Shown piece after piece: positions 1 to 64,000 of a DNA stretch of 64,000 bases (the stretch's first letter is position 1; the number at the start of each line of letters is the position of its first letter). The notes under the pieces were generated by a model, which saw nothing but the letters and a program-made list of their open reading frames with translations, made no database searches and was not told where the DNA came from. This stretch comes from Klebsiella pneumoniae (lineage in GTDB: Bacteria > Pseudomonadota > Gammaproteobacteria > Pseudomonadales > Pseudohongiellaceae), in contig CAMDML010000006.1 of assembly GCA_945902215.1 (NCBI GenBank), forward strand, positions 1 to 64,000, written 5' to 3'. Made by a program: the position numbers and the translations under genes.

Positions 1-2399
1 AAACTTTTCAGGTCCTGCGTGATTTGTAAAGGTTTGCCGCCGGGGGAGAGCAGGTGCAGTGTTAACGGGATGCGGTTGTTGGCAATGCGAGGGGTTTCGC
101 CGAGGCCGAACAATTCCTGCAACTTCACAGCTAACACTGGGGGCGACCCTTCTTCGTAGTGAATGGTGCGCTCAAGGCCTGATGGTACAGCGATGCGAGC
201 CGGTGCGTGCTTGTCGAGCAGTTGTTGTGTATTCCAGTCGAGCATCGATTTCAAAGCAGTGGCAAGCTCAGTTTCGTTCAGGCTATCAAGGCGCGTCTTG
301 CCACTGAAGGCTGGCTTCAACCACTCATTGCGTGTGGCCAGCAGACCTGCATCGGAGAAGTCCGGCAGTTTCAGTTCCGGCATCCACAGGCGCAGACAGT
401 TCACACGTGCCCGCCATTGGATCAGTCCTTCCGCCCACGGCAAGCAAGCCAATCCATAATTCGCCACTGCGTCGCACAAAGCCTGTGCCGCCTGTTCGGG
501 ATCGGGCTTGCCTGCGGGTTTCGACGCCAGCACGATTTGATCGAAGCGGGTTTCGCGGCGCGCGACCAACGCGCGGGTCGCTTCGTCCCAGCGCACAATG
601 TCTTGTTCGATGAATCGTTCAGGAAAGTCCAGACGCAAACGCGCTTCATCGAGCGGCGCAGCGCGGAGCACCAGGCTGTCCTTGCTCTCGTGCCGCAATT
701 CACTGATAACGAACCAGGGCTCGCCGAGCAAGCGACTGTCGTCCGCAAGTCGTGCACTTCTGCCGTTGCTGAGTTGATAGCGGTAACGGTCATTGGGATG
801 CTGACGCGCGATCCGGTCGGGGTACGCATGCAGCAAGACATCACCGAGTTCACGCGGGCTTGTATCCTGCGCAGGAGTTGCCTCAATGCGCAGGCGTTTG
901 CGCCATTGGGTTGCGGCCTGGCTGATAGTTGCCAGTGCTGCGCGCGATACATTTGGCGCTTCTTTGTTGTGGTGAGTGTTGTTGTCGTTGCGAGCTCCAC
1001 TGCGAAACTGCACAAGAGCCTGCCAGCGGGATTGCCAGTCGTCACCGCGATAACCCGTCAAGGGGTCGCGCGCCTCAACCAGCGCGGCCAAGTCGCAAGC
1101 CAAGGCTTGTTCATTCCTCTGTGTCGGTGCCAGCAGCATGGCGGCGAGGCGTGGATGGGTGCCTAGCTGCAACATCTTCTTGCCAAAGGCGGTGATTCTT
1201 TGTTTGGCATCCAGCGCGCCCAGACTGCGCAGCAAATCCTGTGCAGCCGCGAACGTGCCGGGTGGTGGCGCATCAACAAAGCGCAGATCATTGCCGCCCC
1301 ATGCCGCGAGTTCGAGTGCGAGGCCGGCGAGATCAACGGTGTTGATTTCCGGATTGCGCGCTGCATCCAAGCGCTGCGAATTGGCCCACAGGCGATAACA
1401 CCAGCCTTCAGCAACACGGCCGGCGCGGCCACAGCGCTGATCGGCAGAGGCCTGTGAAATATAAACAGTTTCAAGTCGTGAGAAGCCGGAGTTCGGATCG
1501 AAGCGTGGTTCGCGTGCAAGCCCCGAGTCGATTACGACCCGCACACCGGGCAGTGTCACTGAAGATTCCGCAAGGTTCGTTGCGAGAATAATGCGGCGCC
1601 GCCCATCAGGATTAGGTGCCAAGGCCGCGCTTTGTTTTTCGATAGGCATATCGCCATACAGCGCAATGATGTCGAGCGCCTGAAAATCCGCGCCACTCAA
1701 TGCTGCTTCTGCTTGCCCGATCTCGCGCTGACCGGGAAGGAAGACAAGGATGTCGCCAGAGTGTTGCGCCAGTGCCTGCTCGATGCAACGCTTCACATGA
1801 AACTGCAAAGCTTCATCGCGCTTTGTTGGAAAGTGCTGCGTGGTGACGGGATAGCTGCGCCCGGCACTGGTAATGCGCTGCGCGTCAAGAAAGCGTGCGA
1901 GCTTTTCCCCATCCAGCGTTGCCGACATCACCACAAGACGCAGGTCTTCACGCAACCCGCCTTGCACATCAAGCGCCAGGGCGAGGCCAAGATCACCGGC
2001 CAGATGCCGCTCATGGAATTCATCAAACAGGATTGCACCAACCCCTTCCAGCGCGGGATCGTCCTGAATCATGCGGGTGAGAATGCCTTCGGTGACAACT
2101 TCAATGCGCGTTGCGGCCGACACCTTGTTCTCGAAGCGGATACGGTAACCGACCGTGGTACCAACGGGTTCACCCAATTGGCGTGACATAAACGTGGCTG
2201 CGGCTCGTGCAGCAACACGGCGTGGTTCAAGCATCAGGATTTTTTTACCGCTACACCAATGTTCATCAATCAGTGCGAGAGGTACTTGCGTGGTCTTGCC
2301 CGCGCCGGGCGGCGCTTCAAGCACCAACCGGGTGTGCGTTGCCAATGCCTGCGTGATGGCCGGCAGCACTTCCCCGATGGGAAACACGGGAGTGTTCAC
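1..2399 (-). CDS. hrpB: ATP-dependent helicase HrpB (3' end beyond window)
   Basis: DEAH/RHA-type helicase of the HrpB family, presumed to act on RNA; its physiological role is poorly defined. About 799 residues are visible and the last roughly 30-40 fall outside the window. The sequence shows a Walker A motif (APPGAGKT, about residues 26-33), the DEFH box (about residue 125) in the context LFDEFHERH, and the HrpB C-terminal signature (LQELFGLGETPR, then LLSPGGKPLQ) near the left edge. The chosen start is GTG at 2399, which overlaps the argC stop as GTGA, so the gene is probably translationally coupled to argC. The family call is firm. Confidence 0.93.
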   Translation of the reverse strand, partial: MNTPVFPIGEVLPAITQALATHTRLVLEAPPGAGKTTQVPLALIDEHWCSGKKILMLEPRRVAARAAATFMSRQLGEPVGTTVGYRIRFENKVSAATRIEVVTEGILTRMIQDDPALEGVGAILFDEFHERHLAGDLGLALALDVQGGLREDLRLVVMSATLDGEKLARFLDAQRITSAGRSYPVTTQHFPTKRDEALQFHVKRCIEQALAQHSGDILVFLPGQREIGQAEAALSGADFQALDIIALYGDMPIEKQSAALAPNPDGRRRIILATNLAESSVTLPGVRVVIDSGLAREPRFDPNSGFSRLETVYISQASADQRCGRAGRVAEGWCYRLWANSQRLDAARNPEINTVDLAGLALELAAWGGNDLRFVDAPPPGTFAAAQDLLRSLGALDAKQRITAFGKKMLQLGTHPRLAAMLLAPTQRNEQALACDLAALVEARDPLTGYRGDDWQSRWQALVQFRSGARNDNNTHHNKEAPNVSRAALATISQAATQWRKRLRIEATPAQDTSPRELGDVLLHAYPDRIARQHPNDRYRYQLSNGRSARLADDSRLLGEPWFVISELRHESKDSLVLRAAPLDEARLRLDFPERFIEQDIVRWDEATRALVARRETRFDQIVLASKPAGKPDPEQAAQALCDAVANYGLACLPWAEGLIQWRARVNCLRLWMPELKLPDFSDAGLLATRNEWLKPAFSGKTRLDSLNETELATALKSMLDWNTQQLLDKHAPARIAVPSGLERTIHYEEGSPPVLAVKLQELFGLGETPRIANNRIPLTLHLLSPGGKPLQITQDLKS

Positions 2400-3340
2400 A
2401 AGCTGGTGGCAGGGTCCATGCCAAGCATCAGGTTCAGGTTTTGCACCGCCGCGCCGGACGCCCCCTTGCCGAGGTTGTCGTACACCGCGAGCAGCAGCGC
2501 TTGCGCTTTCTTGGCGTCAGCGAACACATGGATGCGCAGACGATTGGTGCCGTTCAAACTTTCCGGATCGAGTTCCGGTGTGCGCTCCAGTGCAGCAAGC
2601 GGAGCTACTTCAACGAAACTGTGTTTGATGCCGGCAAAATGATCGGCGATGGCCGCGTGTATGTCCTTGCCACTGGGAATCTTTGGATAGGCAGACAGCT
2701 GCAGCGGCACACACGTCAGCATGCCCTGAAGGAAATTCCCCACTGCGGGCATAAACAAGGGCGCGCCGGCCAACCCTGCATACTTTTGTATTTCAGGTAG
2801 ATGCTTGTGGGTAAAGCCCAGACCATAAGGCATGAACTCCGGCGCGTCTTCGCCTTTGGCTTTGTAATCAGCAATCATGGCTTTGCCACCACCCGAATAA
2901 CCCGAAATGCCGCTCACCGTTACCGCATACGTTGCCGGCAGCAAACCCGCTGCAATCAAAGGCCGCAATACCGCAATCACACCCTGCGGCCAGCAACCTG
3001 GATTCGACACGCGCTTCGCAACCGCAATTGCCGCACTCTGCGCGCGATCCATTTCGGCAAAACCATAGGTCCAGCCCGCGGCCACGCGATATGCAGAGGA
3101 CGCATCAATCACGCGTGTCGACGGATTCGTAATCAAAGCCACGCTCTCTTTCGCCGCGTCATCAGGCAGGCACAGAATCGCCACATCCGCCGCGTTCAGA
3201 AACTCGGCACGTGCGGCAGGGTCTTTGCGGCGTGCTTCTGGTATCGACAGCAGTGTCAGATCCTTGCGCAAAGTCAGTCGCTCCCGGATCTGCAACCCGG
3301 TGGTGCCGGCTTCCCCGTCGATGAAGATTTTTGCAGTCAT
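2396..3340 (-). CDS. argC: N-acetyl-gamma-glutamyl-phosphate reductase, type 2
   Basis: Cytosolic enzyme of arginine biosynthesis: NADPH-dependent reduction of N-acetyl-glutamyl-5-phosphate to the semialdehyde. At 314 residues it fits the short type 2 form (classical ArgC is about 330-350). The N-terminus has a nucleotide-binding glycine motif (GEAGTTG, residues 9-15), and the catalytic Cys116 lies in SNPGCWPQG. The ATG at 3340 is preceded by AGGAG with 6-base spacing. A TATAAT-like -10 lies upstream, between this gene and the divergent trxC. hrpB follows in overlap. No other arg genes are in the window. Confidence 0.95.
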   Translation of the reverse strand: MTAKIFIDGEAGTTGLQIRERLTLRKDLTLLSIPEARRKDPAARAEFLNAADVAILCLPDDAAKESVALITNPSTRVIDASSAYRVAAGWTYGFAEMDRAQSAAIAVAKRVSNPGCWPQGVIAVLRPLIAAGLLPATYAVTVSGISGYSGGGKAMIADYKAKGEDAPEFMPYGLGFTHKHLPEIQKYAGLAGAPLFMPAVGNFLQGMLTCVPLQLSAYPKIPSGKDIHAAIADHFAGIKHSFVEVAPLAALERTPELDPESLNGTNRLRIHVFADAKKAQALLLAVYDNLGKGASGAAVQNLNLMLGMDPATSL

Positions 3341-3365
3341 GCGTTACTCCTGATTCTATGGCTGT

Positions 3366-3371
3366 ATTATA
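3366..3371 (-). promoter_or_regulatory. -10 element for argC
   Basis: Read on the minus strand this is TATAAT, 25 bases upstream of the argC start. No convincing -35 hexamer is seen at 16-18 bases. The argC-trxC intergenic space is only 59 bases, so the divergent promoters must be packed together. Confidence 0.5.
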
Positions 3372-3399
3372 GGCCCACTCGCCCCTATAGTTCACTGTC

Positions 3400-3834
3400 A
3401 TGACTACCACCAATCTCACCTGTGCAACCTGCCACACCACGAATCGCATCCCCACGGAGCGCCTTGCGGATAAACCAAAATGCGGCAAATGCAAAGAGCA
3501 GGTGCTGCAGGGGCACCCCCTCGTGTTGACCTCGGCCAATGTCACCGCTGTGCTCAACAACAACTCCATACCAGTGCTGGTGGATTGTTGGGCGCCGTGG
3601 TGCGGACCATGCAAGGGCTTCGCGCCAATCTTTGAGCAGGCTGCGCAGCAACTCGAGCCGCGCTTACGCTTTGCGAAACTGGATACGGAGGCCGAACAAC
3701 AACTGGCCGGCTTGTGGGGCATTCAGTCCATTCCCACGCTGATCCTGTTCCGCGCCGGCCGCGAAGAAGCGCGCATGTCCGGTGCCTTGCCGCTTGGCCA
3801 GTTGAAGCAATGGTTGTTGCAGCAGGGCGTGTGA
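3400..3834 (+). CDS. trxC: thioredoxin 2 (zinc-containing)
   Basis: Cytosolic protein-disulfide reductase of the TrxC type, 144 residues. An N-terminal zinc-ribbon has two CxxC pairs (C8/C11 and C28/C31). It is followed by a thioredoxin fold with the active site WCGPC at residues 67-71 and the cis-proline segment SIPTL. The zinc pairs separate it from thioredoxin 1. It is divergent from argC. The next gene starts 20 bases downstream. In other bacteria trxC often belongs to oxidative-stress regulons, but no OxyR site was identified here. Confidence 0.95.
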   Translation: MTTTNLTCATCHTTNRIPTERLADKPKCGKCKEQVLQGHPLVLTSANVTAVLNNNSIPVLVDCWAPWCGPCKGFAPIFEQAAQQLEPRLRFAKLDTEAEQQLAGLWGIQSIPTLILFRAGREEARMSGALPLGQLKQWLLQQGV

Positions 3835-3854
3835 ACCAGTGACCGGAATTCACC

Positions 3855-4352
3855 GTGCCAGCACTTAACACTCTCGCCGATATCGCCGCAATCAAGGAAA
3901 CCTGGCAGGTCGAGTGCAAGCTCGCGCAGGGTCGCGATGGTAGCGGTGCACTACCGGAAGATATTTGGGAAACGTATTCGGCCTTTGCCAACACCCAAGG
4001 CGGCGACATTTTTCTCGGGTTGCGCGAATTGGGTCCGGGCCGCTATGAACTTGCCGGTATCCCCGAGCCGGGCAAGGTCGTCAGAGAATTGATGGCGGGC
4101 GTGAACGACCCGAAAGTGGTGAGCACCAACCTGCTGTGCATTGACAGCGTTGCCATCCTCTCCATTGAAGGCAAGGCTGTCATCCATATCAACATCCCCC
4201 GGGCGCCGATCTACCTGCGCCCGGTCTACATCGGCAAAGACCCTCTCCACGGCAGCTTCGTGCGCACGGGTTCCTCTGATATCAAATTGTTCCCCGACCG
4301 TGTGCTGCGGATGCAGGCGCGGGTTAGGGGGGAGCTGCTCGCGAAATCTTGA
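3855..4352 (+). CDS. AlbA_2 (Schlafen-type) domain protein, apparently truncated
   Basis: 165 residues matching the AlbA_2 putative nucleic-acid-binding domain (formerly AAA_4) found at the N-terminus of RecG-like or Schlafen-like ATP-binding proteins. Visible family features are the ECKLAQGRDGSG segment, FANTQGGDIFLGL, and a positively charged end after FVRTGSSD. Full family members usually continue for another 250-350 residues; this frame stops just after the domain, where the DNA turns AT-rich. The start is a GTG without a good Shine-Dalgarno. It is either a standalone short member or a remnant cut by the insertion that brought in the next two genes. Function unknown. Confidence 0.7.
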   Translation: MPALNTLADIAAIKETWQVECKLAQGRDGSGALPEDIWETYSAFANTQGGDIFLGLRELGPGRYELAGIPEPGKVVRELMAGVNDPKVVSTNLLCIDSVAILSIEGKAVIHINIPRAPIYLRPVYIGKDPLHGSFVRTGSSDIKLFPDRVLRMQARVRGELLAKS

Positions 4353-4445
4353 TGCCGTTTTAGAAAAACTGGAAAAATCCAAAAACTCTACTAGGGTGAG
4401 GACGAGGCTCGCCCATACGTTCGCATTGATTTTTGAGTATTAACT

Positions 4446-5207
4446 ATGAATACAGCTATCCAGACAGAAGTAAAAGCTCCCTATTTTGGCGCTAGGGCAG
4501 CAGGTGTCATCCTGATTGTTGCGTTAGTTACCTATATATTTGGTGATTATTTGCTACTGAGGCTATTGCGCCATTTTCAAGAAACGGCCGGAATATTTTC
4601 GCTACAAGAAAATAATGAAAACGAAATAATGGCGATGAGATCGGCGATTCTAGGAGTGGTTAATCCTGCTCTAACAATGGTTGTTTGTGTTGCCATGCTC
4701 AGGACATATTTCCCGAGAGAATCCATTAAAGAGCTATTCAATCGGTTTGGGCTGGTGGGAAGGCCTTCATTAAAATTACTTGTTGCAGCTTTTCTGGGCG
4801 GCATGGCTTATTTGTTTTTTTTCTCAAAAGTCTTAATGCATATATTTCCACCAGATCCATTTGCGGTACCGCATCCCGCAAACATCATAAATTTTGCTCC
4901 CATTTGGTGGAAAATAATTTTTGCGGTGACTGTTGTCACAATTGTGCCGATTTCAGAAGAGTTCATGTTCAGAGGGGTTTTGTATCAGGGAATTATAAAC
5001 TCCTGGGGTAAATTTGTTTCGGCAATATGTGTGGGAGCTGTTTTTGTACTATTGCACCCAGATACCATTAAATCAGGATACTGGATAACACATTTGGCGC
5101 TATATTTGTTCCCGATTTTTATGGTTTTAATTCGTGAAATTACAGGGGCCTTATTTGGTTCAATAATGGCACATTCTGGATTTAATTTTGCAGAGATATT
5201 TTTCTAA
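4446..5207 (+). CDS. CPBP-family intramembrane glutamic protease (Abi/CAAX type)
   Basis: Polytopic inner-membrane protein of 253 residues with several hydrophobic helices. All three CPBP motifs are present: E171-E172-xxx-R176, F200-xxx-H204 and H243-xxx-N247, so it should be catalytically competent. Known family roles include CAAX-type proteolysis and, in bacteriocin loci, self-immunity or peptide processing. The gene is AT-rich (22 of 60 bases are G/C at 4501-4560), unlike its neighbours, which suggests horizontal acquisition. It lies directly upstream of a gene for a double-glycine-leader peptide, so an immunity or processing role for that peptide is my inference. Confidence 0.85.
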   Translation: MNTAIQTEVKAPYFGARAAGVILIVALVTYIFGDYLLLRLLRHFQETAGIFSLQENNENEIMAMRSAILGVVNPALTMVVCVAMLRTYFPRESIKELFNRFGLVGRPSLKLLVAAFLGGMAYLFFFSKVLMHIFPPDPFAVPHPANIINFAPIWWKIIFAVTVVTIVPISEEFMFRGVLYQGIINSWGKFVSAICVGAVFVLLHPDTIKSGYWITHLALYLFPIFMVLIREITGALFGSIMAHSGFNFAEIFF

Positions 5208-5300
5208 TTTGACTTTTTGAATAACGGCTGAGGCCAGAGCGGCGGTTATCTGAATTGTCATAAGGCAACTCAGTCATTTCTCTGGAAACAAGGAGTGTTT

Positions 5301-5507
5301 ATGAGAACTTTAAATTCTATGGAGTTGGAAAATGTTTCAGGGGGGGATTGGTCTTGGGAAGTAGATTTGGGAATTACCAAATTCATTGTTTCTGGTGAAG
5401 AGTCCGTCCAAGAAATAGTTGGTGGTGCTTACGGCGGTGCCGTAGACGCCATGGCCAACTTCTTCACCTGGTGGGATCCGGCCGGATATTACAGTTCTGG
5501 ATGCTAG
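5301..5507 (+). CDS. double-glycine leader peptide, bacteriocin/microcin-like
   Basis: 68-residue peptide. Its first 15 residues, ending in ELENVSGG, match the class II bacteriocin double-glycine leader cleaved by C39-peptidase exporters. The predicted mature part is 53 residues, starting DWSWEV. It has a small-residue stretch (VGGAYGGAVDAMA) that could form a membrane helix, several Trp/Phe, and a single C-terminal Cys. The start is decided by AAGGAG at 5290-5295, five bases before ATG 5301; a GTG at 5295 would overlap that site. The CPBP protease gene lies 93 bases upstream. No C39 exporter is in the window. The bacteriocin identity is inferred from the leader only. Confidence 0.7.
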   Translation: MRTLNSMELENVSGGDWSWEVDLGITKFIVSGEESVQEIVGGAYGGAVDAMANFFTWWDPAGYYSSGC

Positions 5508-5525
5508 ACAGCAGTAGCAACGTAT

Positions 5526-5551
5526 GGCCCCGTAATTCGCTTTACGGGGCC
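5526..5551. terminator. strong hairpin between convergent genes
   Basis: A perfect 10-base-pair stem (ggccccgtaa paired with ttacggggcc) with a 6-base loop. It sits 19 bases after the peptide gene stop and 20 bases before the end of the convergent GST gene. There is no clear T-tract on either strand, so it may be a bidirectional but imperfect terminator. Confidence 0.6.
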
Positions 5552-5570
5552 TCTGGGTCAGGGCTTCACC

Positions 5571-6260
5571 TTAGCCCAACTTGCACACATCTTTCCCCTT
5601 GATATAAGCCGGCCGCGCCGTGATGCGCGCACGCCACTTCTCCACATGCTCGAAGGATTGCATGTCCAGATACTCGTACGCTTTGTAGAAGCCGGCGAGG
5701 CATTCAACCCACGGCACGTGGGCGATGTCGACGATGCTGTAGTCGCCCATCAGGTAGTCGCGGTCTTTCAAGCGTTCATTGAGCACACCGAGCAGGCGTT
5801 TGGTTTCGGCGGTGTAGCGCTTGTCGCCGTAGTCGTCGGTCTTGCCTTTGGCGAATACGTGGAAGTGGCCGAACTGGCCGAACATCGGGCCGGTGTGGGC
5901 GGCCTGAAAAACGAGCCATTGCTGCGCTTCGAGCCGGGCGCGGTAGGTGCTGGGATACAAGCGGCCGGTTTTCTCGGCGAGGTACTGCAAGATCACGATG
6001 CTTTCCATGAGCATGATTGGCTCGCCCTCGGGGCCGTCGGGGTCGAGCAGCGTTGGCATCTTGCCGTTGGGACTCAGCCGCAAGTAGTCAGGATCATGCT
6101 GGTCATTTTTCATGATGTTGATGACGTGGGCGTCGTAGCTCAGGCCCAACTCTTCCAGACACACGCTGACTTTCTGCCCGTTGGGGGTATTCATGCCGTA
6201 ATACTGGATGGCATCGGGCATTGTCGGTGGCCAGCGTTTGGGGAACCAGGGAGTGGACAT
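5571..6260 (-). CDS. glutathione S-transferase family protein (YghU-like)
   Basis: 229-residue soluble GST-fold protein. The thioredoxin-like N-terminal domain carries NTPNGQKVSVCLEELG, the SPNGKMPTLLD cis-proline region and MLMESIVILQYLAEK (the glutathione-contacting E-S pair). The C-terminal helical domain includes GDYSIVDIAHVPWV. These fit the YghU/YfcG disulfide-bond-oxidoreductase-like branch, so activity may be glutathione-dependent disulfide reduction rather than conjugation. ATG 6260 was chosen because AAGGA lies 7 bases upstream and the family begins here. The frame stays open upstream to 7040, opposite the esterase gene, but that extension is not family-like. Confidence 0.88.
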   Translation of the reverse strand: MSTPWFPKRWPPTMPDAIQYYGMNTPNGQKVSVCLEELGLSYDAHVINIMKNDQHDPDYLRLSPNGKMPTLLDPDGPEGEPIMLMESIVILQYLAEKTGRLYPSTYRARLEAQQWLVFQAAHTGPMFGQFGHFHVFAKGKTDDYGDKRYTAETKRLLGVLNERLKDRDYLMGDYSIVDIAHVPWVECLAGFYKAYEYLDMQSFEHVEKWRARITARPAYIKGKDVCKLG

Positions 6261-6292
6261 GAATGATCCTTTTAGAAGTGTCTGGAGAAAGG

Positions 6293-6306
6293 CAGCACCG
6301 GTGCTG
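6293..6306. repeat. perfect 14-bp palindrome (possible operator)
   Basis: CAGCACCGGTGCTG is its own reverse complement. It lies in the 150-base space between the divergent GST and carboxylesterase genes, 33 bases upstream of the GST start. Position and symmetry suggest a binding site for a dimeric regulator; no regulator gene is adjacent. Confidence 0.45.
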
Positions 6307-6410
6307 GAGCCAATGATTCGGGTTTCTGCCGTGCATAGCAAGCCGGCTGGACGAATTCGGTCCTTTCGTCCACTATCCTGACCCGTGTTTTTCCCGCTTG
6401 AGGACTTCCA

Positions 6411-7070
6411 ATGGCAGACCTGCTGCCCTGTGTTGAATTGCAGCCCGCTGCGCCTGCCACTGCCGCTGTTATCTGGTTGCATGGCCTCGGCGCCGACGGC
6501 CACGACTTCGAACCCATCGTGCCCGAGCTGCGCTTGCCGCCTGCACTCGGCGTCCGTTTCATTTTTCCGCACGCACCACGAATTCCGGTAACTGTGAACA
6601 ACGGCATGCACATGCCCGCGTGGTACGACATCTTCGAGTTCGGCACCGAGCGTAAATTCAATGCGGCGCAATTGCTGGTGTCTGCGGCTGCGGTGCATGC
6701 ACTGATCGACCGCGAGATTGCGCGCGGCATTCCCAGCGACCGCATCATCCTTGTCGGGTTTTCGCAGGGTGGGGCGGTGAACTATCAAGCGGGTCTCACG
6801 TACGACAAACCGCTCGCAGCGATGATCGCGCTGTCCACCTATTTCCCCACGGCGGAAGCCATCGAAGTGCATCCGGCGAATGCGCAACTGCCGATTCTGG
6901 TCTGCCATGGCACTACCGATCCGGTGTTGCCAATCAGCATGGCGCTGAACAGCAAGCGGCATCTGGAGCGCTTGGGGCTTGCTCTGGAATTCAAGGCTTA
7001 CCCCATGCAGCATTCGGTGTGTCCGGAGGAGCTGAACCACATTGCGGCTTTCATCCAGCTACACCTTTGA
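6411..7070 (+). CDS. carboxylesterase/phospholipase of the EstB (YpfH) family
   Basis: 219-residue alpha/beta hydrolase, cytosolic because no signal peptide is seen. The nucleophile elbow GFSQGG places Ser118; Asp170 (GTTDPVLP) and His201 (MQHSVCPEE) complete the triad. The oxyanion segment WLHGLGADGHDF is typical of the bacterial carboxylesterase/acyl-protein-thioesterase-like group. The natural substrate is unknown; the family hydrolyses short-chain esters and lysophospholipids. It is divergent from the GST gene. Confidence 0.92.
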   Translation: MADLLPCVELQPAAPATAAVIWLHGLGADGHDFEPIVPELRLPPALGVRFIFPHAPRIPVTVNNGMHMPAWYDIFEFGTERKFNAAQLLVSAAAVHALIDREIARGIPSDRIILVGFSQGGAVNYQAGLTYDKPLAAMIALSTYFPTAEAIEVHPANAQLPILVCHGTTDPVLPISMALNSKRHLERLGLALEFKAYPMQHSVCPEELNHIAAFIQLHL

Positions 7071-7183
7071 TCCGGAACCCCCCCCGGGATACACTCGCTT
7101 GCGCACCTGTCACGCCCCTCCTTTTGTTCAAATAAGAGCAGTAAAGCTAATTATTTCAAACACTCGTCGGGAAACAATGCCTC

Positions 7184-10100
7184 ATGACTAAAAATGCTCC
7201 GGAACAGGCCTATGCTAACGGAGCTAGCAATTCCCTGGCCCATTCCCTGGCCCATTCCCTGCAGTGGCTCGGCGCGATGTCCGCTTGTATCGCGCTCGCC
7301 GTCATGTTCGGCTGGCATACGCAAAATGCCCTGCTGATCCAGTTGCGGCCCGATTTGGTCCCCTTGCCCTATAACTCTGCATTGCTGATGCTGCTGGGCA
7401 GCATCACGTTGGTCGCGTTGGTCTACGGCAAAATTGTCATTGGGCGGCTGCTTGCCGGTTTCGCACTGGTGATCAGCGCCGTTACGATCTTGCAATATTT
7501 CACTGGTATTGATGCGGGCATCGATCAGCTGTTGATGCAGCACTATCTCACCACCCAGACCATCTTTCCGGGGCGCATGGCCATCAGCACGGCCTTCTCC
7601 TACCTCTTGCTCAACTCCGGCTTCCTGTTGGTGACGCTCGATCGGGGTGGACGTCATGTGCGGTCAGTGGCGTCGACATGTGCGGCCATAGTCATTGCCT
7701 GCGTTATAGCAACAGTGATTGGCTATGAAGCCGACCTGCAACCCATGTTTGGCTGGAGTGCGACTACCTACATGGCGCTGCACTCGGCACTCGGCATTTT
7801 TATTCTGGCATTCGGACTGCTGATGCACATTCTGGGCGCGGGCGAGGACGCGCAGGCTGAAAATCAGACGCTGACAGCGGCGTCCGCATTCATCGTCATA
7901 GTGACTGCTACTTTGTTGCTCTGGAGCGGCCTGACCCGCCAACGCGACGAGCAACTGCAGGCGGCGCTCGAGGACGACTTGCACTGGCTGGGTATCAGCA
8001 TCAACGCCTTGTATCAGGAACGTGCCAATACCCTTGAACGCATGAGCCGGCGCTGGGAAGTGGGCGGCGGCACCGCGCAGGCCGTATGGGAAGCAGATGC
8101 CGCGGCTGTGATGGAAACCCTTGACGGTATTCAGGCGATGTACCGGGTGGATCCGCAAGGTATTGTGCAGTGGGCCGTTCCGGCGCTGGGGGGCAGTCTT
8201 GGCAACGGTCTCAATGTGCTGACCCAGGCGGACACGACAGAGGGGTTTACCCAGGCGCGCATTACCGGTGAAACAGCCTACGGCATACCCTTTAAGGCAG
8301 CAGATGCCGCGACGCATTTCCTGGTGATAAGGCCGTTGCTGGTGGCGGGCGCGATTGACGGCTATATCGCCGCAGAAATTCGCGCCAATAGCCTGTTTGA
8401 TATCGTGCAAGGACGTGATACTGCGGTGCCGTTTCAGGTGCAATACGCAGGCACAACGGTGTTTGACGCTCCGCTGGCGGTCGGTCTGCAGGAAGGTGGT
8501 TACCAGGTTGCGCTTACCACGCTCGCCATGGCGGGTAACGGTTGGACGTTGCGGGTTTTCTCCCAGCAACAATCCGATATCCGGTCGAAGCTGCCTGAGG
8601 CTGTGCTGGTGGTAGGCATGCTACTGGCCCTGTTTCTGGCGGCGCTGTTGCACCTGTGGGGTCTTGCCAGACGGGCGCTGGTGGCTGCTGGCCGTGCCAA
8701 TGTCGAACTATTACGCAGCGAACAGCAATTAAACCAGTTCCGCACCACGCTCGATCGCACACTAGATTGCGTGTTTATGTTTGATGCGCAGACGTTCCAC
8801 TATTTTTACGGCAACGAAGGCGCGTTGCGCATCACCGGGTTCACGCTGCCGGAGTTGCTGGGGAAGCGCGCGTGGGAGCTGAATCCAAACCGGACGGAAG
8901 CGTCGTTCCGGGAGCTGGTGGCGCCGCTGCTGAGCAAGGCCCAGGATTCGCAAACCTTTGACACAATCCTGCTCGGTGCCGGCGGCCATATTGTGCCGGT
9001 GGAGTGTTTTATCCAGTACATCGCCCCGGCCAACGAACCGGCGCGCTTTGTCACCATTGTGCGTGACATTACCCAGCGCAAACGCATGGAAATCATGAAA
9101 ACCGAGTTTGTCTCAACAGTGAGCCATGAACTGCGCACACCGCTGACCTCAATCACCGGTGCGCTGGGGCTGGTCGCCGGCGGGGCCTTGGGCGAGGTGC
9201 CGGCAGCGGCGATGGAAATGGTGAACATCGCCCACGAGAACAGTCGGCGGTTGACCCACTTGATCAACGACCTGCTGGATATAGAGAAGCTCGCTGCCGG
9301 CAAAGTGGTCTTCGACATTCAAGCGCAAGCGCTGATGCCGCTGGTTGAGCAGGCGGTGGAAGGTACGCGCACTTACGGTACTGAACATCGGGTCAATCTG
9401 AAAGTCGTGCAGGAAGTAACCGGCATCGATGTGCGCGTGGACAGTCAGCGGTTCCTGCAAATATTGACCAACCTCCTGTCGAACGCAATCAAGTTTTCAC
9501 CCGAAGGCGGTGTGGTCGAAATTACGGTTGAGCATCGCGCTCCCAAAGTACGTATCAGTGTTCGCGATTACGGCCGTGGTATTCCTGCCGAATTCCGCGA
9601 GCGCATCTTCCAGAAGTTTGCGCAGGCAGATGCCTCCGACACCCGCAAGCAAAGCGGTACCGGGCTCGGCCTGGCGATCAGCCGTGAACTCGCCGAGCGC
9701 ATGAGCGGTCACCTGGATTTTGACTCGGTGCCCGGAGCTGGTGCTTGTTTTTATCTGGAGCTGCAGGTCAGCAATGAACAGTTGCAGATAGGGAACACAC
9801 AATCAGCAGGCGTCGCCTACCGCATTCTGGTGGTAGAAGACGATGCCGATGCCGCGCTGATGTTGCGCAAAATTTTGACTCAGGCCGGCTATGCGTCCGA
9901 TGTTGCGGGCAATGGTGAGTTGGCATTGCGGGCGCTGGCAGAACAGCGATATGCCGGTGTCATCCTCGACCTCATGCTGCCGGACATGAGCGGTGTCGAC
10001 ATCATCCGCAAACTCAGAGCGCAGCCTGAAACGGCGACACTGCCGATCATTGTGGCATCCGCCCACACCGTAGATGGTCAGTTACAGATCGACTGTGATT

Positions 10101-10561
10101 TATCCGAGATCGTCTGGATGCCCAAGCCGGTGGACAAAAGCCGGCTCGTGCTCCAGATCGATGAATTGTTCGCGCTGTCAGGCAAGGCGTGCCGCGCTCT
10201 GCACATTGAGGATGATGCTGACCTGCATCAGGTGATCCGGGGCATGGCGGGTCCGCATGTTGAATTCAAACGTGCCGCCAATCTGCACGAGGCCCGCGCT
10301 TTGCTTGCCTCTGCCGCTTTCGATGTTGTGTTGCTGGATCTGGGCTTGCCCGACGGCTCGGGGTGGGATCTGTTGCCGGCCATCAAGACCACACAGCCGG
10401 ATGCCAGACTTATCATCCTTACTGGGCAGGACACCTCGCAACTCGACAAGAGCAAGGTCGATTCAATCCTGCTCAAATCGCGGGTAACGCCCCGGCAGTT
10501 GCTGGATGCCATTCATGTCGGGATCAAGCAGTCCACCGCCAGACCACCACGCGCTTCTTAA
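7184..10561 (+). CDS. membrane hybrid sensor histidine kinase (PAS, HisKA, HATPase, two receiver domains)
   Basis: 1125 residues. An N-terminal block of hydrophobic helices (about 25-240) is followed by a probable extracytoplasmic sensing region (about 250-465), another membrane helix (about 470-495), a PAS domain (about 510-630), HisKA with H648 in VSHELRTP, and a HATPase domain with N767 and GTGLGLAIS. Two receiver domains follow, with phospho-acceptor candidates D929 (ILDLMLPDMSG) and D1052 (LLDLGLPDGSG). It should autophosphorylate and relay phosphate internally. No Hpt or partner response regulator lies nearby, and the ligand is unknown. The stop codon overlaps that of the convergent sulfatase gene. 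Confidence 0.92.
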   Translation: MTKNAPEQAYANGASNSLAHSLAHSLQWLGAMSACIALAVMFGWHTQNALLIQLRPDLVPLPYNSALLMLLGSITLVALVYGKIVIGRLLAGFALVISAVTILQYFTGIDAGIDQLLMQHYLTTQTIFPGRMAISTAFSYLLLNSGFLLVTLDRGGRHVRSVASTCAAIVIACVIATVIGYEADLQPMFGWSATTYMALHSALGIFILAFGLLMHILGAGEDAQAENQTLTAASAFIVIVTATLLLWSGLTRQRDEQLQAALEDDLHWLGISINALYQERANTLERMSRRWEVGGGTAQAVWEADAAAVMETLDGIQAMYRVDPQGIVQWAVPALGGSLGNGLNVLTQADTTEGFTQARITGETAYGIPFKAADAATHFLVIRPLLVAGAIDGYIAAEIRANSLFDIVQGRDTAVPFQVQYAGTTVFDAPLAVGLQEGGYQVALTTLAMAGNGWTLRVFSQQQSDIRSKLPEAVLVVGMLLALFLAALLHLWGLARRALVAAGRANVELLRSEQQLNQFRTTLDRTLDCVFMFDAQTFHYFYGNEGALRITGFTLPELLGKRAWELNPNRTEASFRELVAPLLSKAQDSQTFDTILLGAGGHIVPVECFIQYIAPANEPARFVTIVRDITQRKRMEIMKTEFVSTVSHELRTPLTSITGALGLVAGGALGEVPAAAMEMVNIAHENSRRLTHLINDLLDIEKLAAGKVVFDIQAQALMPLVEQAVEGTRTYGTEHRVNLKVVQEVTGIDVRVDSQRFLQILTNLLSNAIKFSPEGGVVEITVEHRAPKVRISVRDYGRGIPAEFRERIFQKFAQADASDTRKQSGTGLGLAISRELAERMSGHLDFDSVPGAGACFYLELQVSNEQLQIGNTQSAGVAYRILVVEDDADAALMLRKILTQAGYASDVAGNGELALRALAEQRYAGVILDLMLPDMSGVDIIRKLRAQPETATLPIIVASAHTVDGQLQIDCDLSEIVWMPKPVDKSRLVLQIDELFALSGKACRALHIEDDADLHQVIRGMAGPHVEFKRAANLHEARALLASAAFDVVLLDLGLPDGSGWDLLPAIKTTQPDARLIILTGQDTSQLDKSKVDSILLKSRVTPRQLLDAIHVGIKQSTARPPRAS
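7230..7262 (+). repeat. 12-bp in-frame tandem repeat in kinase gene
   Basis: The unit attccctggccc occurs twice, followed by a partial third copy (attccctg). It encodes the repeat SLAHSLAHSL at the cytoplasmic N-terminus just before the first membrane helix. Since the unit is 12 bases, copy-number slippage would keep the frame. Confidence 0.75.
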
Positions 10562-11877
10562 TCAACACCGGCCTCGGCATCCACTTCTGCTTCCCATGCG
10601 GCCAATAACGGCCGCAGTCTTAGCGCAATATCCTGCCGGTACTTCGCCAGATCATTGCGTTCGCTGATGTCGCGGCGAATGTCGTAGATAAACTCGCGGC
10701 CGCCGTCCATGACCAGTTTCCAGTCGCCACTGCGTACGGCGCGTTGCACCTGCCCGCCAGGAATGCCGCGCCAAAACAGCGTGCGCTCCACTTGGGGGGC
10801 GCGCCCCTCGAGGATCGGCAAGAGGTTGATGCCGTCGAGCTTGGCTTCGGCAGGAACTTCAGCGCCGGCAACAGCCAGGATTGATGCGGTTAGATCCATC
10901 GTCATACCGACTTGATCAGAAACTGTGCCTGCTGGTATACGACCGGGCCAGCGGATGAGTGCGGGCACGCGAATGCCGCCTTCCCAAACCGTGGTCTTGC
11001 GATTGAACAGTGGGCCGTTGTTGGCCAGCCATTCACCACCGTTGTCGTTGGTGAAGATAACGATGGTATTGGCGGCGAGACCGAGACTCTCGAGCCTCTC
11101 CAGTATCTGACCCACGCCGGCATCCATGTGTTCCACCATCGCTACATAGTCAGCACGCGTGCTGGTGTTTGCATCGTGCGGCATCATGTGCCGCGCATTG
11201 CCCGGTGCTTCCGATGGCATGTGCGGTGGCTGATACGGCCAGTGCGGCGCGTTGAAGGCAACGTCAATGAAGAAGGGTGTGCCTGCGTTTCGGTCGATGA
11301 AGCCGAGCGCGCGCGCGGTGATCAGGTCTGTCATGTAACCTTCTTCGATAATCGGCTGGTCGTTCTCCCACAAGTCGGGTTTGCCATCGCCGGCGTTGTG
11401 TGTGTAGTAATCGTGATAGCCGCTTTTAAGGCCGAAGAAATAATCGAAACCGTGGGCGTTCGGACTTTGCGTGGGCAAATACCCGAGATGCCACTTGCCT
11501 ACCAGCGCGGTGGCATATCCTGCATTTTTCATCAGTTGCGGCAGTGTCATGCTGTTGGCTGTTAGCCCGCGCTCGGCGGCGGTTGCTGCGTTCGGAAGTG
11601 CAATCTCCAGTCCATAGCGTTGCTGATAGCGTCCCGAGATCAGACCCGCGCGCGTAGGTGAGCACAGCACGCCGTTTGAATAAAAGTCAGTGAGGCGCAC
11701 GCCGTCACGCCCGAGACTGTCAATATTGGGGGTGCGGATATCCGGTGCGCCGTAGCTGGTGAGGTCGGACCAGCCCATATCGTCGGTCATGATCAACACG
11801 ATATTGGGGGCAGATTCAGCAGCCTGTAGCGGGGCGATGCAGATAAGGGTCAGGAGCAAGGAGAGGAGGCGGCACAT
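10558..11877 (-). CDS. secreted sulfatase (arylsulfatase family)
   Basis: 439 residues with a signal peptide (about 1-19, cleavage after LQAA). The alkaline-phosphatase-superfamily core starts NIVLIMTDDMGW, which supplies metal ligands. The catalytic Cys72 lies in CSPTR, the CxPxR signature whose Cys becomes formylglycine. Further active-site stretches are GKWHLG and TNDNGG. It is predicted to release sulfate from an organic sulfate ester in the periplasm or outside; substrate unknown. No anSME maturase or sulfatase cluster is in the window. AAGGAT precedes the ATG by 6 bases. It is convergent with the hybrid kinase, with stop codons overlapping. Confidence 0.92.
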   Translation of the reverse strand: MCRLLSLLLTLICIAPLQAAESAPNIVLIMTDDMGWSDLTSYGAPDIRTPNIDSLGRDGVRLTDFYSNGVLCSPTRAGLISGRYQQRYGLEIALPNAATAAERGLTANSMTLPQLMKNAGYATALVGKWHLGYLPTQSPNAHGFDYFFGLKSGYHDYYTHNAGDGKPDLWENDQPIIEEGYMTDLITARALGFIDRNAGTPFFIDVAFNAPHWPYQPPHMPSEAPGNARHMMPHDANTSTRADYVAMVEHMDAGVGQILERLESLGLAANTIVIFTNDNGGEWLANNGPLFNRKTTVWEGGIRVPALIRWPGRIPAGTVSDQVGMTMDLTASILAVAGAEVPAEAKLDGINLLPILEGRAPQVERTLFWRGIPGGQVQRAVRSGDWKLVMDGGREFIYDIRRDISERNDLAKYRQDIALRLRPLLAAWEAEVDAEAGVD

Positions 11878-12117
11878 CGGATGATCCTTGTGTTTATAGT
11901 TATAGATAAATTTTGAGCAGTCAGTATAAATTCAGTTAAGCAGCTATGTATGGTGGCAAGATGGTGGCACGTGTTGCGATATAACGCAAAGCTCGCTAAA
12001 AATCATGAGGTATGTGCTCTGATCGGAATCGTACCTGAACTTTGACTGCCAACTACTTGATGCGAGTAGAATTGGGTCCGCGCAAAGGATTGGGCTTCCG
12101 CCAGTTGACATCACCTT

Positions 12118-14175
12118 ATGAATAAACAGGACAAGAAGTCACGCGAACCAGTACTGGTGAGCGCGATTGATCCCGGCATTCTCGGTTTTGTAGTCGAAAC
12201 CGCGAACGAAGCAGTGTTTATTTTTGACGAAAAGCGCCGCGTCATTTTCGTCAACGACATGGCGTGCACACTGTCAGGCTACACAACCGGCGAATTGCTG
12301 GGCATGCATATCAGCGACCTTGATCCCAGCTACCTGATCTTGAATTCCGCCGCTGCCAGAAAGCGCGCTATGGAGGGTGAGCGCATGGTGTTTGAATCCG
12401 CGCACCGCACCAAGGCCGGCACCATGTTGCCTGTAGAAGTCTCTCTCGTTTCGGCCGCGTTCGGCGGTAAGCTTTACCACAGCGCGTTCGTACGCGACAT
12501 TTCTAAACGTAAAGCGCTACTCGAAGCCGGGCGGCGCTTCAATGTGATTGCCGACACCTCGCCGGTTGCGTTGATCATCAGCGAAATCAACAGCGGCCGC
12601 ATCCAATACGCCAACAATCAGGCAGCGCGCATGCTGCACATGCCGATATCCTTGATACTCACGCATAGGTTTACCGAAATATTGCAGAAAGGCGGCGCTA
12701 GCTCCGATCTGTTGATGAAGCTGGATGCGGGCGAAGAATTTCAGAGCAAAGAAGCGCTGCTGCGGTACAACGACAGCGGCATATGGACATCGCTGAGCAC
12801 CAGCACCCTGTTGCTTGAAGGTGTGCGCATGCAGTGCAACGCGCTGGTCGATGTTACAGAAGCGCACGAGTTGTCGAGCCAACTGAGTTATCAGGCCACT
12901 TACGATGATCTCACGGGTTTGGTAAACCGCCGTGAATTTGAGGATCGCTTGCAGGAAGTCATCGAACTCGCGCATGAGCGGCGCAACGACAATGTGCTGT
13001 GCTATCTCGACCTCGACCAGTTTAAGGTGATCAACGACACCTGCGGCCACATGGCCGGTGATGAGATGCTGCGGCAACTGGCACAAGAACTGTATCGCTG
13101 TGTGCGTAGAGACGACACCCTGGCGCGCCTTGGTGGTGACGAATTCGCGATCCTGCTGGAAAACTGCAGCATCGACAACGCTGAGCTGGCCGCCAACAAC
13201 GTGCGGCAGGCGGTGCAGGAATTCCGTTTCGTGTGGCAAAAGAATGTATTCGCCATTGGTGTCAGCATTGGTCTGACGCTGATTTCGCAGGAAGGCGAGT
13301 CTATTTCCGAAGTGCTACGCCGTGCTGATGCTGCGTGCTACGCCGCCAAAGAAGCTGGCCGCAATCGTTTGCATGTGTTCCGCTTCGACGACAAGGAGCT
13401 GGCGCTGCGCCATCTGGAAATGGGCTGGGTGTCGCGCATCAACTCGGCGCTGGAGGAAAACCGGCTGGAGCTGTGGCACCAGAAGATTGTCGAGATCAAC
13501 CGCGAGGAAATGGTGTGCGGCAGTGCCGCCGAAGATCATTTCGAAGTGCTGCTGCGCATGCGTGACACCGACGGCACCCTCATTATGCCTGACATGTTTC
13601 TGCCCGCCGCCGAGCGTTACGCGCTGGCCACGAAGATCGATCACTGGGTACTGAAGGAGTTGTTTCGCTGGCTGGCTGCCAATCCTGGCACCAGCAACAC
13701 CATGGGGCTGTGCGCATTCAACTTGTCAGGGCAGACGCTGGGCGATCCAAGCTTCCACAGCGAAGTGATTTCCATCCTCGAGAATTCCAACGTCCGCGCC
13801 GACCGCATCTGTTTTGAAATTACTGAAACCTCCGCTATTGCCAACCTTAGTAACGCAACCCTCATCATGCAGCGTCTGAAAAAGCATGGCTGCTCCTTTG
13901 CGCTCGACGACTTCGGTAGCGGGTTGTCGTCGTTCGCTTATCTCAAAACCCTGCCGGTCGACTTCGTCAAGATCGACGGTTTATTTGTCAAAGACATCCT
14001 CAGTGACCCGGTTGACCGCGCCATGGTCAAAGCTATCATCGAAATGACCCATGCCATGGGCAAGTTGGCCATTGCCGAGTTCGTTGAAAATGATGAGATC
14101 TTGCACGAGCTGATCGGCCTCGGCGTTGATTATGTGCAGGGCTATGGCATTGCCCGTCCCGCGCCGCTGAAGTAG
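12118..14175 (+). CDS. PAS-PAS-GGDEF-EAL cyclic-di-GMP signalling protein
   Basis: 685 residues, no membrane segment. Two PAS domains (about 20-135 and 140-250) precede a GGDEF domain with an intact GGDEF motif (residues 339-343) and an RxxD inhibitory site (RRDD) five residues upstream. The EAL domain reads E476-V-L in its first motif, a common active variant, and keeps EITET, DDFGSG, KIDG and AEFVEN. Both diguanylate cyclase and phosphodiesterase activity are therefore possible; which one dominates cannot be read from sequence. The gene stands alone after a 240-base intergenic region. Confidence 0.93.
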   Translation: MNKQDKKSREPVLVSAIDPGILGFVVETANEAVFIFDEKRRVIFVNDMACTLSGYTTGELLGMHISDLDPSYLILNSAAARKRAMEGERMVFESAHRTKAGTMLPVEVSLVSAAFGGKLYHSAFVRDISKRKALLEAGRRFNVIADTSPVALIISEINSGRIQYANNQAARMLHMPISLILTHRFTEILQKGGASSDLLMKLDAGEEFQSKEALLRYNDSGIWTSLSTSTLLLEGVRMQCNALVDVTEAHELSSQLSYQATYDDLTGLVNRREFEDRLQEVIELAHERRNDNVLCYLDLDQFKVINDTCGHMAGDEMLRQLAQELYRCVRRDDTLARLGGDEFAILLENCSIDNAELAANNVRQAVQEFRFVWQKNVFAIGVSIGLTLISQEGESISEVLRRADAACYAAKEAGRNRLHVFRFDDKELALRHLEMGWVSRINSALEENRLELWHQKIVEINREEMVCGSAAEDHFEVLLRMRDTDGTLIMPDMFLPAAERYALATKIDHWVLKELFRWLAANPGTSNTMGLCAFNLSGQTLGDPSFHSEVISILENSNVRADRICFEITETSAIANLSNATLIMQRLKKHGCSFALDDFGSGLSSFAYLKTLPVDFVKIDGLFVKDILSDPVDRAMVKAIIEMTHAMGKLAIAEFVENDEILHELIGLGVDYVQGYGIARPAPLK

Positions 14176-14265
14176 GTTCAAAGATCAAAAGGGTAGCTTT
14201 ATCCTGTCATCCTTGATGCTCGAAGACTTACTGACCCCATTGATCCGTCTGCAGTGCCGCATTTC

Positions 14266-14305
14266 TGATGTGCATCAAGCGATGCATCAATTTAGTGATA
14301 TGCAT
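14266..14305. repeat. cluster of gatNtgcat-like motifs upstream of secreted protein gene
   Basis: Three related copies, gatgtgcatca, gatgcatca and gatatgcat, lie within 40 bases and 73-112 bases upstream of the start at 14378. They may be operator half-sites or may be chance; no regulator is adjacent. Confidence 0.3.
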
Positions 14306-14377
14306 GGAGGTCTGTGGTTGTGACTGTGCCATTGGTGGGAGGAAAATTATGCACCCACTACCACGATGGAGGCCTGT

Positions 14378-16114
14378 ATGCGTATTTCTGTTGCAAACCT
14401 TTGCTCTCTTATCCCCGCCACTCTGCCTTTCAAATTAGTGACCGCCATCGCCTTGAGTGTTGCAACTGGCTCGGTCGCCGCTGCGCCCATCGATCTGATC
14501 ACGCCCTCCGCCTGGATATTCTACGCCAGCGGTTCGGTGAAGGGGGCGACGCTCACGGTAGGCGACAGCATTGGTTACGATACCAGCGACTCCGACCGTG
14601 ACAAAAACCCCTACAACGTTTGGTTTGGCACGGGTATCACTACAGGACAGGGCGTGGACTACGACGAGGCCATCACAGTCGCCGAATTCAAACCGCCGCT
14701 GTCGGTGACGTGGACAGGTTGTCTGCCCAAGACTCTTTATGGTTACAACAACATTTTTATCGGGCGCAAGAATACCGCTTTCACTGGTGCTACGGGTAGT
14801 AGGCAATACCCGATCAATCAGGAGTTTGGTTTCACCAATCGCTGGGACTATTACGGGCTTAATACCGTTGTTGTCAATGACACGGGGAAACACGATGTGC
14901 AAGTAGTGAGCAACGCCACACTTTCCAACAACAGCTACTGCGGTAACTATCGCGTCGACTGGGCGAATGACACGCTGACCTTTTACTTCAACGGCACCAA
15001 AGTGCGCACCCAGCCTTACAACTATTTTGGGCCGGTCAGCATTTTGGTGCGCTCGTTTGATCTGCCGCATACCATCACCTCCATGAAGGTGGATGCCGCA
15101 ACCAGCAACTCCCAACTGCCTTCGACAAACACCGGACTGGGCGCGATTTTTGGCGCCAACATTACCGGTTCCATCACCAATCGCCTCACAGGCAGCAAAA
15201 CCAATCTCACTACCGCCAACTCCTCGGTGTCCGGAGATGTGACATTTGCCACCAACAGTGCGGGCAATCTAGTGGCGCAGGTTTCCGGCAAGGGCGCGGC
15301 CTTCCGTTATCACGTTGACTACGACGCCGCCGCTGGAAATCTCTCGGGGATTGTCATAGACAACGCCACGAACATACAGACGCCTGTTGTCTTCACGTTT
15401 AAGGGCAACCGGACTTGGCGCGCGACGTTGTCGAGCGGTAGCGGGCGCAGCAGCACCGGGGCTGAAGCAGATTATGATCTGGCTTTCGATATTGTGCTCC
15501 CTGCCGAGGCTATATGGATGGGCAGGAAGTTCCCGCCTGGCGGGCGCTATGTCTCCGATCTGGCGCAACAGCAGGCAATCAGTGTTCCGATCAGCGTGCC
15601 CTCGCTTGGTATTAACACCACGCGTGCAACCAATATCATCACCGAGGGCGAGATGGTGGTGACGATGGTGCCGAGCGCACTGGGTAAAGTCACCGTAACT
15701 GGCGAAGTGGATGGCTCCTTTCGCATGGATCCACCGGTGGAGTTCAGCACCGTCTACAACGTGCCGTCGCCATTTCCGGGAATTACCATTCCGCCCCTAA
15801 ACATCAACATTGAAGTGGATGCGACCGGGCGCTTTTCCGGCATCCTGACGGGCGAGGTGGCGAAGAACAATCTGCATTTCACCGGTAACTGGTCAGGGGT
15901 CAGCAGCGATGGCACCACTGCTGGCGGCACGCTGGACATGCCCATACCACTGGATACGAAAACCGGTAGCGTCCCGGCTACGGCGCAGATGACCGTCGAG
16001 GGCGTGGTGACGCTGAATGTCGGCGGCATCCCAAGCGATATCCCGATCACACTTCCGAAATCGGTGTCGTTCTTGCAGGTGGTGACGGTGCCAATTTCAC
16101 TCCGGCAGCCGTAG
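14378..16114 (+). CDS. secreted protein of unknown function
   Basis: 578 residues. Start chosen at ATG 14378 because GGAGG (14368-14372) lies five bases upstream; an ATG at 14366 overlaps that site. A signal peptide ends near GSVAAA. The body is rich in Thr, Asn, Ser and Gly with alternating beta-type sequence. Residues about 35-240 contain aromatic-rich segments (NRWDYYGLN, TFYFNGTKV) and a possible disulfide pair (GCLP and YCGNY), reminiscent of a jelly-roll or lectin-like fold. The C-terminal half is beta-rich without recognised motifs. I do not recognise a family. It is monocistronic, ending in a strong terminator. Confidence 0.8.
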   Translation: MRISVANLCSLIPATLPFKLVTAIALSVATGSVAAAPIDLITPSAWIFYASGSVKGATLTVGDSIGYDTSDSDRDKNPYNVWFGTGITTGQGVDYDEAITVAEFKPPLSVTWTGCLPKTLYGYNNIFIGRKNTAFTGATGSRQYPINQEFGFTNRWDYYGLNTVVVNDTGKHDVQVVSNATLSNNSYCGNYRVDWANDTLTFYFNGTKVRTQPYNYFGPVSILVRSFDLPHTITSMKVDAATSNSQLPSTNTGLGAIFGANITGSITNRLTGSKTNLTTANSSVSGDVTFATNSAGNLVAQVSGKGAAFRYHVDYDAAAGNLSGIVIDNATNIQTPVVFTFKGNRTWRATLSSGSGRSSTGAEADYDLAFDIVLPAEAIWMGRKFPPGGRYVSDLAQQQAISVPISVPSLGINTTRATNIITEGEMVVTMVPSALGKVTVTGEVDGSFRMDPPVEFSTVYNVPSPFPGITIPPLNINIEVDATGRFSGILTGEVAKNNLHFTGNWSGVSSDGTTAGGTLDMPIPLDTKTGSVPATAQMTVEGVVTLNVGGIPSDIPITLPKSVSFLQVVTVPISLRQP

Positions 16115-16152
16115 TCCGATCAAAGACTTTGGCCGCAAGCTGAAGGGATCAG

Positions 16153-16185
16153 AAAACAAACCCCCGCACTGCGGGGGTTTGTTTT
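16153..16185 (+). terminator. rho-independent terminator after secreted protein gene
   Basis: A near-perfect stem of about 15 base pairs: a GC core cccccgc/gcggggg flanked by A-rich and T-rich arms (aaaacaaa / tttgtttt), with a 3-base loop. The T-run on the 3' arm gives the release tract. It lies 39 bases after the stop codon. Confidence 0.9.
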
Positions 16186-16295
16186 CCGCTATAGTGCAAC
16201 TGACCTTTCCCCAGAATTTGTACCACTCATAAGGCGTGTTTCTACGGGCCGGATAAGCAACCCTGAGCGGACCTTATAAATAGTACAATGCCGCG

Positions 16296-17003
16296 ATGAG
16301 CAATTCCGATCCGGATTTCATCCAAGTTGACAATCTTCAGCGGTGCTACCGGCAAGGTGGGCATCAGCAAGTTGTGCTGGACGGCGTTTCGTTCGGGCTA
16401 CGCCGCGGCGAAACAGTTGCGCTGCTCGGGCGTAGCGGTTGCGGCAAATCCACGCTGCTCAATCTCATCAGCGGCATCGATCTGGCGGAAGCGGGGCGCG
16501 TGGTGTTCGACGGGCAGGATCTGGCGGCCTTGCCGGAACAACAGCGCACACTGTTTCGCCGCCGGCATATCGGCTTCATCTACCAATTCTTCAACCTGAT
16601 TCCGAGCCTGACTGCCGCTGAAAACATTGCGCTGGTGCTAGAGCTCAACGGCTGCGCATCAAGAGAGGCGCTGGAGCGTGCACGTACAGCGCTCACTAAC
16701 ATCGGTCTCGGCTCCAAGTGCGCGCAGTATCCAGCGGAGCTGTCGGGCGGTGAGCAACAACGCGTGGCGATAATGCGCGCTGTGATCCACCAGCCCGCGC
16801 TCGTACTCGCTGACGAACCCACCGGCAATCTGGATGCCACCAACGGCAAGCACATGCTGGAGCTGCTGTGCACACAGGCGCGCGAACATCAAAGCACTCT
16901 GTTGTTGGTTACCCACAGCCTGGAAGTGGCGAAGGCGGCAGACCGCATCCTGACGCTGGAGCACGGTCGTATCGAGGAGCGCAGCGGTGACTTCGCCTGG
17001 TAA
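16296..17003 (+). CDS. ABC transporter ATP-binding protein (LolD/MacB/AttE type)
   Basis: 235-residue ATPase of the MacB/LolD class, which powers FtsX-type permeases. Walker A is GRSGCGKST (about residues 45-53), the signature is LSGGEQQR, and Walker B is LVLADEPTGNLD, followed by the H-loop VTHS. It overlaps the permease gene by 17 bases. Gene order (ATPase, large permease, AttH-like lipoprotein) matches attEFGH-like systems, so it probably moves an envelope lipid or hydrophobic compound. A TACAAT-like -10 sits just upstream at 16283-16288. Confidence 0.92.
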   Translation: MSNSDPDFIQVDNLQRCYRQGGHQQVVLDGVSFGLRRGETVALLGRSGCGKSTLLNLISGIDLAEAGRVVFDGQDLAALPEQQRTLFRRRHIGFIYQFFNLIPSLTAAENIALVLELNGCASREALERARTALTNIGLGSKCAQYPAELSGGEQQRVAIMRAVIHQPALVLADEPTGNLDATNGKHMLELLCTQAREHQSTLLLVTHSLEVAKAADRILTLEHGRIEERSGDFAW

Positions 17004-19527
17004 CAGCAAGCAACCCAGGGGTTCGCGCAACTTTGTGTATTTGAGCGCCTGGCGCTACGCTTGTCAGCATCCCTGGCAAACCTGGCTCAGCTTTCTCGGT
17101 ATTGCGCTCGGCGTGATGATGGTTGTGGCGGTTGATCTCGCCAACAGCAGCGCACGCCGCGCGTTTGCACTGTCCATTGATGCGGTCAACGGCAACATCA
17201 CTCACCAGATTGTCGGCGGTTCCGCCGGTGTGCCTGATAAGGTATTCACAGCACTGCGCACCGAACTCGGTATCCGCCGTAGCGCACCCTCGCTCACAGC
17301 TTCAGTGCGTATCGAAGGCCAGGAACTCACGCTGGTTGGGCTTGATCTGATCAGCGAAAGCGCGCTGCAGCGGCGTCGACCGGGCTTCACAGCTGATCCA
17401 ACTGAATTGCTGATTCTGGGTTTTGCCGCGCTCAGCGCAGGCAACGCAGTGCTGATGAGTGAGAGTGCCGCAGTGTCGTTGAATTTGGTTGAAGGCGAAC
17501 GCTTTGCCTTACTAAGTGGCGCTAATACCACTGACACGGAATTGGCCGCTACCTTTCCTGCCACGGAAGCGGTTGCCACAGAAGGTCTGGTGTTTGCCGA
17601 TATCGCCACCGCGCAAACCTTGCTGCAGCGCCACGGTACGATTGACAGCATCGACCTCATCCTGATCTCGGATGAAGCCACGCGTATCAATAACTGGTTG
17701 CCAGCCGGATTGACGCTGGTGGAAACCAGTGGCCGCAATGCCTCGCTGGAACAGATGACATCTGCCTTTCACGTGAACTTGCTGGCGATGAGTCTGTTGG
17801 CGCTGCTGGTCGCTGGCCTGTTGATCTACAACACCGTGAGCCTGTCGGTGCTGCAACGGCAGGAAACGCTGGGCATTTTGCGCTCGCTGGGTGTTACGCG
17901 TGGCGAACTGATCCGGCTGGTGCTCACGGAAGCCATGGTGCTGGGAGTGCTCGCCAGCATTGCCGGCGTTCTCGCCGGACTCGCACTGGGCCAAAGTCTC
18001 GTGCAACTTGTCACCCGCACCATCGACGATCTGTACTTCGATCTGACGGTTACCCGTTTTCTGTTCGAGCCTCTGGTGCTGGTGAAAGGGTTGGCGCTGG
18101 GCTCAGGCCTCACGCTGCTCGCCGCCGCATTGCCTGCCTGGCAAGCCGGACAGAGTCAGCCGGTTACCCTGCAACAACGTGCCGTGCGTGATCGAGTCTG
18201 GCAACGGCGCTTACCCTGGCTCGCTGTTACCGGAGCCTTGCTGATGGGTGGCGGTTATCTGCTGTTGCCCAATGAGGCTTCGCTGGTTGGTGGGTTCGTG
18301 GCGTTGAACCTGATCATCTTCGGGGTCTGCCTGATGGTGCCGCTTGGCATGCACCTGTTGTTGTCGCTGGTGCTGTTGGTGTGTGGCACGCGGTTGCAAC
18401 AAGTGCCGCGTCTGGCACTGCGCAATATCCAGACCGGTATCAGCCGTACCGGGCTCGCGGTGGCGGCGTTGACCGTGGCGGTATCGGTGACGGTAGGTGT
18501 TGGCATCATGGTGGGCAGTTTCCGCGATACCGTGATTCTGTGGCTGGACCAGACCTTAAGCGGTGACGTGCAAATCACACGGTTGGACGCGGGCAACGTG
18601 GCGCCGGAGATTTTTAGCTTTGCAATGGCCTTACCGGATATCGTGGCAGTTACGCCGGGTTACAACTTGCGTGCAGAAAGTGATCGGGGCGCTGTGCGGG
18701 TCACGGCGGCAAGCGGAACGGTGGCTACCAGCCTGTTTATCAAGGAGCTGGCGGACAGCGATCGCGCACGCGTGGAACGCGGCGAAGGTTGGCTGGTGTC
18801 CGAACCGTTCGCGTATCAACAGGCGCTCGCCATCGGTGTGCCGCTGACCGTGACCACGGCCACAGGCACACTGACTTTACCGGTGCTTGGCATCTTCTAC
18901 GATTACAGTACCGGGCCGGGCATGGTTGCGCTGGCTGAGCCATTGCTGTTGCAGCAGTGGCCGCAACTGCAGCCAACCCGCTTGATGCTAAGCCTGATGG
19001 CTGCTGCCGATACCGCCGCGCTGACTGCGCAGTTGCGCCGTGAAGTCGCGCAGTATCCCGGCAGCTATGGCATTGCCGCCAACGCCGACATCCGCCGCAT
19101 CACGCTGACCATCTTCGACCGCACCTTCGCCATCACGCATGTGCTGCGCCTGCTGGCCATCCTCGTAGCCTTTGTCGGCGTGTTGAGTGCATTGATTGCA
19201 CTGCAACTCGAACGCATGCGCGAGTACGCCATGCTGCGCGCCACCGGCATGACAGTGCGCGAAGTGGCCGGCATGATCGGTGTGCAGACGCTGGTGATGG
19301 GGCTGATTGCAGGTCTGTGCGCATTACCTCTGGGCCTGATGATGTCCGACATCCTCATCGATGTGATCAACCGCCGCTCCTTCGGCTGGAGCATGCAGCA
19401 CAGCATACCGGTTAGCGTCATCTTTGAAGCCTTGCTGCTCGCGCTTGCGGCAGCGCTGTTGGCGGGTGTCTATCCTGCGCTGCGAGTGGCAGGTGTACGA
19501 CCAGCGGAGGCTTTGAGGCGGGAATGA
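16987..19527 (+). CDS. FtsX-family ABC transporter permease
   Basis: 846 residues. One N-terminal membrane helix (about 28-50) precedes a MacB-like periplasmic region (about 55-245). Next comes an FtsX helix set (about 255-390), further hydrophobic helices (about 405-470), a second periplasmic stretch, and a second FtsX set at the C-terminus (about 710-846, including the LLALAAALLAGVYPALR helix). This is the long, duplicated FtsX architecture. The GTG start at 16987 lies inside the ATPase gene. The last 4 bases overlap the next gene (ATGA). Type VII ABC proteins of this class often do mechanotransmission or lipoprotein/lipid extraction; the substrate is unknown. Confidence 0.9.
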   Translation: MTSPGNSKQPRGSRNFVYLSAWRYACQHPWQTWLSFLGIALGVMMVVAVDLANSSARRAFALSIDAVNGNITHQIVGGSAGVPDKVFTALRTELGIRRSAPSLTASVRIEGQELTLVGLDLISESALQRRRPGFTADPTELLILGFAALSAGNAVLMSESAAVSLNLVEGERFALLSGANTTDTELAATFPATEAVATEGLVFADIATAQTLLQRHGTIDSIDLILISDEATRINNWLPAGLTLVETSGRNASLEQMTSAFHVNLLAMSLLALLVAGLLIYNTVSLSVLQRQETLGILRSLGVTRGELIRLVLTEAMVLGVLASIAGVLAGLALGQSLVQLVTRTIDDLYFDLTVTRFLFEPLVLVKGLALGSGLTLLAAALPAWQAGQSQPVTLQQRAVRDRVWQRRLPWLAVTGALLMGGGYLLLPNEASLVGGFVALNLIIFGVCLMVPLGMHLLLSLVLLVCGTRLQQVPRLALRNIQTGISRTGLAVAALTVAVSVTVGVGIMVGSFRDTVILWLDQTLSGDVQITRLDAGNVAPEIFSFAMALPDIVAVTPGYNLRAESDRGAVRVTAASGTVATSLFIKELADSDRARVERGEGWLVSEPFAYQQALAIGVPLTVTTATGTLTLPVLGIFYDYSTGPGMVALAEPLLLQQWPQLQPTRLMLSLMAAADTAALTAQLRREVAQYPGSYGIAANADIRRITLTIFDRTFAITHVLRLLAILVAFVGVLSALIALQLERMREYAMLRATGMTVREVAGMIGVQTLVMGLIAGLCALPLGLMMSDILIDVINRRSFGWSMQHSIPVSVIFEALLLALAAALLAGVYPALRVAGVRPAEALRRE

Positions 19528-20672
19528 AAGCGCAGCTGCTGCCTTCACTGTTCATTCTGGGCATACTGATTGGGTGCAGTGCAGACACGCCGCCGCAAAC
19601 GGCAAGCCCGGCGCTGGATTTGGCGGACGTGCTCGGTGGTGACAATACCGGCGGCTATCTGCGTGCCGAAGCGCTGCGCACTTTTTCCTTTCCGCAGGAT
19701 CATGGCCCGCATCCGGGCTTTCGCAATGAGTGGTGGTATCTCACCGGCAATCTTGAAACAGAGCAGGGGCGGCGCTTTGGGTATCAGGTGACGTTCTTCT
19801 CTACGGCTGTGGCCGGAGCTGGCGAGCCTGCGGCCGCTTCTACGGATGCTGCGGTTGGGCCAGTTGCTGCGTCTGCCTGGCACAGTGAACGCATCTGGAT
19901 GGCGCATGTGGCGCTGACGGATGTGGAAGGGGGTGAACATTACCCACTGGAACGCTTCTCCCGCGAAAACCCTGGATTGGCGGGAGCCACTCTCGCGCCG
20001 TTCCGGGTGTGGCTCGAAGGTTGGCAATTACGCACCAATGGTGACGGCTTTCCGTGGCAATTGGATATTGAGGACACGCAACTCGATATGCACTTGAGTC
20101 TGCAAGCGCTGAAGCCGCCAGTCTTGCAAGGCGACAAGGGCCTGAGTCAGAAAAGTCCGGAGCCCGGCAATGCTTCCTACTATTACAGTCTCCCGCGCGT
20201 TGACACCCTTGGCACGCTACGGATCGGCACCGAAACGTTTACCGTGAATGGCCTGAGCTGGCTTGATCGCGAATGGAGCACCAGCGCGCTCGCCCCTGAC
20301 CAAAGCGGCTGGGACTGGTTCTCGCTGCAGTTCGATGAGGGCAACGAGTTGATGTACTACCAACTGCGCACGGACAGGGGAGCGGTACATCCGAACAGTC
20401 AGGGCAACTGGACCGACGCAAACGCACAGCAGACTCTGATTGCGCCTGACCAGATTGAGCTGGAAGAACTGGAGTCGTGGACGAGTCCGGGGGGAATCGT
20501 CTACACGACTGCTTGGCGTATGCGTTACGCAGACAAAGAGTGGCGGATCGAAGCCGTGCTCGCCGACCAGTGGATGAATCTCAGCATTCCGTACTGGGAA
20601 GGGGCGGTTGATGTGCTGAACATTGACGGCACCCGTGCCGGGCGCGGGTATCTTGAGATGGTCAGAGAGTAA
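19524..20672 (+). CDS. AttH/CrtC-type lipocalin-like lipoprotein
   Basis: 382 residues with a lipoprotein signal (LILIGC-like: ILIGCSAD, lipidated Cys at about residue 18). The body carries the CrtC/AttH signature FRNEWWYLTGNL followed by FGYQVTFF, and later WLDREWSTS with DQSGWDWFSLQFD. These are hallmarks of the hydroxyneurosporene-synthase-like, tandem lipocalin fold. In attEFGH-type operons this protein accompanies an ABC ATPase and an FtsX permease. It is therefore predicted to be a periplasmic or outer-membrane-facing partner that binds a lipophilic substrate. It starts in ATGA overlap with the permease. Confidence 0.88.
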   Translation: MKAQLLPSLFILGILIGCSADTPPQTASPALDLADVLGGDNTGGYLRAEALRTFSFPQDHGPHPGFRNEWWYLTGNLETEQGRRFGYQVTFFSTAVAGAGEPAAASTDAAVGPVAASAWHSERIWMAHVALTDVEGGEHYPLERFSRENPGLAGATLAPFRVWLEGWQLRTNGDGFPWQLDIEDTQLDMHLSLQALKPPVLQGDKGLSQKSPEPGNASYYYSLPRVDTLGTLRIGTETFTVNGLSWLDREWSTSALAPDQSGWDWFSLQFDEGNELMYYQLRTDRGAVHPNSQGNWTDANAQQTLIAPDQIELEELESWTSPGGIVYTTAWRMRYADKEWRIEAVLADQWMNLSIPYWEGAVDVLNIDGTRAGRGYLEMVRE

Positions 20673-20883
20673 GACAGTTAGTTGTACCGCGAACGCTTGT
20701 AATTCACATTTGCAACCTCGGTTCTGCGGTGAGGTCGGTGGCAGCGCGGAGAGAGTACCAACGGAGAGAGCCCCTACAAGGCAGAACCACTCAGTGCGGT
20801 TTGTGGGGCAGGTATAGTCAACTGGATAGTGGCTCGCGCTTTTGCTAATCTGCCGCACTTTTCCCGTAAGCCTGAATCCGTCC

Positions 20884-22491
20884 ATGCATCGCAATGCTTT
20901 CACCCTGCTTAATAACCCCCGCCTGAACAAGGGCACTGCCTTTACGGAGGCGGAGCGCGAAGAATTCGGCCTGCATGGCCTGCTTCCCCCCAGCGTTAGC
21001 ACAATGTCCCAACAGGTGGCCTGGGTCCTTGAAAACCTGCGCAGCAAAGCCCAGCCGATCGACCGTTACCGCTACATGGCGAGTCTGCAGAAACGCAACG
21101 AACGTCTCTATTACCGTGTGCTGATTGACCATGTCGCTGAACTAATGCCGATTGTGTATACCCCCACTGTCGGTCAGGCCTGCCAGGAGTATGCCAACCA
21201 CTGGCGCGAAGCCAACGGACTGTATATCTCCATCGAGCAACGCAACCGACTGGATGCCGTGCTGGGCAACTGGCTGGACGAAGACGTTCGACTGATCGTG
21301 GTGACCGATGGCGAGCGTATTCTGGGTCTGGGCGATCTGGGGGTCAGCGGCATGGGGATTCCGATCGGCAAGCTGGCGCTGTATTGCGCGTGTGCCGGCA
21401 TCGATCCCGCGCAGTGCCTGCCAATCACGCTCGACGTTGGCACCAACAACCTGCGTTTCCGCAGCGATCCGCGTTATCAGGGTCGACGCGAAGCACGCGC
21501 GCGTGGCGATGAGTATTTCACGTTTATTGAAGATTTCATTTTGGCCGTGCAGCGGCACTTTCCGCAGGCATTGCTGCAATTCGAGGATTTCGCTACGCCG
21601 AACGCGGTGGCACATCTGGAGAAATACCAGGATCGCTTGCTTTGTTTCAACGACGACATTCAGGGCACCGCTGCGGTGGCGCTCGCCGGTTTCTACGCCA
21701 CCACGCGCATTACCCATACCAAACTATCTGACATGAGCTTTCTGTTCGCCGGTGCCGGCTCAGCGGCAACCGGTATCGCCGGTCTGCTCACCATTGCCAT
21801 GCAACAGGAAGGCTTGAGTCGCGAGGAAGCGCTTGCGCGGTGTTATTGCTGCGACAGTAAAGGTTTGATTACCAAGGATCGTGCGGAGCTCACCTCACAT
21901 GCCGCGCCCTTCGCTGCCGACTTGCCGCCGATGACGCTGGAGCAGGCCATTGCCGCAATCAAGCCGCAGGCACTGATCGGTGCCACGGCCAAAGGCGGCA
22001 CCTTTACTCCGGAGATTCTGCAGCAAATGGCGCGGCTGAATGCCCAGCCGATCATTTTTGCCTTGTCCAATCCCACCACGAAAGCGGAATGCACCGCAGA
22101 GGAGGCGTATCGCCATACCAAAGGTAAAGCCATTTTCGCCAGTGGCAGTCCCTTCGATCCCGTCATCATCAATGGCGAAACGCGGGTGCCGGGGCAGGGC
22201 AACAATGCCTATATATTCCCGGGTCTCGGGTTGGGCGCATTGCACGGCAAAGTTACCCGCATCACCGATGACCTCCTGATTGCGGCCGCCAAAGCGCTGG
22301 CCGATGGTGTCACCGCCAGTCAGCTCAAGAGCGGCTGCCTCTATCCGCCGCTCAGCGAAATTCGCGAAGTGTCGCTGAAAATCGCAGTTGCCGTTGCAGA
22401 AACCGCGGCGCAAACTGGATTGACTCGTCGCAGCATCGGCTCGAATTTCGCAGATGAAGTCAGGGCGGCAATGTACGATCCCCGCTACTGA
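20884..22491 (+). CDS. maeA: NAD-dependent malic enzyme
   Basis: Oxidative decarboxylation of malate to pyruvate in the cytosol. 535 residues from ATG 20884; a TTG at 20842 in the same frame is possible but adds an unfamily-like leader (E. coli MaeA has 565). Key segments are VYTPTVGQACQEY (catalytic Tyr, about residue 90), the metal-binding FNDDIQGT (about 255) and the nucleotide-binding FAGAGSAATGIA (about 288). The end of the protein has FALSNPTTKAECTAEEA and FPGLGLGAL, as in the large eukaryote-type malic enzymes. Monocistronic. Confidence 0.9.
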   Translation: MHRNAFTLLNNPRLNKGTAFTEAEREEFGLHGLLPPSVSTMSQQVAWVLENLRSKAQPIDRYRYMASLQKRNERLYYRVLIDHVAELMPIVYTPTVGQACQEYANHWREANGLYISIEQRNRLDAVLGNWLDEDVRLIVVTDGERILGLGDLGVSGMGIPIGKLALYCACAGIDPAQCLPITLDVGTNNLRFRSDPRYQGRREARARGDEYFTFIEDFILAVQRHFPQALLQFEDFATPNAVAHLEKYQDRLLCFNDDIQGTAAVALAGFYATTRITHTKLSDMSFLFAGAGSAATGIAGLLTIAMQQEGLSREEALARCYCCDSKGLITKDRAELTSHAAPFAADLPPMTLEQAIAAIKPQALIGATAKGGTFTPEILQQMARLNAQPIIFALSNPTTKAECTAEEAYRHTKGKAIFASGSPFDPVIINGETRVPGQGNNAYIFPGLGLGALHGKVTRITDDLLIAAAKALADGVTASQLKSGCLYPPLSEIREVSLKIAVAVAETAAQTGLTRRSIGSNFADEVRAAMYDPRY

Positions 22492-22509
22492 GAAAGTTTG
22501 CAAAACCTG

Positions 22510-22539
22510 TTCACATTAATTGCACATTGAAGCTATACT
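22510..22539 (+). promoter_or_regulatory. candidate sigma-70 promoter
   Basis: TTCACA (22510-22515), an 18-base spacer, then TATACT (22534-22539). It lies about 190 bases upstream of the first small membrane protein gene, implying a leader of about 180 bases. I recognised no riboswitch in that leader. Confidence 0.5.
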
Positions 22540-22726
22540 TTAGCCCGCACTTTTAAGTGCCATGCATAATACGACCGGACCGAATTCGGCATATCTGGCC
22601 TTGATATCGATCAACTGCACACCTAACACGGATCCCGTCAAAGCGTTTCTGCCTGTTTCCGACTCAGCCTTTGTGCTCAAATTCACTACGCTGCATCTTG
22701 CTGCGTACTTATCGTGAGAACTGATT

Positions 22727-23179
22727 ATGGATTTTTTACAGTGGTATGAAGAGGGCGCAGTTGGCCTGTTCATTCGTGAATCGCTGTGGGGCTATCCCAT
22801 TACCTTGTCCAGTCACGCGGTGGGCATGGCCACTGTGATGGGTATTGTGGTCGTGCTGAACATGCGTGTGCTTGGCTTCGCCAGCAAGCTGTCGGTAGCC
22901 GCCTTCGACAGATTGTTGGTCGTGGGCTGGATCGGCTTCATCATCAACCTTGTTTCCGGCTTGGTTCTCTTTGCCGGTTCTTCCACCACCTACTTCTTCC
23001 AGGGCGCATTCCAGTTGAAGATTGGTTCCATCGTACTCGGCGGCATTCTCATGAAAGTGGTACTGAACGCTGTGCGCGACAACAAACCCCAGGTCACCCA
23101 GAAACTTCTCGCTGTTGCATGCCTTGCATGCTGGACGGTAGGGATGGTTACTGGCCGCCTGATGGCCTATCTGGTTTAA
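22727..23179 (+). CDS. small four-helix membrane protein (DUF6644-like), copy 1
   Basis: 150 residues with four hydrophobic helices and a conserved His (about residue 30) in the first (LSSHAVGMATVMG). It resembles the next gene product (ESLWGYPITLSSHAVG versus FPMMETLHFLGLT, then NMRVLGFA versus DLRVMGLV), so the two are tandem paralogs that may form a heterodimer. The DUF6644 label is from memory of such short membrane proteins and is tentative. The buried His could bind a haem or metal. Function unknown. It lies 12 bases upstream of its paralog. Confidence 0.7.
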   Translation: MDFLQWYEEGAVGLFIRESLWGYPITLSSHAVGMATVMGIVVVLNMRVLGFASKLSVAAFDRLLVVGWIGFIINLVSGLVLFAGSSTTYFFQGAFQLKIGSIVLGGILMKVVLNAVRDNKPQVTQKLLAVACLACWTVGMVTGRLMAYLV

Positions 23180-23191
23180 GGGGAATACATC

Positions 23192-23680
23192 ATGAATTGG
23201 GAACCTTTGGCAATCTGGCTCAGCGACAACTGGCTGCATGATTTGATGGTCAATCTGTCGTGGATGTTTCCGATGATGGAAACATTGCACTTTCTGGGCC
23301 TCACAGTGATGTTCGGCTCGCTGCTCCTCATCGACTTGCGGGTGATGGGTCTTGTGAAGTTTATCAACATGGCCGCGGCGATGAAATTCATCCCCGTAGC
23401 CATGATCGCGTTTAGTGTGAACCTGATCTCCGGCATCTCCTTTCTGTGCGCTGACCCGTACAGCTATTTTCCGAACCTGGGCTTCCAGTGGAAGATGGGC
23501 ATGATCTTTATCGCGGGGCTCAATGCACTGTGGTTCTGGTTCGGCGAACATGCCGAACTGAAACAACTCGCCGACGGCCAGGACGCGCCGTTCCGTGCCA
23601 AGCTCATTGCGCTGATCTCGATAGTGGTATGGGTCATCGTCATCATCCTGGGACGTATGATTCCGTATCTGGAGTTTTGA
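23192..23680 (+). CDS. small four-helix membrane protein (DUF6644-like), copy 2
   Basis: 162 residues with four hydrophobic helices and a His in helix one (METLHFLG). Helix two (MFGSLLLIDLRVMGLV) and helix three (VAMIAFSVNLISGISFL) align with the first copy. The second and third loops are hydrophilic, and the protein ends GRMIPYLEF, like the end GRLMAYLV of copy 1. It is co-transcribed with copy 1 and followed by a terminator, so the pair forms its own operon. Function not known. Confidence 0.7.
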   Translation: MNWEPLAIWLSDNWLHDLMVNLSWMFPMMETLHFLGLTVMFGSLLLIDLRVMGLVKFINMAAAMKFIPVAMIAFSVNLISGISFLCADPYSYFPNLGFQWKMGMIFIAGLNALWFWFGEHAELKQLADGQDAPFRAKLIALISIVVWVIVIILGRMIPYLEF

Positions 23681-23697
23681 GTTCAACCTGCGTTTGC

Positions 23698-23724
23698 AAA
23701 AAGAGGGCTACGGCCCTCTTTTTT
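23698..23724 (+). terminator. rho-independent terminator
   Basis: Stem agagggc / gccctct with a 4-base loop and a T-run of six after it. It lies 20 bases past the stop of the second small membrane protein gene. Confidence 0.88.
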
Positions 23725-23845
23725 ATGCCCGGATAATAAGTTGTTAGGCTGTAAATGTAGATTTTCAGCCGGGCAAATTTTGCCGGCGTTTACTAAACTG
23801 CAGCCACACTACCCTTGGAGTTCAGCAACACCATCGTCCCTGGCA

Positions 23846-23851
23846 TATAAT
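23846..23851 (+). promoter_or_regulatory. -10 element for the DUF35-thiolase operon
   Basis: Perfect TATAAT, 39 bases upstream of the GTG start at 23891 and downstream of the previous terminator. No good -35 hexamer is visible at 16-18 bases. Confidence 0.5.
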
Positions 23852-23890
23852 GCGAGCCGCCATTTACTACAAAAACAAGAGCAGAACTTT

Positions 23891-24301
23891 GTGACTCACA
23901 CCCCCCCTGATTTTAGCGGGCCGGGACCGGTACAGCTGTACCAGCAGGCCCTGGCGCAAGGCAAGTTTCTTATCCAGCAATGCAAGGACTGCGGCCGGCA
24001 TGTCTTCTACCCGCGGGTTCTTTGCAACCACTGTGGCTCCATCGACCTTAAGTGGGTCGAACCTACCGGCCGCGCTACCGTTTACTCCACCACCGTTGTT
24101 CACCAGAAGCCTGAAAAGGGCGGCGACTACAATGTTGCGCTGATTGAACTCGAAGAAGGTCCGCGCATGATGTCGCGGGTGATGGATGTCGAACCGGGCA
24201 AGGTGAAGATAGGCATGGTGGTAAGTGCGCACATTGGTTTGATTGATGGTCAGCATGCACTAGTGTTCTACAACAAGGAGCAGGGGAGCAAGGAATGGTG
24301 A
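23891..24301 (+). CDS. DUF35 zinc-ribbon/OB-fold protein
   Basis: 136 residues. An N-terminal helix precedes a rubredoxin-like zinc ribbon with C31/C34 and C45/C48, followed by an OB-fold (GRATVYSTTVVHQ and beyond). DUF35 proteins pair with thiolase-like enzymes and bind acyl-CoA or help assemble the complex, for example ChsH2 with Ltp2 in steroid side-chain degradation. The GTG at 23891 was chosen because the family starts about 20-30 residues before the first Cys; an upstream in-frame start at 23741 adds unrelated sequence. It overlaps the thiolase gene by 7 bases. Confidence 0.88.
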   Translation: MTHTPPDFSGPGPVQLYQQALAQGKFLIQQCKDCGRHVFYPRVLCNHCGSIDLKWVEPTGRATVYSTTVVHQKPEKGGDYNVALIELEEGPRMMSRVMDVEPGKVKIGMVVSAHIGLIDGQHALVFYNKEQGSKEW

Positions 24302-25458
24302 AGCTGTTAAAGGGAGAGCAATCTTTGCGCGGCTCATCCGCAGTAGTCGGCGTTGGCCTCAGCCGCTTCGGCGATTTGGCCGGACGCACGCACATGGAAA
24401 TCATGGGCGAAGCGGTGTATCACGCCTTGGCCGATGCCGGCCTCGGCATACACGATGTGGACGGTATCTTCGCCTCCAATTTTGTAGACCAGCTGACACC
24501 ACTCGTTGTCGCCGAATATTTCGGCATCAAACCCGATTTCATGGACGGCTCAAACCTTGGCGGTTCGGTGTTCGTCAATTCGTTGCTTTCTGCTTCTCTG
24601 GCGCTCAAACACGGGCTCTGCAACGTGGCCTTGATTTGTTACGGCAGCAACAGCAAAAGCGGCGGCATGGTTGCGCCTGCAAATGCCAAAACTATCGAGA
24701 GCATCTATAAACCCCGTTATCCGATGCAAGCCTACGCGCTGGCTGCCGCGCGGCACATGCACCAGTACGGCACGACGAAAGAGCAACTCGCAGAAGTGGC
24801 TGTGTCAGCGCGCAAGTGGGCACAGCTGAATCCTGCAGCGGAAATGCGCGAGCCCTTGACGATTGCCGATGTGCTCGCGGCGCGCCGCGTGCTCGAACCT
24901 TTCGGTGTGCGCGACTGTTGTCTGGTTAGCGATGGTGGTGGCGCGATGCTTATGGTGCGCGCGGATCGTGCCAAGGATTTCCCGAAAAAACCGGTCTATA
25001 TGCTTGGCATCAGTTCCCGCACCACCCACAACATCATTTCCCAAATGCCCGATTTGACGGTGACGGCTGCAGCCCAGAGCGGTCCTGAAGCCTTCGCGAT
25101 GGCTGGCGTGAAACCGGCCGACATTGATGTGGTCGAACTCTACGATGCTTTCACTATCAACACGATCCTGTTCCTCGAAGACATGGGCTTCTGCAAGAAA
25201 GGCGAAGGCGGTGCCTTCGTTTCTGGTGGCAACATTGCCCCCGGCGGCAAATTACCGGTGAATACCAACGGCGGCGGTTTGAGCTGCGTGCATCCCGGCA
25301 TGTATGGCATTTTCCTGATGATCGAAGCAGTGCAGCAGTTGCGCGGCGAATGCGGCGCGCGCCAGATCAACAAGGCAAAGCTCGCGGCGTGCAATGGCAA
25401 TGGCGGGTATCTGTCCAGCCAGGTTACGGCCGTGTTTGGAACCGGTGAAACGCTTTAA
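24295..25458 (+). CDS. thiolase-like protein (SCP2-thiolase/lipid-transfer family)
   Basis: 387-residue thiolase-fold protein. The C-terminal signature is intact (NTNGGGLSCVHPGMYG, Cys331 and His333). In the N-terminal half, the place of the acylated nucleophile Cys (about residues 88-92) reads SNLGGSVF, so Claisen/thiolytic chemistry by the usual route is unlikely. The paired DUF35 gene directly upstream points to the Ltp2/DitF-like branch, some of which are retro-aldolases on CoA-linked sterol side chains. No steroid genes are nearby, so the substrate is open. ATG or GTG starts near 24295 are both close to the overlap. Confidence 0.85.
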   Translation: MVKLLKGEQSLRGSSAVVGVGLSRFGDLAGRTHMEIMGEAVYHALADAGLGIHDVDGIFASNFVDQLTPLVVAEYFGIKPDFMDGSNLGGSVFVNSLLSASLALKHGLCNVALICYGSNSKSGGMVAPANAKTIESIYKPRYPMQAYALAAARHMHQYGTTKEQLAEVAVSARKWAQLNPAAEMREPLTIADVLAARRVLEPFGVRDCCLVSDGGGAMLMVRADRAKDFPKKPVYMLGISSRTTHNIISQMPDLTVTAAAQSGPEAFAMAGVKPADIDVVELYDAFTINTILFLEDMGFCKKGEGGAFVSGGNIAPGGKLPVNTNGGGLSCVHPGMYGIFLMIEAVQQLRGECGARQINKAKLAACNGNGGYLSSQVTAVFGTGETL

Positions 25459-25588
25459 TACGGGGATGCTTATCCCGAAACCCCGGGCGGAACAAGGCGG
25501 TCGATTTGTTCGTCGGCTGATCTGTATCAAGTCAGCGGAGGCCCGGACTTTTTACAATAGCTCCTTTATTTCATGAAAGGAGCTGATT

Positions 25589-26053
25589 GTGAAAACGTCC
25601 CATGTGCTTACTGTCGTCGCACTGCTGGGTACCGTGTTGCTCGGTGCTTGCCGTACCTACCCTGATTATTCCAGTGACTTTCGCTTCCCGATCCTTTCAG
25701 GCGACATCGCCCGTGGCCAACAAGCATTTGTTGCGCTCGGTTGCTCGCAGTGCCACAACGTCAACGGTGTCGAACTACCCGCCTTTGCCGGCACCCGTCC
25801 GGTTACAGTCGAACTGGGTGGCGATCTGGTTTTTGCCAAAACCTATGGTGATATCGTTACCTCCATCATTAACCCCAGCCATGTAATCTCTGAGCGGTAC
25901 CTAGAGCAATTGCCGCGTGTTGAGCGCCGCGCTGCCAGTTCCTCGCCGATGTACGTGAATCCGGAGATGAAAGTCTCAGAGCTGATCGATGTCGTCGCGT
26001 TTCTCAACTCCCGTTACCGGCTGCTGCCTGGATACACCGAGTATTACTATTAA
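25589..26053 (+). CDS. lipoprotein c-type cytochrome
   Basis: 154 residues. A lipoprotein signal peptide ends LLGAC with lipid-bearing Cys21. A single haem site C52-SQ-C55-H56 follows, with Met in SSPMYVNPEM as a likely axial ligand. It should sit on the periplasmic face of a membrane as an electron carrier; partners are unknown. The GTG start at 25589 is supported by AAAGGAG with 6-base spacing. It stands alone between the thiolase gene and the convergent nitroreductase gene. Confidence 0.9.
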   Translation: MKTSHVLTVVALLGTVLLGACRTYPDYSSDFRFPILSGDIARGQQAFVALGCSQCHNVNGVELPAFAGTRPVTVELGGDLVFAKTYGDIVTSIINPSHVISERYLEQLPRVERRAASSSPMYVNPEMKVSELIDVVAFLNSRYRLLPGYTEYYY

Positions 26054-26087
26054 TGTATTGGCTTCCGCGCTACTGAAGCTCAAGCAC

Positions 26088-26687
26088 TTATAGCCCTTTA
26101 CCCCATTCCCCGGCAAAGAAGCGGGTTTCCAGTGGACTGCGCGTGCGTGGTTTCAGTTCGCGCGCCTTGAGTGCTTCGGTCAGTTGCGCCTCACTCAGTT
26201 GATACCCCACCGTCATCATCGCCAGCGGCGTGTAGCGTTCCGGCACCGCGAACAGTTCGCGTGCTTTGGCAGCACTGAACCCGGCCATCTGGTGCGTCAT
26301 TAATCCTAGTGCCGTGGCCTGCAGGCACAGGCTCATGGCCGCAGCGCCACTGTCGTAAGGGCCGTAGCCATTGGGTTTGTCGTTGTGCACGAACAAAGTG
26401 TCGCAACAAGTGATGATCAGCACCGGCGCGTGCTGGCACCAGGGCTGGTTACCCTCACCCAGACAGGCAAATGCATTGTCCCAGGCCGTCGGGTTGTCAG
26501 TTTTGCTGCAGATAAGAAAACGCCAGGGTTGGTCGCCAAAACAGGAAGGTGCCCAACGCCCGGCTTCAGCCAGTGCGCGCAGATCGGCCTTGCTTACCGG
26601 GCGCGCTGGATCATAGGACACGCCGCTGTAACGTTGGGCGAGCAGGGGCTGGATGGGGGCAGAAACGTCGATGCTTTTGTTGATCAT
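26088..26687 (-). CDS. nitroreductase family protein
   Basis: 199-residue flavin (FMN) oxidoreductase fold, probably a homodimer. It shows the N-terminal FMN-contacting RYSGVSYDP, the segment AGRWAPSCFGDQPWRF, and late YGPYDSGAAAMSLCLQATALGL. It is predicted to reduce nitro or quinone-like compounds with NAD(P)H; the true substrate is unknown. ATG 26687 was chosen because the family motif begins shortly after it; an upstream start would add about 38 unrelated residues. Convergent with the cytochrome gene. Confidence 0.88.
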   Translation of the reverse strand: MINKSIDVSAPIQPLLAQRYSGVSYDPARPVSKADLRALAEAGRWAPSCFGDQPWRFLICSKTDNPTAWDNAFACLGEGNQPWCQHAPVLIITCCDTLFVHNDKPNGYGPYDSGAAAMSLCLQATALGLMTHQMAGFSAAKARELFAVPERYTPLAMMTVGYQLSEAQLTEALKARELKPRTRSPLETRFFAGEWGKGL

Positions 26688-26834
26688 GGAGGGCGGTTTT
26701 CCTGGGGGTGAAAGGGGTAAAATTGGACTTATGCGAGCCGGGATTCTAGCTGCCTCACGGACAGCCTGACAGGGTTGTGAGAGAATGCCCTTACAGGTCA
26801 TCTAAAGGGTCGGTTTTGTTGGGGGTTGCCGGCC

Positions 26835-26862
26835 TTGAAATCCCCCGGTTTGGGGCAATATT
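26835..26862 (+). promoter_or_regulatory. candidate promoter of rpoH
   Basis: TTGAAA (26835-26840), 16-base spacer, AATATT (26857-26862), about 118 bases upstream of the rpoH start. The spacer contains a tccccc/gggg-type dyad. A stress-sigma promoter was not recognised. Confidence 0.4.
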
Positions 26863-26979
26863 GAAATGTAAATCCAAGTTGTGGGGGCTAGCGTACATCC
26901 CCATGACCTTGATCAACGTAGCTTTCGGGATTGGCGCGCAAAATGAGCAGTGGTAGCATTTGCGTCAGGAGTCGTGGAT

Positions 26980-27999
26980 ATGAAGACACATAGTGAATTT
27001 GAGCTGGATTCGGTAGACGCAGCGGAAGTCGATTTCGACCTGGAACAGGATCTCGAAACGGCCGCTGAATCACGCGGAACCTCCAAAAAGGGCGGCAAAA
27101 AAGCCGCCAATAAAAAGCCCCGAGAAATGAGCAAAATTTCGAGCTCAGGCAAGCAGTTACTGGTGATGGACACCATGGTTCCGGGGCGCGACCTGGGGGC
27201 CTACATTACTGCGGTCAACGGTATTGCCATCCTCACGGCTGAAGAAGAGCAGGACTTGGCCAAACAGTACTACTACGAGCAAAACGTTGATGCGGCGCGT
27301 AAGTTAGTCCTTGCTCACCTTCGCTTTGTGGTCCATGTTGCCAAGAGCTACTCCGGCTACGGCCTGAGTGAAGCCGACCTGATCCAGGAAGGTAACGTGG
27401 GGCTGATGAAGGCCGTTAAACGCTTCAACCCGGAAGTCGGCGTGCGTCTGGTGTCCTTTGCTGTGCATTGGATCAAGGCCGAAATGCATGAATTCATTCT
27501 ACGCAACTGGCGCATCGTCAAAGTGGCCACCACCAAGGCCCAGCGCAAACTGTTCTTCAACTTGCGTGGCGCCAAGAAACGTCTGGGCTGGTTGAGCCAG
27601 GCTGAGGTAGATGCCGTTGCCGAAGATCTCGGTGTCGATGCTGCCACTGTCACCCAGATGGAAGGCCGCATGGGTGCCTACGACGCCTCCTTTGATGGCG
27701 CCGCCGATGCCGACGAGGAAGAAGTCAGCCAGTCCCCGGCGTTCTATCTGGAAGACACCCGTTACGATCCGGCCCGCAGTATCGAAAGCGATGACTGGGA
27801 AAAAACCAGTACCGATGGTTTGTACGTAGCAATGAAAGCTCTCGACGACCGCAGCCGCGACATCCTGACCCAGCGCTGGCTCAACGACAACAAAGCCACG
27901 CTGCACGATCTCGCTGCCAAATATAACGTCTCTGCCGAGCGCATTCGTCAGCTCGAAAAGAATGCCATGGACAAAGTGAAGGCGCTGATCGAGGCCTGA
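26980..27999 (+). CDS. rpoH: heat-shock sigma factor RpoH with N-terminal extension
   Basis: RNA polymerase sigma-32. 339 residues from ATG 26980, which has AGGAG eight bases upstream; E. coli RpoH has 284. Residues about 1-56 are an acidic then lysine-rich extension (FDLEQDLET, later [12 protein letters not shown]) absent from E. coli. Region 1.2/2 follows ([39 protein letters not shown]), then the RpoH box [10 protein letters not shown]. Region 4 ends [19 protein letters not shown] with a helix-turn-helix for -35 recognition. It is not next to ftsYEX as in many relatives and ends in a clear terminator. Confidence 0.93.
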
Positions 28000-28022
28000 G
28001 CGAAGTCCGGCAACACCAACCT

Positions 28023-28050
28023 AAAGCCGTCTCCAAAGACGGCTTTTTTT
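28023..28050 (+). terminator. rho-independent terminator of rpoH
   Basis: Stem aaagccgtct / agacggcttt, a 10-base-pair perfect match with a 4-base loop, then a T-run. It begins 24 bases after the rpoH stop. Confidence 0.92.
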
Positions 28051-28132
28051 ATGTATCGGAAAATGAGCTACTTGAGAACAATTGGCGCTGTTCCAGGTCA
28101 ATTGCTTCGAACGCCGCGGGCGCTTTCTGTCT

Positions 28133-28519
28133 ATGAAACCCAATTATCTGTTGTTAGCCGCCATCAATGGCTTCCTCGTCGTACTGCTTGGCGCGTTTGG
28201 TGCGCATGCCCTTGAAACACGCGTCAGTGCCGATATGCTGGAGGTGTGGCATACGGCAGTGCAATACCAGATGTTTCATACGGCAGGCTTGATCGCTCTT
28301 GGGTTTTTGCAACGGGTGCAAACAACGATTAGTGATAGTTCGCTTGCGGTGATTGGTTACTGCTTCGTCGCTGGTATCGTGTTGTTCAGTGGCAGCTTGT
28401 ATTTGTTGGCGCTGACACAACTGCGCTGGCTCGGCATGATCACTCCCGTAGGCGGTGTGCTGTTTCTTGCCGCATGGCTGCAGATGGCGCGGGTTTGTTA
28501 CCGGCTGCACAAGCAATGA
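28133..28519 (+). CDS. DUF423 family inner-membrane protein
   Basis: 128 residues with four hydrophobic helices. The DUF423 hallmark, GAFGAHALE after the first helix, is followed by [19 protein letters not shown]. The family (E. coli YgdD) has no assigned biochemical function. The start at ATG 28133 gives the usual length; an earlier in-frame start lengthens the hydrophilic N-terminus. It overlaps trmB by 4 bases (ATGA), so the two are probably translated together. Confidence 0.9.
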
Positions 28520-29214
28520 GTGAAGTGAAAGCCGGCATACCGCTGCGTACCATAAAATCCTTCGTCATTCGCGTCGGGCGCATGACGACCGCGCAGAAAC
28601 AGGCCTTTGACGCAAACTGGCCGCTGCATGGTCTGCATGTGGAGGAGGGTCAGCTCGATCAGCTTGCCGTGTTCGGGCGCAACGCACCGCTCGTGTTCGA
28701 GATCGGCTTCGGCATGGGGCAGTCGTTGATTGAGATGGCGCAGGCGCATCCTGACTGGAACTACATCGGTGTTGAAGTACATCCGCCCGGCGTGGGTAAT
28801 GTCCTGCGCTTGAGCGCCGAAGCGCAACTCGGCAACCTGAAACTTTACAAAGCCGATGCGAAAGATGTTCTCGGCAATTGCATCGCCGACAATTCTCTCG
28901 CGCGTGTGCAGATTTACTTTCCCGATCCTTGGCATAAGACGCGACATCACAAGCGGCGGCTCATTCAGAGCGAGTTCGTGCAGGAGCTGCGCGCAAAACT
29001 CAAGGTGGGTGGTGTGCTACATCTCGCCACCGACTGGGAGCCATACGCGAAACACATGATGCATGTGTTGAATGCAGCGGAAGGATTCCGCAATGCCCAT
29101 GGTGGTGATGGGGCGTGGGCAACACGGCATGACCGGCCGCTGACAAAATTCGAGCAGCGCGGTCAGCGCCTCGGCCATGGTGTTTGGGACCTGATCTTCG
29201 AAAAAGTTGCATAA
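28516..29214 (+). CDS. trmB: tRNA (guanine-N7)-methyltransferase
   Basis: Methylates N7 of G46 in tRNA with S-adenosylmethionine; cytosolic. 232 residues, close to the E. coli 239. The SAM-binding motif is [11 protein letters not shown] (about residues 62-72) and the catalytic region [16 protein letters not shown] (about 135-150). The end includes [20 protein letters not shown] 28516 overlaps the DUF423 stop; a start at 28474 would overlap that gene deeply and adds no family sequence. Confidence 0.94.
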
Positions 29215-29220
29215 GCGCCA

Positions 29221-29642
29221 TTGGCGGCAGAAAGCGCGGCCGCACTCGCTCAAGTCGCTCACGCGCAACCTGACTGCGCACCTGATGCAGGGCAGACTTT
29301 CATCTGCAACGCGACGAATCCAGAAGATCTTGTGCTCGTGCCGGATACGAGTTCAATCATCTCAAGCGGGATGGGGGAGGGTGCTGACTTCTACCTGGTC
29401 GATGCGCAAACCGGCGTCTTGAGTGTGCTGACGTTCCAGACGCAGCATGACGCCACAGAGTTCCCGGCCTGTAGCGCTCCACCGACAATGTGCATTTGGG
29501 CCCTGATGGTCGCCTCTATACTGCGGGGATGGCCAATGACGTTCCCGAGTGCGGTGGGCCGCGCCGGTGCCTTTGGCCGCGGATCGGTACATTCTCGGGT
29601 GACCGGATTGCACGTACTCCGCTATTGAGCATAGCGAAGTAA
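29221..29642 (+). pseudogene. frameshifted N-terminal fragment of an SMP-30/gluconolactonase-like protein
   Basis: Frame 1 from about 29221 reads CNATNPEDLVLVPD, SGMGEGADFYLVDA and FPACSAPPT, typical of the start of a secreted SMP-30-like beta-propeller. At about 29483 the sense moves to the next frame, which reads DNVHLGPDGRLYTAGMAN and GDRIARTPLL before a stop at 29640-29642. The combined product would be about 140 residues, far short of the usual 300-350. No downstream propeller blades are present. There is no proper start or Shine-Dalgarno. I interpret it as a decaying gene remnant directly after trmB. Confidence 0.7.
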
Positions 29643-29663
29643 ACGCCCTTGCGTGTTGCGCGG

Positions 29664-30377
29664 CTAGCGTGGGCTAGTCCACAACTTGTGCCCGTTGAGG
29701 TTCAACCATTCCCGGTGAACCTTATAGTCCGGGCACAGCACGCCAACCGCTTTCCAGAAACGCGGCGAGTGGTCGAGGTGCCGCAGGTGACAGGTCTCGT
29801 GCACGATCAGGTAATCGATAACGGCACGCGGTGCCATCATCACCAGCCAGTTGTACTGGATCACCCCGGTGTCCTCGCAATGGCCCCACTTGCTGCGCGT
29901 TTTGCGAAACACCACATCCTTCAGTTTGTGATCAAGCCCCAGTAGCTTCGCCACTTTGATGGTATGTGTGGCCATGTATTCGCGCGCCTGTTCCAGCAGC
30001 CAGTTGCTGAACAGCTTTTCCAGGTTGTCGCGATTGCGGGGCGGGACATGCAACAGCAAGCGGTCGTCCTTTAATTCCACTTTCTGTTGCTTGGCGGGTA
30101 CCACCTGCAGGCGGCGTGGCCGCCCCATATAGGGCACGTCATGGTTGTCGGCGATAACCAGCAACTCCTTTGCCTTGGTCTTCTGATCCTTTATTTTCCC
30201 CTGAATCCACGGAATATTCTCAGAAACGAACTCAGAAATCCACAAAACAGAGGCTTTTAGGGGTGATTGAATCGTTACTTTCCCACTTCTTACATGAATC
30301 GCCAAAGATTTTCGCTTACTGCGTACAATCTCGTATTCAAAAGGTAAAGTGGGAAACTTAAGTTCTGCACGGGCCAT
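29664..30377 (-). CDS. YgjP-type (M48-like) metallopeptidase
   Basis: 237 residues. The family (DUF45/YgjP-like, SprT-related) has a zinc site HExxH, here HETCHLRHLDHSPRFW (HETCH at about residue 191). A middle stretch RKTRSKWGHCEDTGVIQYN precedes it, and the end is HREWLNLNGHKLW. There is no signal peptide, so it is cytosolic. In the family some members are peptidases and the E. coli homologue was proposed as a UTP pyrophosphatase; the actual role here is unclear. It follows the metallo-beta-lactamase gene on the same strand, 42 bases downstream. Confidence 0.88.
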   Translation of the reverse strand: MARAELKFPTLPFEYEIVRSKRKSLAIHVRSGKVTIQSPLKASVLWISEFVSENIPWIQGKIKDQKTKAKELLVIADNHDVPYMGRPRRLQVVPAKQQKVELKDDRLLLHVPPRNRDNLEKLFSNWLLEQAREYMATHTIKVAKLLGLDHKLKDVVFRKTRSKWGHCEDTGVIQYNWLVMMAPRAVIDYLIVHETCHLRHLDHSPRFWKAVGVLCPDYKVHREWLNLNGHKLWTSPR

Positions 30378-30403
30378 GAATAAACCTTCTTTGGGAAATA
30401 TTA

Positions 30404-30415
30404 GCCTATATAGGC
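30404..30415. repeat. perfect 12-bp palindrome upstream of ygjP-like gene
   Basis: GCCTATATAGGC is fully self-complementary and lies 26 bases before the metallopeptidase start, next to a TAATAT (-10-like) element on the same strand. It could be an operator overlapping the promoter. Confidence 0.4.
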
Positions 30416-30419
30416 CCGA

Positions 30420-31307
30420 CTATGGCTGCGCTGTGGTGCTGTTATAGATAGCGGTGATCCATGCGGCCTCAGAAATAAAGCCCGTACCCCATGGCGCGTA
30501 TTCGGCAGGCAGGGCTTCGACCAGGATCTCGTCCAGGCTTTTCCCGGCAGCAATCTTGTCGACCACGATGGTTGCGGTGGTTTTCACCATGGCAACCCAT
30601 TCGGCAAACTGCGCCTTGGTGGCCAGATTGCCGTGCCCCGGGATGATCGTAATGTTGTCCGGCAACTGTGCCAGAAGGGTCTCATGGTTGCCGATCAGTC
30701 CGGCCACGTTGCCGCCGCTGGTGAGGTCCACAAATGGAAAGCCGGTGGATACGTAATCATCGCCCAGATGAATAACGTTCGAACCGGTGAACCAGACAAC
30801 CGTGTCGCCATCGGTATGTCCGGTAGGCATATGGATCAAACGGATTGCTTCACCGTTGAAATGAATGCTCAGGCCATCGGCGTACGTGATCACTGGCATG
30901 GATTCCGGCGCGCGTTCGCTGTCCGGTGCTCCGAGGCGCACTCGCACATTGTCGTGTGCGATGATGATTGAGTTGTCGGCAAATGCCTCGTTGCTGCCGG
31001 AATGGTCGCCATGCCAATGCGTGTTCAACAGAAAGGTGGGCAAATCTCCACCGAGATCGCGGATTGCGGCTTTGATCTTGTCTGCGAGCGGCAGGAACTG
31101 GTCATCCACCATCAACACACCGTCGGTACCGAGCGATACCGCGATGTTGCCACCGCTGCCTTGCAGCATCGTGATGTTGCCCGCCGCCGGAGTTGTGCTG
31201 ATCTGGATTGCATCGAAATCGGTTTCTGCAGCGGAGACAGCGGAGGCGAGTAATACGGAAGGCAGCAACAGGGAAAAGTGGGAAAGACTATTACTGAGCA
31301 AGGACAT
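30420..31307 (-). CDS. periplasmic metallo-beta-lactamase-fold hydrolase
   Basis: 295 residues with a signal peptide (cleavage after VSAAE or so, about residue 27). The MBL metal site is H97-W-H99-G-D101-H102, followed by GHTDGD and IIPGHG as the later ligands. The residue pattern HxHxDH with GHTxGD fits the general SNM1/quinoprotein-relay-type MBL hydrolases rather than a clinical carbapenemase; substrate unknown. The gene lies between leuA and the YgjP-type peptidase on the same strand. Confidence 0.88.
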   Translation of the reverse strand: MSLLSNSLSHFSLLLPSVLLASAVSAAETDFDAIQISTTPAAGNITMLQGSGGNIAVSLGTDGVLMVDDQFLPLADKIKAAIRDLGGDLPTFLLNTHWHGDHSGSNEAFADNSIIIAHDNVRVRLGAPDSERAPESMPVITYADGLSIHFNGEAIRLIHMPTGHTDGDTVVWFTGSNVIHLGDDYVSTGFPFVDLTSGGNVAGLIGNHETLLAQLPDNITIIPGHGNLATKAQFAEWVAMVKTTATIVVDKIAAGKSLDEILVEALPAEYAPWGTGFISEAAWITAIYNSTTAQP

Positions 31308-31428
31308 AACGAACCCTCTGTATGGCCGGCCAGGGAGGGGCGGCGGGTGCGTTGATGGTAAGGGAAACGGGTTGCGGTGGAAAGCGCAGAGGAAAACTGC
31401 ACACGCCCTTGGCTGAGTTGAACAGTCC

Positions 31429-31456
31429 CTGGATTCCCGCGGAGGCGGGAATCCAG
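31429..31456. repeat. 12-bp perfect hairpin at the leuA 3' end
   Basis: ctggattcccgc pairs with gcgggaatccag around a 4-base loop. It begins 6 bases beyond the leuA stop on the minus strand. There is no T-run, so it is either a weak terminator or a member of the widespread ggattcccgc-type dispersed repeats. Only one copy was seen here. Confidence 0.6.
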
Positions 31457-31461
31457 TGCCG

Positions 31462-33126
31462 CTATGCAGTCAGTTGCCGGCGGCTAAACAAAATCTGGCT
31501 CACCGCATTGAGCAGAGCGTTCACTGACGAGGTCACAATGTCGCCGTCAATCGCGATGCCGGTGAAGCGCCGGTTCTCGTACTTCACCTGCAGATAAGTG
31601 ACGGCTTCTGCGTTAGAGCTCTGGCTCAATGCGTGCTCGCCGTATTCAAGAATCTGCATCTGAATGCCGAAAGTGGTCTGCAGTGCATCGACGAAGGCGG
31701 CCAGCATGCCGGCGCCTTTGCCTTTCACTTCAAACATTTTGCCGTCGAGCTCGATCTGGCCCTTGATGGTTTCGTGCGTGGTCTTTTCAATCGAAAAGCC
31801 TTTCAGTTTCAGTTGTGAAGGCAGGTCGAGATACTGCTGCTGGAACAGTTCACGGATGCGCTCGGGCGCTACTTCCAGCCCGCTGTCTTCCGCTTCTTTC
31901 TGCACCACGCGGCTGAATTCAATCTGCAGCCAGCGCGGCAACTGGAAGCCGTACTTGCTGTCCATCACATACGCGACGCCGCCTTTGCCGCTCTGTGAGT
32001 TCACGCGGATCACATCCTGATAGGTGCGGCCTACATCGCGCGGATCAATTGGCAGATACGCAATTTCCCAAGTTTCACCTTCCTGATAAAGATCGAGACA
32101 TTTTTTGATCGCATCCTGGTGGCTGCCGGAAAATGCCGTGAACACAAGGCTGCCCGCATAGGGCTGGCGCGGATGCACGTCAATCTGCGTGCACTGCTTC
32201 ACCACCGAGGTGATGTGATCCATGTCGCTGAAGTCGAGAGTCGGGTCGATGCCCTGGCTGTAGAGGTTCATGCCCATGATAACAACATCGAGATTGCCGG
32301 TGCGCTCGCCATTACCGAGCAGGCAGCCTTCCACGCGATCGGCTCCGGCCATCACGCCGAGTTCGGACGCGGCCACGCCACAGCCGCGGTCGTTGTGCGT
32401 GTGCAGGCTGATAATGACTGCTTGGCGGTTCTTCACATGGCGGCAGAACCATTCGATCTGGTCGGCATACACGTTCGGTGTCGCCATCTCTACTGTAGCG
32501 GGGAGATTGAGGATCACCTTGCGCTGTGGAGTCGGCTGCCACACCTCATTGACCGCATCGCACACTTCCACGGCGTAAGCGAGTTCAGTGCCGGTAAAAC
32601 TCTCGGGCGAATACTGAAAGTACCAGTCCGTCTCCGGCGCGAGTTTCGCGCAGCGCAAAACTTCCTTGGCGCCGTTGACGGCTATTGCCTTGATGCCGGG
32701 CTTGTCGAGTTTGAATACTTTTTGTCTCTGTACCACGGAGGTGGAGTTATACAGATGCACGATCGCACGCTTCACACCCTTGAGTGCTGCGTAAGTGCGC
32801 TGGATCAGCTCCGGGCGCGCTTGGGTCAGCACTTGAATGGTCACGTCATCAGGAATTTTGTTTTCTTCGACAAGGTAGCGCACGAAATCGAAGTCGGGTT
32901 GCGAGGCCGCCGGGAAGCCAACTTCGATTTCCTTGAAGCCCACATCCACAAGCAAACTGAACATCAGCTTCTTCTGTGCGACGGACATGGGCTCGATCAG
33001 CGCTTGGTTGCCGTCGCGCAGATCCACGCTGCACCAGATAGGCGCTTTGGTGATGACCTTGTCGGGCCAGGTGCGGTCTTTCAGGCCGATTACCGGGAAG
33101 GGTTTGTATTTGGTGTAACCGTTCAT
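31462..33126 (-). CDS. leuA: 2-isopropylmalate synthase (long form)
   Basis: First committed step of leucine synthesis: condensation of acetyl-CoA with 2-oxoisovalerate. 554 residues from ATG 33126, preferred because GAGGGAG lies 6 bases upstream; the frame extends 5 more codons to a TTG. The catalytic DRE-TIM-type segment is VDLRDGNQ (residues 34-41) and the metal site HTHNDRG (about 245-251). The C-terminal regulatory domain carries KGKGAGMLAAFVDALQ and the usual feedback-binding fold. A Lrp-type regulator is divergently encoded 144 bases upstream. No leader peptide was identified. Confidence 0.95.
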   Translation of the reverse strand: MNGYTKYKPFPVIGLKDRTWPDKVITKAPIWCSVDLRDGNQALIEPMSVAQKKLMFSLLVDVGFKEIEVGFPAASQPDFDFVRYLVEENKIPDDVTIQVLTQARPELIQRTYAALKGVKRAIVHLYNSTSVVQRQKVFKLDKPGIKAIAVNGAKEVLRCAKLAPETDWYFQYSPESFTGTELAYAVEVCDAVNEVWQPTPQRKVILNLPATVEMATPNVYADQIEWFCRHVKNRQAVIISLHTHNDRGCGVAASELGVMAGADRVEGCLLGNGERTGNLDVVIMGMNLYSQGIDPTLDFSDMDHITSVVKQCTQIDVHPRQPYAGSLVFTAFSGSHQDAIKKCLDLYQEGETWEIAYLPIDPRDVGRTYQDVIRVNSQSGKGGVAYVMDSKYGFQLPRWLQIEFSRVVQKEAEDSGLEVAPERIRELFQQQYLDLPSQLKLKGFSIEKTTHETIKGQIELDGKMFEVKGKGAGMLAAFVDALQTTFGIQMQILEYGEHALSQSSNAEAVTYLQVKYENRRFTGIAIDGDIVTSSVNALLNAVSQILFSRRQLTA

Positions 33127-33270
33127 GCCGGACTCCCTCAATCAAGGCGCGCAGTGTACCGGAGGGGCGGGCAAATGAAATTGCGAAGATGGCGTAAATT
33201 TGCTATTAAAAGGTTAATTATGCTAATTTATATGATATAAATAGTTTAATATGCTTAATAAAAGAAATAT
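33127..33270. promoter_or_regulatory. AT-rich divergent control region between leuA and an Lrp-type regulator
   Basis: 144 bases, very AT-rich in the half next to the regulator gene (33190-33270), with many overlapping TAAT/TATAAA stretches, as expected for Lrp binding. On the leuA side a TACACT-type -10 (33153-33158, minus strand) stands 26 bases from the leuA start. Exact operator bases cannot be assigned by eye. Confidence 0.45.
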
Positions 33271-33762
33271 ATGGCAACTGGTCAGCAGGTAATTGCCCTG
33301 GATCGCATCGACAAACGCATCCTGGACGAGCTTCAGCGTAATGCGCGCATCAGCAACCTTGAACTGGCGGACAAGGTTGGCCTGTCCGCATCTCCCTGTT
33401 TGCGCCGGGTGCGGCAGTTGGAAGAGGCGGGCTTGATCAAGGGCTATGTGACGTTGCTCAATGCTTCCGCGCTCGGCCTGAAATTGATGGCGCTGGTGCA
33501 GATCAGCATGGATCGCCACACCCCTGACCGTTTCGATTTGTTCGAAGGCTCCATCAAATCCCATCCGCAGGTGCTCGAATGCATTTTGATCACGGGCCAG
33601 TCGGCGGACTATCAGCTGAAGGTGTTGGTCAAGGACATGGAGGAATACCAGGATTTCCTGCTGAACACGATCACCCGCATTCCGGGCGTCACCGACGTGC
33701 ACTCCAGCTTTGTGCTGCGGCAGGTTGTGAGCACCTCGGCGCTGCCGCTCGATAATGTGTGA
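33271..33762 (+). CDS. Lrp/AsnC family transcriptional regulator
   Basis: 163 residues. The N-terminal helix-turn-helix (about residues 10-60) reads LDRIDKRILDELQRNARISNLELA with LSASPCLRRVRQLEEAGLI as the recognition segment. A RAM-type alpha/beta sensor domain follows (about 70-150) with GQSADYQLKVLVKD, the usual ligand site. It probably binds an amino acid and acts as an octamer or similar multimer. Divergence from leuA suggests that it regulates leuA, itself, or both; this is inference from position. Confidence 0.92.
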   Translation: MATGQQVIALDRIDKRILDELQRNARISNLELADKVGLSASPCLRRVRQLEEAGLIKGYVTLLNASALGLKLMALVQISMDRHTPDRFDLFEGSIKSHPQVLECILITGQSADYQLKVLVKDMEEYQDFLLNTITRIPGVTDVHSSFVLRQVVSTSALPLDNV

Positions 33763-33769
33763 GATGTGA

Positions 33770-35941
33770 ATGAACATGATTTCGTTGTGCCGTGGCGTGT
33801 TTTTGCTGTTCCTCGCCTCAGCGTTGTCCATCCAAGGCAGCGTCGCGCAGGATCTTGAAGTCCGTCAGCAAATTCGTCCGCTGCAAACCGATGCGCCGCC
33901 ACTCATCGATGGGGTGCTCGATGATGCCGTATGGGCACAGGCGGAGAGCCACAACAATTTCCGCCAGACCCAGCCGATACTGGATGCGGATCCCAGCGAA
34001 GGTTCCTGGTTCAGAATCGCCTACGACAGCGACAATTTATATGTCGCTTTCCGTGCCTACGATTCCGATCCTGCCGCGGTTGTTGCCACCGAGCTGCGCC
34101 GCGACGCCGACATGGAGTCGCAAGACCATGTGGTATTCATGTTCGACACCTTTGCCGACCGGCGCAACGCTTTTGGTTTCGCGATGAACCCGGCAGGTGC
34201 GCTGCACGACGGCCGTGTCGAAAACAACGCCAACTGGGTCTCGCAGTGGAATGGTATCTGGGACGGGAAGGCAGTCTTGGATGCCGAAGGCTGGACGGTA
34301 GAGATGGTCATTCCGTTCAAGACTTTGTCGTTCGAAGCGGGCAACGATACCTGGGGTCTTGAAGTGATCCGCCGTATCCGCCGCAAGAACGAGCGTATGC
34401 GGTGGGCCAACATTTCCCAGAATCGGGGTGACAACTATGTCGCAGCGTTCGGTAACATGGCCGGCCTCGAAGGCCTGCAACAGGGAATGGGGCTCGATAT
34501 CGTGCCGACGTTATCCGTGCAAACACGCGAGAATCGCCCGATCGGTGATTCTGACCAGGTCGTTGTTACCGGTGGTGATGTCACTTACCGAATTACACCT
34601 TCGCTGACCGCGCAGGTCACCATCAATTCAGATTTTTCCGATGCGCCGGTGGATCAGGTGCAGAACAACCTCGGCAGATTTTCGCTGTTCTATCCTGAGA
34701 CACGCGACTTCTTCCTCAACGATGCTGACATCTTCCAGTTCGGCGGTCTCAATCAGGAAAACGGCATTCCGTTTTTCTCACGGCGGATGGGCATCATCGA
34801 CACGGGCGAAGCGCTGGACCTGAAATTCGGCGCGAAGCTGACCGGGCGCGTCGGTCCCTTGAACGTTGGCCTGATCTCAACGCACATCGAGGGCAAGCAT
34901 GAGCTCGATGCCCAGGACCTCACCGTGCTCCGCGCCAGCACCGGTGTGCTGAACGAATCGCGCATCGGCATGATCGTCACCGATGGGGATGCCAATTCCA
35001 ATAACGGTAGTCGGCTCTATGGTTCGGACTTCCAGTACCGCAACAGCAACCTGCCCGGCGGCAATGTCATCACGGGTGACGTCTGGGTGCAGCAGTCGGA
35101 AAACCCCGGCATCGACACTGACGATCTCGCCTATGGCATGAAAGTCGACTATCCCAACGATCGTATTCAGGCAAATCTGGGCTTCCGGGAAATCCAGCCG
35201 AATTTCGCGCCGAAGCTCGGCTTCGTCAACCGCGCCGGCGTTCAGCAGTGGGGCAGTGAAGGACGCCTGCGCAAACGCTTTGGCGCGGACACTCTGCTGC
35301 GCCTGATCGACTGGGGTTGGGAGTGGGAGCGCACCACGGACATGGCCGGGCGCTTGCAGACCGAAGAGGTGGAGTTAAAGGTTATCGAATTGGCGAACCA
35401 GATGAACGACCGCATTGAGCTCTCTTGGGAAGATGTCCGTGAAGTACTTGATGCGCCCTTCGAAATTGCCGACGGCATCGTGCTGCCGGTAGGTGATTAC
35501 ACGTATTCGCTGCCGGGATTCCGGTTGCAAGCCAGCAACGCGCGCAATCTCAGCGGCGAGTTCGAGTTCAGCCATGGCGACTTCTGGACTGGGACCGTCA
35601 GCGCCTATGAAGGCTTTGTCGAATTCCGGCCCTTACCCCTTTTCTTCGCCGGGTTGAATTACGAAGTCATCTATGCCGAGTTGCCTCAGGGTGATTTCGA
35701 CTTTGCGATTACGCGGGTGAATCTCGACTTCAATCTGAGTCCGCACGTGATGTGGCAAAATCTCGCGCAGCACAACAGTGTCAGTAAAACGGTGAGCTGG
35801 AACAGCCGCCTGCGCTGGGAAGTGCAGCCGGGCAACATCTGGTTTCTCGTGCTGAACCAAGGCTGGGAAATAGAAGAAGGAAGCTATATGCCGATCAACA
35901 CCGGGTTTGCTTCGAAGGTGCGCTGGACGTACAGGTACTGA
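33770..35941 (+). CDS. DUF5916 outer-membrane protein with CBM9-like domain
   Basis: 723 residues with a signal peptide (cleavage near SVAQ). An N-terminal CBM9-like beta-sandwich (about 35-230) begins PPLIDGVLDDAVWAQAE and continues with AYDSDNLYVAFRAYDSDP. The C-terminal two thirds (DUF5916) contains alternating beta strands, for example NYEVIYAELPQGDFDFAITRVNLDFNL, and ends with an aromatic residue (WTYRY), consistent with an outer-membrane barrel. It starts 8 bases after the Lrp-type regulator, so co-transcription is possible. The substrate is unknown; some family members are linked to carbohydrate or peptide use. Confidence 0.85.
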   Translation: MNMISLCRGVFLLFLASALSIQGSVAQDLEVRQQIRPLQTDAPPLIDGVLDDAVWAQAESHNNFRQTQPILDADPSEGSWFRIAYDSDNLYVAFRAYDSDPAAVVATELRRDADMESQDHVVFMFDTFADRRNAFGFAMNPAGALHDGRVENNANWVSQWNGIWDGKAVLDAEGWTVEMVIPFKTLSFEAGNDTWGLEVIRRIRRKNERMRWANISQNRGDNYVAAFGNMAGLEGLQQGMGLDIVPTLSVQTRENRPIGDSDQVVVTGGDVTYRITPSLTAQVTINSDFSDAPVDQVQNNLGRFSLFYPETRDFFLNDADIFQFGGLNQENGIPFFSRRMGIIDTGEALDLKFGAKLTGRVGPLNVGLISTHIEGKHELDAQDLTVLRASTGVLNESRIGMIVTDGDANSNNGSRLYGSDFQYRNSNLPGGNVITGDVWVQQSENPGIDTDDLAYGMKVDYPNDRIQANLGFREIQPNFAPKLGFVNRAGVQQWGSEGRLRKRFGADTLLRLIDWGWEWERTTDMAGRLQTEEVELKVIELANQMNDRIELSWEDVREVLDAPFEIADGIVLPVGDYTYSLPGFRLQASNARNLSGEFEFSHGDFWTGTVSAYEGFVEFRPLPLFFAGLNYEVIYAELPQGDFDFAITRVNLDFNLSPHVMWQNLAQHNSVSKTVSWNSRLRWEVQPGNIWFLVLNQGWEIEEGSYMPINTGFASKVRWTYRY

Positions 35942-35944
35942 TAT

Positions 35945-36331
35945 TTCAGCTCAGTCCCTTTTGCGCCGCTCTTCGAGGAGACGATTGATCCGGGTGGGAT
36001 CTGTGTCTTCAGCGAACATGCTGCGTCCGTCCGCCAGGTTTACGTGAAGCATGTGCATGATGTTGGAGTCGTCGCGCTAGGGATGGCTTTCCAGTGCTAA
36101 GGTGAAACAAATACGCGCATGCGGGTTGCCCATGCGAAATTCGGTGACCGTGCCGCTCATGCTCACTTCCTTGGTCATATCGTAGAAAACCACCGCGGCG
36201 TGATGCGCGAAAGCGGGAAGAGCAGCCGCTCCAGACCGCCTCGAAGACGGCAGTATCGGACTGGGCATGCGCAAAGTATGAAGGGTGGTAACAGGCAGCT
36301 GGGCGAGCGCAAATGGACTTGTTGTTTTCAT
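35945..36331 (-). pseudogene. remnant of a DUF6152-like secreted protein plus a second fragment
   Basis: From ATG 36331 the minus strand encodes a damaged signal peptide, then AFAHHAAVVFYDMTKEVSMSGTVTEFRMGNPHARI, the start of a DUF6152-like protein, and stops at 36077, well before the usual 110-130 residues. In another frame further down (about 35945-36070), LHVNLADGRSMFAEDTDP and INRLLEERRKRD form the tail of an unidentified protein with no start. I read the region as two decayed gene pieces. This accounts for the 450 bases between the DUF5916 and HIT genes. Confidence 0.6.
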
Positions 36332-36392
36332 GCAGCCTCTGCTTTTCAGCATGTTATAGTTGTGTCGGGTAATTTCTCCGGAACAGCACATC

Positions 36393-36815
36393 ATGGCCAG
36401 CATCTTCAGCAAAATCCTTTCCGGCGAACTGCCTGGCCATTACGTCTGGAAAGACGAGCTCTGCTTCGCAATCATGACTATCCAGCCGATTCGCCCCGGG
36501 CATTTGATCATAATCCCCATCGAAGAAGTGAATCACTGGGACGAGGTTCCGCCTGCCACCGCCGCGCACATGACCCAGGTGGCGCAGAAGATCGCAAAGG
36601 GCATCAAGGCGGTGATTCCCTGCAAGCGCGTAGGCGTAACGATCATCGGCCTCGAAGTGCCGCACGCACATGTGCATCTGATTCCCATCGACCATCTGAT
36701 CGACATGGACTTCAAGTTGGCCCATTTGCTGCCGAACGCAGAGCTCGCGGTCACTGCGGCAAGTATCCGCGCTGCGCTCGTGAACCTCGGCTATCAGCAG
36801 GCCGACATCGGTTGA
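36393..36815 (+). CDS. HIT family nucleotide-binding protein
   Basis: 140-residue HIT hydrolase fold with the H91-A-H93-V-H95 triad and the upstream CFAIMTIQPIRPGHLIIIP strand-helix. Family members hydrolyse or transfer nucleotidyl groups (adenosine 5'-phosphoramidate-type substrates). The ATG at 36393 is chosen, since the residues upstream from a TTG at 36360 are not family-like. The next gene, cmoA, follows 13 bases later on the same strand. Confidence 0.9.
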   Translation: MASIFSKILSGELPGHYVWKDELCFAIMTIQPIRPGHLIIIPIEEVNHWDEVPPATAAHMTQVAQKIAKGIKAVIPCKRVGVTIIGLEVPHAHVHLIPIDHLIDMDFKLAHLLPNAELAVTAASIRAALVNLGYQQADIG

Positions 36816-36828
36816 TTTCGCGCACGTG

Positions 36829-37554
36829 ATGAGCGGCAAGGACACCATCTACCAGCAGGACGGACCGGTCACGGACTTCGTGTTCGACGAACGGGTTGCC
36901 GCAGTTTTCACCGACATGATCAATCGCTCCGTGCCCGGCTACGGCACGATCCTAACCATGATCGGCACTCTTGCCGAACGCTACGCGCAACCCGACTCCC
37001 TCTGCTATGACCTTGGCTGTTCGCTCGGCGGCGCCACGCTCGCGATGCGGCGCCAGATCAAGGCCCCGAATTGCAGCATCGTTGCGCTGGATAATTCACC
37101 GGCGATGATCGCGCGCTGCAAAGAGCTTCTCGCGCGTGACGCAAGCAGCGTGCCTGTCACTTTGCAATGTGCCGACATACTTGCCACTGACATTCACAAC
37201 GCTTCTCTTGTTGTGCTCAATTTCACCCTGCAATTTGTACCATTGGCGCAGCGGGCGGATTTGATCCACCGCATCTGGACAGGCCTGCGCCCCGGCGGCA
37301 TGTTGGTCCTGTCCGAGAAAATCCAGGGCGAAGATCCGGAGCTCAATGCGCTGTTCATCGACTTGCATCACCGCTTCAAGGAGCAGAACGGTTACACCCA
37401 AACAGAGATTAGCCGCAAGCGTGCCGCGATTGAAAATGTGTTGGTGCCAGAAACGCTGCGCACGCACGAAGCACGGCTTCGCGAAGCCGGCTTCAGCAGC
37501 TTCGCAGTGTGGTTCCAGTGTTTCAACTTCGCGTCCATGGTTGCGGTGAAATGA
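36829..37554 (+). CDS. cmoA: carboxy-S-adenosyl-L-methionine synthase
   Basis: Makes carboxy-SAM from SAM and prephenate for wobble-base modification (5-oxyacetyl uridine, cmo5U34) of tRNA. 241 residues; motif I is LCYDLGCSLGGATLAM and the end is FQCFNFASMVAVK. DRVF-type N-terminus: FVFDERVAAVFTDMINRSVPGY. ATG 36829 is favoured over the GTG three bases earlier. cmoB follows directly, separated by an 18-base near-copy of this gene's own last six codons. Confidence 0.94.
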   Translation: MSGKDTIYQQDGPVTDFVFDERVAAVFTDMINRSVPGYGTILTMIGTLAERYAQPDSLCYDLGCSLGGATLAMRRQIKAPNCSIVALDNSPAMIARCKELLARDASSVPVTLQCADILATDIHNASLVVLNFTLQFVPLAQRADLIHRIWTGLRPGGMLVLSEKIQGEDPELNALFIDLHHRFKEQNGYTQTEISRKRAAIENVLVPETLRTHEARLREAGFSSFAVWFQCFNFASMVAVK

Positions 37555-37572
37555 ATGGTCGCGGTGAAATAA
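37537..37572 (+). repeat. 18-bp tandem duplication at the cmoA-cmoB junction
   Basis: Copy 1 (37537-37554) is the end of cmoA, encoding MVAVK and its stop. Copy 2 (37555-37572) is the same 18 bases with two differences (the codon GTT is GTC, and TGA is TAA), forming a second M-V-A-V-K mini-frame with its own stop. The final A is the first base of the cmoB ATG. It looks like an old slippage duplication and could influence translational coupling. Confidence 0.85.
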
Positions 37573-38555
37573 TGGCCACTGCGTTTTTTCCCGACTACTC
37601 AGCGCTGCGCGCACAGTTGGCCGCAATGCCTTTGCTCAGTCCTTTGTTGGCAGTGGTACCGGTCGATTTGGCTGCTTCGATCAAGCATGGCGATTTTCCG
37701 CGCTGGCTTGCTGCGCTGCAGGCACTGCCGGAATTGCAGCCCGCTGTGGTTGAGCTGATAGATCGGGTGCGCATCGGCGACTCTGCGCAGTTGACGGACA
37801 CACAACGCGAGAATTTACACACTGCGCTGATGGGTCTGCATCCCTGGCGCAAGGGTCCGCTGGATTTGTTCGGCGTGACCATCGATACCGAATGGCGCTC
37901 GGATTGGAAATGGGATCGGATCGCAGCGCAAATTGCTGACTTGCAGGGTCGCACCGTGCTGGATGTCGGATGCGGCAACGGCTATCACTGCTGGCGTATG
38001 GCTGGTGCAGGTGCCGCGTTCGTCTTGGGTATTGATCCACATATTCTCTATAACATGCAGTATTGGGCGGTCCGGCATTTTGTGCCAGAGCCACCCGTGC
38101 ATGTGTTGCCGCTCGCGCTGGAAGAATTGCCCGATGGCTTGCAGGCCTTCGATACCGTGTTCTCAATGGGCGTGCTCTACCATCGGCGTTCGCCGTTTGA
38201 TCACCTGCAAAGTTTGCACAACTGCCTGCGCCCGGGAGGTGAACTGGTACTGGAGACGCTCGTCATCGATGGTGCCGATGGTTTGACCCTGGTTCCACCT
38301 GGCCGTTATGCGCGCATGCCGAATGTGTGGTTTCTACCCACTTGTAACACTCTTGCCTCGTGGCTTGTGAAGGTAGGTTACACCGATGTGCGTTTGCTCG
38401 ACGCAACCGTCACTACTACTGCTGAACAGCACTCCTCACCCTGGATGACTTTTGAGTCCTTGCCCGAGGCACTCGATCCACAGGACCCGTCCCGTACCAT
38501 CGAAGGTCACCCGGCACCAAAACGGGCGGTTTTGGTGGCGCGCAAGCCCGGGTAA
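37572..38555 (+). CDS. cmoB: tRNA U34 carboxymethyltransferase
   Basis: Transfers the carboxymethyl group from carboxy-SAM to 5-hydroxyuridine at U34 of tRNA, with CmoA. 327 residues (E. coli 323). The motif LHPWRKGPLDLFG precedes the SAM site TVLDVGCGNGYHCWRM (about residues 130-145), and FSMGVLYHRRSPFDHL follows. ATG 37572 overlaps the stop of the junction duplication (TAATG). An in-frame start at 37509 lies inside cmoA and is unlikely. Confidence 0.93.
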   Translation: MATAFFPDYSALRAQLAAMPLLSPLLAVVPVDLAASIKHGDFPRWLAALQALPELQPAVVELIDRVRIGDSAQLTDTQRENLHTALMGLHPWRKGPLDLFGVTIDTEWRSDWKWDRIAAQIADLQGRTVLDVGCGNGYHCWRMAGAGAAFVLGIDPHILYNMQYWAVRHFVPEPPVHVLPLALEELPDGLQAFDTVFSMGVLYHRRSPFDHLQSLHNCLRPGGELVLETLVIDGADGLTLVPPGRYARMPNVWFLPTCNTLASWLVKVGYTDVRLLDATVTTTAEQHSSPWMTFESLPEALDPQDPSRTIEGHPAPKRAVLVARKPG

Positions 38556-38561
38556 GCCGCT

Positions 38562-38581
38562 GGCGGAACGCTTGCTCCGCC
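38562..38581. repeat. hairpin after cmoB
   Basis: ggcgga (38562-38567) pairs with tccgcc (38576-38581) with an 8-base loop, seven bases past the cmoB stop. It lacks a T-run. It is a possible weak terminator or REP-like element close to the RAYT-like gene. Confidence 0.35.
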
Positions 38582-38744
38582 TGCGCCCAGTGCGCGCACG
38601 AAACGCGTTCTTGCTCATGAAAATTCTCGTATCGCGACTCTAATTAGCGCGCTCGCGCTGGCTCTGGTGCGAAGTTTGCATACGGTCTGGCAACCCTCCT
38701 GCAATCAACAAGAAGGGGCTCACTACAAGGATTTTTGCAAGACC

Positions 38745-39716
38745 ATGGCCAGACCGCTTCGTATTGAATATCCCAACGCTTACTACCACGTTAGCAACAA
38801 AGCCGATCACGATTACAAGTTGTTTCCGGGCGGTCAGTTCTATCAGGTGTTTCTCTCCGGCGTATTTGAGGCTGCTGCGCGCCTCAATGTCGAAGTGCAT
38901 TGCTGGTCGCTGCTGAAAGGCGAATATCACTTGTTGGTGAAAACCCCGGAAGGCAATCTGAGCCGATTTATGCGCCAGGTTGACGGACTATATACCCAGA
39001 ATTACCAGCGTCTGAAACGTGCCAGGGGCTCAGTGTTCCGTTCGCGCTACAAATCGGTACTGTTCCAGAGTGAACGTTACCTGTTGGAACTGTCACGCTT
39101 TCTACACAAGCTGCCTCCAAAATACCTGAGCTGGCCTTGGTCCAGTTTGCCGGCATACCTCAGCGGCAAAAGCCCGGGGAGCGTCGGTGCGGTGAGTGTG
39201 CAGGCAGCACTGGTGCGTACTGAAGTGCTGGCGCAGGCCGGCGGTGCTGCGGCGCGATATCTGGCCTATTTGAGTGAAGGCAATAATGCCGAGCTTGCCC
39301 ACTTCTACAGCAAGAAAAACCAGCTTTCCATTCTGGGCGATGAGCGTTTCCGCGCTCACGCCAAGGCCGCGCTGGCCACCGCTGATACTCGCGGCGCATC
39401 CAAAGGAACGCTGGCGTGCAAGCGGCCCTCATTGCAAAAAGTCGTCAGCCTTGTTGCTGAGCATTTTGGAGTCACCCCAAAAAGTATCCTGCAAGCCGCA
39501 CGCGGCCCTGGGTCCAAGAACATTCCGCGCTGGGTGGCGATGTACCTGTGCCAGGAAGCGGGTGCTATTACCTTGCAGGTCATTGCACAGCACTTTGGTT
39601 TGCAGCGCTACGGGACTGTGTCCACCACCAATGGCAAGCTCAAACAGGAGCTGCAGGGCAGTCCAAAACTGCAGCTCACGATACAGAAGCTGCGCAAGCA
39701 ATTGACGGACAACTGA
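38745..39716 (+). CDS. RAYT-like (REP-associated tyrosine transposase) protein with altered HUH motif
   Basis: 323 residues. The start matches the TnpA_REP/RAYT family (MARPLRIEYPNAYYHVS), and the middle has YTQNYQRL, FRSRYKSVLF and RYLLELSRF with a candidate catalytic Tyr (Y112). The family motif NHYHLL reads GEYHLL here, so the first His of the HUH pair is Glu60, which argues against nuclease activity. The C-terminal 110 residues (KRPSLQKVVSLVAEHFGV, then ITLQVIAQHFGL) form two helix-turn-helix-like units, as in the DnaA-C-like tails of some RAYTs. ATG 38745 was chosen as the family start; upstream Shine-Dalgarno is weak. Confidence 0.8.
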   Translation: MARPLRIEYPNAYYHVSNKADHDYKLFPGGQFYQVFLSGVFEAAARLNVEVHCWSLLKGEYHLLVKTPEGNLSRFMRQVDGLYTQNYQRLKRARGSVFRSRYKSVLFQSERYLLELSRFLHKLPPKYLSWPWSSLPAYLSGKSPGSVGAVSVQAALVRTEVLAQAGGAAARYLAYLSEGNNAELAHFYSKKNQLSILGDERFRAHAKAALATADTRGASKGTLACKRPSLQKVVSLVAEHFGVTPKSILQAARGPGSKNIPRWVAMYLCQEAGAITLQVIAQHFGLQRYGTVSTTNGKLKQELQGSPKLQLTIQKLRKQLTDN

Positions 39717-39778
39717 CCCCTGATTCACCATTTCCCGTTATACTTCAGGTATATCCAACTTTCGGGAAAACCGGCCTC

Positions 39779-41560
39779 ATGAACTCTTCACGACCCGCCC
39801 ACGGCCATGACCGTTCGCTGGATCTGCGTGTGTTCCTCGATGTTCTGGTAACCGGCGGCCACATCACTGTGGATGAGCTTGAAGCAGTTGTAGCAAGCCG
39901 GCGCGGCGAAGTGCCGAACAAGATGCATCCACTGGCCTGGATTGCAGAGCAGGATCTCGACGATCGCAAGAACCCGGGCAAGAAGCTGGACATTGAAACC
40001 CTGACGCAGAAACTCGCCACGCTCGCCGGGCAGCCGTACTATCGAATTGATCCGCTGAGCATCGATGCAGCCAAAGTCACGGAAGTGATGTCCTACGCCT
40101 TCACCCAGCGCCACAAGATCATGGCGCTCGAGGTCTCGGCCACCGAAGTTGTCATCGCCTCCGCTGAGCCCTTTATCACCTCATGGGAAGCCGATCTCAG
40201 CCACATCCTGCGCAAGCAGATAAAGCGTGTCGTTGCCAACCCGGTGGAATTGCAGCGCTTGAGCACCGAGCTCTATCGGCTGTCGCGCTCAATCAATTAT
40301 GCCAGCTCCAAAGGGTCCAGCAAGGCACCGGGCCTGGGCAATCTTGAGCAGATGTTGGAGATCGGCAAAGGCAAGGATCCTGAAGCGAACGATCAGCACA
40401 TTGTCAGCATCGTCGACTGGCTTCTGCAGTACGCCTTCGACCAGCGTGCCAGCGACATCCACATCGAACCGCGCCGCGACATCGGCAACGTGCGCTTCCG
40501 CATCGACGGCGTGCTATACACCGTTTACCAGATGCCGATGGGCGTGCTGTCAGCCGTTACGAGTCGCGTCAAATCGTTGGGCCGCATGAATGTTGCGGAG
40601 AAACGCCGCCCGCAAGACGGCCGCCTGAAAACCAAGAGTCCCGAAGGCAGCGAAGTGGAACTGCGCCTGTCCACGATGCCAACTGCCTTCGGCGAAAAGC
40701 TGGTGATGCGAATCTTTGATCCTGATGTGCTGCTCAAATCCTTCGCCTCGCTGGGCTTCAGCAGCGACGACCTGGCGCGCTGGAACGCCATGATCCAGCG
40801 CAAGCACGGTATTTTGCTGATCACTGGCCCTACCGGTAGTGGCAAGACCACCACCTTGTATTCCACACTGAAAACGCTTGCCACCCGCGAGGTTAACGTC
40901 TGCACGATAGAAGACCCGATTGAAATGGTGGAATCGAGCTTCAACCAGATGCAGGTGCAGGACAACATCGACCTCACTTTTGCCAGTGGTGTCAAAGCAC
41001 TACTGCGCCAGGATCCGGACATCATCATGATCGGCGAGATTCGCAATCTGGAAACTGCCGAGATCGCGATCCAGGCCGCGCTCACTGGACATCTGGTGTT
41101 CTCCTCTTTGCACACCAACGATGCACCGAGCGCCATCACCCGGCTACTTGAACTCGGCGTGCCGTCTTACTTGATCAAGGCGACGCTGGTTGGGGTTGTT
41201 GCGCAACGTCTCGTCCGTATTCTGTGTCCGCACTGCAAGCGCGAGGCTGACGTCGATCTCCAACTGTGGAAAACGCTCACTGCGCCATGGGAAACCACAG
41301 TGCCGAAAAAAGTTTACGAACCGGTGGGCTGCCTCGAATGCCGCGAAACCGGATACAAAGGGCGGCAGGGTATCTACGAGATCATGCCGCTCACGGAAAC
41401 GTTGCAGGCGTATGCCGAAGATGCTGCCGACCTGCCCAAGTTGCGGCGTCAGGCCTATCAGGAAGGCATGTGCAGTTTGCGCCTCAGCGGTGCGCAGAAA
41501 GTGGCGAGCGGATCTACCTCACTGCTGGAAGTGCTGCGTGTGGCACCCGAATCGCTGTGA
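39779..41560 (+). CDS. GspE/PilB-type secretion or pilus ATPase (orphan)
   Basis: 593 residues. An N-terminal MshE/GspE-N-like domain (about 20-190) precedes the ATPase core: a DIHIEPRRD arm (about 231-239), Walker A GPTGSGKT (350-357), the Asp box IEDPIE, Walker B DPDIIMIGEIR (about 416-426) and the His box SLHTND. A metal-binding four-Cys unit follows (CPHC, CLEC). Such ATPases drive type II secretion or type IV pilus assembly, but no other gsp or pil genes are in the window, so its partner system is elsewhere. ATG 39779 gives the family length. It lies 20 bases before glnE. Confidence 0.92.
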   Translation: MNSSRPAHGHDRSLDLRVFLDVLVTGGHITVDELEAVVASRRGEVPNKMHPLAWIAEQDLDDRKNPGKKLDIETLTQKLATLAGQPYYRIDPLSIDAAKVTEVMSYAFTQRHKIMALEVSATEVVIASAEPFITSWEADLSHILRKQIKRVVANPVELQRLSTELYRLSRSINYASSKGSSKAPGLGNLEQMLEIGKGKDPEANDQHIVSIVDWLLQYAFDQRASDIHIEPRRDIGNVRFRIDGVLYTVYQMPMGVLSAVTSRVKSLGRMNVAEKRRPQDGRLKTKSPEGSEVELRLSTMPTAFGEKLVMRIFDPDVLLKSFASLGFSSDDLARWNAMIQRKHGILLITGPTGSGKTTTLYSTLKTLATREVNVCTIEDPIEMVESSFNQMQVQDNIDLTFASGVKALLRQDPDIIMIGEIRNLETAEIAIQAALTGHLVFSSLHTNDAPSAITRLLELGVPSYLIKATLVGVVAQRLVRILCPHCKREADVDLQLWKTLTAPWETTVPKKVYEPVGCLECRETGYKGRQGIYEIMPLTETLQAYAEDAADLPKLRRQAYQEGMCSLRLSGAQKVASGSTSLLEVLRVAPESL

Positions 41561-41580
41561 GCTTCCGGAACTGAGCCCGC

Positions 41581-44550
41581 ATGCAGGAGCTTGAACACAG
41601 GCTCGCCCGCCAGCAGGAAAGCTTCGCAGCTGTGTTGCGCGACTTCCCCGGCTTGCGCCAGGCTCTTCAGGAGCAAAGTGGCCCGGACTCAGGGTTGCAT
41701 AAAGATCTGTATAAAGAGCTGCATAAAGTGTGGATTGCCAGCGACTACGCTGCTGGCCTTTGCCTGACAGACCCTGACCTGCTGCACGATCTTCTGCAAG
41801 CCGGTGATCTGGATAACAGCTACCGTAACTGGGCAGCCCATCTAAGCAAATTTCTCGCACGCCGCCCGCCATCCTCTGACGCTGACCGACAAGCGCAGCT
41901 GCGCCACGCGTTGCGCAGTTTCCGCAAGCGGGAGTGGTTGCGCATCCTGTGGCGTGACATCACCGGCCAGGCAACGGTTATGGACACCTGCCGCGAACTG
42001 TCCGAACTCGCCGATGTCTGCGTCAATCATGCGCTCGCCGAACTGGGTGAGCTGTGCCGCCAACAGCACGGTCTGCCGCTGGACAACGCCGGAAAGGAGC
42101 AGCAACTCATTGTGTTGGCCATGGGCAAGTACGGCGCGTTTGAGCTGAACCTGTCCTCAGACATTGATCTGATCTTTGTGTTTCCGGAAGCCGGCGACAC
42201 TACGCTCACACCAGAATGGCAGGCACAGTTCCCCCACGCGCGCAGTACTACAATACAGCAATATTTCTGCAAGCTGGGCCAGTTGCTGGTTAATGCGCTC
42301 GATACCGTGACAAGCGCCGGGTTCGTGTTTAGGGTCGATATGCGGCTGCGGCCTTACGGCAATTCCGGTGCGCTCGCGCTGCCGATCGATGCCATCGAAG
42401 AGTATTACCAGAACCAGGGCCGCGACTGGGAACGTTTTGCGATGATCAAGGTACGCGCCGTGTCGGGCGAACCGGCCCGCATTGCAAAACTAATGACCAT
42501 TCTGCGCTCCTTCAGTTATCGTCGCTATCTCGACTTCGCCACGATCGATGCCCTGCGCGATCTCAAACGCCAGATAGAACAGCAGGTGCGGCGCAAGGGC
42601 ATGCACAACAATATCAAGCTCGGCAAGGGCGGCATCCGCGAAATTGAGTTCATCGTGCAGGTCTTGCAGCTCATCTATGGGGGTATGCACAAGCATTTAC
42701 AGACCCCAATGATTCTGACGGCCCTGAACGCCCTTGTACTGGAACAGTGCATGCGTGCCGACGATGGCGCTGCGCTGCGCTCCTGTTATTTGTTTCTGCG
42801 TCGCCTCGAACATGCAGTGCAGGGACTCGAGGACAAGCAAACCCATGAATACCCGCAAGACGAGCTTGCCGAGTATCGCGTTGCGCTGACGCTTGGGTTC
42901 GCGGCAGCCGCCGAACTACGTATCGAAGTTGCGCGGGTACGAGAGGTAGTCGCGGCCAACTTCGTCGATCTGATTGCCGCCGAAAATGGCGCTGACACGC
43001 TCCCGAACGCCGGCATGACCGCGCTGTGGCAGGGTTCGCTCGACCCTGAGAAAGCACTGCGTATCCTGACGGAACATGGCTATAAAAAGCCGGAAGAATT
43101 GCTGCAGGCGCTCGACGTCTGGCGCCAGAGCCGGCAGTTTCTGGTGCTGGAGAAAAACAGTCGCGACCGCATCGACCGCTTCTTGCCACTGTTGTTGGCC
43201 CGACTTTCACGTGAACAGGACCCCGATCTCGGCTTCACCCGCGTGTTCGCCTTCATGCAGGCTGTGGCACAGCGCACCGCCTACCTGGTGCTGCTGCTGG
43301 AAAATCCGCTCGCGTTGACGCAATTGATCACACTGTGCAGCGCGAGTCCCTGGGTTGCAGAGCTGTTGTCGCGCTACCCGGTTTTGCTCGATGAACTCCT
43401 GCGGCCCTTGTCGAGCCCGCCGGACAAACCGCTGTTGCAGGATTTGTTGCGCCAGCAGTTGTTGCGAGTGGCGAGCGATTCGCTCGAGGAACAACTGGCC
43501 AGCCTGCAAAGCTTCAAACAGGAGCAGATGCTGACTGTTGCTGCCGCAGAGCTCGCCGGCACCATGCCGCTGATGAAAGTCAGCGACTACTTGACCTGGC
43601 TGGCCGAAGTTGTGCTCGAGCATGTGCTGGAACTGGCCTGGCAACAACTCAAGACGAAATACGGTTTGCCTGTAAATGCCAGAGGCGACAGCGGCGCGCT
43701 GGATTTCATCGTGGTCGCTTACGGCAAGCTCGGCGGCATTGAACTGAACTATGGCTCCGATCTCGATCTTGTGTTCATCCATGCCGGGCATCCCGATCTA
43801 GATACTACCGGCGGCGTGGCCGGCACCATCAACAGCAGCGCGTTCTATGTCCAGCTCGGCCAGAAATTATTGTCGTTGCTCAGTACGCACACGCTGACGG
43901 GCAAGCTCTATGAAATTGATTTGCGTCTGCGTCCTTCCGGTGCATCTGGCGCATTGGTATGTTCCGAAGGCGCGTTCCTGCGCTATCAGCAGGAAAGTGC
44001 CTGGACCTGGGAACATCAGGCGCTGGTGCGGGCGCGGGTGGTGGCTGGTTCAGTGGGGTTGGCGCAGGGCTTTCACCGCATTCGCAGTTTGGTGCTGGGC
44101 AAGGTTCGCGACCGCAAGCAGCTCGCTCAGGATATTGTCGATATGCGCTTACGGATGCAGCGGCAACTTGGTTCGCGCAAATCAGGTGAGACATTCCAGC
44201 TGAAACAAGATGCAGGCGGCCTCGTCGATATCGAATTCATGGTGCAGTATCTCGTGCTCGCCCATGCGCAGGAGCATCCGGCGCTGTTGGAGTGGACTGA
44301 CAATATGCGCTTGCTCGACACAGCGGCGGCTTGCGCTGTCTTGAGCGTGGAAGATGCCGCCGCGCTGCAAGCTATCTACATCGAATACCGGACCCTGTTG
44401 CACCGGCTGGCACTGGACAAGGCCAGCTACCAGCTCACCGCCAGTTCACTCACTGCCCAGCGGCAGAAAGTAACCGCCGTTTGGAATACACTCTTTACAG
44501 GGCTCGCCGCGCCTGCCACTGCCGGCAACGGTGCCCCGGAGTTGTCATGA
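41581..44550 (+). CDS. glnE: bifunctional glutamine synthetase adenylyltransferase/deadenylase
   Basis: Adds AMP to, or phosphorolytically removes it from, glutamine synthetase under PII control. 989 residues (E. coli 946). Two nucleotidyltransferase halves are visible: LIVLAMGKYGAFELNLSSDIDLIFVF (about 177-202) and DFIVVAYGKLGGIELNYGSDLDLVFIH (about 708-734), with KLGKGGIREIEF and KQDAGGLVDIEF marking each C-terminal part. An early lysine-rich stretch (HKDLYKELHKVW) is a local triplicated unit. The stop overlaps the waaF start (ATGA), so the LPS operon may be read through from here. Confidence 0.94.
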   Translation: MQELEHRLARQQESFAAVLRDFPGLRQALQEQSGPDSGLHKDLYKELHKVWIASDYAAGLCLTDPDLLHDLLQAGDLDNSYRNWAAHLSKFLARRPPSSDADRQAQLRHALRSFRKREWLRILWRDITGQATVMDTCRELSELADVCVNHALAELGELCRQQHGLPLDNAGKEQQLIVLAMGKYGAFELNLSSDIDLIFVFPEAGDTTLTPEWQAQFPHARSTTIQQYFCKLGQLLVNALDTVTSAGFVFRVDMRLRPYGNSGALALPIDAIEEYYQNQGRDWERFAMIKVRAVSGEPARIAKLMTILRSFSYRRYLDFATIDALRDLKRQIEQQVRRKGMHNNIKLGKGGIREIEFIVQVLQLIYGGMHKHLQTPMILTALNALVLEQCMRADDGAALRSCYLFLRRLEHAVQGLEDKQTHEYPQDELAEYRVALTLGFAAAAELRIEVARVREVVAANFVDLIAAENGADTLPNAGMTALWQGSLDPEKALRILTEHGYKKPEELLQALDVWRQSRQFLVLEKNSRDRIDRFLPLLLARLSREQDPDLGFTRVFAFMQAVAQRTAYLVLLLENPLALTQLITLCSASPWVAELLSRYPVLLDELLRPLSSPPDKPLLQDLLRQQLLRVASDSLEEQLASLQSFKQEQMLTVAAAELAGTMPLMKVSDYLTWLAEVVLEHVLELAWQQLKTKYGLPVNARGDSGALDFIVVAYGKLGGIELNYGSDLDLVFIHAGHPDLDTTGGVAGTINSSAFYVQLGQKLLSLLSTHTLTGKLYEIDLRLRPSGASGALVCSEGAFLRYQQESAWTWEHQALVRARVVAGSVGLAQGFHRIRSLVLGKVRDRKQLAQDIVDMRLRMQRQLGSRKSGETFQLKQDAGGLVDIEFMVQYLVLAHAQEHPALLEWTDNMRLLDTAAACAVLSVEDAAALQAIYIEYRTLLHRLALDKASYQLTASSLTAQRQKVTAVWNTLFTGLAAPATAGNGAPELS

Positions 44551-45644
44551 AGATCCTGATTGTTGGCCCGGCCTGGGTAGGCGACATGGTGATGGCCCAG
44601 TCGCTGTTTATCTGTCTGAAGCAGCAACATCCTGATGCCACAATCGATGTACTGGCGCCCCCTTGGTGTCTTGAACTACTCGCACGCATGCCGCAAGTGA
44701 ACAAAGGCCTGCCGCTGGCGATCGGGCACGGGGAATTCGGACTCGGCAAGCGCCTCGCGCTCGGCCGTGAACTGCGCGCGGCCGGGTACGATCAGGCCAT
44801 CGTGCTACCCAACTCCTTCAAATCCGCGTTGATTCCATTGTTGGCCCGCATTCCGCTACGTACCGGCTGGCGTGGCGAAGCTCGCGGCTGGCTTCTGAAC
44901 GACTGTCGCAGACTCGACAAAGACGCCTATCCACTCATGGTGCAGCGCTTCGCTGCGCTCGCGTATCCGGTTTCGCCTCCGCCATGGTTGCTGCAGACAT
45001 CGCATTGGTTGGCGGGGGCTGCGGTGGAACAAGCACCAGTACCGCGCTTGACGGTGGCTGTTGCAGCGCAGCAAGCGACACTCAACAAGCTTGGCTTGAA
45101 TACCGTAAAGCCAGTACTGGTGCTGTGCCCCGGTGCCGAGTACGGTCCGTCGAAACAATGGCCCGAAGCGCACTATGCGGCGGTGGCCGCGCAGTATTTG
45201 CTGCAGGGATATCAGGTATGGCTGCTCGGTTCGGCGCGCGACCGGGAAGCAGGCGAGCGGATCCGCGCCAGTTCCGCGGCTGCAGGGTGTCGCAATTTGT
45301 GTGGTGAAACGATGCTCGGTGAGGCGGTAGATCTGCTGGCCGCCGCCACAGCCGTTGTCAGCAACGATTCCGGCCTGATGCATGTTGCCGCAGCCCTCGA
45401 CCGCCCTCTGGTGGTAGTATACGGCTCGACCTCGGCGGGCTTTACGCCACCCTTGGCCGGCAGTGTGCGAATACTGTCGCTGCAGTTGCCATGCAGTCCG
45501 TGTTTCAAACGCCAGTGTCCGCTCGGGCATCTGGATTGTCTGAAACAACTCCATCCATCCAGAGTCATTGGCGCATTGGCTGAACTGTTAACCCAAGGCA
45601 CCGCCAGTAACGTGGAAGTGTCCCCCGCAGGAATCCCGAAGTAA
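44547..45644 (+). CDS. waaF: ADP-heptose:LPS heptosyltransferase II
   Basis: Adds the second L-glycero-D-manno-heptose to the LPS inner core at the cytosolic membrane face. 365 residues (usual about 350), GT9 family. It has the N-terminal KILIVGPAWVGDMVMAQSLF, PNSFKSALIPLLARIP, the C-terminal donor site LCPGAEYGPSKQWP and SNDSGLMHVAAAL. Start overlaps glnE by 4 bases; stop overlaps waaC by 1 base. Gene order glnE-waaF-waaC-waaG-waaP matches Pseudomonas-like clusters. Confidence 0.93.
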   Translation: MKILIVGPAWVGDMVMAQSLFICLKQQHPDATIDVLAPPWCLELLARMPQVNKGLPLAIGHGEFGLGKRLALGRELRAAGYDQAIVLPNSFKSALIPLLARIPLRTGWRGEARGWLLNDCRRLDKDAYPLMVQRFAALAYPVSPPPWLLQTSHWLAGAAVEQAPVPRLTVAVAAQQATLNKLGLNTVKPVLVLCPGAEYGPSKQWPEAHYAAVAAQYLLQGYQVWLLGSARDREAGERIRASSAAAGCRNLCGETMLGEAVDLLAAATAVVSNDSGLMHVAAALDRPLVVVYGSTSAGFTPPLAGSVRILSLQLPCSPCFKRQCPLGHLDCLKQLHPSRVIGALAELLTQGTASNVEVSPAGIPK

Positions 45645-46741
45645 TGCGCGTTCTGATCGTAAAAGTATCGTCTCTTGGCGACGTCATCCACACCTTGCCT
45701 GCCGTTACCGACGCCTATCGCGCCAAGCGCGGCCTGACTTTCGACTGGGTGGTTGAAGAAGGCTTTACTGAAATTCCGCGCTGGCATCCGGCTGTCGACA
45801 AAGTCATTCCTGTTGCGTTCCGGCGCTGGCGCAAAAACCTGTTCAAGACCTGGCGCTCCGGCGAGTTCAGCTCTTTCAAGAAGAACCTGCAGGAACATCA
45901 CTACGACCTCGTCATTGATGCACAGGGCCTGATCAAGAGCGGCATTATCAGCCGCATTTCCAAAGGCCTCACCGTAGGTTTGTCCAACCGCACGATCCGT
46001 GAGCCGATGGCAACGCTGTTCTACAACGTGGTGTACACAGTGCCGTGGCAGCAGCATGCGGTGGAACGTATCCGCGATCTGTTCTCGCGCACCTTCAACT
46101 ACACGGTGGACTACAAGACCTGCGACTACGGCATTGACGCCAATCGTTTCATGCGCAGCGCAAGTGCTCCGGCAGGAGAAAAGTACCTGGTGTTCTTCCA
46201 CGGCACGACCTGGCCCACCAAACTCTGGCCCAACCAGTACTGGCAGAAGTTGGCCCAGCTCGCTGCACGTGACGGTTATCGCGTGAAACTGCTTTGGGGT
46301 AACCCTGAAGAACTGCAACGCGCACAAGCCATCGCGAAGGCTGCCAACAACGTCGACATTATTGGCCAGCAGTCGTTAACTGACATTGCACGTCTGCTGG
46401 TGGGCTGTCAGGGCGTGGTCGCCGTGGACACAGGTCTGGGGCATCTTGCCGCTGCGCTGTCGGTGCCGGTAATTTCGCTGTACGGCTCGTCGAATGCGGA
46501 ACTGACCGGCACCTACGGGCGGCGCCAGTTACATCTGCAATCACAACTGGAGTGTGCACCTTGCCTGCAAAAAAACTGTTCCTACAAAGGCGAAATCCTG
46601 ATGGATGAATTCGACGGCAAGAAGTTCAGCGTCAAACCGGCCTGTTTCCGCAGCAATCCGCCGGAGTTGGTGTGGGACAAATTCCGCTTCCTGCTCGCCG
46701 GTGGGCTGGGTTCGCTGGACGGCCTGTTCTATCCCGGATAA
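45644..46741 (+). CDS. waaC: ADP-heptose:LPS heptosyltransferase I
   Basis: Adds the first heptose to Kdo2-lipid A. 365 residues, GT9. It starts RVLIVKVSSLGDVIHTLPAV, with DAQGLIKSG and a donor site FFHGTTWPTKLWP. AVDTGLGHLAAAL and CAPCLQKNC mark the C-terminal half. Its ATG shares the last base of the waaF stop. The product is about 40 residues longer than E. coli WaaC; the extra part is at the C-terminus (after GEILMDEFDGKKF). Confidence 0.92.
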   Translation: MRVLIVKVSSLGDVIHTLPAVTDAYRAKRGLTFDWVVEEGFTEIPRWHPAVDKVIPVAFRRWRKNLFKTWRSGEFSSFKKNLQEHHYDLVIDAQGLIKSGIISRISKGLTVGLSNRTIREPMATLFYNVVYTVPWQQHAVERIRDLFSRTFNYTVDYKTCDYGIDANRFMRSASAPAGEKYLVFFHGTTWPTKLWPNQYWQKLAQLAARDGYRVKLLWGNPEELQRAQAIAKAANNVDIIGQQSLTDIARLLVGCQGVVAVDTGLGHLAAALSVPVISLYGSSNAELTGTYGRRQLHLQSQLECAPCLQKNCSYKGEILMDEFDGKKFSVKPACFRSNPPELVWDKFRFLLAGGLGSLDGLFYPG

Positions 46742-46767
46742 CTGACCCCATCAGGTTCGCTCACCCT

Positions 46768-47880
46768 ATGCGTCTCGCCTTTGTCCTCTTCAACTGGTTC
46801 CCGCACGGCGGCCTGCAACAGGATCTGGTGAAAGTGGTGCGGGCCTGCCAGAGCCACGCCGACATCAGTATCTTTTGTATGGAATGGAGCGGCGAGCAGT
46901 TGCCTGGTGTCAGCACTGTCGTAGTGCCCACCACAGGCTGGACCGCTACTGCCCGGCGCCGCAACTTCGCCCGCTATATCACATCGCAAGTCGGCGGCCA
47001 GTTCGACAAGGTGATTGGCTTCAACCGCGTGCCCGGTCTCGATTATTACTTCGCCGCCGATCTCTGCTTCGCCACAAAAGCATACGGCCAGCGCGGCTTG
47101 TGGTATCGCCTGCTGCCCAGATCGCGGCAGTATCTCTCTTGTGAAAAAGCGGTGTTCGGTTCAGACGCAAATACGGTAGCGCTGCTGCTCAATCCAATGC
47201 AGCGCGCGCAGTACCAACATTACTACGCCACACCTGAATCCCGGCTGATCGATTTGCCCCCCGGCATCAAGCGCGAACATTGTGCGGGGCCGGATGCGCT
47301 GGAGATACGCCGCGCGTTCCGGGTAGAACACGGCATCGGTGACAATGAGCTGCTGGTGCTGCAGGTTGGGTCGAGCTTCAAGACCAAGGGCGTGTCGCGC
47401 TCCCTCATTGCGATTGCCGCACTGCCGTCTGAACTGAAAAAGCGCGTGCGCTATTTTCTGGTGGGGCGCGATGATCCGAAACCGTGGCTGCAGCGTGCCG
47501 CCGCAATTGGACTTGAAGCCAATATCAAAATCTTCGGCGCGCTCGGCGGCATCCCGCGGTTCATGCAAGGTGCGGACCTGTTGCTCCATCCGTCCATTGC
47601 AGAAAGTGCCGGAATGGTCCTGCTTGAAGCTATCGTCGCCGGACTGCCTGCTCTGACCACCGCAAGCTGTGGCTATGCCATTCATGTGGAGCAGGCGCAG
47701 GCCGGTCTCGTCTGTCCGGAGCCGTTCAAGCAAGAGGTGTTGAATCTCGCGCTGCTGTCGATGTTACAGGCTGACCGTTCCGCGTGGCGTGCGAACGGCA
47801 TCCGTTACGGTCAGCAGCACAATCTGTATGACATGCCGCAAACCATTGCAAAGATTCTGCTCGGGGGAGATCAGCCCTGA
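46768..47880 (+). CDS. waaG: LPS core glycosyltransferase (WaaG, GT4)
   Basis: Adds the first hexose to heptose II of the LPS core. 370 residues, GT-B fold. It begins RLAFVLFNWFPHGGLQQDL (acceptor-side loop), has FNRVPGLDYYFAADLCFATKAY, and the donor-site E-x7-E lies in HPSIAESAGMVLLEAIVAGLP. ATG 46768 is preceded by a 26-base gap from waaC. Its stop overlaps the waaP ATG by one base. The sugar (glucose or galactosamine) cannot be told from sequence. Confidence 0.92.
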   Translation: MRLAFVLFNWFPHGGLQQDLVKVVRACQSHADISIFCMEWSGEQLPGVSTVVVPTTGWTATARRRNFARYITSQVGGQFDKVIGFNRVPGLDYYFAADLCFATKAYGQRGLWYRLLPRSRQYLSCEKAVFGSDANTVALLLNPMQRAQYQHYYATPESRLIDLPPGIKREHCAGPDALEIRRAFRVEHGIGDNELLVLQVGSSFKTKGVSRSLIAIAALPSELKKRVRYFLVGRDDPKPWLQRAAAIGLEANIKIFGALGGIPRFMQGADLLLHPSIAESAGMVLLEAIVAGLPALTTASCGYAIHVEQAQAGLVCPEPFKQEVLNLALLSMLQADRSAWRANGIRYGQQHNLYDMPQTIAKILLGGDQP

Positions 47881-48671
47881 TGGCCACCGAACTCTGGCTT
47901 AGCGAGGATTTTGCAACGCTTTGGCAGGGGCAAGACCCTTTTGCCGCCGCGTTCGCCCTGGAAGGCGAAACCTTTCGCGCACTTGAACAGCGGCAGACAC
48001 TGGCGTTTATTGCCAACGGCAAACGCTACTTCATCAAACGCCATCGCGGCACCACCGTTGGCGAAATCCTGAAAAACCTGGTGTCGCTGCGACTGCCGGT
48101 GGTCAGCGCGCGCAACGAATACCGCGCTATCCGCAAACTGCAGGAGCTCGGTCTGCGCGCACCGGTAATCGTGGCATACGGGAGAAGAGGATTGTTACCC
48201 AGCGCTCTCGAATCCTTTCTGGTCACTGAGGATGTCGGTTCGCACCTGAGTCTCGAAGACTATTGCCGGCCTTGGAACAAGCAAGCGCCGCTGTTCGCGG
48301 AAAAGCTTTCGTTGATCGAGCATCTCGCCGATATCAGCCGCACGCTACATACCAACGGTGTCTGCCATCGCGACTATTATCTTTGCCACTTCCTGAGGGT
48401 AGCGCAAAATGCGCCGTTGATTGTCATCGACCTGCACCGCGCGCTGGTCAAACACAGGCTGGAGCAGCGCTGGATCAGTAAAGATATCGCGGGGCTTTAT
48501 TTCTCTGCGATGGATGTGGGCCTGACCCAGCGAGATCTCTTCCGGTTCATGCGGCGTTACCGCAAGAGTGCTCTGCGCGAGACGCTGACTCGGGACAAGG
48601 CGTTTTGGGAGCAGGTGAAGGGCGGTGCGGTGCGGCTGTATTTGAAAGCTTCACTCTTAAATACTGGATAA
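47880..48671 (+). CDS. waaP: LPS core heptose I kinase
   Basis: Phosphorylates heptose I of the LPS inner core with ATP; the phosphate stabilises the outer membrane. 263 residues, small kinase fold. Lys at about 54 (KRYFIKRHRG), the catalytic loop CHRDYYLCHFL (about 161-171) and metal-binding LIVIDLHRA are intact. Its start overlaps the waaG stop. It is last in the operon; a 125-base gap without recognised features separates it from the convergent GT-C-type gene. Confidence 0.93.
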   Translation: MATELWLSEDFATLWQGQDPFAAAFALEGETFRALEQRQTLAFIANGKRYFIKRHRGTTVGEILKNLVSLRLPVVSARNEYRAIRKLQELGLRAPVIVAYGRRGLLPSALESFLVTEDVGSHLSLEDYCRPWNKQAPLFAEKLSLIEHLADISRTLHTNGVCHRDYYLCHFLRVAQNAPLIVIDLHRALVKHRLEQRWISKDIAGLYFSAMDVGLTQRDLFRFMRRYRKSALRETLTRDKAFWEQVKGGAVRLYLKASLLNTG

Positions 48672-48796
48672 AACACCCGCTATTTCATGGGCTGCCTGAT
48701 GATTGTCTTCCATTTGGCGGGCGCTGCGCGGCGGCCTTCGGTGAAGGTTTCGAGGCGCAGGCATTTTCAGATCCACCTTGCTCATCGCAGTGTTTC

Positions 48797-50278
48797 CTAT
48801 TGGCGCTGATAGACACGCACTTCGTCGCCGCGCTCGTTGGCGAAGCGGGTCAGTGGCAGATAGAGAAGGGTGTTATCGAGTGCACTGGCATCGTCATCAT
48901 GATCGATTTCGAGCACCAGATAGTCGCCGCTTGTGCTGCTTTGCAAGACGTTGACGATGGCACGCACCGTAAGATCGTAATCGGGAATGCGGCCGCTGTG
49001 GTAGGCAATGGCAAAGTTGTTGGTTCTGAGCTGTGCTTCAGCGGGCAGATTCTCACGTGTCCACGCGACTCCTTCCTCAACATGCTGTTGTGAATAGCCG
49101 AAGCTGAACAAGCTGTCGATCAAATAATAGAAGATGAAGACGCTGACAATGCCCATGAAGCGTTTGAGCGTGCCGCGTTCTTGCGCTTGCGTGTAGAGCC
49201 GGTCGAGCATCAGTGGCACAAAGCTCAGTAACAACAGGCTCAGTAAGGTGGTATAGCGTTGTGTCATGAAATGCATGATCAGGAGAAACAGCACGAGTGC
49301 CAGCGTGGCAATACTGATATAGACAAGCAAGGCGCGGCGACTGGTGGGCGGCAGTGCAGCGGGGCCGTGCGCATAACGGCTGAACAGCATCAGCACCACC
49401 AGCGGTAGGCTGAGGGCGTTGATCAGGTTGGTTAGCAAAGCCAGAACATCGCCAGACAGCAGCATCACAAATCCGGGCGCAGTATTGTCACTCCCGGGGA
49501 GATTGCCCGAGGTGAACAAGTCGGCCAGCAGTGGCAGGTAGTAGCGGTAAGAGTACGCGATCAGGTCGATGAGGCTGATACCGGCCAACAAAGTCACTAG
49601 CACCACTGCTGTGAGGGTAGCCAGCGCAATGCCATGCAGTTGCACGCAGCGCATGGTGCGTTCGCCCGTGCTCAGTGTACCTTCGGGCAGCAGCAAGCTG
49701 AGTGGTGCGAGTAGCAGTAGCATCATCCCTTCGAGCCGAAAGGCAGTGGCGGCACACAGCGATAGACACCACCACAGGGCTGTAAGCATGTGTCCGGTGC
49801 GGCCATAGCGGATGAGGAACACGAGACTGAGCAGCGCAAAGGCCCAGAAGCCGGCATCGCGTATGAGGAAGTAACGCATCTCATTAACCAGCGGTAGGCA
49901 CAGAATGCACAGCGCGGCGAAGCCTTGCACCCGGCGCGTACTGCCTAGCTCACTGCTCAGCTGAATGAAGGCCCAAGTCAGGAGCGCATAACAGGTGGTG
50001 TTGAGCAGGTGCGCTGCCGCAATCATGCCGCCCGGCAACACCTGGTCGAGCAGCGCAATCAGAAAGGAATAGTTGTACCAGCCGAAGGATTCAAGCACGG
50101 CCAGTGCGCCGCGGGTGTTGAACGCTTCGGCTGCGCGCAGATAACTGTAGGCATCGTCGTTGAGCAGCGGGTGCTGCAGGATGACCAACGCTGAAAACAG
50201 GGCACTGAGTGCCACGGCTACAGGTGCAACAGGCAGGGTTGCAAGCAGTTGCTGCAGGCTCCGTGGGGAAAAGCTCAT
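48797..50278 (-). CDS. GT-C-like multi-pass membrane protein
   Basis: 493 residues with about 10-12 hydrophobic helices. The first external loop has LLNDDAYSYLRAAEAF, the acidic DD motif of lipid-linked GT-C sugar or mannosyl transferases (ArnT/PMT type). A C-terminal soluble part (about 400-493) includes VAWTRENLPAEAQLRTNNFAIAYHSGR. It is probably an inner-membrane glycosyltransferase acting on LPS or another envelope lipid. Its start overlaps the stop of the acyltransferase-kinase gene (ATGA), so the pair is one operon. No exact function can be given. Confidence 0.75.
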   Translation of the reverse strand: MSFSPRSLQQLLATLPVAPVAVALSALFSALVILQHPLLNDDAYSYLRAAEAFNTRGALAVLESFGWYNYSFLIALLDQVLPGGMIAAAHLLNTTCYALLTWAFIQLSSELGSTRRVQGFAALCILCLPLVNEMRYFLIRDAGFWAFALLSLVFLIRYGRTGHMLTALWWCLSLCAATAFRLEGMMLLLLAPLSLLLPEGTLSTGERTMRCVQLHGIALATLTAVVLVTLLAGISLIDLIAYSYRYYLPLLADLFTSGNLPGSDNTAPGFVMLLSGDVLALLTNLINALSLPLVVLMLFSRYAHGPAALPPTSRRALLVYISIATLALVLFLLIMHFMTQRYTTLLSLLLLSFVPLMLDRLYTQAQERGTLKRFMGIVSVFIFYYLIDSLFSFGYSQQHVEEGVAWTRENLPAEAQLRTNNFAIAYHSGRIPDYDLTVRAIVNVLQSSTSGDYLVLEIDHDDDASALDNTLLYLPLTRFANERGDEVRVYQRQ

Positions 50279-51858
50279 GGTATGCCGTTTGATGTGGCGG
50301 AAGCAGAGCCATTGTCCGCAAGCGCCGGGTGATGGGCAAGCCAGAGCCGGAAACCTTCGGCATCAGTGCGGCGTATATGGGGCTGGTAATGTTCCAGCAG
50401 TGCAGACATGGAGGTGTTGTTCCTGGCCACGATAAACAACCATGTGCGCAAATCATGCAGGCGCTGCCGGTAGGAAGCTGAGCCTGGGACCTGCCGCACC
50501 AGCAGCGGGTCGGCCAGCACGAGACCTCTGGTGGTTACGATCAGTGCACGCGCGTCCAGTTTCAGGAAATGAAAACCGCTGTTGTGCAACTGCGCGAGAA
50601 AGGCAGCCGCTTCAGCCATGTCGACAGTATCCGGGTGCAGCGCAGCTCCTTCCGGCAAGAAACAAGTCGCCGCTGTCAGGTTGCGCGCTCTGACGCGGAA
50701 GATATTGTCAGTAGTTAGCGTGCGTATGCCGCAACTGCGCAGTTGCTTGCTCAGGTGGTCGAGCTGCAGTGCGGGATGGTTATGTTTGAACAGCTTGTGC
50801 GGCAAGCCGGGGAATTCGCGCAGCACCAGACCACTCGTGAGCTGTAGCAACCCGGAGTATGAATGTGGCTGCGCGCCCTCCAGCATACCGGCATACAAAA
50901 TTTCACTGAGTTTCTTGTCCGGTGTCTTGATGTGGATGTAAGGACTGTCAGGCTTGCCACCCGGTTGGGTCTTGAAGCGCTTGTGCATCCACAGGTATTG
51001 CGAAGGTTCCTGGCGGATCGCGTGTTCGACGGCGGCATTGATTACGGTGATGTCACGCAGGTCATCGCCCGAGGGCAGCAAGGGACTGAGGGCGGTGAAT
51101 TCGAGTGTGTAGCGTTTGTTGTGCGTGTCTCGATGCTGGCGTACGAGCACGATGGGCGACTGATTGAAGTTTGCGAAGCGGCTGGCGGTGGTAATCGTTG
51201 CGGCGGGCTGGCCAAAGAAAGGGGCGTACAAGGCATGCTCCGGGCCATAGTCCTGATCCGGCGCGTACCACAAAATCTTGTTCTGCCGGAGATGCTTGTA
51301 AACGCCGCGTATGTCCCTGCGGTCGAATACACTTTTACTGTAGTGCTGGCGGCCGCGCAGCATGAAAGCATCGAACAGCGGATTCTTGTGTGCGCGAAAA
51401 GTTGTACCAAAGGGATAACGCATTGACAGCAGGTTGGCGCCGAAATCCAGTGTCGAATAATGTGCGCCGAGCAACAGCACACCACGGCCTTTGGCGAGTG
51501 CGGCGTCGACATATTCGGTACCGGAAAACGTGGTCATATCCATGAAGTGCTGCGGCGGTCGCACCCATCCGGTCCCGGTTTCAACCAAGCCAATGCCGTT
51601 GTCGATAAAGCAGCGTCGGACCAACTGCTTCTGTTCTTTTGCGCCCAGTTCGGGAAAACACAAGGCAATGTTGATGGTGGTAATGTAGCGGCGCTCTCGC
51701 CCCACTATATAAGTAGCAAGACCCAACAGGGCGCCAACCGCCATGCGTAGCCGGAAGGGAAGCCAAGCGCACAGGTACAAAAAGCTGATCCCGACCCAGG
51801 TAGGCCAGTAGCGCGGAGCCAGAAAACTGGACCAAGGTGGGGGAGGAAGCGTGGTCAC
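50275..51858 (-). CDS. LpxL/HtrB-type lipid A acyltransferase fused to a degenerate kinase-like domain
   Basis: 527 residues from GTG 51858. N-terminal about 15-325: one membrane helix, then the LPLAT domain with the HX4D pair H133-YSTL-D138, GRGVLLLGA, FRAHKNPLFD and YAPDQDYG, as in LpxL. C-terminal about 340-527 resembles small WaaP/BUD32-type kinases (LHNSGFHFLKLDARALIV), but the catalytic Asp is Lys433 and the Asn is Ala438; a metal-type Asp450 remains. It is thus a likely pseudokinase. The frame opens to 51969 but that would overlap hldE; GTG 51858 is the first codon before family-like sequence, with no clear Shine-Dalgarno. Confidence 0.85.
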   Translation of the reverse strand: MTTLPPPPWSSFLAPRYWPTWVGISFLYLCAWLPFRLRMAVGALLGLATYIVGRERRYITTINIALCFPELGAKEQKQLVRRCFIDNGIGLVETGTGWVRPPQHFMDMTTFSGTEYVDAALAKGRGVLLLGAHYSTLDFGANLLSMRYPFGTTFRAHKNPLFDAFMLRGRQHYSKSVFDRRDIRGVYKHLRQNKILWYAPDQDYGPEHALYAPFFGQPAATITTASRFANFNQSPIVLVRQHRDTHNKRYTLEFTALSPLLPSGDDLRDITVINAAVEHAIRQEPSQYLWMHKRFKTQPGGKPDSPYIHIKTPDKKLSEILYAGMLEGAQPHSYSGLLQLTSGLVLREFPGLPHKLFKHNHPALQLDHLSKQLRSCGIRTLTTDNIFRVRARNLTAATCFLPEGAALHPDTVDMAEAAAFLAQLHNSGFHFLKLDARALIVTTRGLVLADPLLVRQVPGSASYRQRLHDLRTWLFIVARNNTSMSALLEHYQPHIRRTDAEGFRLWLAHHPALADNGSASATSNGIP

Positions 51859-51902
51859 GGGGCGTGTCGACGTTATGGTTGGTCGGGATTGTAGCAGCCC
51901 TG

Positions 51903-51911
51903 TGTTATCAT
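51903..51911 (+). promoter_or_regulatory. extended -10 promoter element for hldE
   Basis: TGTTATCAT, a TGN-TATCAT extended -10, 29 bases upstream of the hldE ATG and in the 82-base gap to the divergent acyltransferase gene. No good -35 is needed for this type. Confidence 0.45.
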
Positions 51912-51940
51912 GGCCGCGATTTTTCCGGCACTGATTCCCG

Positions 51941-53380
51941 ATGAAACTCGATATTCCCCGCTTTGACAAAGCTCGTGTTCTGGTCGTCGGCGACGTAATG
52001 CTCGACCGCTACTGGATGGGTGGCACTTCCCGGATTTCACCCGAAGCACCGGTGGCCGTGGTCAAAGTGCAGAACACCAAGGATAGCCCCGGCGGTGCTG
52101 GCAACGTAGCCTTGAACCTTGCAGCACTGGGCGCAGCAGCTTCGCTGGTGGGTCTGGTAGGTAATGACTCCGCCGCCCGTGAACTCGAAAACAGTCTCAA
52201 TGCCGCCGGTGTGCTCTGTGACTTTCACCGGGTTGCTGACAAGCCCACCATTACCAAGCTGCGCGTGATCAGTCGCCACCAACAGTTGATCCGTCTCGAT
52301 TTTGAAGAACCCTTCGAACAAGAAAGTGCCCGGCACCTGACGGCCAAGGTACGCAAGCTGCTGAAGCAGGCTGATGTGCTGGTGCTGTCCGATTACAACA
52401 AGGGTGCACTGGCAGAAGTATCAGCCCTGATTCGCGAGGCGAAGAAACAGCGCAAGCTGGTGCTTGTCGATCCCAAGGGCGGCGACTTTTCCATTTATCG
52501 CGGTGCCACCCTGCTGAAACCCAACCTGCATGAATTCGAAGCGATTGTCGGTATCTGCAATCACGAAGATGAGCTGGTCAGTAAGGGGCAACAACTGCTG
52601 CGCGATCTTGATCTGCAGGCGCTACTGATTACGCGTGGCGAGAATGGCATGAGCCTGATCCGCCAGAACGAACCCGAGATGCATTTTCCAGCGCGTGCGC
52701 GTGATGTGTTCGACGTGACCGGTGCCGGCGATACCGTAATCTCGGTAGTCGCAGCCTCGCTGGGCGCGGGCTTGCCACTGCCCGAGTCGGTGGCGCTGGC
52801 GAACATTGCTGCGGGCCTTGTTGTTGCCCGTCTTGGTACTGTTGCTATTAGTGGCCCGGAATTGCGCCGCGAAGTGCAGCGCGATGGTGGTTCTGATCGC
52901 GGGGTGATGTCGCGCGATCAATTGATGCTGGCCGTGGCCGATGCGCGGGTACACGGCGAAACCATTGTCTTTACCAACGGCTGCTTTGACATTATTCATG
53001 CTGGACATGTGGGTTATCTGAAGGAAGCAAAGAAGCAGGGCGACCGGCTGATTGTTGCGATCAATGACGATGCGTCCGTGACGCGCCTCAAGGGCAAGGG
53101 CCGGCCGATCAACGCCATCGACCGCCGCATGGCCGTGGTGTCGGGCCTGGAGTCCGTGGATTGGGTGGTGTCCTTCGGGCAGGATACGCCCGAAACTTTA
53201 CTGCGCGATCTGAAGCCGGATCTGCTGATCAAGGGCGGCGACTACGGCATCGATCAGGTCGTGGGTTCTGATTTCGTGAATTCGTACGGCGGGGAAGTGC
53301 GCGTGCTGACCTTCCTCGACAACTGCTCCACCTCTGCCATTGTCTCGAAAATCCAGGACGATCTGAAGCGCAAGAAGTAA
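51941..53380 (+). CDS. hldE: bifunctional heptose-7-phosphate kinase / heptose-1-phosphate adenylyltransferase
   Basis: Makes ADP-heptose precursor for the LPS inner core (two steps). 479 residues. Kinase domain (about 1-320, PfkB/ribokinase family) has GGAGNVALNLAALGA and DVTGAGDTVISVVAA. The adenylyltransferase domain (about 345-479) has FTNGCFDIIHAGHVGYL with the HxGH site and KGKGRPINAIDRR. The same product feeds WaaC/WaaF, which are encoded 6-7 kb upstream. It is divergent from the acyltransferase gene and convergent, 6 bases apart, with the aldo/keto reductase gene. Confidence 0.96.
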   Translation: MKLDIPRFDKARVLVVGDVMLDRYWMGGTSRISPEAPVAVVKVQNTKDSPGGAGNVALNLAALGAAASLVGLVGNDSAARELENSLNAAGVLCDFHRVADKPTITKLRVISRHQQLIRLDFEEPFEQESARHLTAKVRKLLKQADVLVLSDYNKGALAEVSALIREAKKQRKLVLVDPKGGDFSIYRGATLLKPNLHEFEAIVGICNHEDELVSKGQQLLRDLDLQALLITRGENGMSLIRQNEPEMHFPARARDVFDVTGAGDTVISVVAASLGAGLPLPESVALANIAAGLVVARLGTVAISGPELRREVQRDGGSDRGVMSRDQLMLAVADARVHGETIVFTNGCFDIIHAGHVGYLKEAKKQGDRLIVAINDDASVTRLKGKGRPINAIDRRMAVVSGLESVDWVVSFGQDTPETLLRDLKPDLLIKGGDYGIDQVVGSDFVNSYGGEVRVLTFLDNCSTSAIVSKIQDDLKRKK

Positions 53381-53386
53381 TACCTT

Positions 53387-54178
53387 TCAGCTTAATTCCT
53401 TTGCCAGAGCCGCGTTTGCAGCCATATGCACCGGGTTGATCGTGCCGGCAATCATGCTGTGAATGCCTGGTTCCTGCAGGATCAGAGACAAACTTTCGCG
53501 TACCAAACTCTTAGGCGCCACATCAGACCCCTGCTGCTGTACGTGCCCACTCATCAAGCCTTTCTTGACCAGCACCCCTTTCCCTAGCTCGCGCGCCAGT
53601 GCGACCACTTCTTTATCCTGCTGCTGCAGGTTGTACGTCAGCATCACGACATCAAGCTCGCGCACAGCGCGCAAGCCACCTGCAATGGTCTTGGTGGACA
53701 TGCCGATGGCGCGAATCAATCCCTTGGCTTTGCATTCCTGCAGTGCGGCCACGCACTCGCCCTGTTGCAGAATGGCGTCATCGTTGCCGTCGGAATGGAT
53801 TAGCACGAGATCGAGATAGTCAGTGCGCAGACGCTTTAGACTGCGCTCCACGCTCAAGCGGGTATGCGCGCCACCGAAGTCAAAGTGCGAAGCGCCGTTA
53901 TGAAACTCTTCGCCGGTTTTGGTGATGAGCACCCACTCTTTCCGGTTTGTCAGCAGTTGCCCGAGCCGTTCTTCGCTGTTGCCGTAGGCCGGCGCGGTGT
54001 CGAGCAGGTTGATGCCGAGCGCATGGGCTTGCGTCAGCAAGGTGCGCACTGCAGCATCATCGGGGAGCGTGAAGGAAGCGGGGTATTTGACTTGTGTGTT
54101 GCGCCCTAGTTTCACCGTGCCGAGACCTAGCGCGGAAACAGTAAGGCCAGTGCCGGGCAGGGTGCGCATGAAGCTCAT
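53387..54178 (-). CDS. aldo/keto reductase
   Basis: 263 residues, TIM-barrel NADPH-type oxidoreductase. Catalytic residues fit D-Y-K-H: LLDTAPAYGNSEERLG (Asp and Tyr), ITKTGEE (Lys) and LVLIHSDG (His). ATG 54178 overlaps the upstream gene's stop (ATGA), so it is co-translated with the FAD-dependent oxidoreductase. An upstream in-frame start at 54325 would overlap that gene and is rejected. Substrate unknown. Confidence 0.9.
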   Translation of the reverse strand: MSFMRTLPGTGLTVSALGLGTVKLGRNTQVKYPASFTLPDDAAVRTLLTQAHALGINLLDTAPAYGNSEERLGQLLTNRKEWVLITKTGEEFHNGASHFDFGGAHTRLSVERSLKRLRTDYLDLVLIHSDGNDDAILQQGECVAALQECKAKGLIRAIGMSTKTIAGGLRAVRELDVVMLTYNLQQQDKEVVALARELGKGVLVKKGLMSGHVQQQGSDVAPKSLVRESLSLILQEPGIHSMIAGTINPVHMAANAALAKELS

Positions 54179-55353
54179 GCAAACTCCCAGGGCGGAGTGG
54201 CCACGGTAGGGAACGGCAGGTCGAGAGGTGTGTCTTGCATGTTCCCGGGTTGTATTTTCAGTTCTTGCAGCGTAGCCAACACTTGTGTGGCGAGATTGGG
54301 CGCGAGGGTCAGCTTCGTTGGCCAACAGAACAGCATGTTGCCACCTTGCAGCACAGTAGCGTGGTCAGGACGTTTGCCGCCCGGCTGTGCGGCTTCGGCG
54401 CGATTGATGTAAAAGCTGTGCCATTGTGCGTTTTTTAAATCACACCACGGAAACAGTTCAAGCAGTTTTTGTTTACTGCGTGCGATCTGTTCTTCTTTGC
54501 TGATGGTCGCGCCTGCTTCGGCCAGTTCGCCGCCGAGATACCAGGCGTTGTGACCGTCGTTGCAGCGGTGCGTGGTCAGTGTCACCTCAGGTGTTGCCGT
54601 CAACTGGTCAGATACGCAATGCACATAAACTGGATGCGGATGTGAGTGCCTGACTATGACCATCTGCAGCGGCCGTTTCTGCATAGCGACTGCTTTGGGC
54701 TGCAGGAGGCCCAGCAGCTCTTCGCTACCTTCACCGCTGGCACTTATATAAAGTCGCGCTTTCACCGTGATGCCATTTTCCATCACAAGGCTCTGTACCT
54801 GCCCAGACGCATCGTGCTCAACGCGGGTCTTGCTCCAGTCAACACGGTAGATGTGCGCGCGTTGGCGCTGTGCCAGCGTGGCGAGCAGCGAGGGAACATC
54901 AAGCACAAGATCGGTCAGTCGATACAGCGGGCCGCTGATATGGCCTTTGAAGAATTCCGGGTACTGCACTTCCGGCACTGCATCCACTTTGCCACGCACT
55001 GCCTTGCTGCCAAAGAAGGCATTGAGGCGTGACCGCACACTGTTGCGCGGCCACATATAGTAGGCCTCCGACAACACCTCAGTACCGCGCAGGTCCACAT
55101 CGCCTTCTCCGCGCAAGCAGCGCTGCCAGTGCGCGGGCATGTCGGCGATGGATTCAGAGGCGCCGGACAATGAGCCGCCTAGCGCGTATTTCATGCCGCC
55201 ATGGATCATCCCCTGGGACGCAATGCTCTGTCCCTGCCCCAGCGCACTGCGCTCGAACAGTACCGCCGCATAACCGGCCGCGCGTAGCCTGTTGAGCAGC
55301 CAGAGTCCGGCCACGCCGCCACCGAGAATGATAATGTCTTGTTGAGTCTGCAT
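54175..55353 (-). CDS. FAD-dependent oxidoreductase
   Basis: 392 residues. The N-terminal dinucleotide-binding motif is IIILGGGVAGLWLLNRLRAAG with the FERSALGQGQSIASQGMIHGG stretch, as in DadA/GlpA-like FAD oxidases. The middle and C-terminal parts (for example HCVSDQLTATPEVTLTTHRC and AWYLGGELAEAG) did not suggest a substrate. ATG 55353 was chosen, directly before the Rossmann motif. It shares an operon with the aldo/keto reductase (4-base overlap). Divergent from waaA, 53 bases apart. Confidence 0.85.
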   Translation of the reverse strand: MQTQQDIIILGGGVAGLWLLNRLRAAGYAAVLFERSALGQGQSIASQGMIHGGMKYALGGSLSGASESIADMPAHWQRCLRGEGDVDLRGTEVLSEAYYMWPRNSVRSRLNAFFGSKAVRGKVDAVPEVQYPEFFKGHISGPLYRLTDLVLDVPSLLATLAQRQRAHIYRVDWSKTRVEHDASGQVQSLVMENGITVKARLYISASGEGSEELLGLLQPKAVAMQKRPLQMVIVRHSHPHPVYVHCVSDQLTATPEVTLTTHRCNDGHNAWYLGGELAEAGATISKEEQIARSKQKLLELFPWCDLKNAQWHSFYINRAEAAQPGGKRPDHATVLQGGNMLFCWPTKLTLAPNLATQVLATLQELKIQPGNMQDTPLDLPFPTVATPPWEFA

Positions 55354-55406
55354 GCAGAAGGGATCAGGAAAAGTGCTCTGTCCCCATTTTATGAGACAAT
55401 CCGGGC

Positions 55407-56681
55407 GTGTCACGCCTTCTTTATACAATCCTGTTTTATTGCGCGCTGCCGCCGATCTTTCTGCGGCTCTGGTGGCGTGCGCGCAATATTCCCACCTATC
55501 TCGAGCGTTGGGGCGAGCGCTTGGCCCTTTATACTTCTGAACCTCCACCGCACACCGGGGTCACGGTGGTATTTCATGCGGTGTCGGTCGGCGAAACCCA
55601 TGCCGCGCAACCGCTGATTGAGCGGCTGCTGCTAACCCGTCCCGATCTGCGCCTTGTTGTTACCTGTACCACCGCCACTGGTTCGGCGCGCATCCGAGAA
55701 TTGTTCGGAGCGCGTGTGGAGCACGTGTACCTGCCGTATGACCTGCCCGGTTCCGTGCAGCGCTTCCTCGATCGCTACAACCCGACCCTGCTCGTGCTGC
55801 TCGAAACCGAGCTCTGGCCCAATGTATTGCGCCAGTGCGCTCAGCGGAACTGCAAGGTGTTGCTCGCCAATGCCCGCTTGTCGGCGCGCTCGGCGCGGCG
55901 GTATGCATCATGGATTCCAGGACTCACACGCACGATGCTTGGCGCGCTCGACACGGTTGTTGCGCAAGCTGCCGCAGACGGGCAGCGGTTTGTTGCGCTG
56001 GGTCTTGCCGGCAAGCGGCTCCTGATCAATGGCAGTCTGAAATTCGACATGACGGTCGATCAGCCCAAAGTCCAGGCGGCACGCATGCTCAAGGCGCGCT
56101 GGCATGGCCGGCCAGTGTGGATCGCCGCCAGCACGCGCGAAGGTGAAGACGCCAAAGTGCTGCGCGCTATGCAGTTGGCTCAGCGCAAGTTTCCATCGCT
56201 GTTGTTGGTGCTGGTGCCACGCCACCCGGAACGTTTTACCACCGCCGCGGCACTGGCAACAGAAGCCGGTTTCACCGTGCAGCGTTATAGCGGCGGCGGC
56301 GAATTGGGCATTGAAACGCAGGTGCTGGTGGGTGACACCATGGGCGACATGCATTTCTATTACGCGCTCGCCGATATTGCGTTTGTGGGTGGTTCGCTGG
56401 TGAATACGGGCTGCCAGAATCTAATCGAGCCGGCGGCGCTGGGCTTGCCGGTACTGAGTGGCCCGTCGTTGTACAACTTTCAGGCTGTCAGCGATTTGTT
56501 GCGCGAGCAAGGCGGCATGCAGGTCGTGCCGGATGAAGCGGCACTGGCGCGGGAACTGGTGCTTTTGTTACAGCAACCCGAAGATGCACGGGTGATGGGC
56601 GAGAAGGCTCTGCAGGTTGTGGCGGGTAATCAGGGCGCTACCGAACGGTTAAGCGCCATGATTTTGGACAAACTTACTTAA
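55407..56681 (+). CDS. waaA: Kdo transferase
   Basis: Transfers 3-deoxy-D-manno-octulosonic acid from CMP-Kdo to lipid A precursor, an essential early LPS step. 424 residues (E. coli 425). An N-terminal membrane anchor (LLYTILFYCALPPIFLRLW) is followed by GT30 segments: FHAVSVGETHAAQPLIERLL with the catalytic Glu, LLVLLETELWPN, and C-terminal VGDTMGDMHFYYALADIAFVGGS and NLIEPAALGLPVL. Start is GTG 55407. It is convergent with tolC, overlapping it by 8 bases. Confidence 0.95.
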   Translation: MSRLLYTILFYCALPPIFLRLWWRARNIPTYLERWGERLALYTSEPPPHTGVTVVFHAVSVGETHAAQPLIERLLLTRPDLRLVVTCTTATGSARIRELFGARVEHVYLPYDLPGSVQRFLDRYNPTLLVLLETELWPNVLRQCAQRNCKVLLANARLSARSARRYASWIPGLTRTMLGALDTVVAQAAADGQRFVALGLAGKRLLINGSLKFDMTVDQPKVQAARMLKARWHGRPVWIAASTREGEDAKVLRAMQLAQRKFPSLLLVLVPRHPERFTTAAALATEAGFTVQRYSGGGELGIETQVLVGDTMGDMHFYYALADIAFVGGSLVNTGCQNLIEPAALGLPVLSGPSLYNFQAVSDLLREQGGMQVVPDEAALARELVLLLQQPEDARVMGEKALQVVAGNQGATERLSAMILDKLT

Positions 56682-58098
56682 GCAGCCATTCATTAAGATC
56701 AATTACATCTTCGGGGCTAAGCACGCCTGCCGTCTGTTTCAGCTTCAGCGTGTCCATTACGTAGTTGAAGCGCGCGTTGGCATGATCACGCTGGGTCGAA
56801 TACAGCGTTCGTTGTGCCAGCACCACATCCACGATATTGCGCGTACCCACTTCAGCACCAACCGTGTTGGCTTCCAACGAACTTGCCGCTGACACGATGG
56901 CCTGGGCGCGTGCCGCCACGGCGCGAACGTCGGTTTCCACACTGCGGAAATTGTTGCGGATCGCCTGCGTGCTGTCGCGGCGGGTTTTCAGCAGTGCTTC
57001 TTCGCTAGCATCCCGCGTGTAGTAAGCCTGGCGCATCCGCGCCCGGTTGAGGCCGCCGGCAAACAAGGGCAGCGAGAAATTCAGTGTGATCTGTGAGCCC
57101 ATGTTGGGCAAGTTCGGTCCGAAGAAGCTGATGCCGCCCGACTGGCTCCAGTTATAGCCCATGTTCAGCGCCAAAGTAGGCAGCATCGCCGAACGCGCGG
57201 CGCGGGCATCGTCTTTTTTCGCTTCGAAATCGACGGCTGCGGCTAGCAGCGACAAGTTGCTGTCCATTGTCATCGTGGTCCACTCTTCCAGCGAAGTGTC
57301 AGATGTGGTGATCGGGAATTCTTCCATGAGATTGGCCACAGCGGTGTAGGTCACGCCGGTAATGGCTTCAAGCGCCTCGAAACGCTGGCTCAGGTTATTC
57401 TCCTCAACCAAGCGGTTTACGGCTGCGAGGTCGGCGTTGGCCTGGCTGTCGTACACATCCGTGATTGGGATCAACCCTACGTCAAAGCGCTGTTGGGTTT
57501 GTTCCAGCACCTGCTGGCTTGCGGCTTCTTCCGCCTGAAAGCTGGCCAGATTGGTCTGGCTGCGCAGCACATCAAAATAGGCGGTGGCTACGCGGATGAT
57601 AAGGTCCTGCTCGGCACGGGCGAGATTCAGCGAGGCCACTTCGTCCCCCTTCTGCACGGACTTGAAGGCGTACCAGGCCTGGAAGTTCAGCAAGTTCTGG
57701 CTTAGGTTCAGGCTGTAACCCTTGTTGTTAAAGCCGTCGGCGAAACTGTGTACGCGTGAGCCGAAAGGGTTGACGCCGCCGGCCGGCGCCGCGCCATCAG
57801 TACCCTGGGTGTCGCGCGAAGTGCGCGCACTCAGGTTGACCGATGGCAGCAGTAGCGAGCGGCCTTGGTCGAGCAAAGTGTGTTGCGCGTTGTAGTTGGC
57901 GCGGGTCTGGCGGATGGTGGGGTCGTTATCGACCGCGAGATTGAATGATTGCAGCAGATCTTCCGCCTGCGTGACGCCGGACAGCAGGGTCAGCATGGCC
58001 ACGCCAATGGCCTTCTTTATAAAATGAGAGGGTATAAAACGCGCAGGCAAAACGCGCGTAAGGGATGACAAGGGGCGTTGTATGGGGGCGGTGCTCAT
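56674..58098 (-). CDS. tolC: TolC family outer-membrane channel
   Basis: Outer-membrane exit duct for efflux pumps and type I secretion. 474 residues (E. coli about 493). A signal peptide ends at TQAED (about 45; long N-terminus); the repeated OEP fold shows DLLQSFNLAVDNDPTIRQTRANY and NLSQNLLNFQAWYAF in the first half, SQITLNFSLPLFAGGLNRARMRQA in the second. ATG 58098 is preferred because GGAG (58105-58108 complement) gives six-base spacing; ATG 58101 leaves only three. A TetR-type inverted repeat lies over its likely promoter. Convergent with waaA. Confidence 0.93.
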   Translation of the reverse strand: MSTAPIQRPLSSLTRVLPARFIPSHFIKKAIGVAMLTLLSGVTQAEDLLQSFNLAVDNDPTIRQTRANYNAQHTLLDQGRSLLLPSVNLSARTSRDTQGTDGAAPAGGVNPFGSRVHSFADGFNNKGYSLNLSQNLLNFQAWYAFKSVQKGDEVASLNLARAEQDLIIRVATAYFDVLRSQTNLASFQAEEAASQQVLEQTQQRFDVGLIPITDVYDSQANADLAAVNRLVEENNLSQRFEALEAITGVTYTAVANLMEEFPITTSDTSLEEWTTMTMDSNLSLLAAAVDFEAKKDDARAARSAMLPTLALNMGYNWSQSGGISFFGPNLPNMGSQITLNFSLPLFAGGLNRARMRQAYYTRDASEEALLKTRRDSTQAIRNNFRSVETDVRAVAARAQAIVSAASSLEANTVGAEVGTRNIVDVVLAQRTLYSTQRDHANARFNYVMDTLKLKQTAGVLSPEDVIDLNEWLLK

Positions 58099-58150
58099 CA
58101 TGTTCTCCAAACTGTTAGTGCTAACGATTTATTCTGACGACACGGGTTAT

Positions 58151-58183
58151 GGCTATTTTAACTATGACTGACTGGTCAGTCAG
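58151..58183 (-). promoter_or_regulatory. TetR-type operator over the tolC promoter
   Basis: CTGACT (58068 offset: 58168-58173), a 4-base spacer and AGTCAG (58178-58183) form an inverted repeat of the kind bound by TetR-family repressors. On the minus strand, CTGACT also serves as a plausible -35 with a 17-base spacer to TAAAAT (-10). The repressor would therefore block the tolC promoter. No TetR gene lies in the window. Confidence 0.6.
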
Positions 58184-58299
58184 CTTACTTGGCGGCGTGA
58201 TTCTGTCAAGTGCCGGACACAGGCTGAAGACGTATTGGGAGAACCTTTATTCCTGAAAGGGTGCAGCCTGGGATGCCTGCAAATGCTCCCTGAAAAAGC

Positions 58300-58317
58300 G
58301 TTTGCATTGTAGCAAAC
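58300..58317. repeat. inverted repeat upstream of nudF
   Basis: GTTTGC - 6 bases - GCAAAC, perfect arms, 47 bases before the nudF start. It may be an operator or a weak stem; its role is unknown. Confidence 0.35.
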
Positions 58318-58363
58318 AAACCCCGAACCTGCCGTGGATGCAGTTTGGAGAATTTGCACGGCA

Positions 58364-59020
58364 ATGAGTAACACAGCCACAGTCAATTTTGGTTTGAATG
58401 ACGTTAAAATTCTTGCCAAAGCGGTGTGCCACGATGGCTTTCTGAAAGTGGACCGGCTGCAGCTCAAATGCCGCCTGTTTGAAGGTGGTTGGAGCCGGGA
58501 ATTCATGCGCGAAGTGCTGCGCCGCGAACCGGGAGTTGGCGTCTTGTTATACGATCCGCATTTGGATAAGGTGCTGATGGTTGAGCAATTCCGCGTTGGT
58601 TGTCTGGACGACAAGACCAACGGGCCTTGGGCGCTGGAACTGGTGGCAGGATTGCTCGAAGCAGACGAAACAGCGGAGGATGTTGCGCGCCGGGAAGCGG
58701 ATGAAGAAGCAGGTGTCACCGTCGGGCGGCTTTTGCCTATTTGCGAGTACTACAACAGCCCGGGCGGTTCTTCCGAAAAATTGACGGTATTCTGCGCCGG
58801 GTTTGATGCTAATCATTATAAAAACCAGGCGGGTGGTGTTTTCGGGGTCGAAACCGAAGCCGAAAATATTCGCACCGCAATACTGGATAGGGTGGAAGCC
58901 TTGGACGCTGTGGCTAAAGGCAGGATCAATAATGCCATGAGCATCATTGCCTTGCAGTGGTTGCAACTAAATCTTGCTGACGTAAGAAAGGCTTTGGCAG
59001 CCTCGGCCCCAAAACAATGA
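58364..59020 (+). CDS. nudF: ADP-ribose pyrophosphatase (NudF)
   Basis: Nudix hydrolase cleaving ADP-ribose to AMP and ribose 5-phosphate. 218 residues. The Nudix box GLLEADETAEDVARREADEEAGV is intact (about residues 104-126) and VEQFRVGCLDD with the tail PGGSSEKLTVF match NudF. ATG 58364 starts family-like sequence. It begins a tightly packed group (nudF-DUF1249-cpdA-yqiA-parE-parC) also seen in E. coli next to tolC. Overlaps the next gene by 4 bases. Confidence 0.94.
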   Translation: MSNTATVNFGLNDVKILAKAVCHDGFLKVDRLQLKCRLFEGGWSREFMREVLRREPGVGVLLYDPHLDKVLMVEQFRVGCLDDKTNGPWALELVAGLLEADETAEDVARREADEEAGVTVGRLLPICEYYNSPGGSSEKLTVFCAGFDANHYKNQAGGVFGVETEAENIRTAILDRVEALDAVAKGRINNAMSIIALQWLQLNLADVRKALAASAPKQ

Positions 59021-59550
59021 AAAATCACTCAGCGCATACCGTTCCCTTTCAGGCTGGAAGCCGCACCGTGCAGCCCAGACGCCACCCAATCGACCTCAGC
59101 GCGCGCATGGCTGTTTGCGACGGCAATTACATCCGATTGCTCAAACTCCTCCCCGACCTTGCCCCGGCCGCACGCCGGGATTTCGCCTTGCCTGAACTGG
59201 GTGACCCAGGGCTTGCCGCAACGACCCGCGTGGTGCTCGAAGTCGTCGAAACATTTAAATATACGAGCACCGTGAGTATCGGCATGAATGCGCCTGCACT
59301 GTCCTCGGCGTACTACCGGCCGCCCGCCATGCTGGTGCGCTTGTACCACGATGCGAATACGGCGGAAGTCATCAGTTATCAGGACGAGCGCGATATCCGC
59401 GTGCTGTATCAGGAAAACGAACTGCCACGCTACTACCCGGATGAAAAGGAACAAGTGAATTTGTTCCTGGCGGATTGGTTGACGCTATGTCTGGATGCCG
59501 GGCAAGGGATGTTTGGTCTGCGCAACCATCCCGTGGTCCCCTGTGCTTGA
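59017..59550 (+). CDS. yqiB: DUF1249 family protein (YqiB)
   Basis: 177 residues with the YqiB pattern: MAVCDGNYIRLLKLLPDL early, then LVRLYHDANTAEVISYQDER and RYYPDEKEQVNLFLADWL. It has no signal or membrane segment and its function is unknown. It is usually found between nudF and cpdA, as here. Start in ATGA overlap with nudF; cpdA starts 29 bases after its stop. Confidence 0.9.
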   Translation: MKNHSAHTVPFQAGSRTVQPRRHPIDLSARMAVCDGNYIRLLKLLPDLAPAARRDFALPELGDPGLAATTRVVLEVVETFKYTSTVSIGMNAPALSSAYYRPPAMLVRLYHDANTAEVISYQDERDIRVLYQENELPRYYPDEKEQVNLFLADWLTLCLDAGQGMFGLRNHPVVPCA

Positions 59551-59579
59551 AGATATGGTTTAAAGGCGGGAGTTAAGCG

Positions 59580-60398
59580 TTGGCGAAAATGCCCCAACAA
59601 CAGCAACATACCAGTGTGCGGGTGGTCCAGGTAACGGACACACACCTGTATGCTGACACGCAGGATGTGCTGGTCGGCATGAACTGTGAGACCGGCATGC
59701 GTGATGTCCTCGACCTGATCCGCCGGGAGGAAGGTAAGCTCGCGGCCGTGCTTTGCACTGGTGACATCTCGCAGGACAACAGCAGTGCCAGCTACCTGCG
59801 TTTTGCCGGCGCGGTAGCCGCCCTCGCTGCGCCGCAATACTGGATTGCGGGCAACCACGACGAAATTCCGAAAATGAAAGCTGCTCTGGGCGCGGACCAT
59901 CCGTGTTTCACGCGCGCGTTCAATGTCCCCGGTTGGCGCGTCATCATGCTCAACAGCAATGTGGTGCGGCAGGTGCATGGCAGGCTCGACCCGGGCGAAC
60001 TCGAGTTTCTGGCAGAAGAGTTGGAAGCCTCAAAGCATTTAAGCGTGCTGGTTTGTCTGCACCACAACTGTGTGCCGGTGGCCGCGGCCTGGCTGCAGGC
60101 ACATGCGCTGAAGAACAGCGAGGCCTTGTTTGCGGTGCTCGACCGCTATACGCACGTAAAAGCAGTACTCTTCGGCCACATTCATCAGGAGCTGGTGCAT
60201 GAACGGCGGCATGTGCTGTATCTCGGCTCGCCGTCCACCTGTATCCAGTTTCATCCCATCAGCAACGATTTCAAGCTTGACGATTTGAATCCCGGGTATC
60301 GCTGGTTCGAACTGTTCAGCGATGGTGAGTTAAGCACGGGAGTAAAGCGCGTTGTGGGCAAACGGTATCAGGTTGATTTTTTGGGGATCGGCTATTAA
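59580..60398 (+). CDS. cpdA: 3',5'-cyclic-AMP phosphodiesterase
   Basis: Metallophosphoesterase that hydrolyses cAMP in the cytosol. 272 residues; metal-site motifs TDTHLYA (D-x-H), CTGDIS, AGNHDE and FGHIHQE are complete. The start is an unusual TTG at 59580, supported by GGGAG (59568-59572) at 7-base spacing; the next ATG (59589) is 16 bases from that site. The gene order nudF-yqiB-cpdA-yqiA-parE is conserved. Confidence 0.9.
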   Translation: MAKMPQQQQHTSVRVVQVTDTHLYADTQDVLVGMNCETGMRDVLDLIRREEGKLAAVLCTGDISQDNSSASYLRFAGAVAALAAPQYWIAGNHDEIPKMKAALGADHPCFTRAFNVPGWRVIMLNSNVVRQVHGRLDPGELEFLAEELEASKHLSVLVCLHHNCVPVAAAWLQAHALKNSEALFAVLDRYTHVKAVLFGHIHQELVHERRHVLYLGSPSTCIQFHPISNDFKLDDLNPGYRWFELFSDGELSTGVKRVVGKRYQVDFLGIGY

Positions 60399-60407
60399 CC
60401 TTGCGCC

Positions 60408-61022
60408 ATGCCCGAGATGAAAGTAAAGCGCCAGCGGGTTATCTACATTCACGGCTTCAACAGCTCCCCCGACTCCAAAAAAGCCCGTCTTTTTGCCACC
60501 TATTGCCACGCTCACGGCATTTTGGATGTTGTGATTCCTGCCTTGTCCCATGATCCTGCGCGCGCCATGCAAACCCTTGAAGACTGGGTCGGCCCCGGCG
60601 GTGTGCGTACCGCTTTGTTGGTAGGCAGCTCGCTTGGTGGCTATTACGCGACATATCTTGGTGAGCGCTACGGACTGAAGGTGGCGTTAATCAATCCGGC
60701 CGTAGCGCCCTTTGAGCATTTGCCCCACGATATCCTTGGCAAGCACCGCAACTATTACACAGACGAAGAGTATGAGTTTACCCAAGAGCATGTCGCCTTC
60801 CTGCGCACCCTGAAGGTAGAGCGCATTCGCAACCCCGCGCTGTATTTGTTGCTGGTGCAGACCGGCGACGAGGTGCTCGACTACCGGCTCGCGGTTAAGC
60901 TGTATGCAGGGTGTCGCCAGATTGTGCAGGATGGTGGCTCACACAGTTTTGACAATTTTGAGGCAGAGCTGCCACTGATCTTGCAGTTTGCAGGGCTGGC
61001 AACACCTTTTGCCACATCGTAA
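60408..61022 (+). CDS. yqiA: YqiA-type esterase (alpha/beta hydrolase)
   Basis: 204-residue hydrolase of the UPF0227/YqiA family. Nucleophile elbow GSSLGG (about residues 72-77), the conserved start YIHGFNSSP and the DGGSHSF His near the end complete a triad with Asp of TGDEVLDY. It lies directly upstream of parE, as in E. coli, and its substrate is uncertain. Starts 10 bases after cpdA. Confidence 0.92.
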   Translation: MPEMKVKRQRVIYIHGFNSSPDSKKARLFATYCHAHGILDVVIPALSHDPARAMQTLEDWVGPGGVRTALLVGSSLGGYYATYLGERYGLKVALINPAVAPFEHLPHDILGKHRNYYTDEEYEFTQEHVAFLRTLKVERIRNPALYLLLVQTGDEVLDYRLAVKLYAGCRQIVQDGGSHSFDNFEAELPLILQFAGLATPFATS

Positions 61023-61045
61023 TCACGGAGTAAGCGCAAGGCATC

Positions 61046-62947
61046 ATGAGTAATAAAGAGTACACAGCAGGTTCCATCGAAGTCCTGACCGGTCTCGATC
61101 CGGTCAGGCGCCGCCCGGGCATGTACACCGACACCAGCCGCCCGAATCATCTGGTGCAGGAAGTAGTCGACAACAGCGTGGACGAGGCGCTTGCCGGACA
61201 TGCACGCAACATCGACGTCACCTTGCACAAAGACGGCAGCATCGAAGTCACCGACGATGGCCGCGGCATGCCGGTGGACATTCATCCCGAGGAAAAAGTC
61301 ACCGGAGTAGAGCTGATCCTTACGCGCCTGCATGCGGGCGGCAAGTTCAACAAGGACAATTACAAATACTCCGGCGGTCTGCACGGGGTTGGCGTGTCTG
61401 TGGTCAATGCGCTATCGAAGGAATTGGAAGTGCTGGTACGCCGTAATGGCAATATCTACCGAATGACGTTCGCCAATGGCGATAAAAAATCCGAACTGAA
61501 AGTAGTTGGCACGGTGGGTCAGCGCAATACCGGCACCACGGTAAAATTCGTGCCGGACGTTTCCTACTTCGATTCTCCCAACGTTTCGATTCCCAGGCTC
61601 GCGCATGTGCTGCGCGCGAAAGCCGTGCTGTGCCCGGGTTTGCGCGTCAGTTTTATCGACAACACGGTCAGTACGGAAAAAGCCCAAAGTAACAGCTGGT
61701 ATTACGAAGACGGCCTGAAAGATTATCTGAAGCAAACCACCACGGGATTCACCATTCTTCCAGATGAACCCTTCACCGGTTCCGTACAAGGCAATGATGA
61801 AGCGGTTGACTGGGCAGTGCTCTGGCTACCGGAAGGTGGCGAAATCACCGCTGAAAGTTACGTGAACCTGATCCCGACGGTATCGGGAGGCACGCATGTC
61901 AACGGCTTCCGCACTGGTTTGATCGAAGCGGTCCGTGAATTTTGTGAGTTCCGCAACCTGGTGCCGCGCGGCATCAAGCTGGCGCCGGAAGACATCTGGG
62001 ATCGGTGCTCCTATGTGCTGTCATCGAAACTCCTCAATCCGCAGTTTTCCGGCCAGACCAAAGAGCGGCTGTCATCGCGTGAGTGTGCCGTGTTTGTTGG
62101 TGGTGTCGTCAAGGACTCCTTCAGTCTGTGGCTGAACCAACATACTGCCGTAGCGGAACTGATAGCGCAGATGTGCATCGACAACGCGCAGTTGCGCATG
62201 AAGGCGAGCAAGCTGGTGGTGCGCAAGAAGATCACGTCGGGGCCGGCACTGCCGGGCAAACTGGCGGACTGTTCGACGCAGGATGTGTATGCAGGAGAAC
62301 TGTTCCTGGTCGAAGGCGATTCTGCCGGCGGCTCAGCCAAGCAGGCGCGCGACCGTGAGACACAGGCCATCATGCCCTTGCGGGGCAAAATCCTGAACAC
62401 ATGGGAGGTATCGTCGGCGGAAATTCTTGCGTCGCAGGAAGTCCACGACATCGCTACCGCGATTGGCGTCGACCCCGGCTCCAATGATTTGACGGGGCTG
62501 CGTTATGGCAAGGTCTGCATTCTCGCGGATGCCGACTCCGACGGCTTGCACATCGCTACTCTGCTGAGCGCGCTGTTCATAAAGCATTTCCGCGCGGTAG
62601 TGGAAGCTGGTCACATATTTGTGGCGATGCCGCCCTTGTACCGCATCGATATCGGCAAGGAAGTGTTTTATGCGCTCGACGAGTCCGAGAAGAACGGCAT
62701 CCTTGACCGGCTGGTCGCGGAAGGCAAAAAGGGCAAACCGAACGTGCAGCGCTTCAAGGGTCTCGGCGAAATGAACCCGCTGCAGTTGCGCGAAACCACC
62801 ATGAACCGCGACACCCGCCGCCTCGTGCAGCTCACGATTGATGAATTCGACAAGACCACCGAACTGCTGGACATGCTGCTGGCCAAAAAACGGTCTGGCG
62901 ACCGCAAGGACTGGTTGGAAACGAAAGGCAATCTGGCCGAGATCTGA
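61046..62947 (+). CDS. parE: DNA topoisomerase IV subunit B
   Basis: ATPase subunit of topoisomerase IV, needed to decatenate daughter chromosomes. 633 residues (E. coli 630). GHKL ATPase has EVVDNSVDEALAG and GRGMPVD; the transducer Lys lies further on (KLL / QTKERLSSRE region). The TOPRIM part shows EGDSAGGSAKQARDR (about residues 423-437) and DADSDGLHI. ATG 61046 is 23 bases after yqiA. parC follows 78 bases downstream. Confidence 0.96.
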   Translation: MSNKEYTAGSIEVLTGLDPVRRRPGMYTDTSRPNHLVQEVVDNSVDEALAGHARNIDVTLHKDGSIEVTDDGRGMPVDIHPEEKVTGVELILTRLHAGGKFNKDNYKYSGGLHGVGVSVVNALSKELEVLVRRNGNIYRMTFANGDKKSELKVVGTVGQRNTGTTVKFVPDVSYFDSPNVSIPRLAHVLRAKAVLCPGLRVSFIDNTVSTEKAQSNSWYYEDGLKDYLKQTTTGFTILPDEPFTGSVQGNDEAVDWAVLWLPEGGEITAESYVNLIPTVSGGTHVNGFRTGLIEAVREFCEFRNLVPRGIKLAPEDIWDRCSYVLSSKLLNPQFSGQTKERLSSRECAVFVGGVVKDSFSLWLNQHTAVAELIAQMCIDNAQLRMKASKLVVRKKITSGPALPGKLADCSTQDVYAGELFLVEGDSAGGSAKQARDRETQAIMPLRGKILNTWEVSSAEILASQEVHDIATAIGVDPGSNDLTGLRYGKVCILADADSDGLHIATLLSALFIKHFRAVVEAGHIFVAMPPLYRIDIGKEVFYALDESEKNGILDRLVAEGKKGKPNVQRFKGLGEMNPLQLRETTMNRDTRRLVQLTIDEFDKTTELLDMLLAKKRSGDRKDWLETKGNLAEI

Positions 62948-63025
62948 ATCCGGTAGTGACAAGCACCTGGCAATATAAGCAGTAATACAAACAGTAACGC
63001 AAAAAGTAATTCAAACAGGAAGACC

Positions 63026-64000
63026 ATGAGCACCACCACAACATTCAACGCAGAGGGGATGGAACAGATTCCGCTGCGTACCTTCGTCGAAGAGTCGTAT
63101 CTCAACTATTCGATGTACGTCATCAACGACCGCGCGCTGCCGCATATCGGCGATGGGCTGAAACCCGTGCAACGGCGCATTGTGTACGCAATGTCGGAAC
63201 TGGGTCTGAAGAACACCGCCAAATACAAGAAGTCGGCGCGCACGATCGGCGATGTGATTGGCAAATTCCATCCGCATGGCGACTCGGCCTGCTATGAAGC
63301 CATGGTGCTGATGGCGCAGCCGTTCTCATACCGCTACCCCTTGGTAGACGGGCAGGGTAACTGGGGTTCACCGGATGATCCGAAATCCTTTGCTGCGATG
63401 CGGTACACCGAATCGCGTTTGCAAGGCTATGCCGAAGTGCTGCTGTCAGAGTTGGGACAGAACACTGTTGACTGGAAACTGAATTTCGATGGTGAACTGG
63501 AGGAGCCGATACTGTTGCCTGCGCGGCTGCCCAATGTATTGCTCAACGGTGGCAGCGGTATCGCCGTGGGCATGGCCACCGACATTCCACCGCATAACTT
63601 GCGCGAAGTTGCCAAGGCTTGTGTGCATTTGCTCGACAATCCTTCCGCGACGCTAGCGGATGTGTGTCAGTTCGTGCAGGGGCCGGACTTTCCGACCGCC
63701 GCTGAAATCATCACCCCGCGCAAAGAGCTCACTGAGCTGTACCAGACCGGACGCGGTATGGTGAAGTGCCGCGCGGTATACCAAAAGGAAGACAGCGACA
63801 TCGTGATCACGGCCTTGCCGTATCAGGTGTCGGGCGCCAAAGTGCTGGAGCAGATCGCCGCGCAGATGCAGAAGAAGAAACTGCCGATGATTGTCGACCT
63901 GCGCGACGAGTCCGACCACGAGAATCCGACTCGCATCGTCATCGTGCCGCGCTCCAACCGTATCGACTACGATGCCGTAATGGCGCATCTGTTCTCCACC
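63026..64000 (+). CDS. parC: DNA topoisomerase IV subunit A (3' end beyond window)
   Basis: Breakage-reunion subunit of topoisomerase IV; about 325 residues are visible. The winged-helix region has [13 protein letters not shown] and [23 protein letters not shown]; the positions equivalent to E. coli Ser80 and Glu84 are Ser87 and Glu91, both wild type. Catalytic Tyr127 lies in [11 protein letters not shown] 63026 follows CAGGA and a short repeated A-rich stretch. Partner of the upstream parE. Confidence 0.95.

Follow-up and report, generated by a model that had tools for sequence, protein, structure and literature searches.

The 64,000-nucleotide stretch of DNA analysed here (the window) contains a recurrent, real and microcin-like unit in which a gene for a CPBP intramembrane protease is followed by a gene for a small peptide with a double-glycine (GG) leader. 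Eight such pairs occur in seven species of two genera, a count that includes both members of a tandem pair in genome G789. The cassette would be laid out as promoter block, CPBP gene, structured RNA, GG-peptide gene and closing hairpin, and the RNA, a pseudoknot between the two genes, is its most novel part. The explanation that we modestly favour is a class II microcin-like cassette with an intramembrane protease for immunity, an exporter provided in trans and a cis-acting RNA that sets the translation of the peptide. The conserved pseudoknot RNA, the invariant C-terminal motif of the peptide and the presence of other GG-peptide/intramembrane-protease cassettes at the same chromosomal site go beyond the original prediction, which had described an AT-rich island with a GG peptide and a CPBP protease. 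The host is a gammaproteobacterium whose known genomes are of metagenome type. Nearly all verified class II microcins are from E. coli or Klebsiella (PMC9746304), and the cassette is a lineage-specific, recurrent two-gene unit outside these organisms, with an invariant peptide tail, an exporter apparently in trans and a covarying pseudoknot at which translation could be gated.

The peptide gene lies at positions 5301-5507 of the forward strand (start ATG 5301, stop TAG 5505-5507) and encodes 68 amino acids, with the leader (5301-5345) and the mature part (5346-5504, 53 aa) delimited by the leader pattern and by comparison with relatives. The precursor begins with MRTLNSMELENVSGG and continues after the leader/mature boundary at GG15 with DWSWEV. 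Its Shine-Dalgarno sequence, AAGGAG at 5290-5295 of the same strand, is located 5 nt before the ATG and 4 nt after stem 2 of the pseudoknot; gene, GG leader and AAGGAG site had been predicted and are all found in place. The leader positions L(-12), E(-8), hydrophobic (-7), V(-4), G(-2) and G(-1) are shared between the window peptide and its relatives, and the GG positions are kept in all eight peptides, one of which reads AGG. When the eight are aligned, the leaders are near-invariant, the middle is variable, and every sequence carries the tail FF[TE]WWDPAG[YF]Y, which is FFTWWDPAGYY in the window (codons at 5460-5492, forward strand). Relatives in other species are 44-60% identical and the DNA of the invariant motif shows synonymous differences among them, which establishes the peptide as a real gene. 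The mature peptides are acidic, with a net charge of -6 to -10, and contain many aromatic residues. The single C-terminal Cys, noted in the original prediction, is not supported as a defining trait: it is present in three of the eight peptides and absent from L016, L028a, L028b, L083 and L084. Judged from its sequence, the precursor has the double-glycine leader that is a feature of class II microcins, with HMM scores under the curated cut-offs: it resembles Bacteriocin_IIc and MccV weakly, reaches no Pfam or NCBIfam cut-off, and has its best match with Bacteriocin_IIc at E=0.0033. The predicted structure is poor (pLDDT 52), and no occurrence of the WWDPAG motif was found in the literature searched.

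The gene in front of it (4446-5207, forward strand) codes for a 253-aa, Rce1-like CPBP intramembrane protease, which matches PF02517 with E=1.1e-11 (45.3 bits against a cut-off of 22.4) and is the sole match to this family in the genome at E<=0.001. Its three catalytic motifs, recognised correctly beforehand, are EEFMFR (171), FVLLH (200) and HSGFN (243), and the corresponding EExxxR, FxxxH and HxxxN motifs are found in all eight CPBP proteins. The gap between the CPBP stop codon and the peptide ATG is exactly 93 nt, as had been stated. The AlphaFold model of the protein is all-helical (pLDDT 82) and has no Foldseek match in the PDB at E<=0.001, and a search of PDB chains by sequence gave no match either. 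In G009, the CPBP gene (L015:5717-4953, minus strand) has an in-frame TAG at codon 55 and stands beside an intact peptide gene. If this nonsense codon is real and not an assembly error, it is awkward for strict immunity; a downstream start could still yield a 184-residue core with all motifs.

Full-length relatives of the peptide are encoded in G008, G009 and G010 of the window's genus and in G788, G789 and G792 of a second genus of the same family, and were found nowhere else among 137 genomes of the family, 391 of the order and 369 of the class, the last two sets being samples. Each of the full-length peptide genes adjoins a CPBP gene and comes directly after it (8/8), which is the recurrent pairing that had been named as support for the original prediction. 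Outside the genus, profile scans of the order and class sets returned nothing beyond leader-type or weak matches. One match in G303, FFPWFDPAGYF with a stop within it, was set aside as a likely chance similarity or remnant. Viral contigs contain no relative of the peptide, plasmids no convincing one (E=0.7), and phages and plasmids no CPBP relative, so that a mobile vector as carrier of the cassette is rejected, as is a known defence or phage family, since nothing was found in PADLOC or PHROGs.

The four pairs of the window's genus share one site, which extends from a thioredoxin gene (or an adjoining AlbA-like or flavin-oxidoreductase gene) to a GST gene; the contig of G008 starts inside the AlbA-like gene. 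In the second genus, the pairs have as neighbours an M48 protease gene, a gene for a large, presumably transglutaminase-like protein, or both. In other congeners, the thioredoxin-GST site is without this cassette. In G005 the site falls on two contigs with a terminal stretch in common, and it is occupied there by two unrelated genes, of which one weakly matches TPR (L061:6125-7451), which makes the thioredoxin-GST gap look like an insertion hot spot. At L028:3768-6186, on a contig equal in length to that with the tandem pair of G789, the whole CPBP-RNA-peptide cassette is duplicated in tandem, and the two peptides have leaders and tails alike with middles that are only 38% identical.

G+C amounts to 41% in the CPBP-peptide stretch, compared with 57% (sd 2.7) for the window on average, and the stretch includes the lowest-G+C 1.1-kb segment of the whole window, in agreement with the AT-rich island described earlier. 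The idea that the unit was acquired stands in part: odd composition and patchy presence speak for it, but it is not a recent lone insertion, given the one fixed thioredoxin-GST site in four congeners. As the CPBP gene of G003 is not AT-rich, low G+C is not intrinsic to pairs of peptide and protease. The 10-bp hairpin that was said to close the island lies at 5526-5551 of the forward strand, 3' of the peptide gene, and a hairpin is present downstream of the peptide gene in relatives too. It is a possible transcript end, and no intrinsic terminator is called because there is no clear U-run.

Other cassettes at the thioredoxin-GST site combine a GG-type peptide with an intramembrane protease. In G003 (L059:3992-5031, minus strand), an unrelated GG peptide ending in YVFPYIYYCL is followed by a divergent CPBP protein (PF02517 E=2.3e-14), and a pseudoknot was looked for at this locus and not found. 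In G006 (L055:3233-4577), a peptide with a GG/GA leader comes before a rhomboid protease (PF01694 E=6.8e-14); this cassette also carries a 5' pseudoknot and the upstream block, with no CPBP gene in front. A GG-type peptide adjoins an intramembrane protease at this site in six of the eleven congeners, and the CPBP-free status of the others may not hold, as a whole-protein CPBP search of the congeners missed the divergent protein of G003. Since a single site on the chromosome holds a rhomboid variant as well as CPBP variants, the role of intramembrane proteases for such peptides is directly testable.

The structure of the intergenic RNA, an H-type pseudoknot at 5221-5285 of the forward strand, is supported by covariation and compensatory changes in the compared sequences. 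Stem 1 is formed by 5221-5225 with 5245-5249 and by 5227-5230 with 5240-5243, loop 1 by 5231-5233, and stem 2 by CCAGAG (5234-5239) with CTCTGG (5280-5285). The general layout is stem 1, a loop 1 of 2-3 nt, and a stem 2 that joins the 3' part of the hairpin loop to the strand just upstream of the Shine-Dalgarno sequence; the third loop holds a hairpin CTGA...TCAG (5250-5273, forward strand), which is predicted by the minimum-free-energy fold and is similar in relatives by eye. The pseudoknot is present in seven of the eight CPBP cassettes and in the rhomboid cassette of G006, the exception being G009, where the intergenic region is just 13 nt long and the RNA is missing. L083 has one mismatch in stem 2, and L016 fails the strict form with an inner stem of three pairs. 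RNAalifold found stem 1 on its own in the unspliced alignment; in six of its ten pairs, both partners are altered in at least one sequence. For both stems, 98.1% of cells are paired in the CPBP cassettes, with a covariation of 0.368 against 0.161 in shuffled alignments, and with G006 added the values are 97.5% and 0.398 against 0.166, figures that come from alignments spliced around the structure, from few and related sequences and from shuffles that ignore kinship. The strict architecture appears in 0 (L055), 3 (L028b), 7 (window) and 13 (L017) of 1000 shuffles; a permissive scoring was satisfied by 3-29% of shuffles and was dropped as evidence in favour of the strict form and covariation. 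A covariance model with stem 1 but without stem 2 has a match immediately upstream of the G006 GG peptide (E=0.028 in 309 kb of sequence, 0.0008 when this locus is searched by itself) and gives a slightly better, structure-less match nearby on the other strand of the same locus. Stem 2 of G006 is built with new letters, ACTGGA/TCCAGT. Rfam covariance models gave chance-level matches only, none of them in the intergenic region, and other copies of the pseudoknot were found neither in a sample of about 1.2 Mb of this genome nor near the exporters or other GG peptides examined.

The pseudoknot probably sets the translation of the peptide and not of the protease, as suggested by its position before the Shine-Dalgarno sequence and by the cassette in which the 5' leader of an unrelated GG peptide contains it without a preceding CPBP gene. 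H-type pseudoknots next to the Shine-Dalgarno sequence occur in some preQ1 and SAM-II riboswitches. The element described here is similar to these in being a two-stem pseudoknot just upstream of the ribosome-binding site, whereas its longer third loop holding a hairpin and the lack of an Rfam family match set it apart. Literature on RNA control of microcins, judged by title and abstract, yielded nothing relevant. It is unlikely that the element acts instead as a DNA operator, or as a stem for processing or decay of the CPBP mRNA, although stem 1 by itself is an inverted repeat, the single-sequence folding energies are not unusual and the element is not known to bind a ligand or protein. An operator would leave unexplained that stem 2 pairs the hairpin loop with a distant strand and covaries, and neither role fits well with G006, where no CPBP gene precedes the element. 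A wider claim, to which we give slightly less than even credence, is that translational control is exerted by an undescribed cis-regulatory pseudoknot RNA family; it would control GG-peptide translation and travel with cassettes whose exchangeable protease (glutamic CPBP or serine rhomboid) is a dedicated partner, intramembrane proteolysis being the basis of immunity or maturation.

The statement that there is no exporter holds for the neighbourhood of the cassette but not for the genome, which has exactly one C39 domain (E up to 10), located in an ABC exporter on a separate contig (C18) and unlinked to the cassette. The Cys, His and Asp of the C39 triad, Walker A and LSGGQ are present, and just upstream of the exporter gene lies a HlyD gene (PF13437 E=1.7e-16). 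A C39 peptidase-ABC exporter supplied from elsewhere in the genome, as had been anticipated, is thus available, and its use by the cassette is plausible. C39 domains are also found in ten of the eleven congeners. Other GG-peptide genes of the family (L087, L089, L091 and L092) each adjoin a small gene for a possible membrane protein of about 90-130 aa, with no exporter visible nearby; these are possible further microcin-immunity pairs with an exporter in trans. Since several GG-peptide genes of the family have no visible exporter nearby, exporter-in-trans cassettes seem ordinary in it.

In a class II microcin-like cassette, the GG leader would be recognised and the precursor probably cut after GG15 and exported by the C39 ABC exporter of C18 together with HlyD. 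The mature acidic and aromatic peptide would then probably act on related bacteria, and its invariant FF[TE]WWDPAG[YF]Y tail may meet a conserved target or uptake receptor. The CPBP protein would most probably give self-immunity, similar to McsI in microcin S, a role suggested by its family, by adjacency and by the tandem locus, where the presence of one CPBP for each peptide speaks rather for immunity. To judge from the rhomboid variant, membrane proteolysis seems to matter under either role, immunity or processing. Several observations count against the microcin-like reading: CPBP and the variable part of the peptide do not convincingly diverge together (Mantel p about 0.05 overall and 0.58 within the second genus), the intact peptide gene of G009 accompanies a CPBP gene that carries a nonsense codon, a diversifying toxin would not usually have an invariant C-terminal tail, and no curated family cut-off is reached by the peptide.

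Known systems share parts of this arrangement. Microcin S (mcsSIAB, E. coli G3/10) also has a GG-leader peptide adjoining a CAAX/CPBP-family gene and a C39 ABC exporter with HlyD partner, and its CAAX-protease-family protein McsI confers immunity (PMC3316575). The exporter genes of microcin S are clustered with the microcin, unlike those here, and its precursor is glycine-rich with 120 aa, in contrast to the 53-aa acidic, aromatic mature peptide of the window, where in addition the CPBP gene comes first and the pseudoknot RNA lies between the two genes. The pAWOD920 locus of Aliivibrio wodanis likewise includes a GG-motif peptide together with a CAAX protease of PF02517 for which a role in self-immunity has been proposed (PMC4462113), but is a six-gene plasmid locus with its own exporter and with genes similar to microcin E492 maturation genes.

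The main rival reading, which we regard as doubtful, is that CPBP is a maturation or sorting protease that cuts or releases the peptide, perhaps at the C-terminal motif, and that the product may be a signal and not a toxin. SilX, a CPBP protease at the angicin bacteriocin locus of Streptococcus anginosus, offers a precedent, with evidence that it takes part in the processing or export of a signal peptide rather than in immunity, albeit in a Gram-positive organism (PMC9298176). The invariance of the motif next to a varying remainder of the mature peptide, the two catalytic classes beside GG peptides at one site, which suggest that proteolysis matters, and a weak match to the sorting protease MrtJ (E=3.4e-5, below the cut-off) point in the same direction. 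In the known C-terminal sorting signals, however, a hydrophobic helix plus basic tail follows the motif, and neither follows it here. The CPBP protein of G003 adjoins a peptide without the motif, the tandem locus retains one CPBP per peptide though one enzyme should suffice, and proteolytic activity is compatible with immunity as well. Very improbable is a peptide that is not secreted, with the pair acting intracellularly, for instance in the manner of a toxin-antitoxin system or as a regulatory membrane pair; no exporter gene adjoins the pair, but the conservation of the GG-leader positions in the peptides and a C39 exporter with intact catalytic residues in the genome argue against this.

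The upstream block AGAAAAACTGGAAAAATCCAAAAACTCTACTAGGGTGA (4362-4399, forward strand) is common to all eight cassettes, is ungapped in the alignment of the eight upstream regions and represents a promoter candidate. The pattern AAACTGG...TACTAG is found in cassettes of both genera, less strictly in L015, L016 and L017, and the G006 cassette is preceded by a CTGG-N16-TACTAG match. Within 277 kb of loci, CTGG-N15-17-TACTAG occurs in cassettes only, and in about 1.2 Mb sampled of the same genome at two further places. From the sequence, the block is probably a host promoter class shared with another gene, as suggested by a close copy at L109:6449 (minus strand, G000:C10) that precedes a gene for a small, apparently exported protein (MKRTSIPVLTLTALLGFG...), itself downstream of a gene that looks like an SAH hydrolase.
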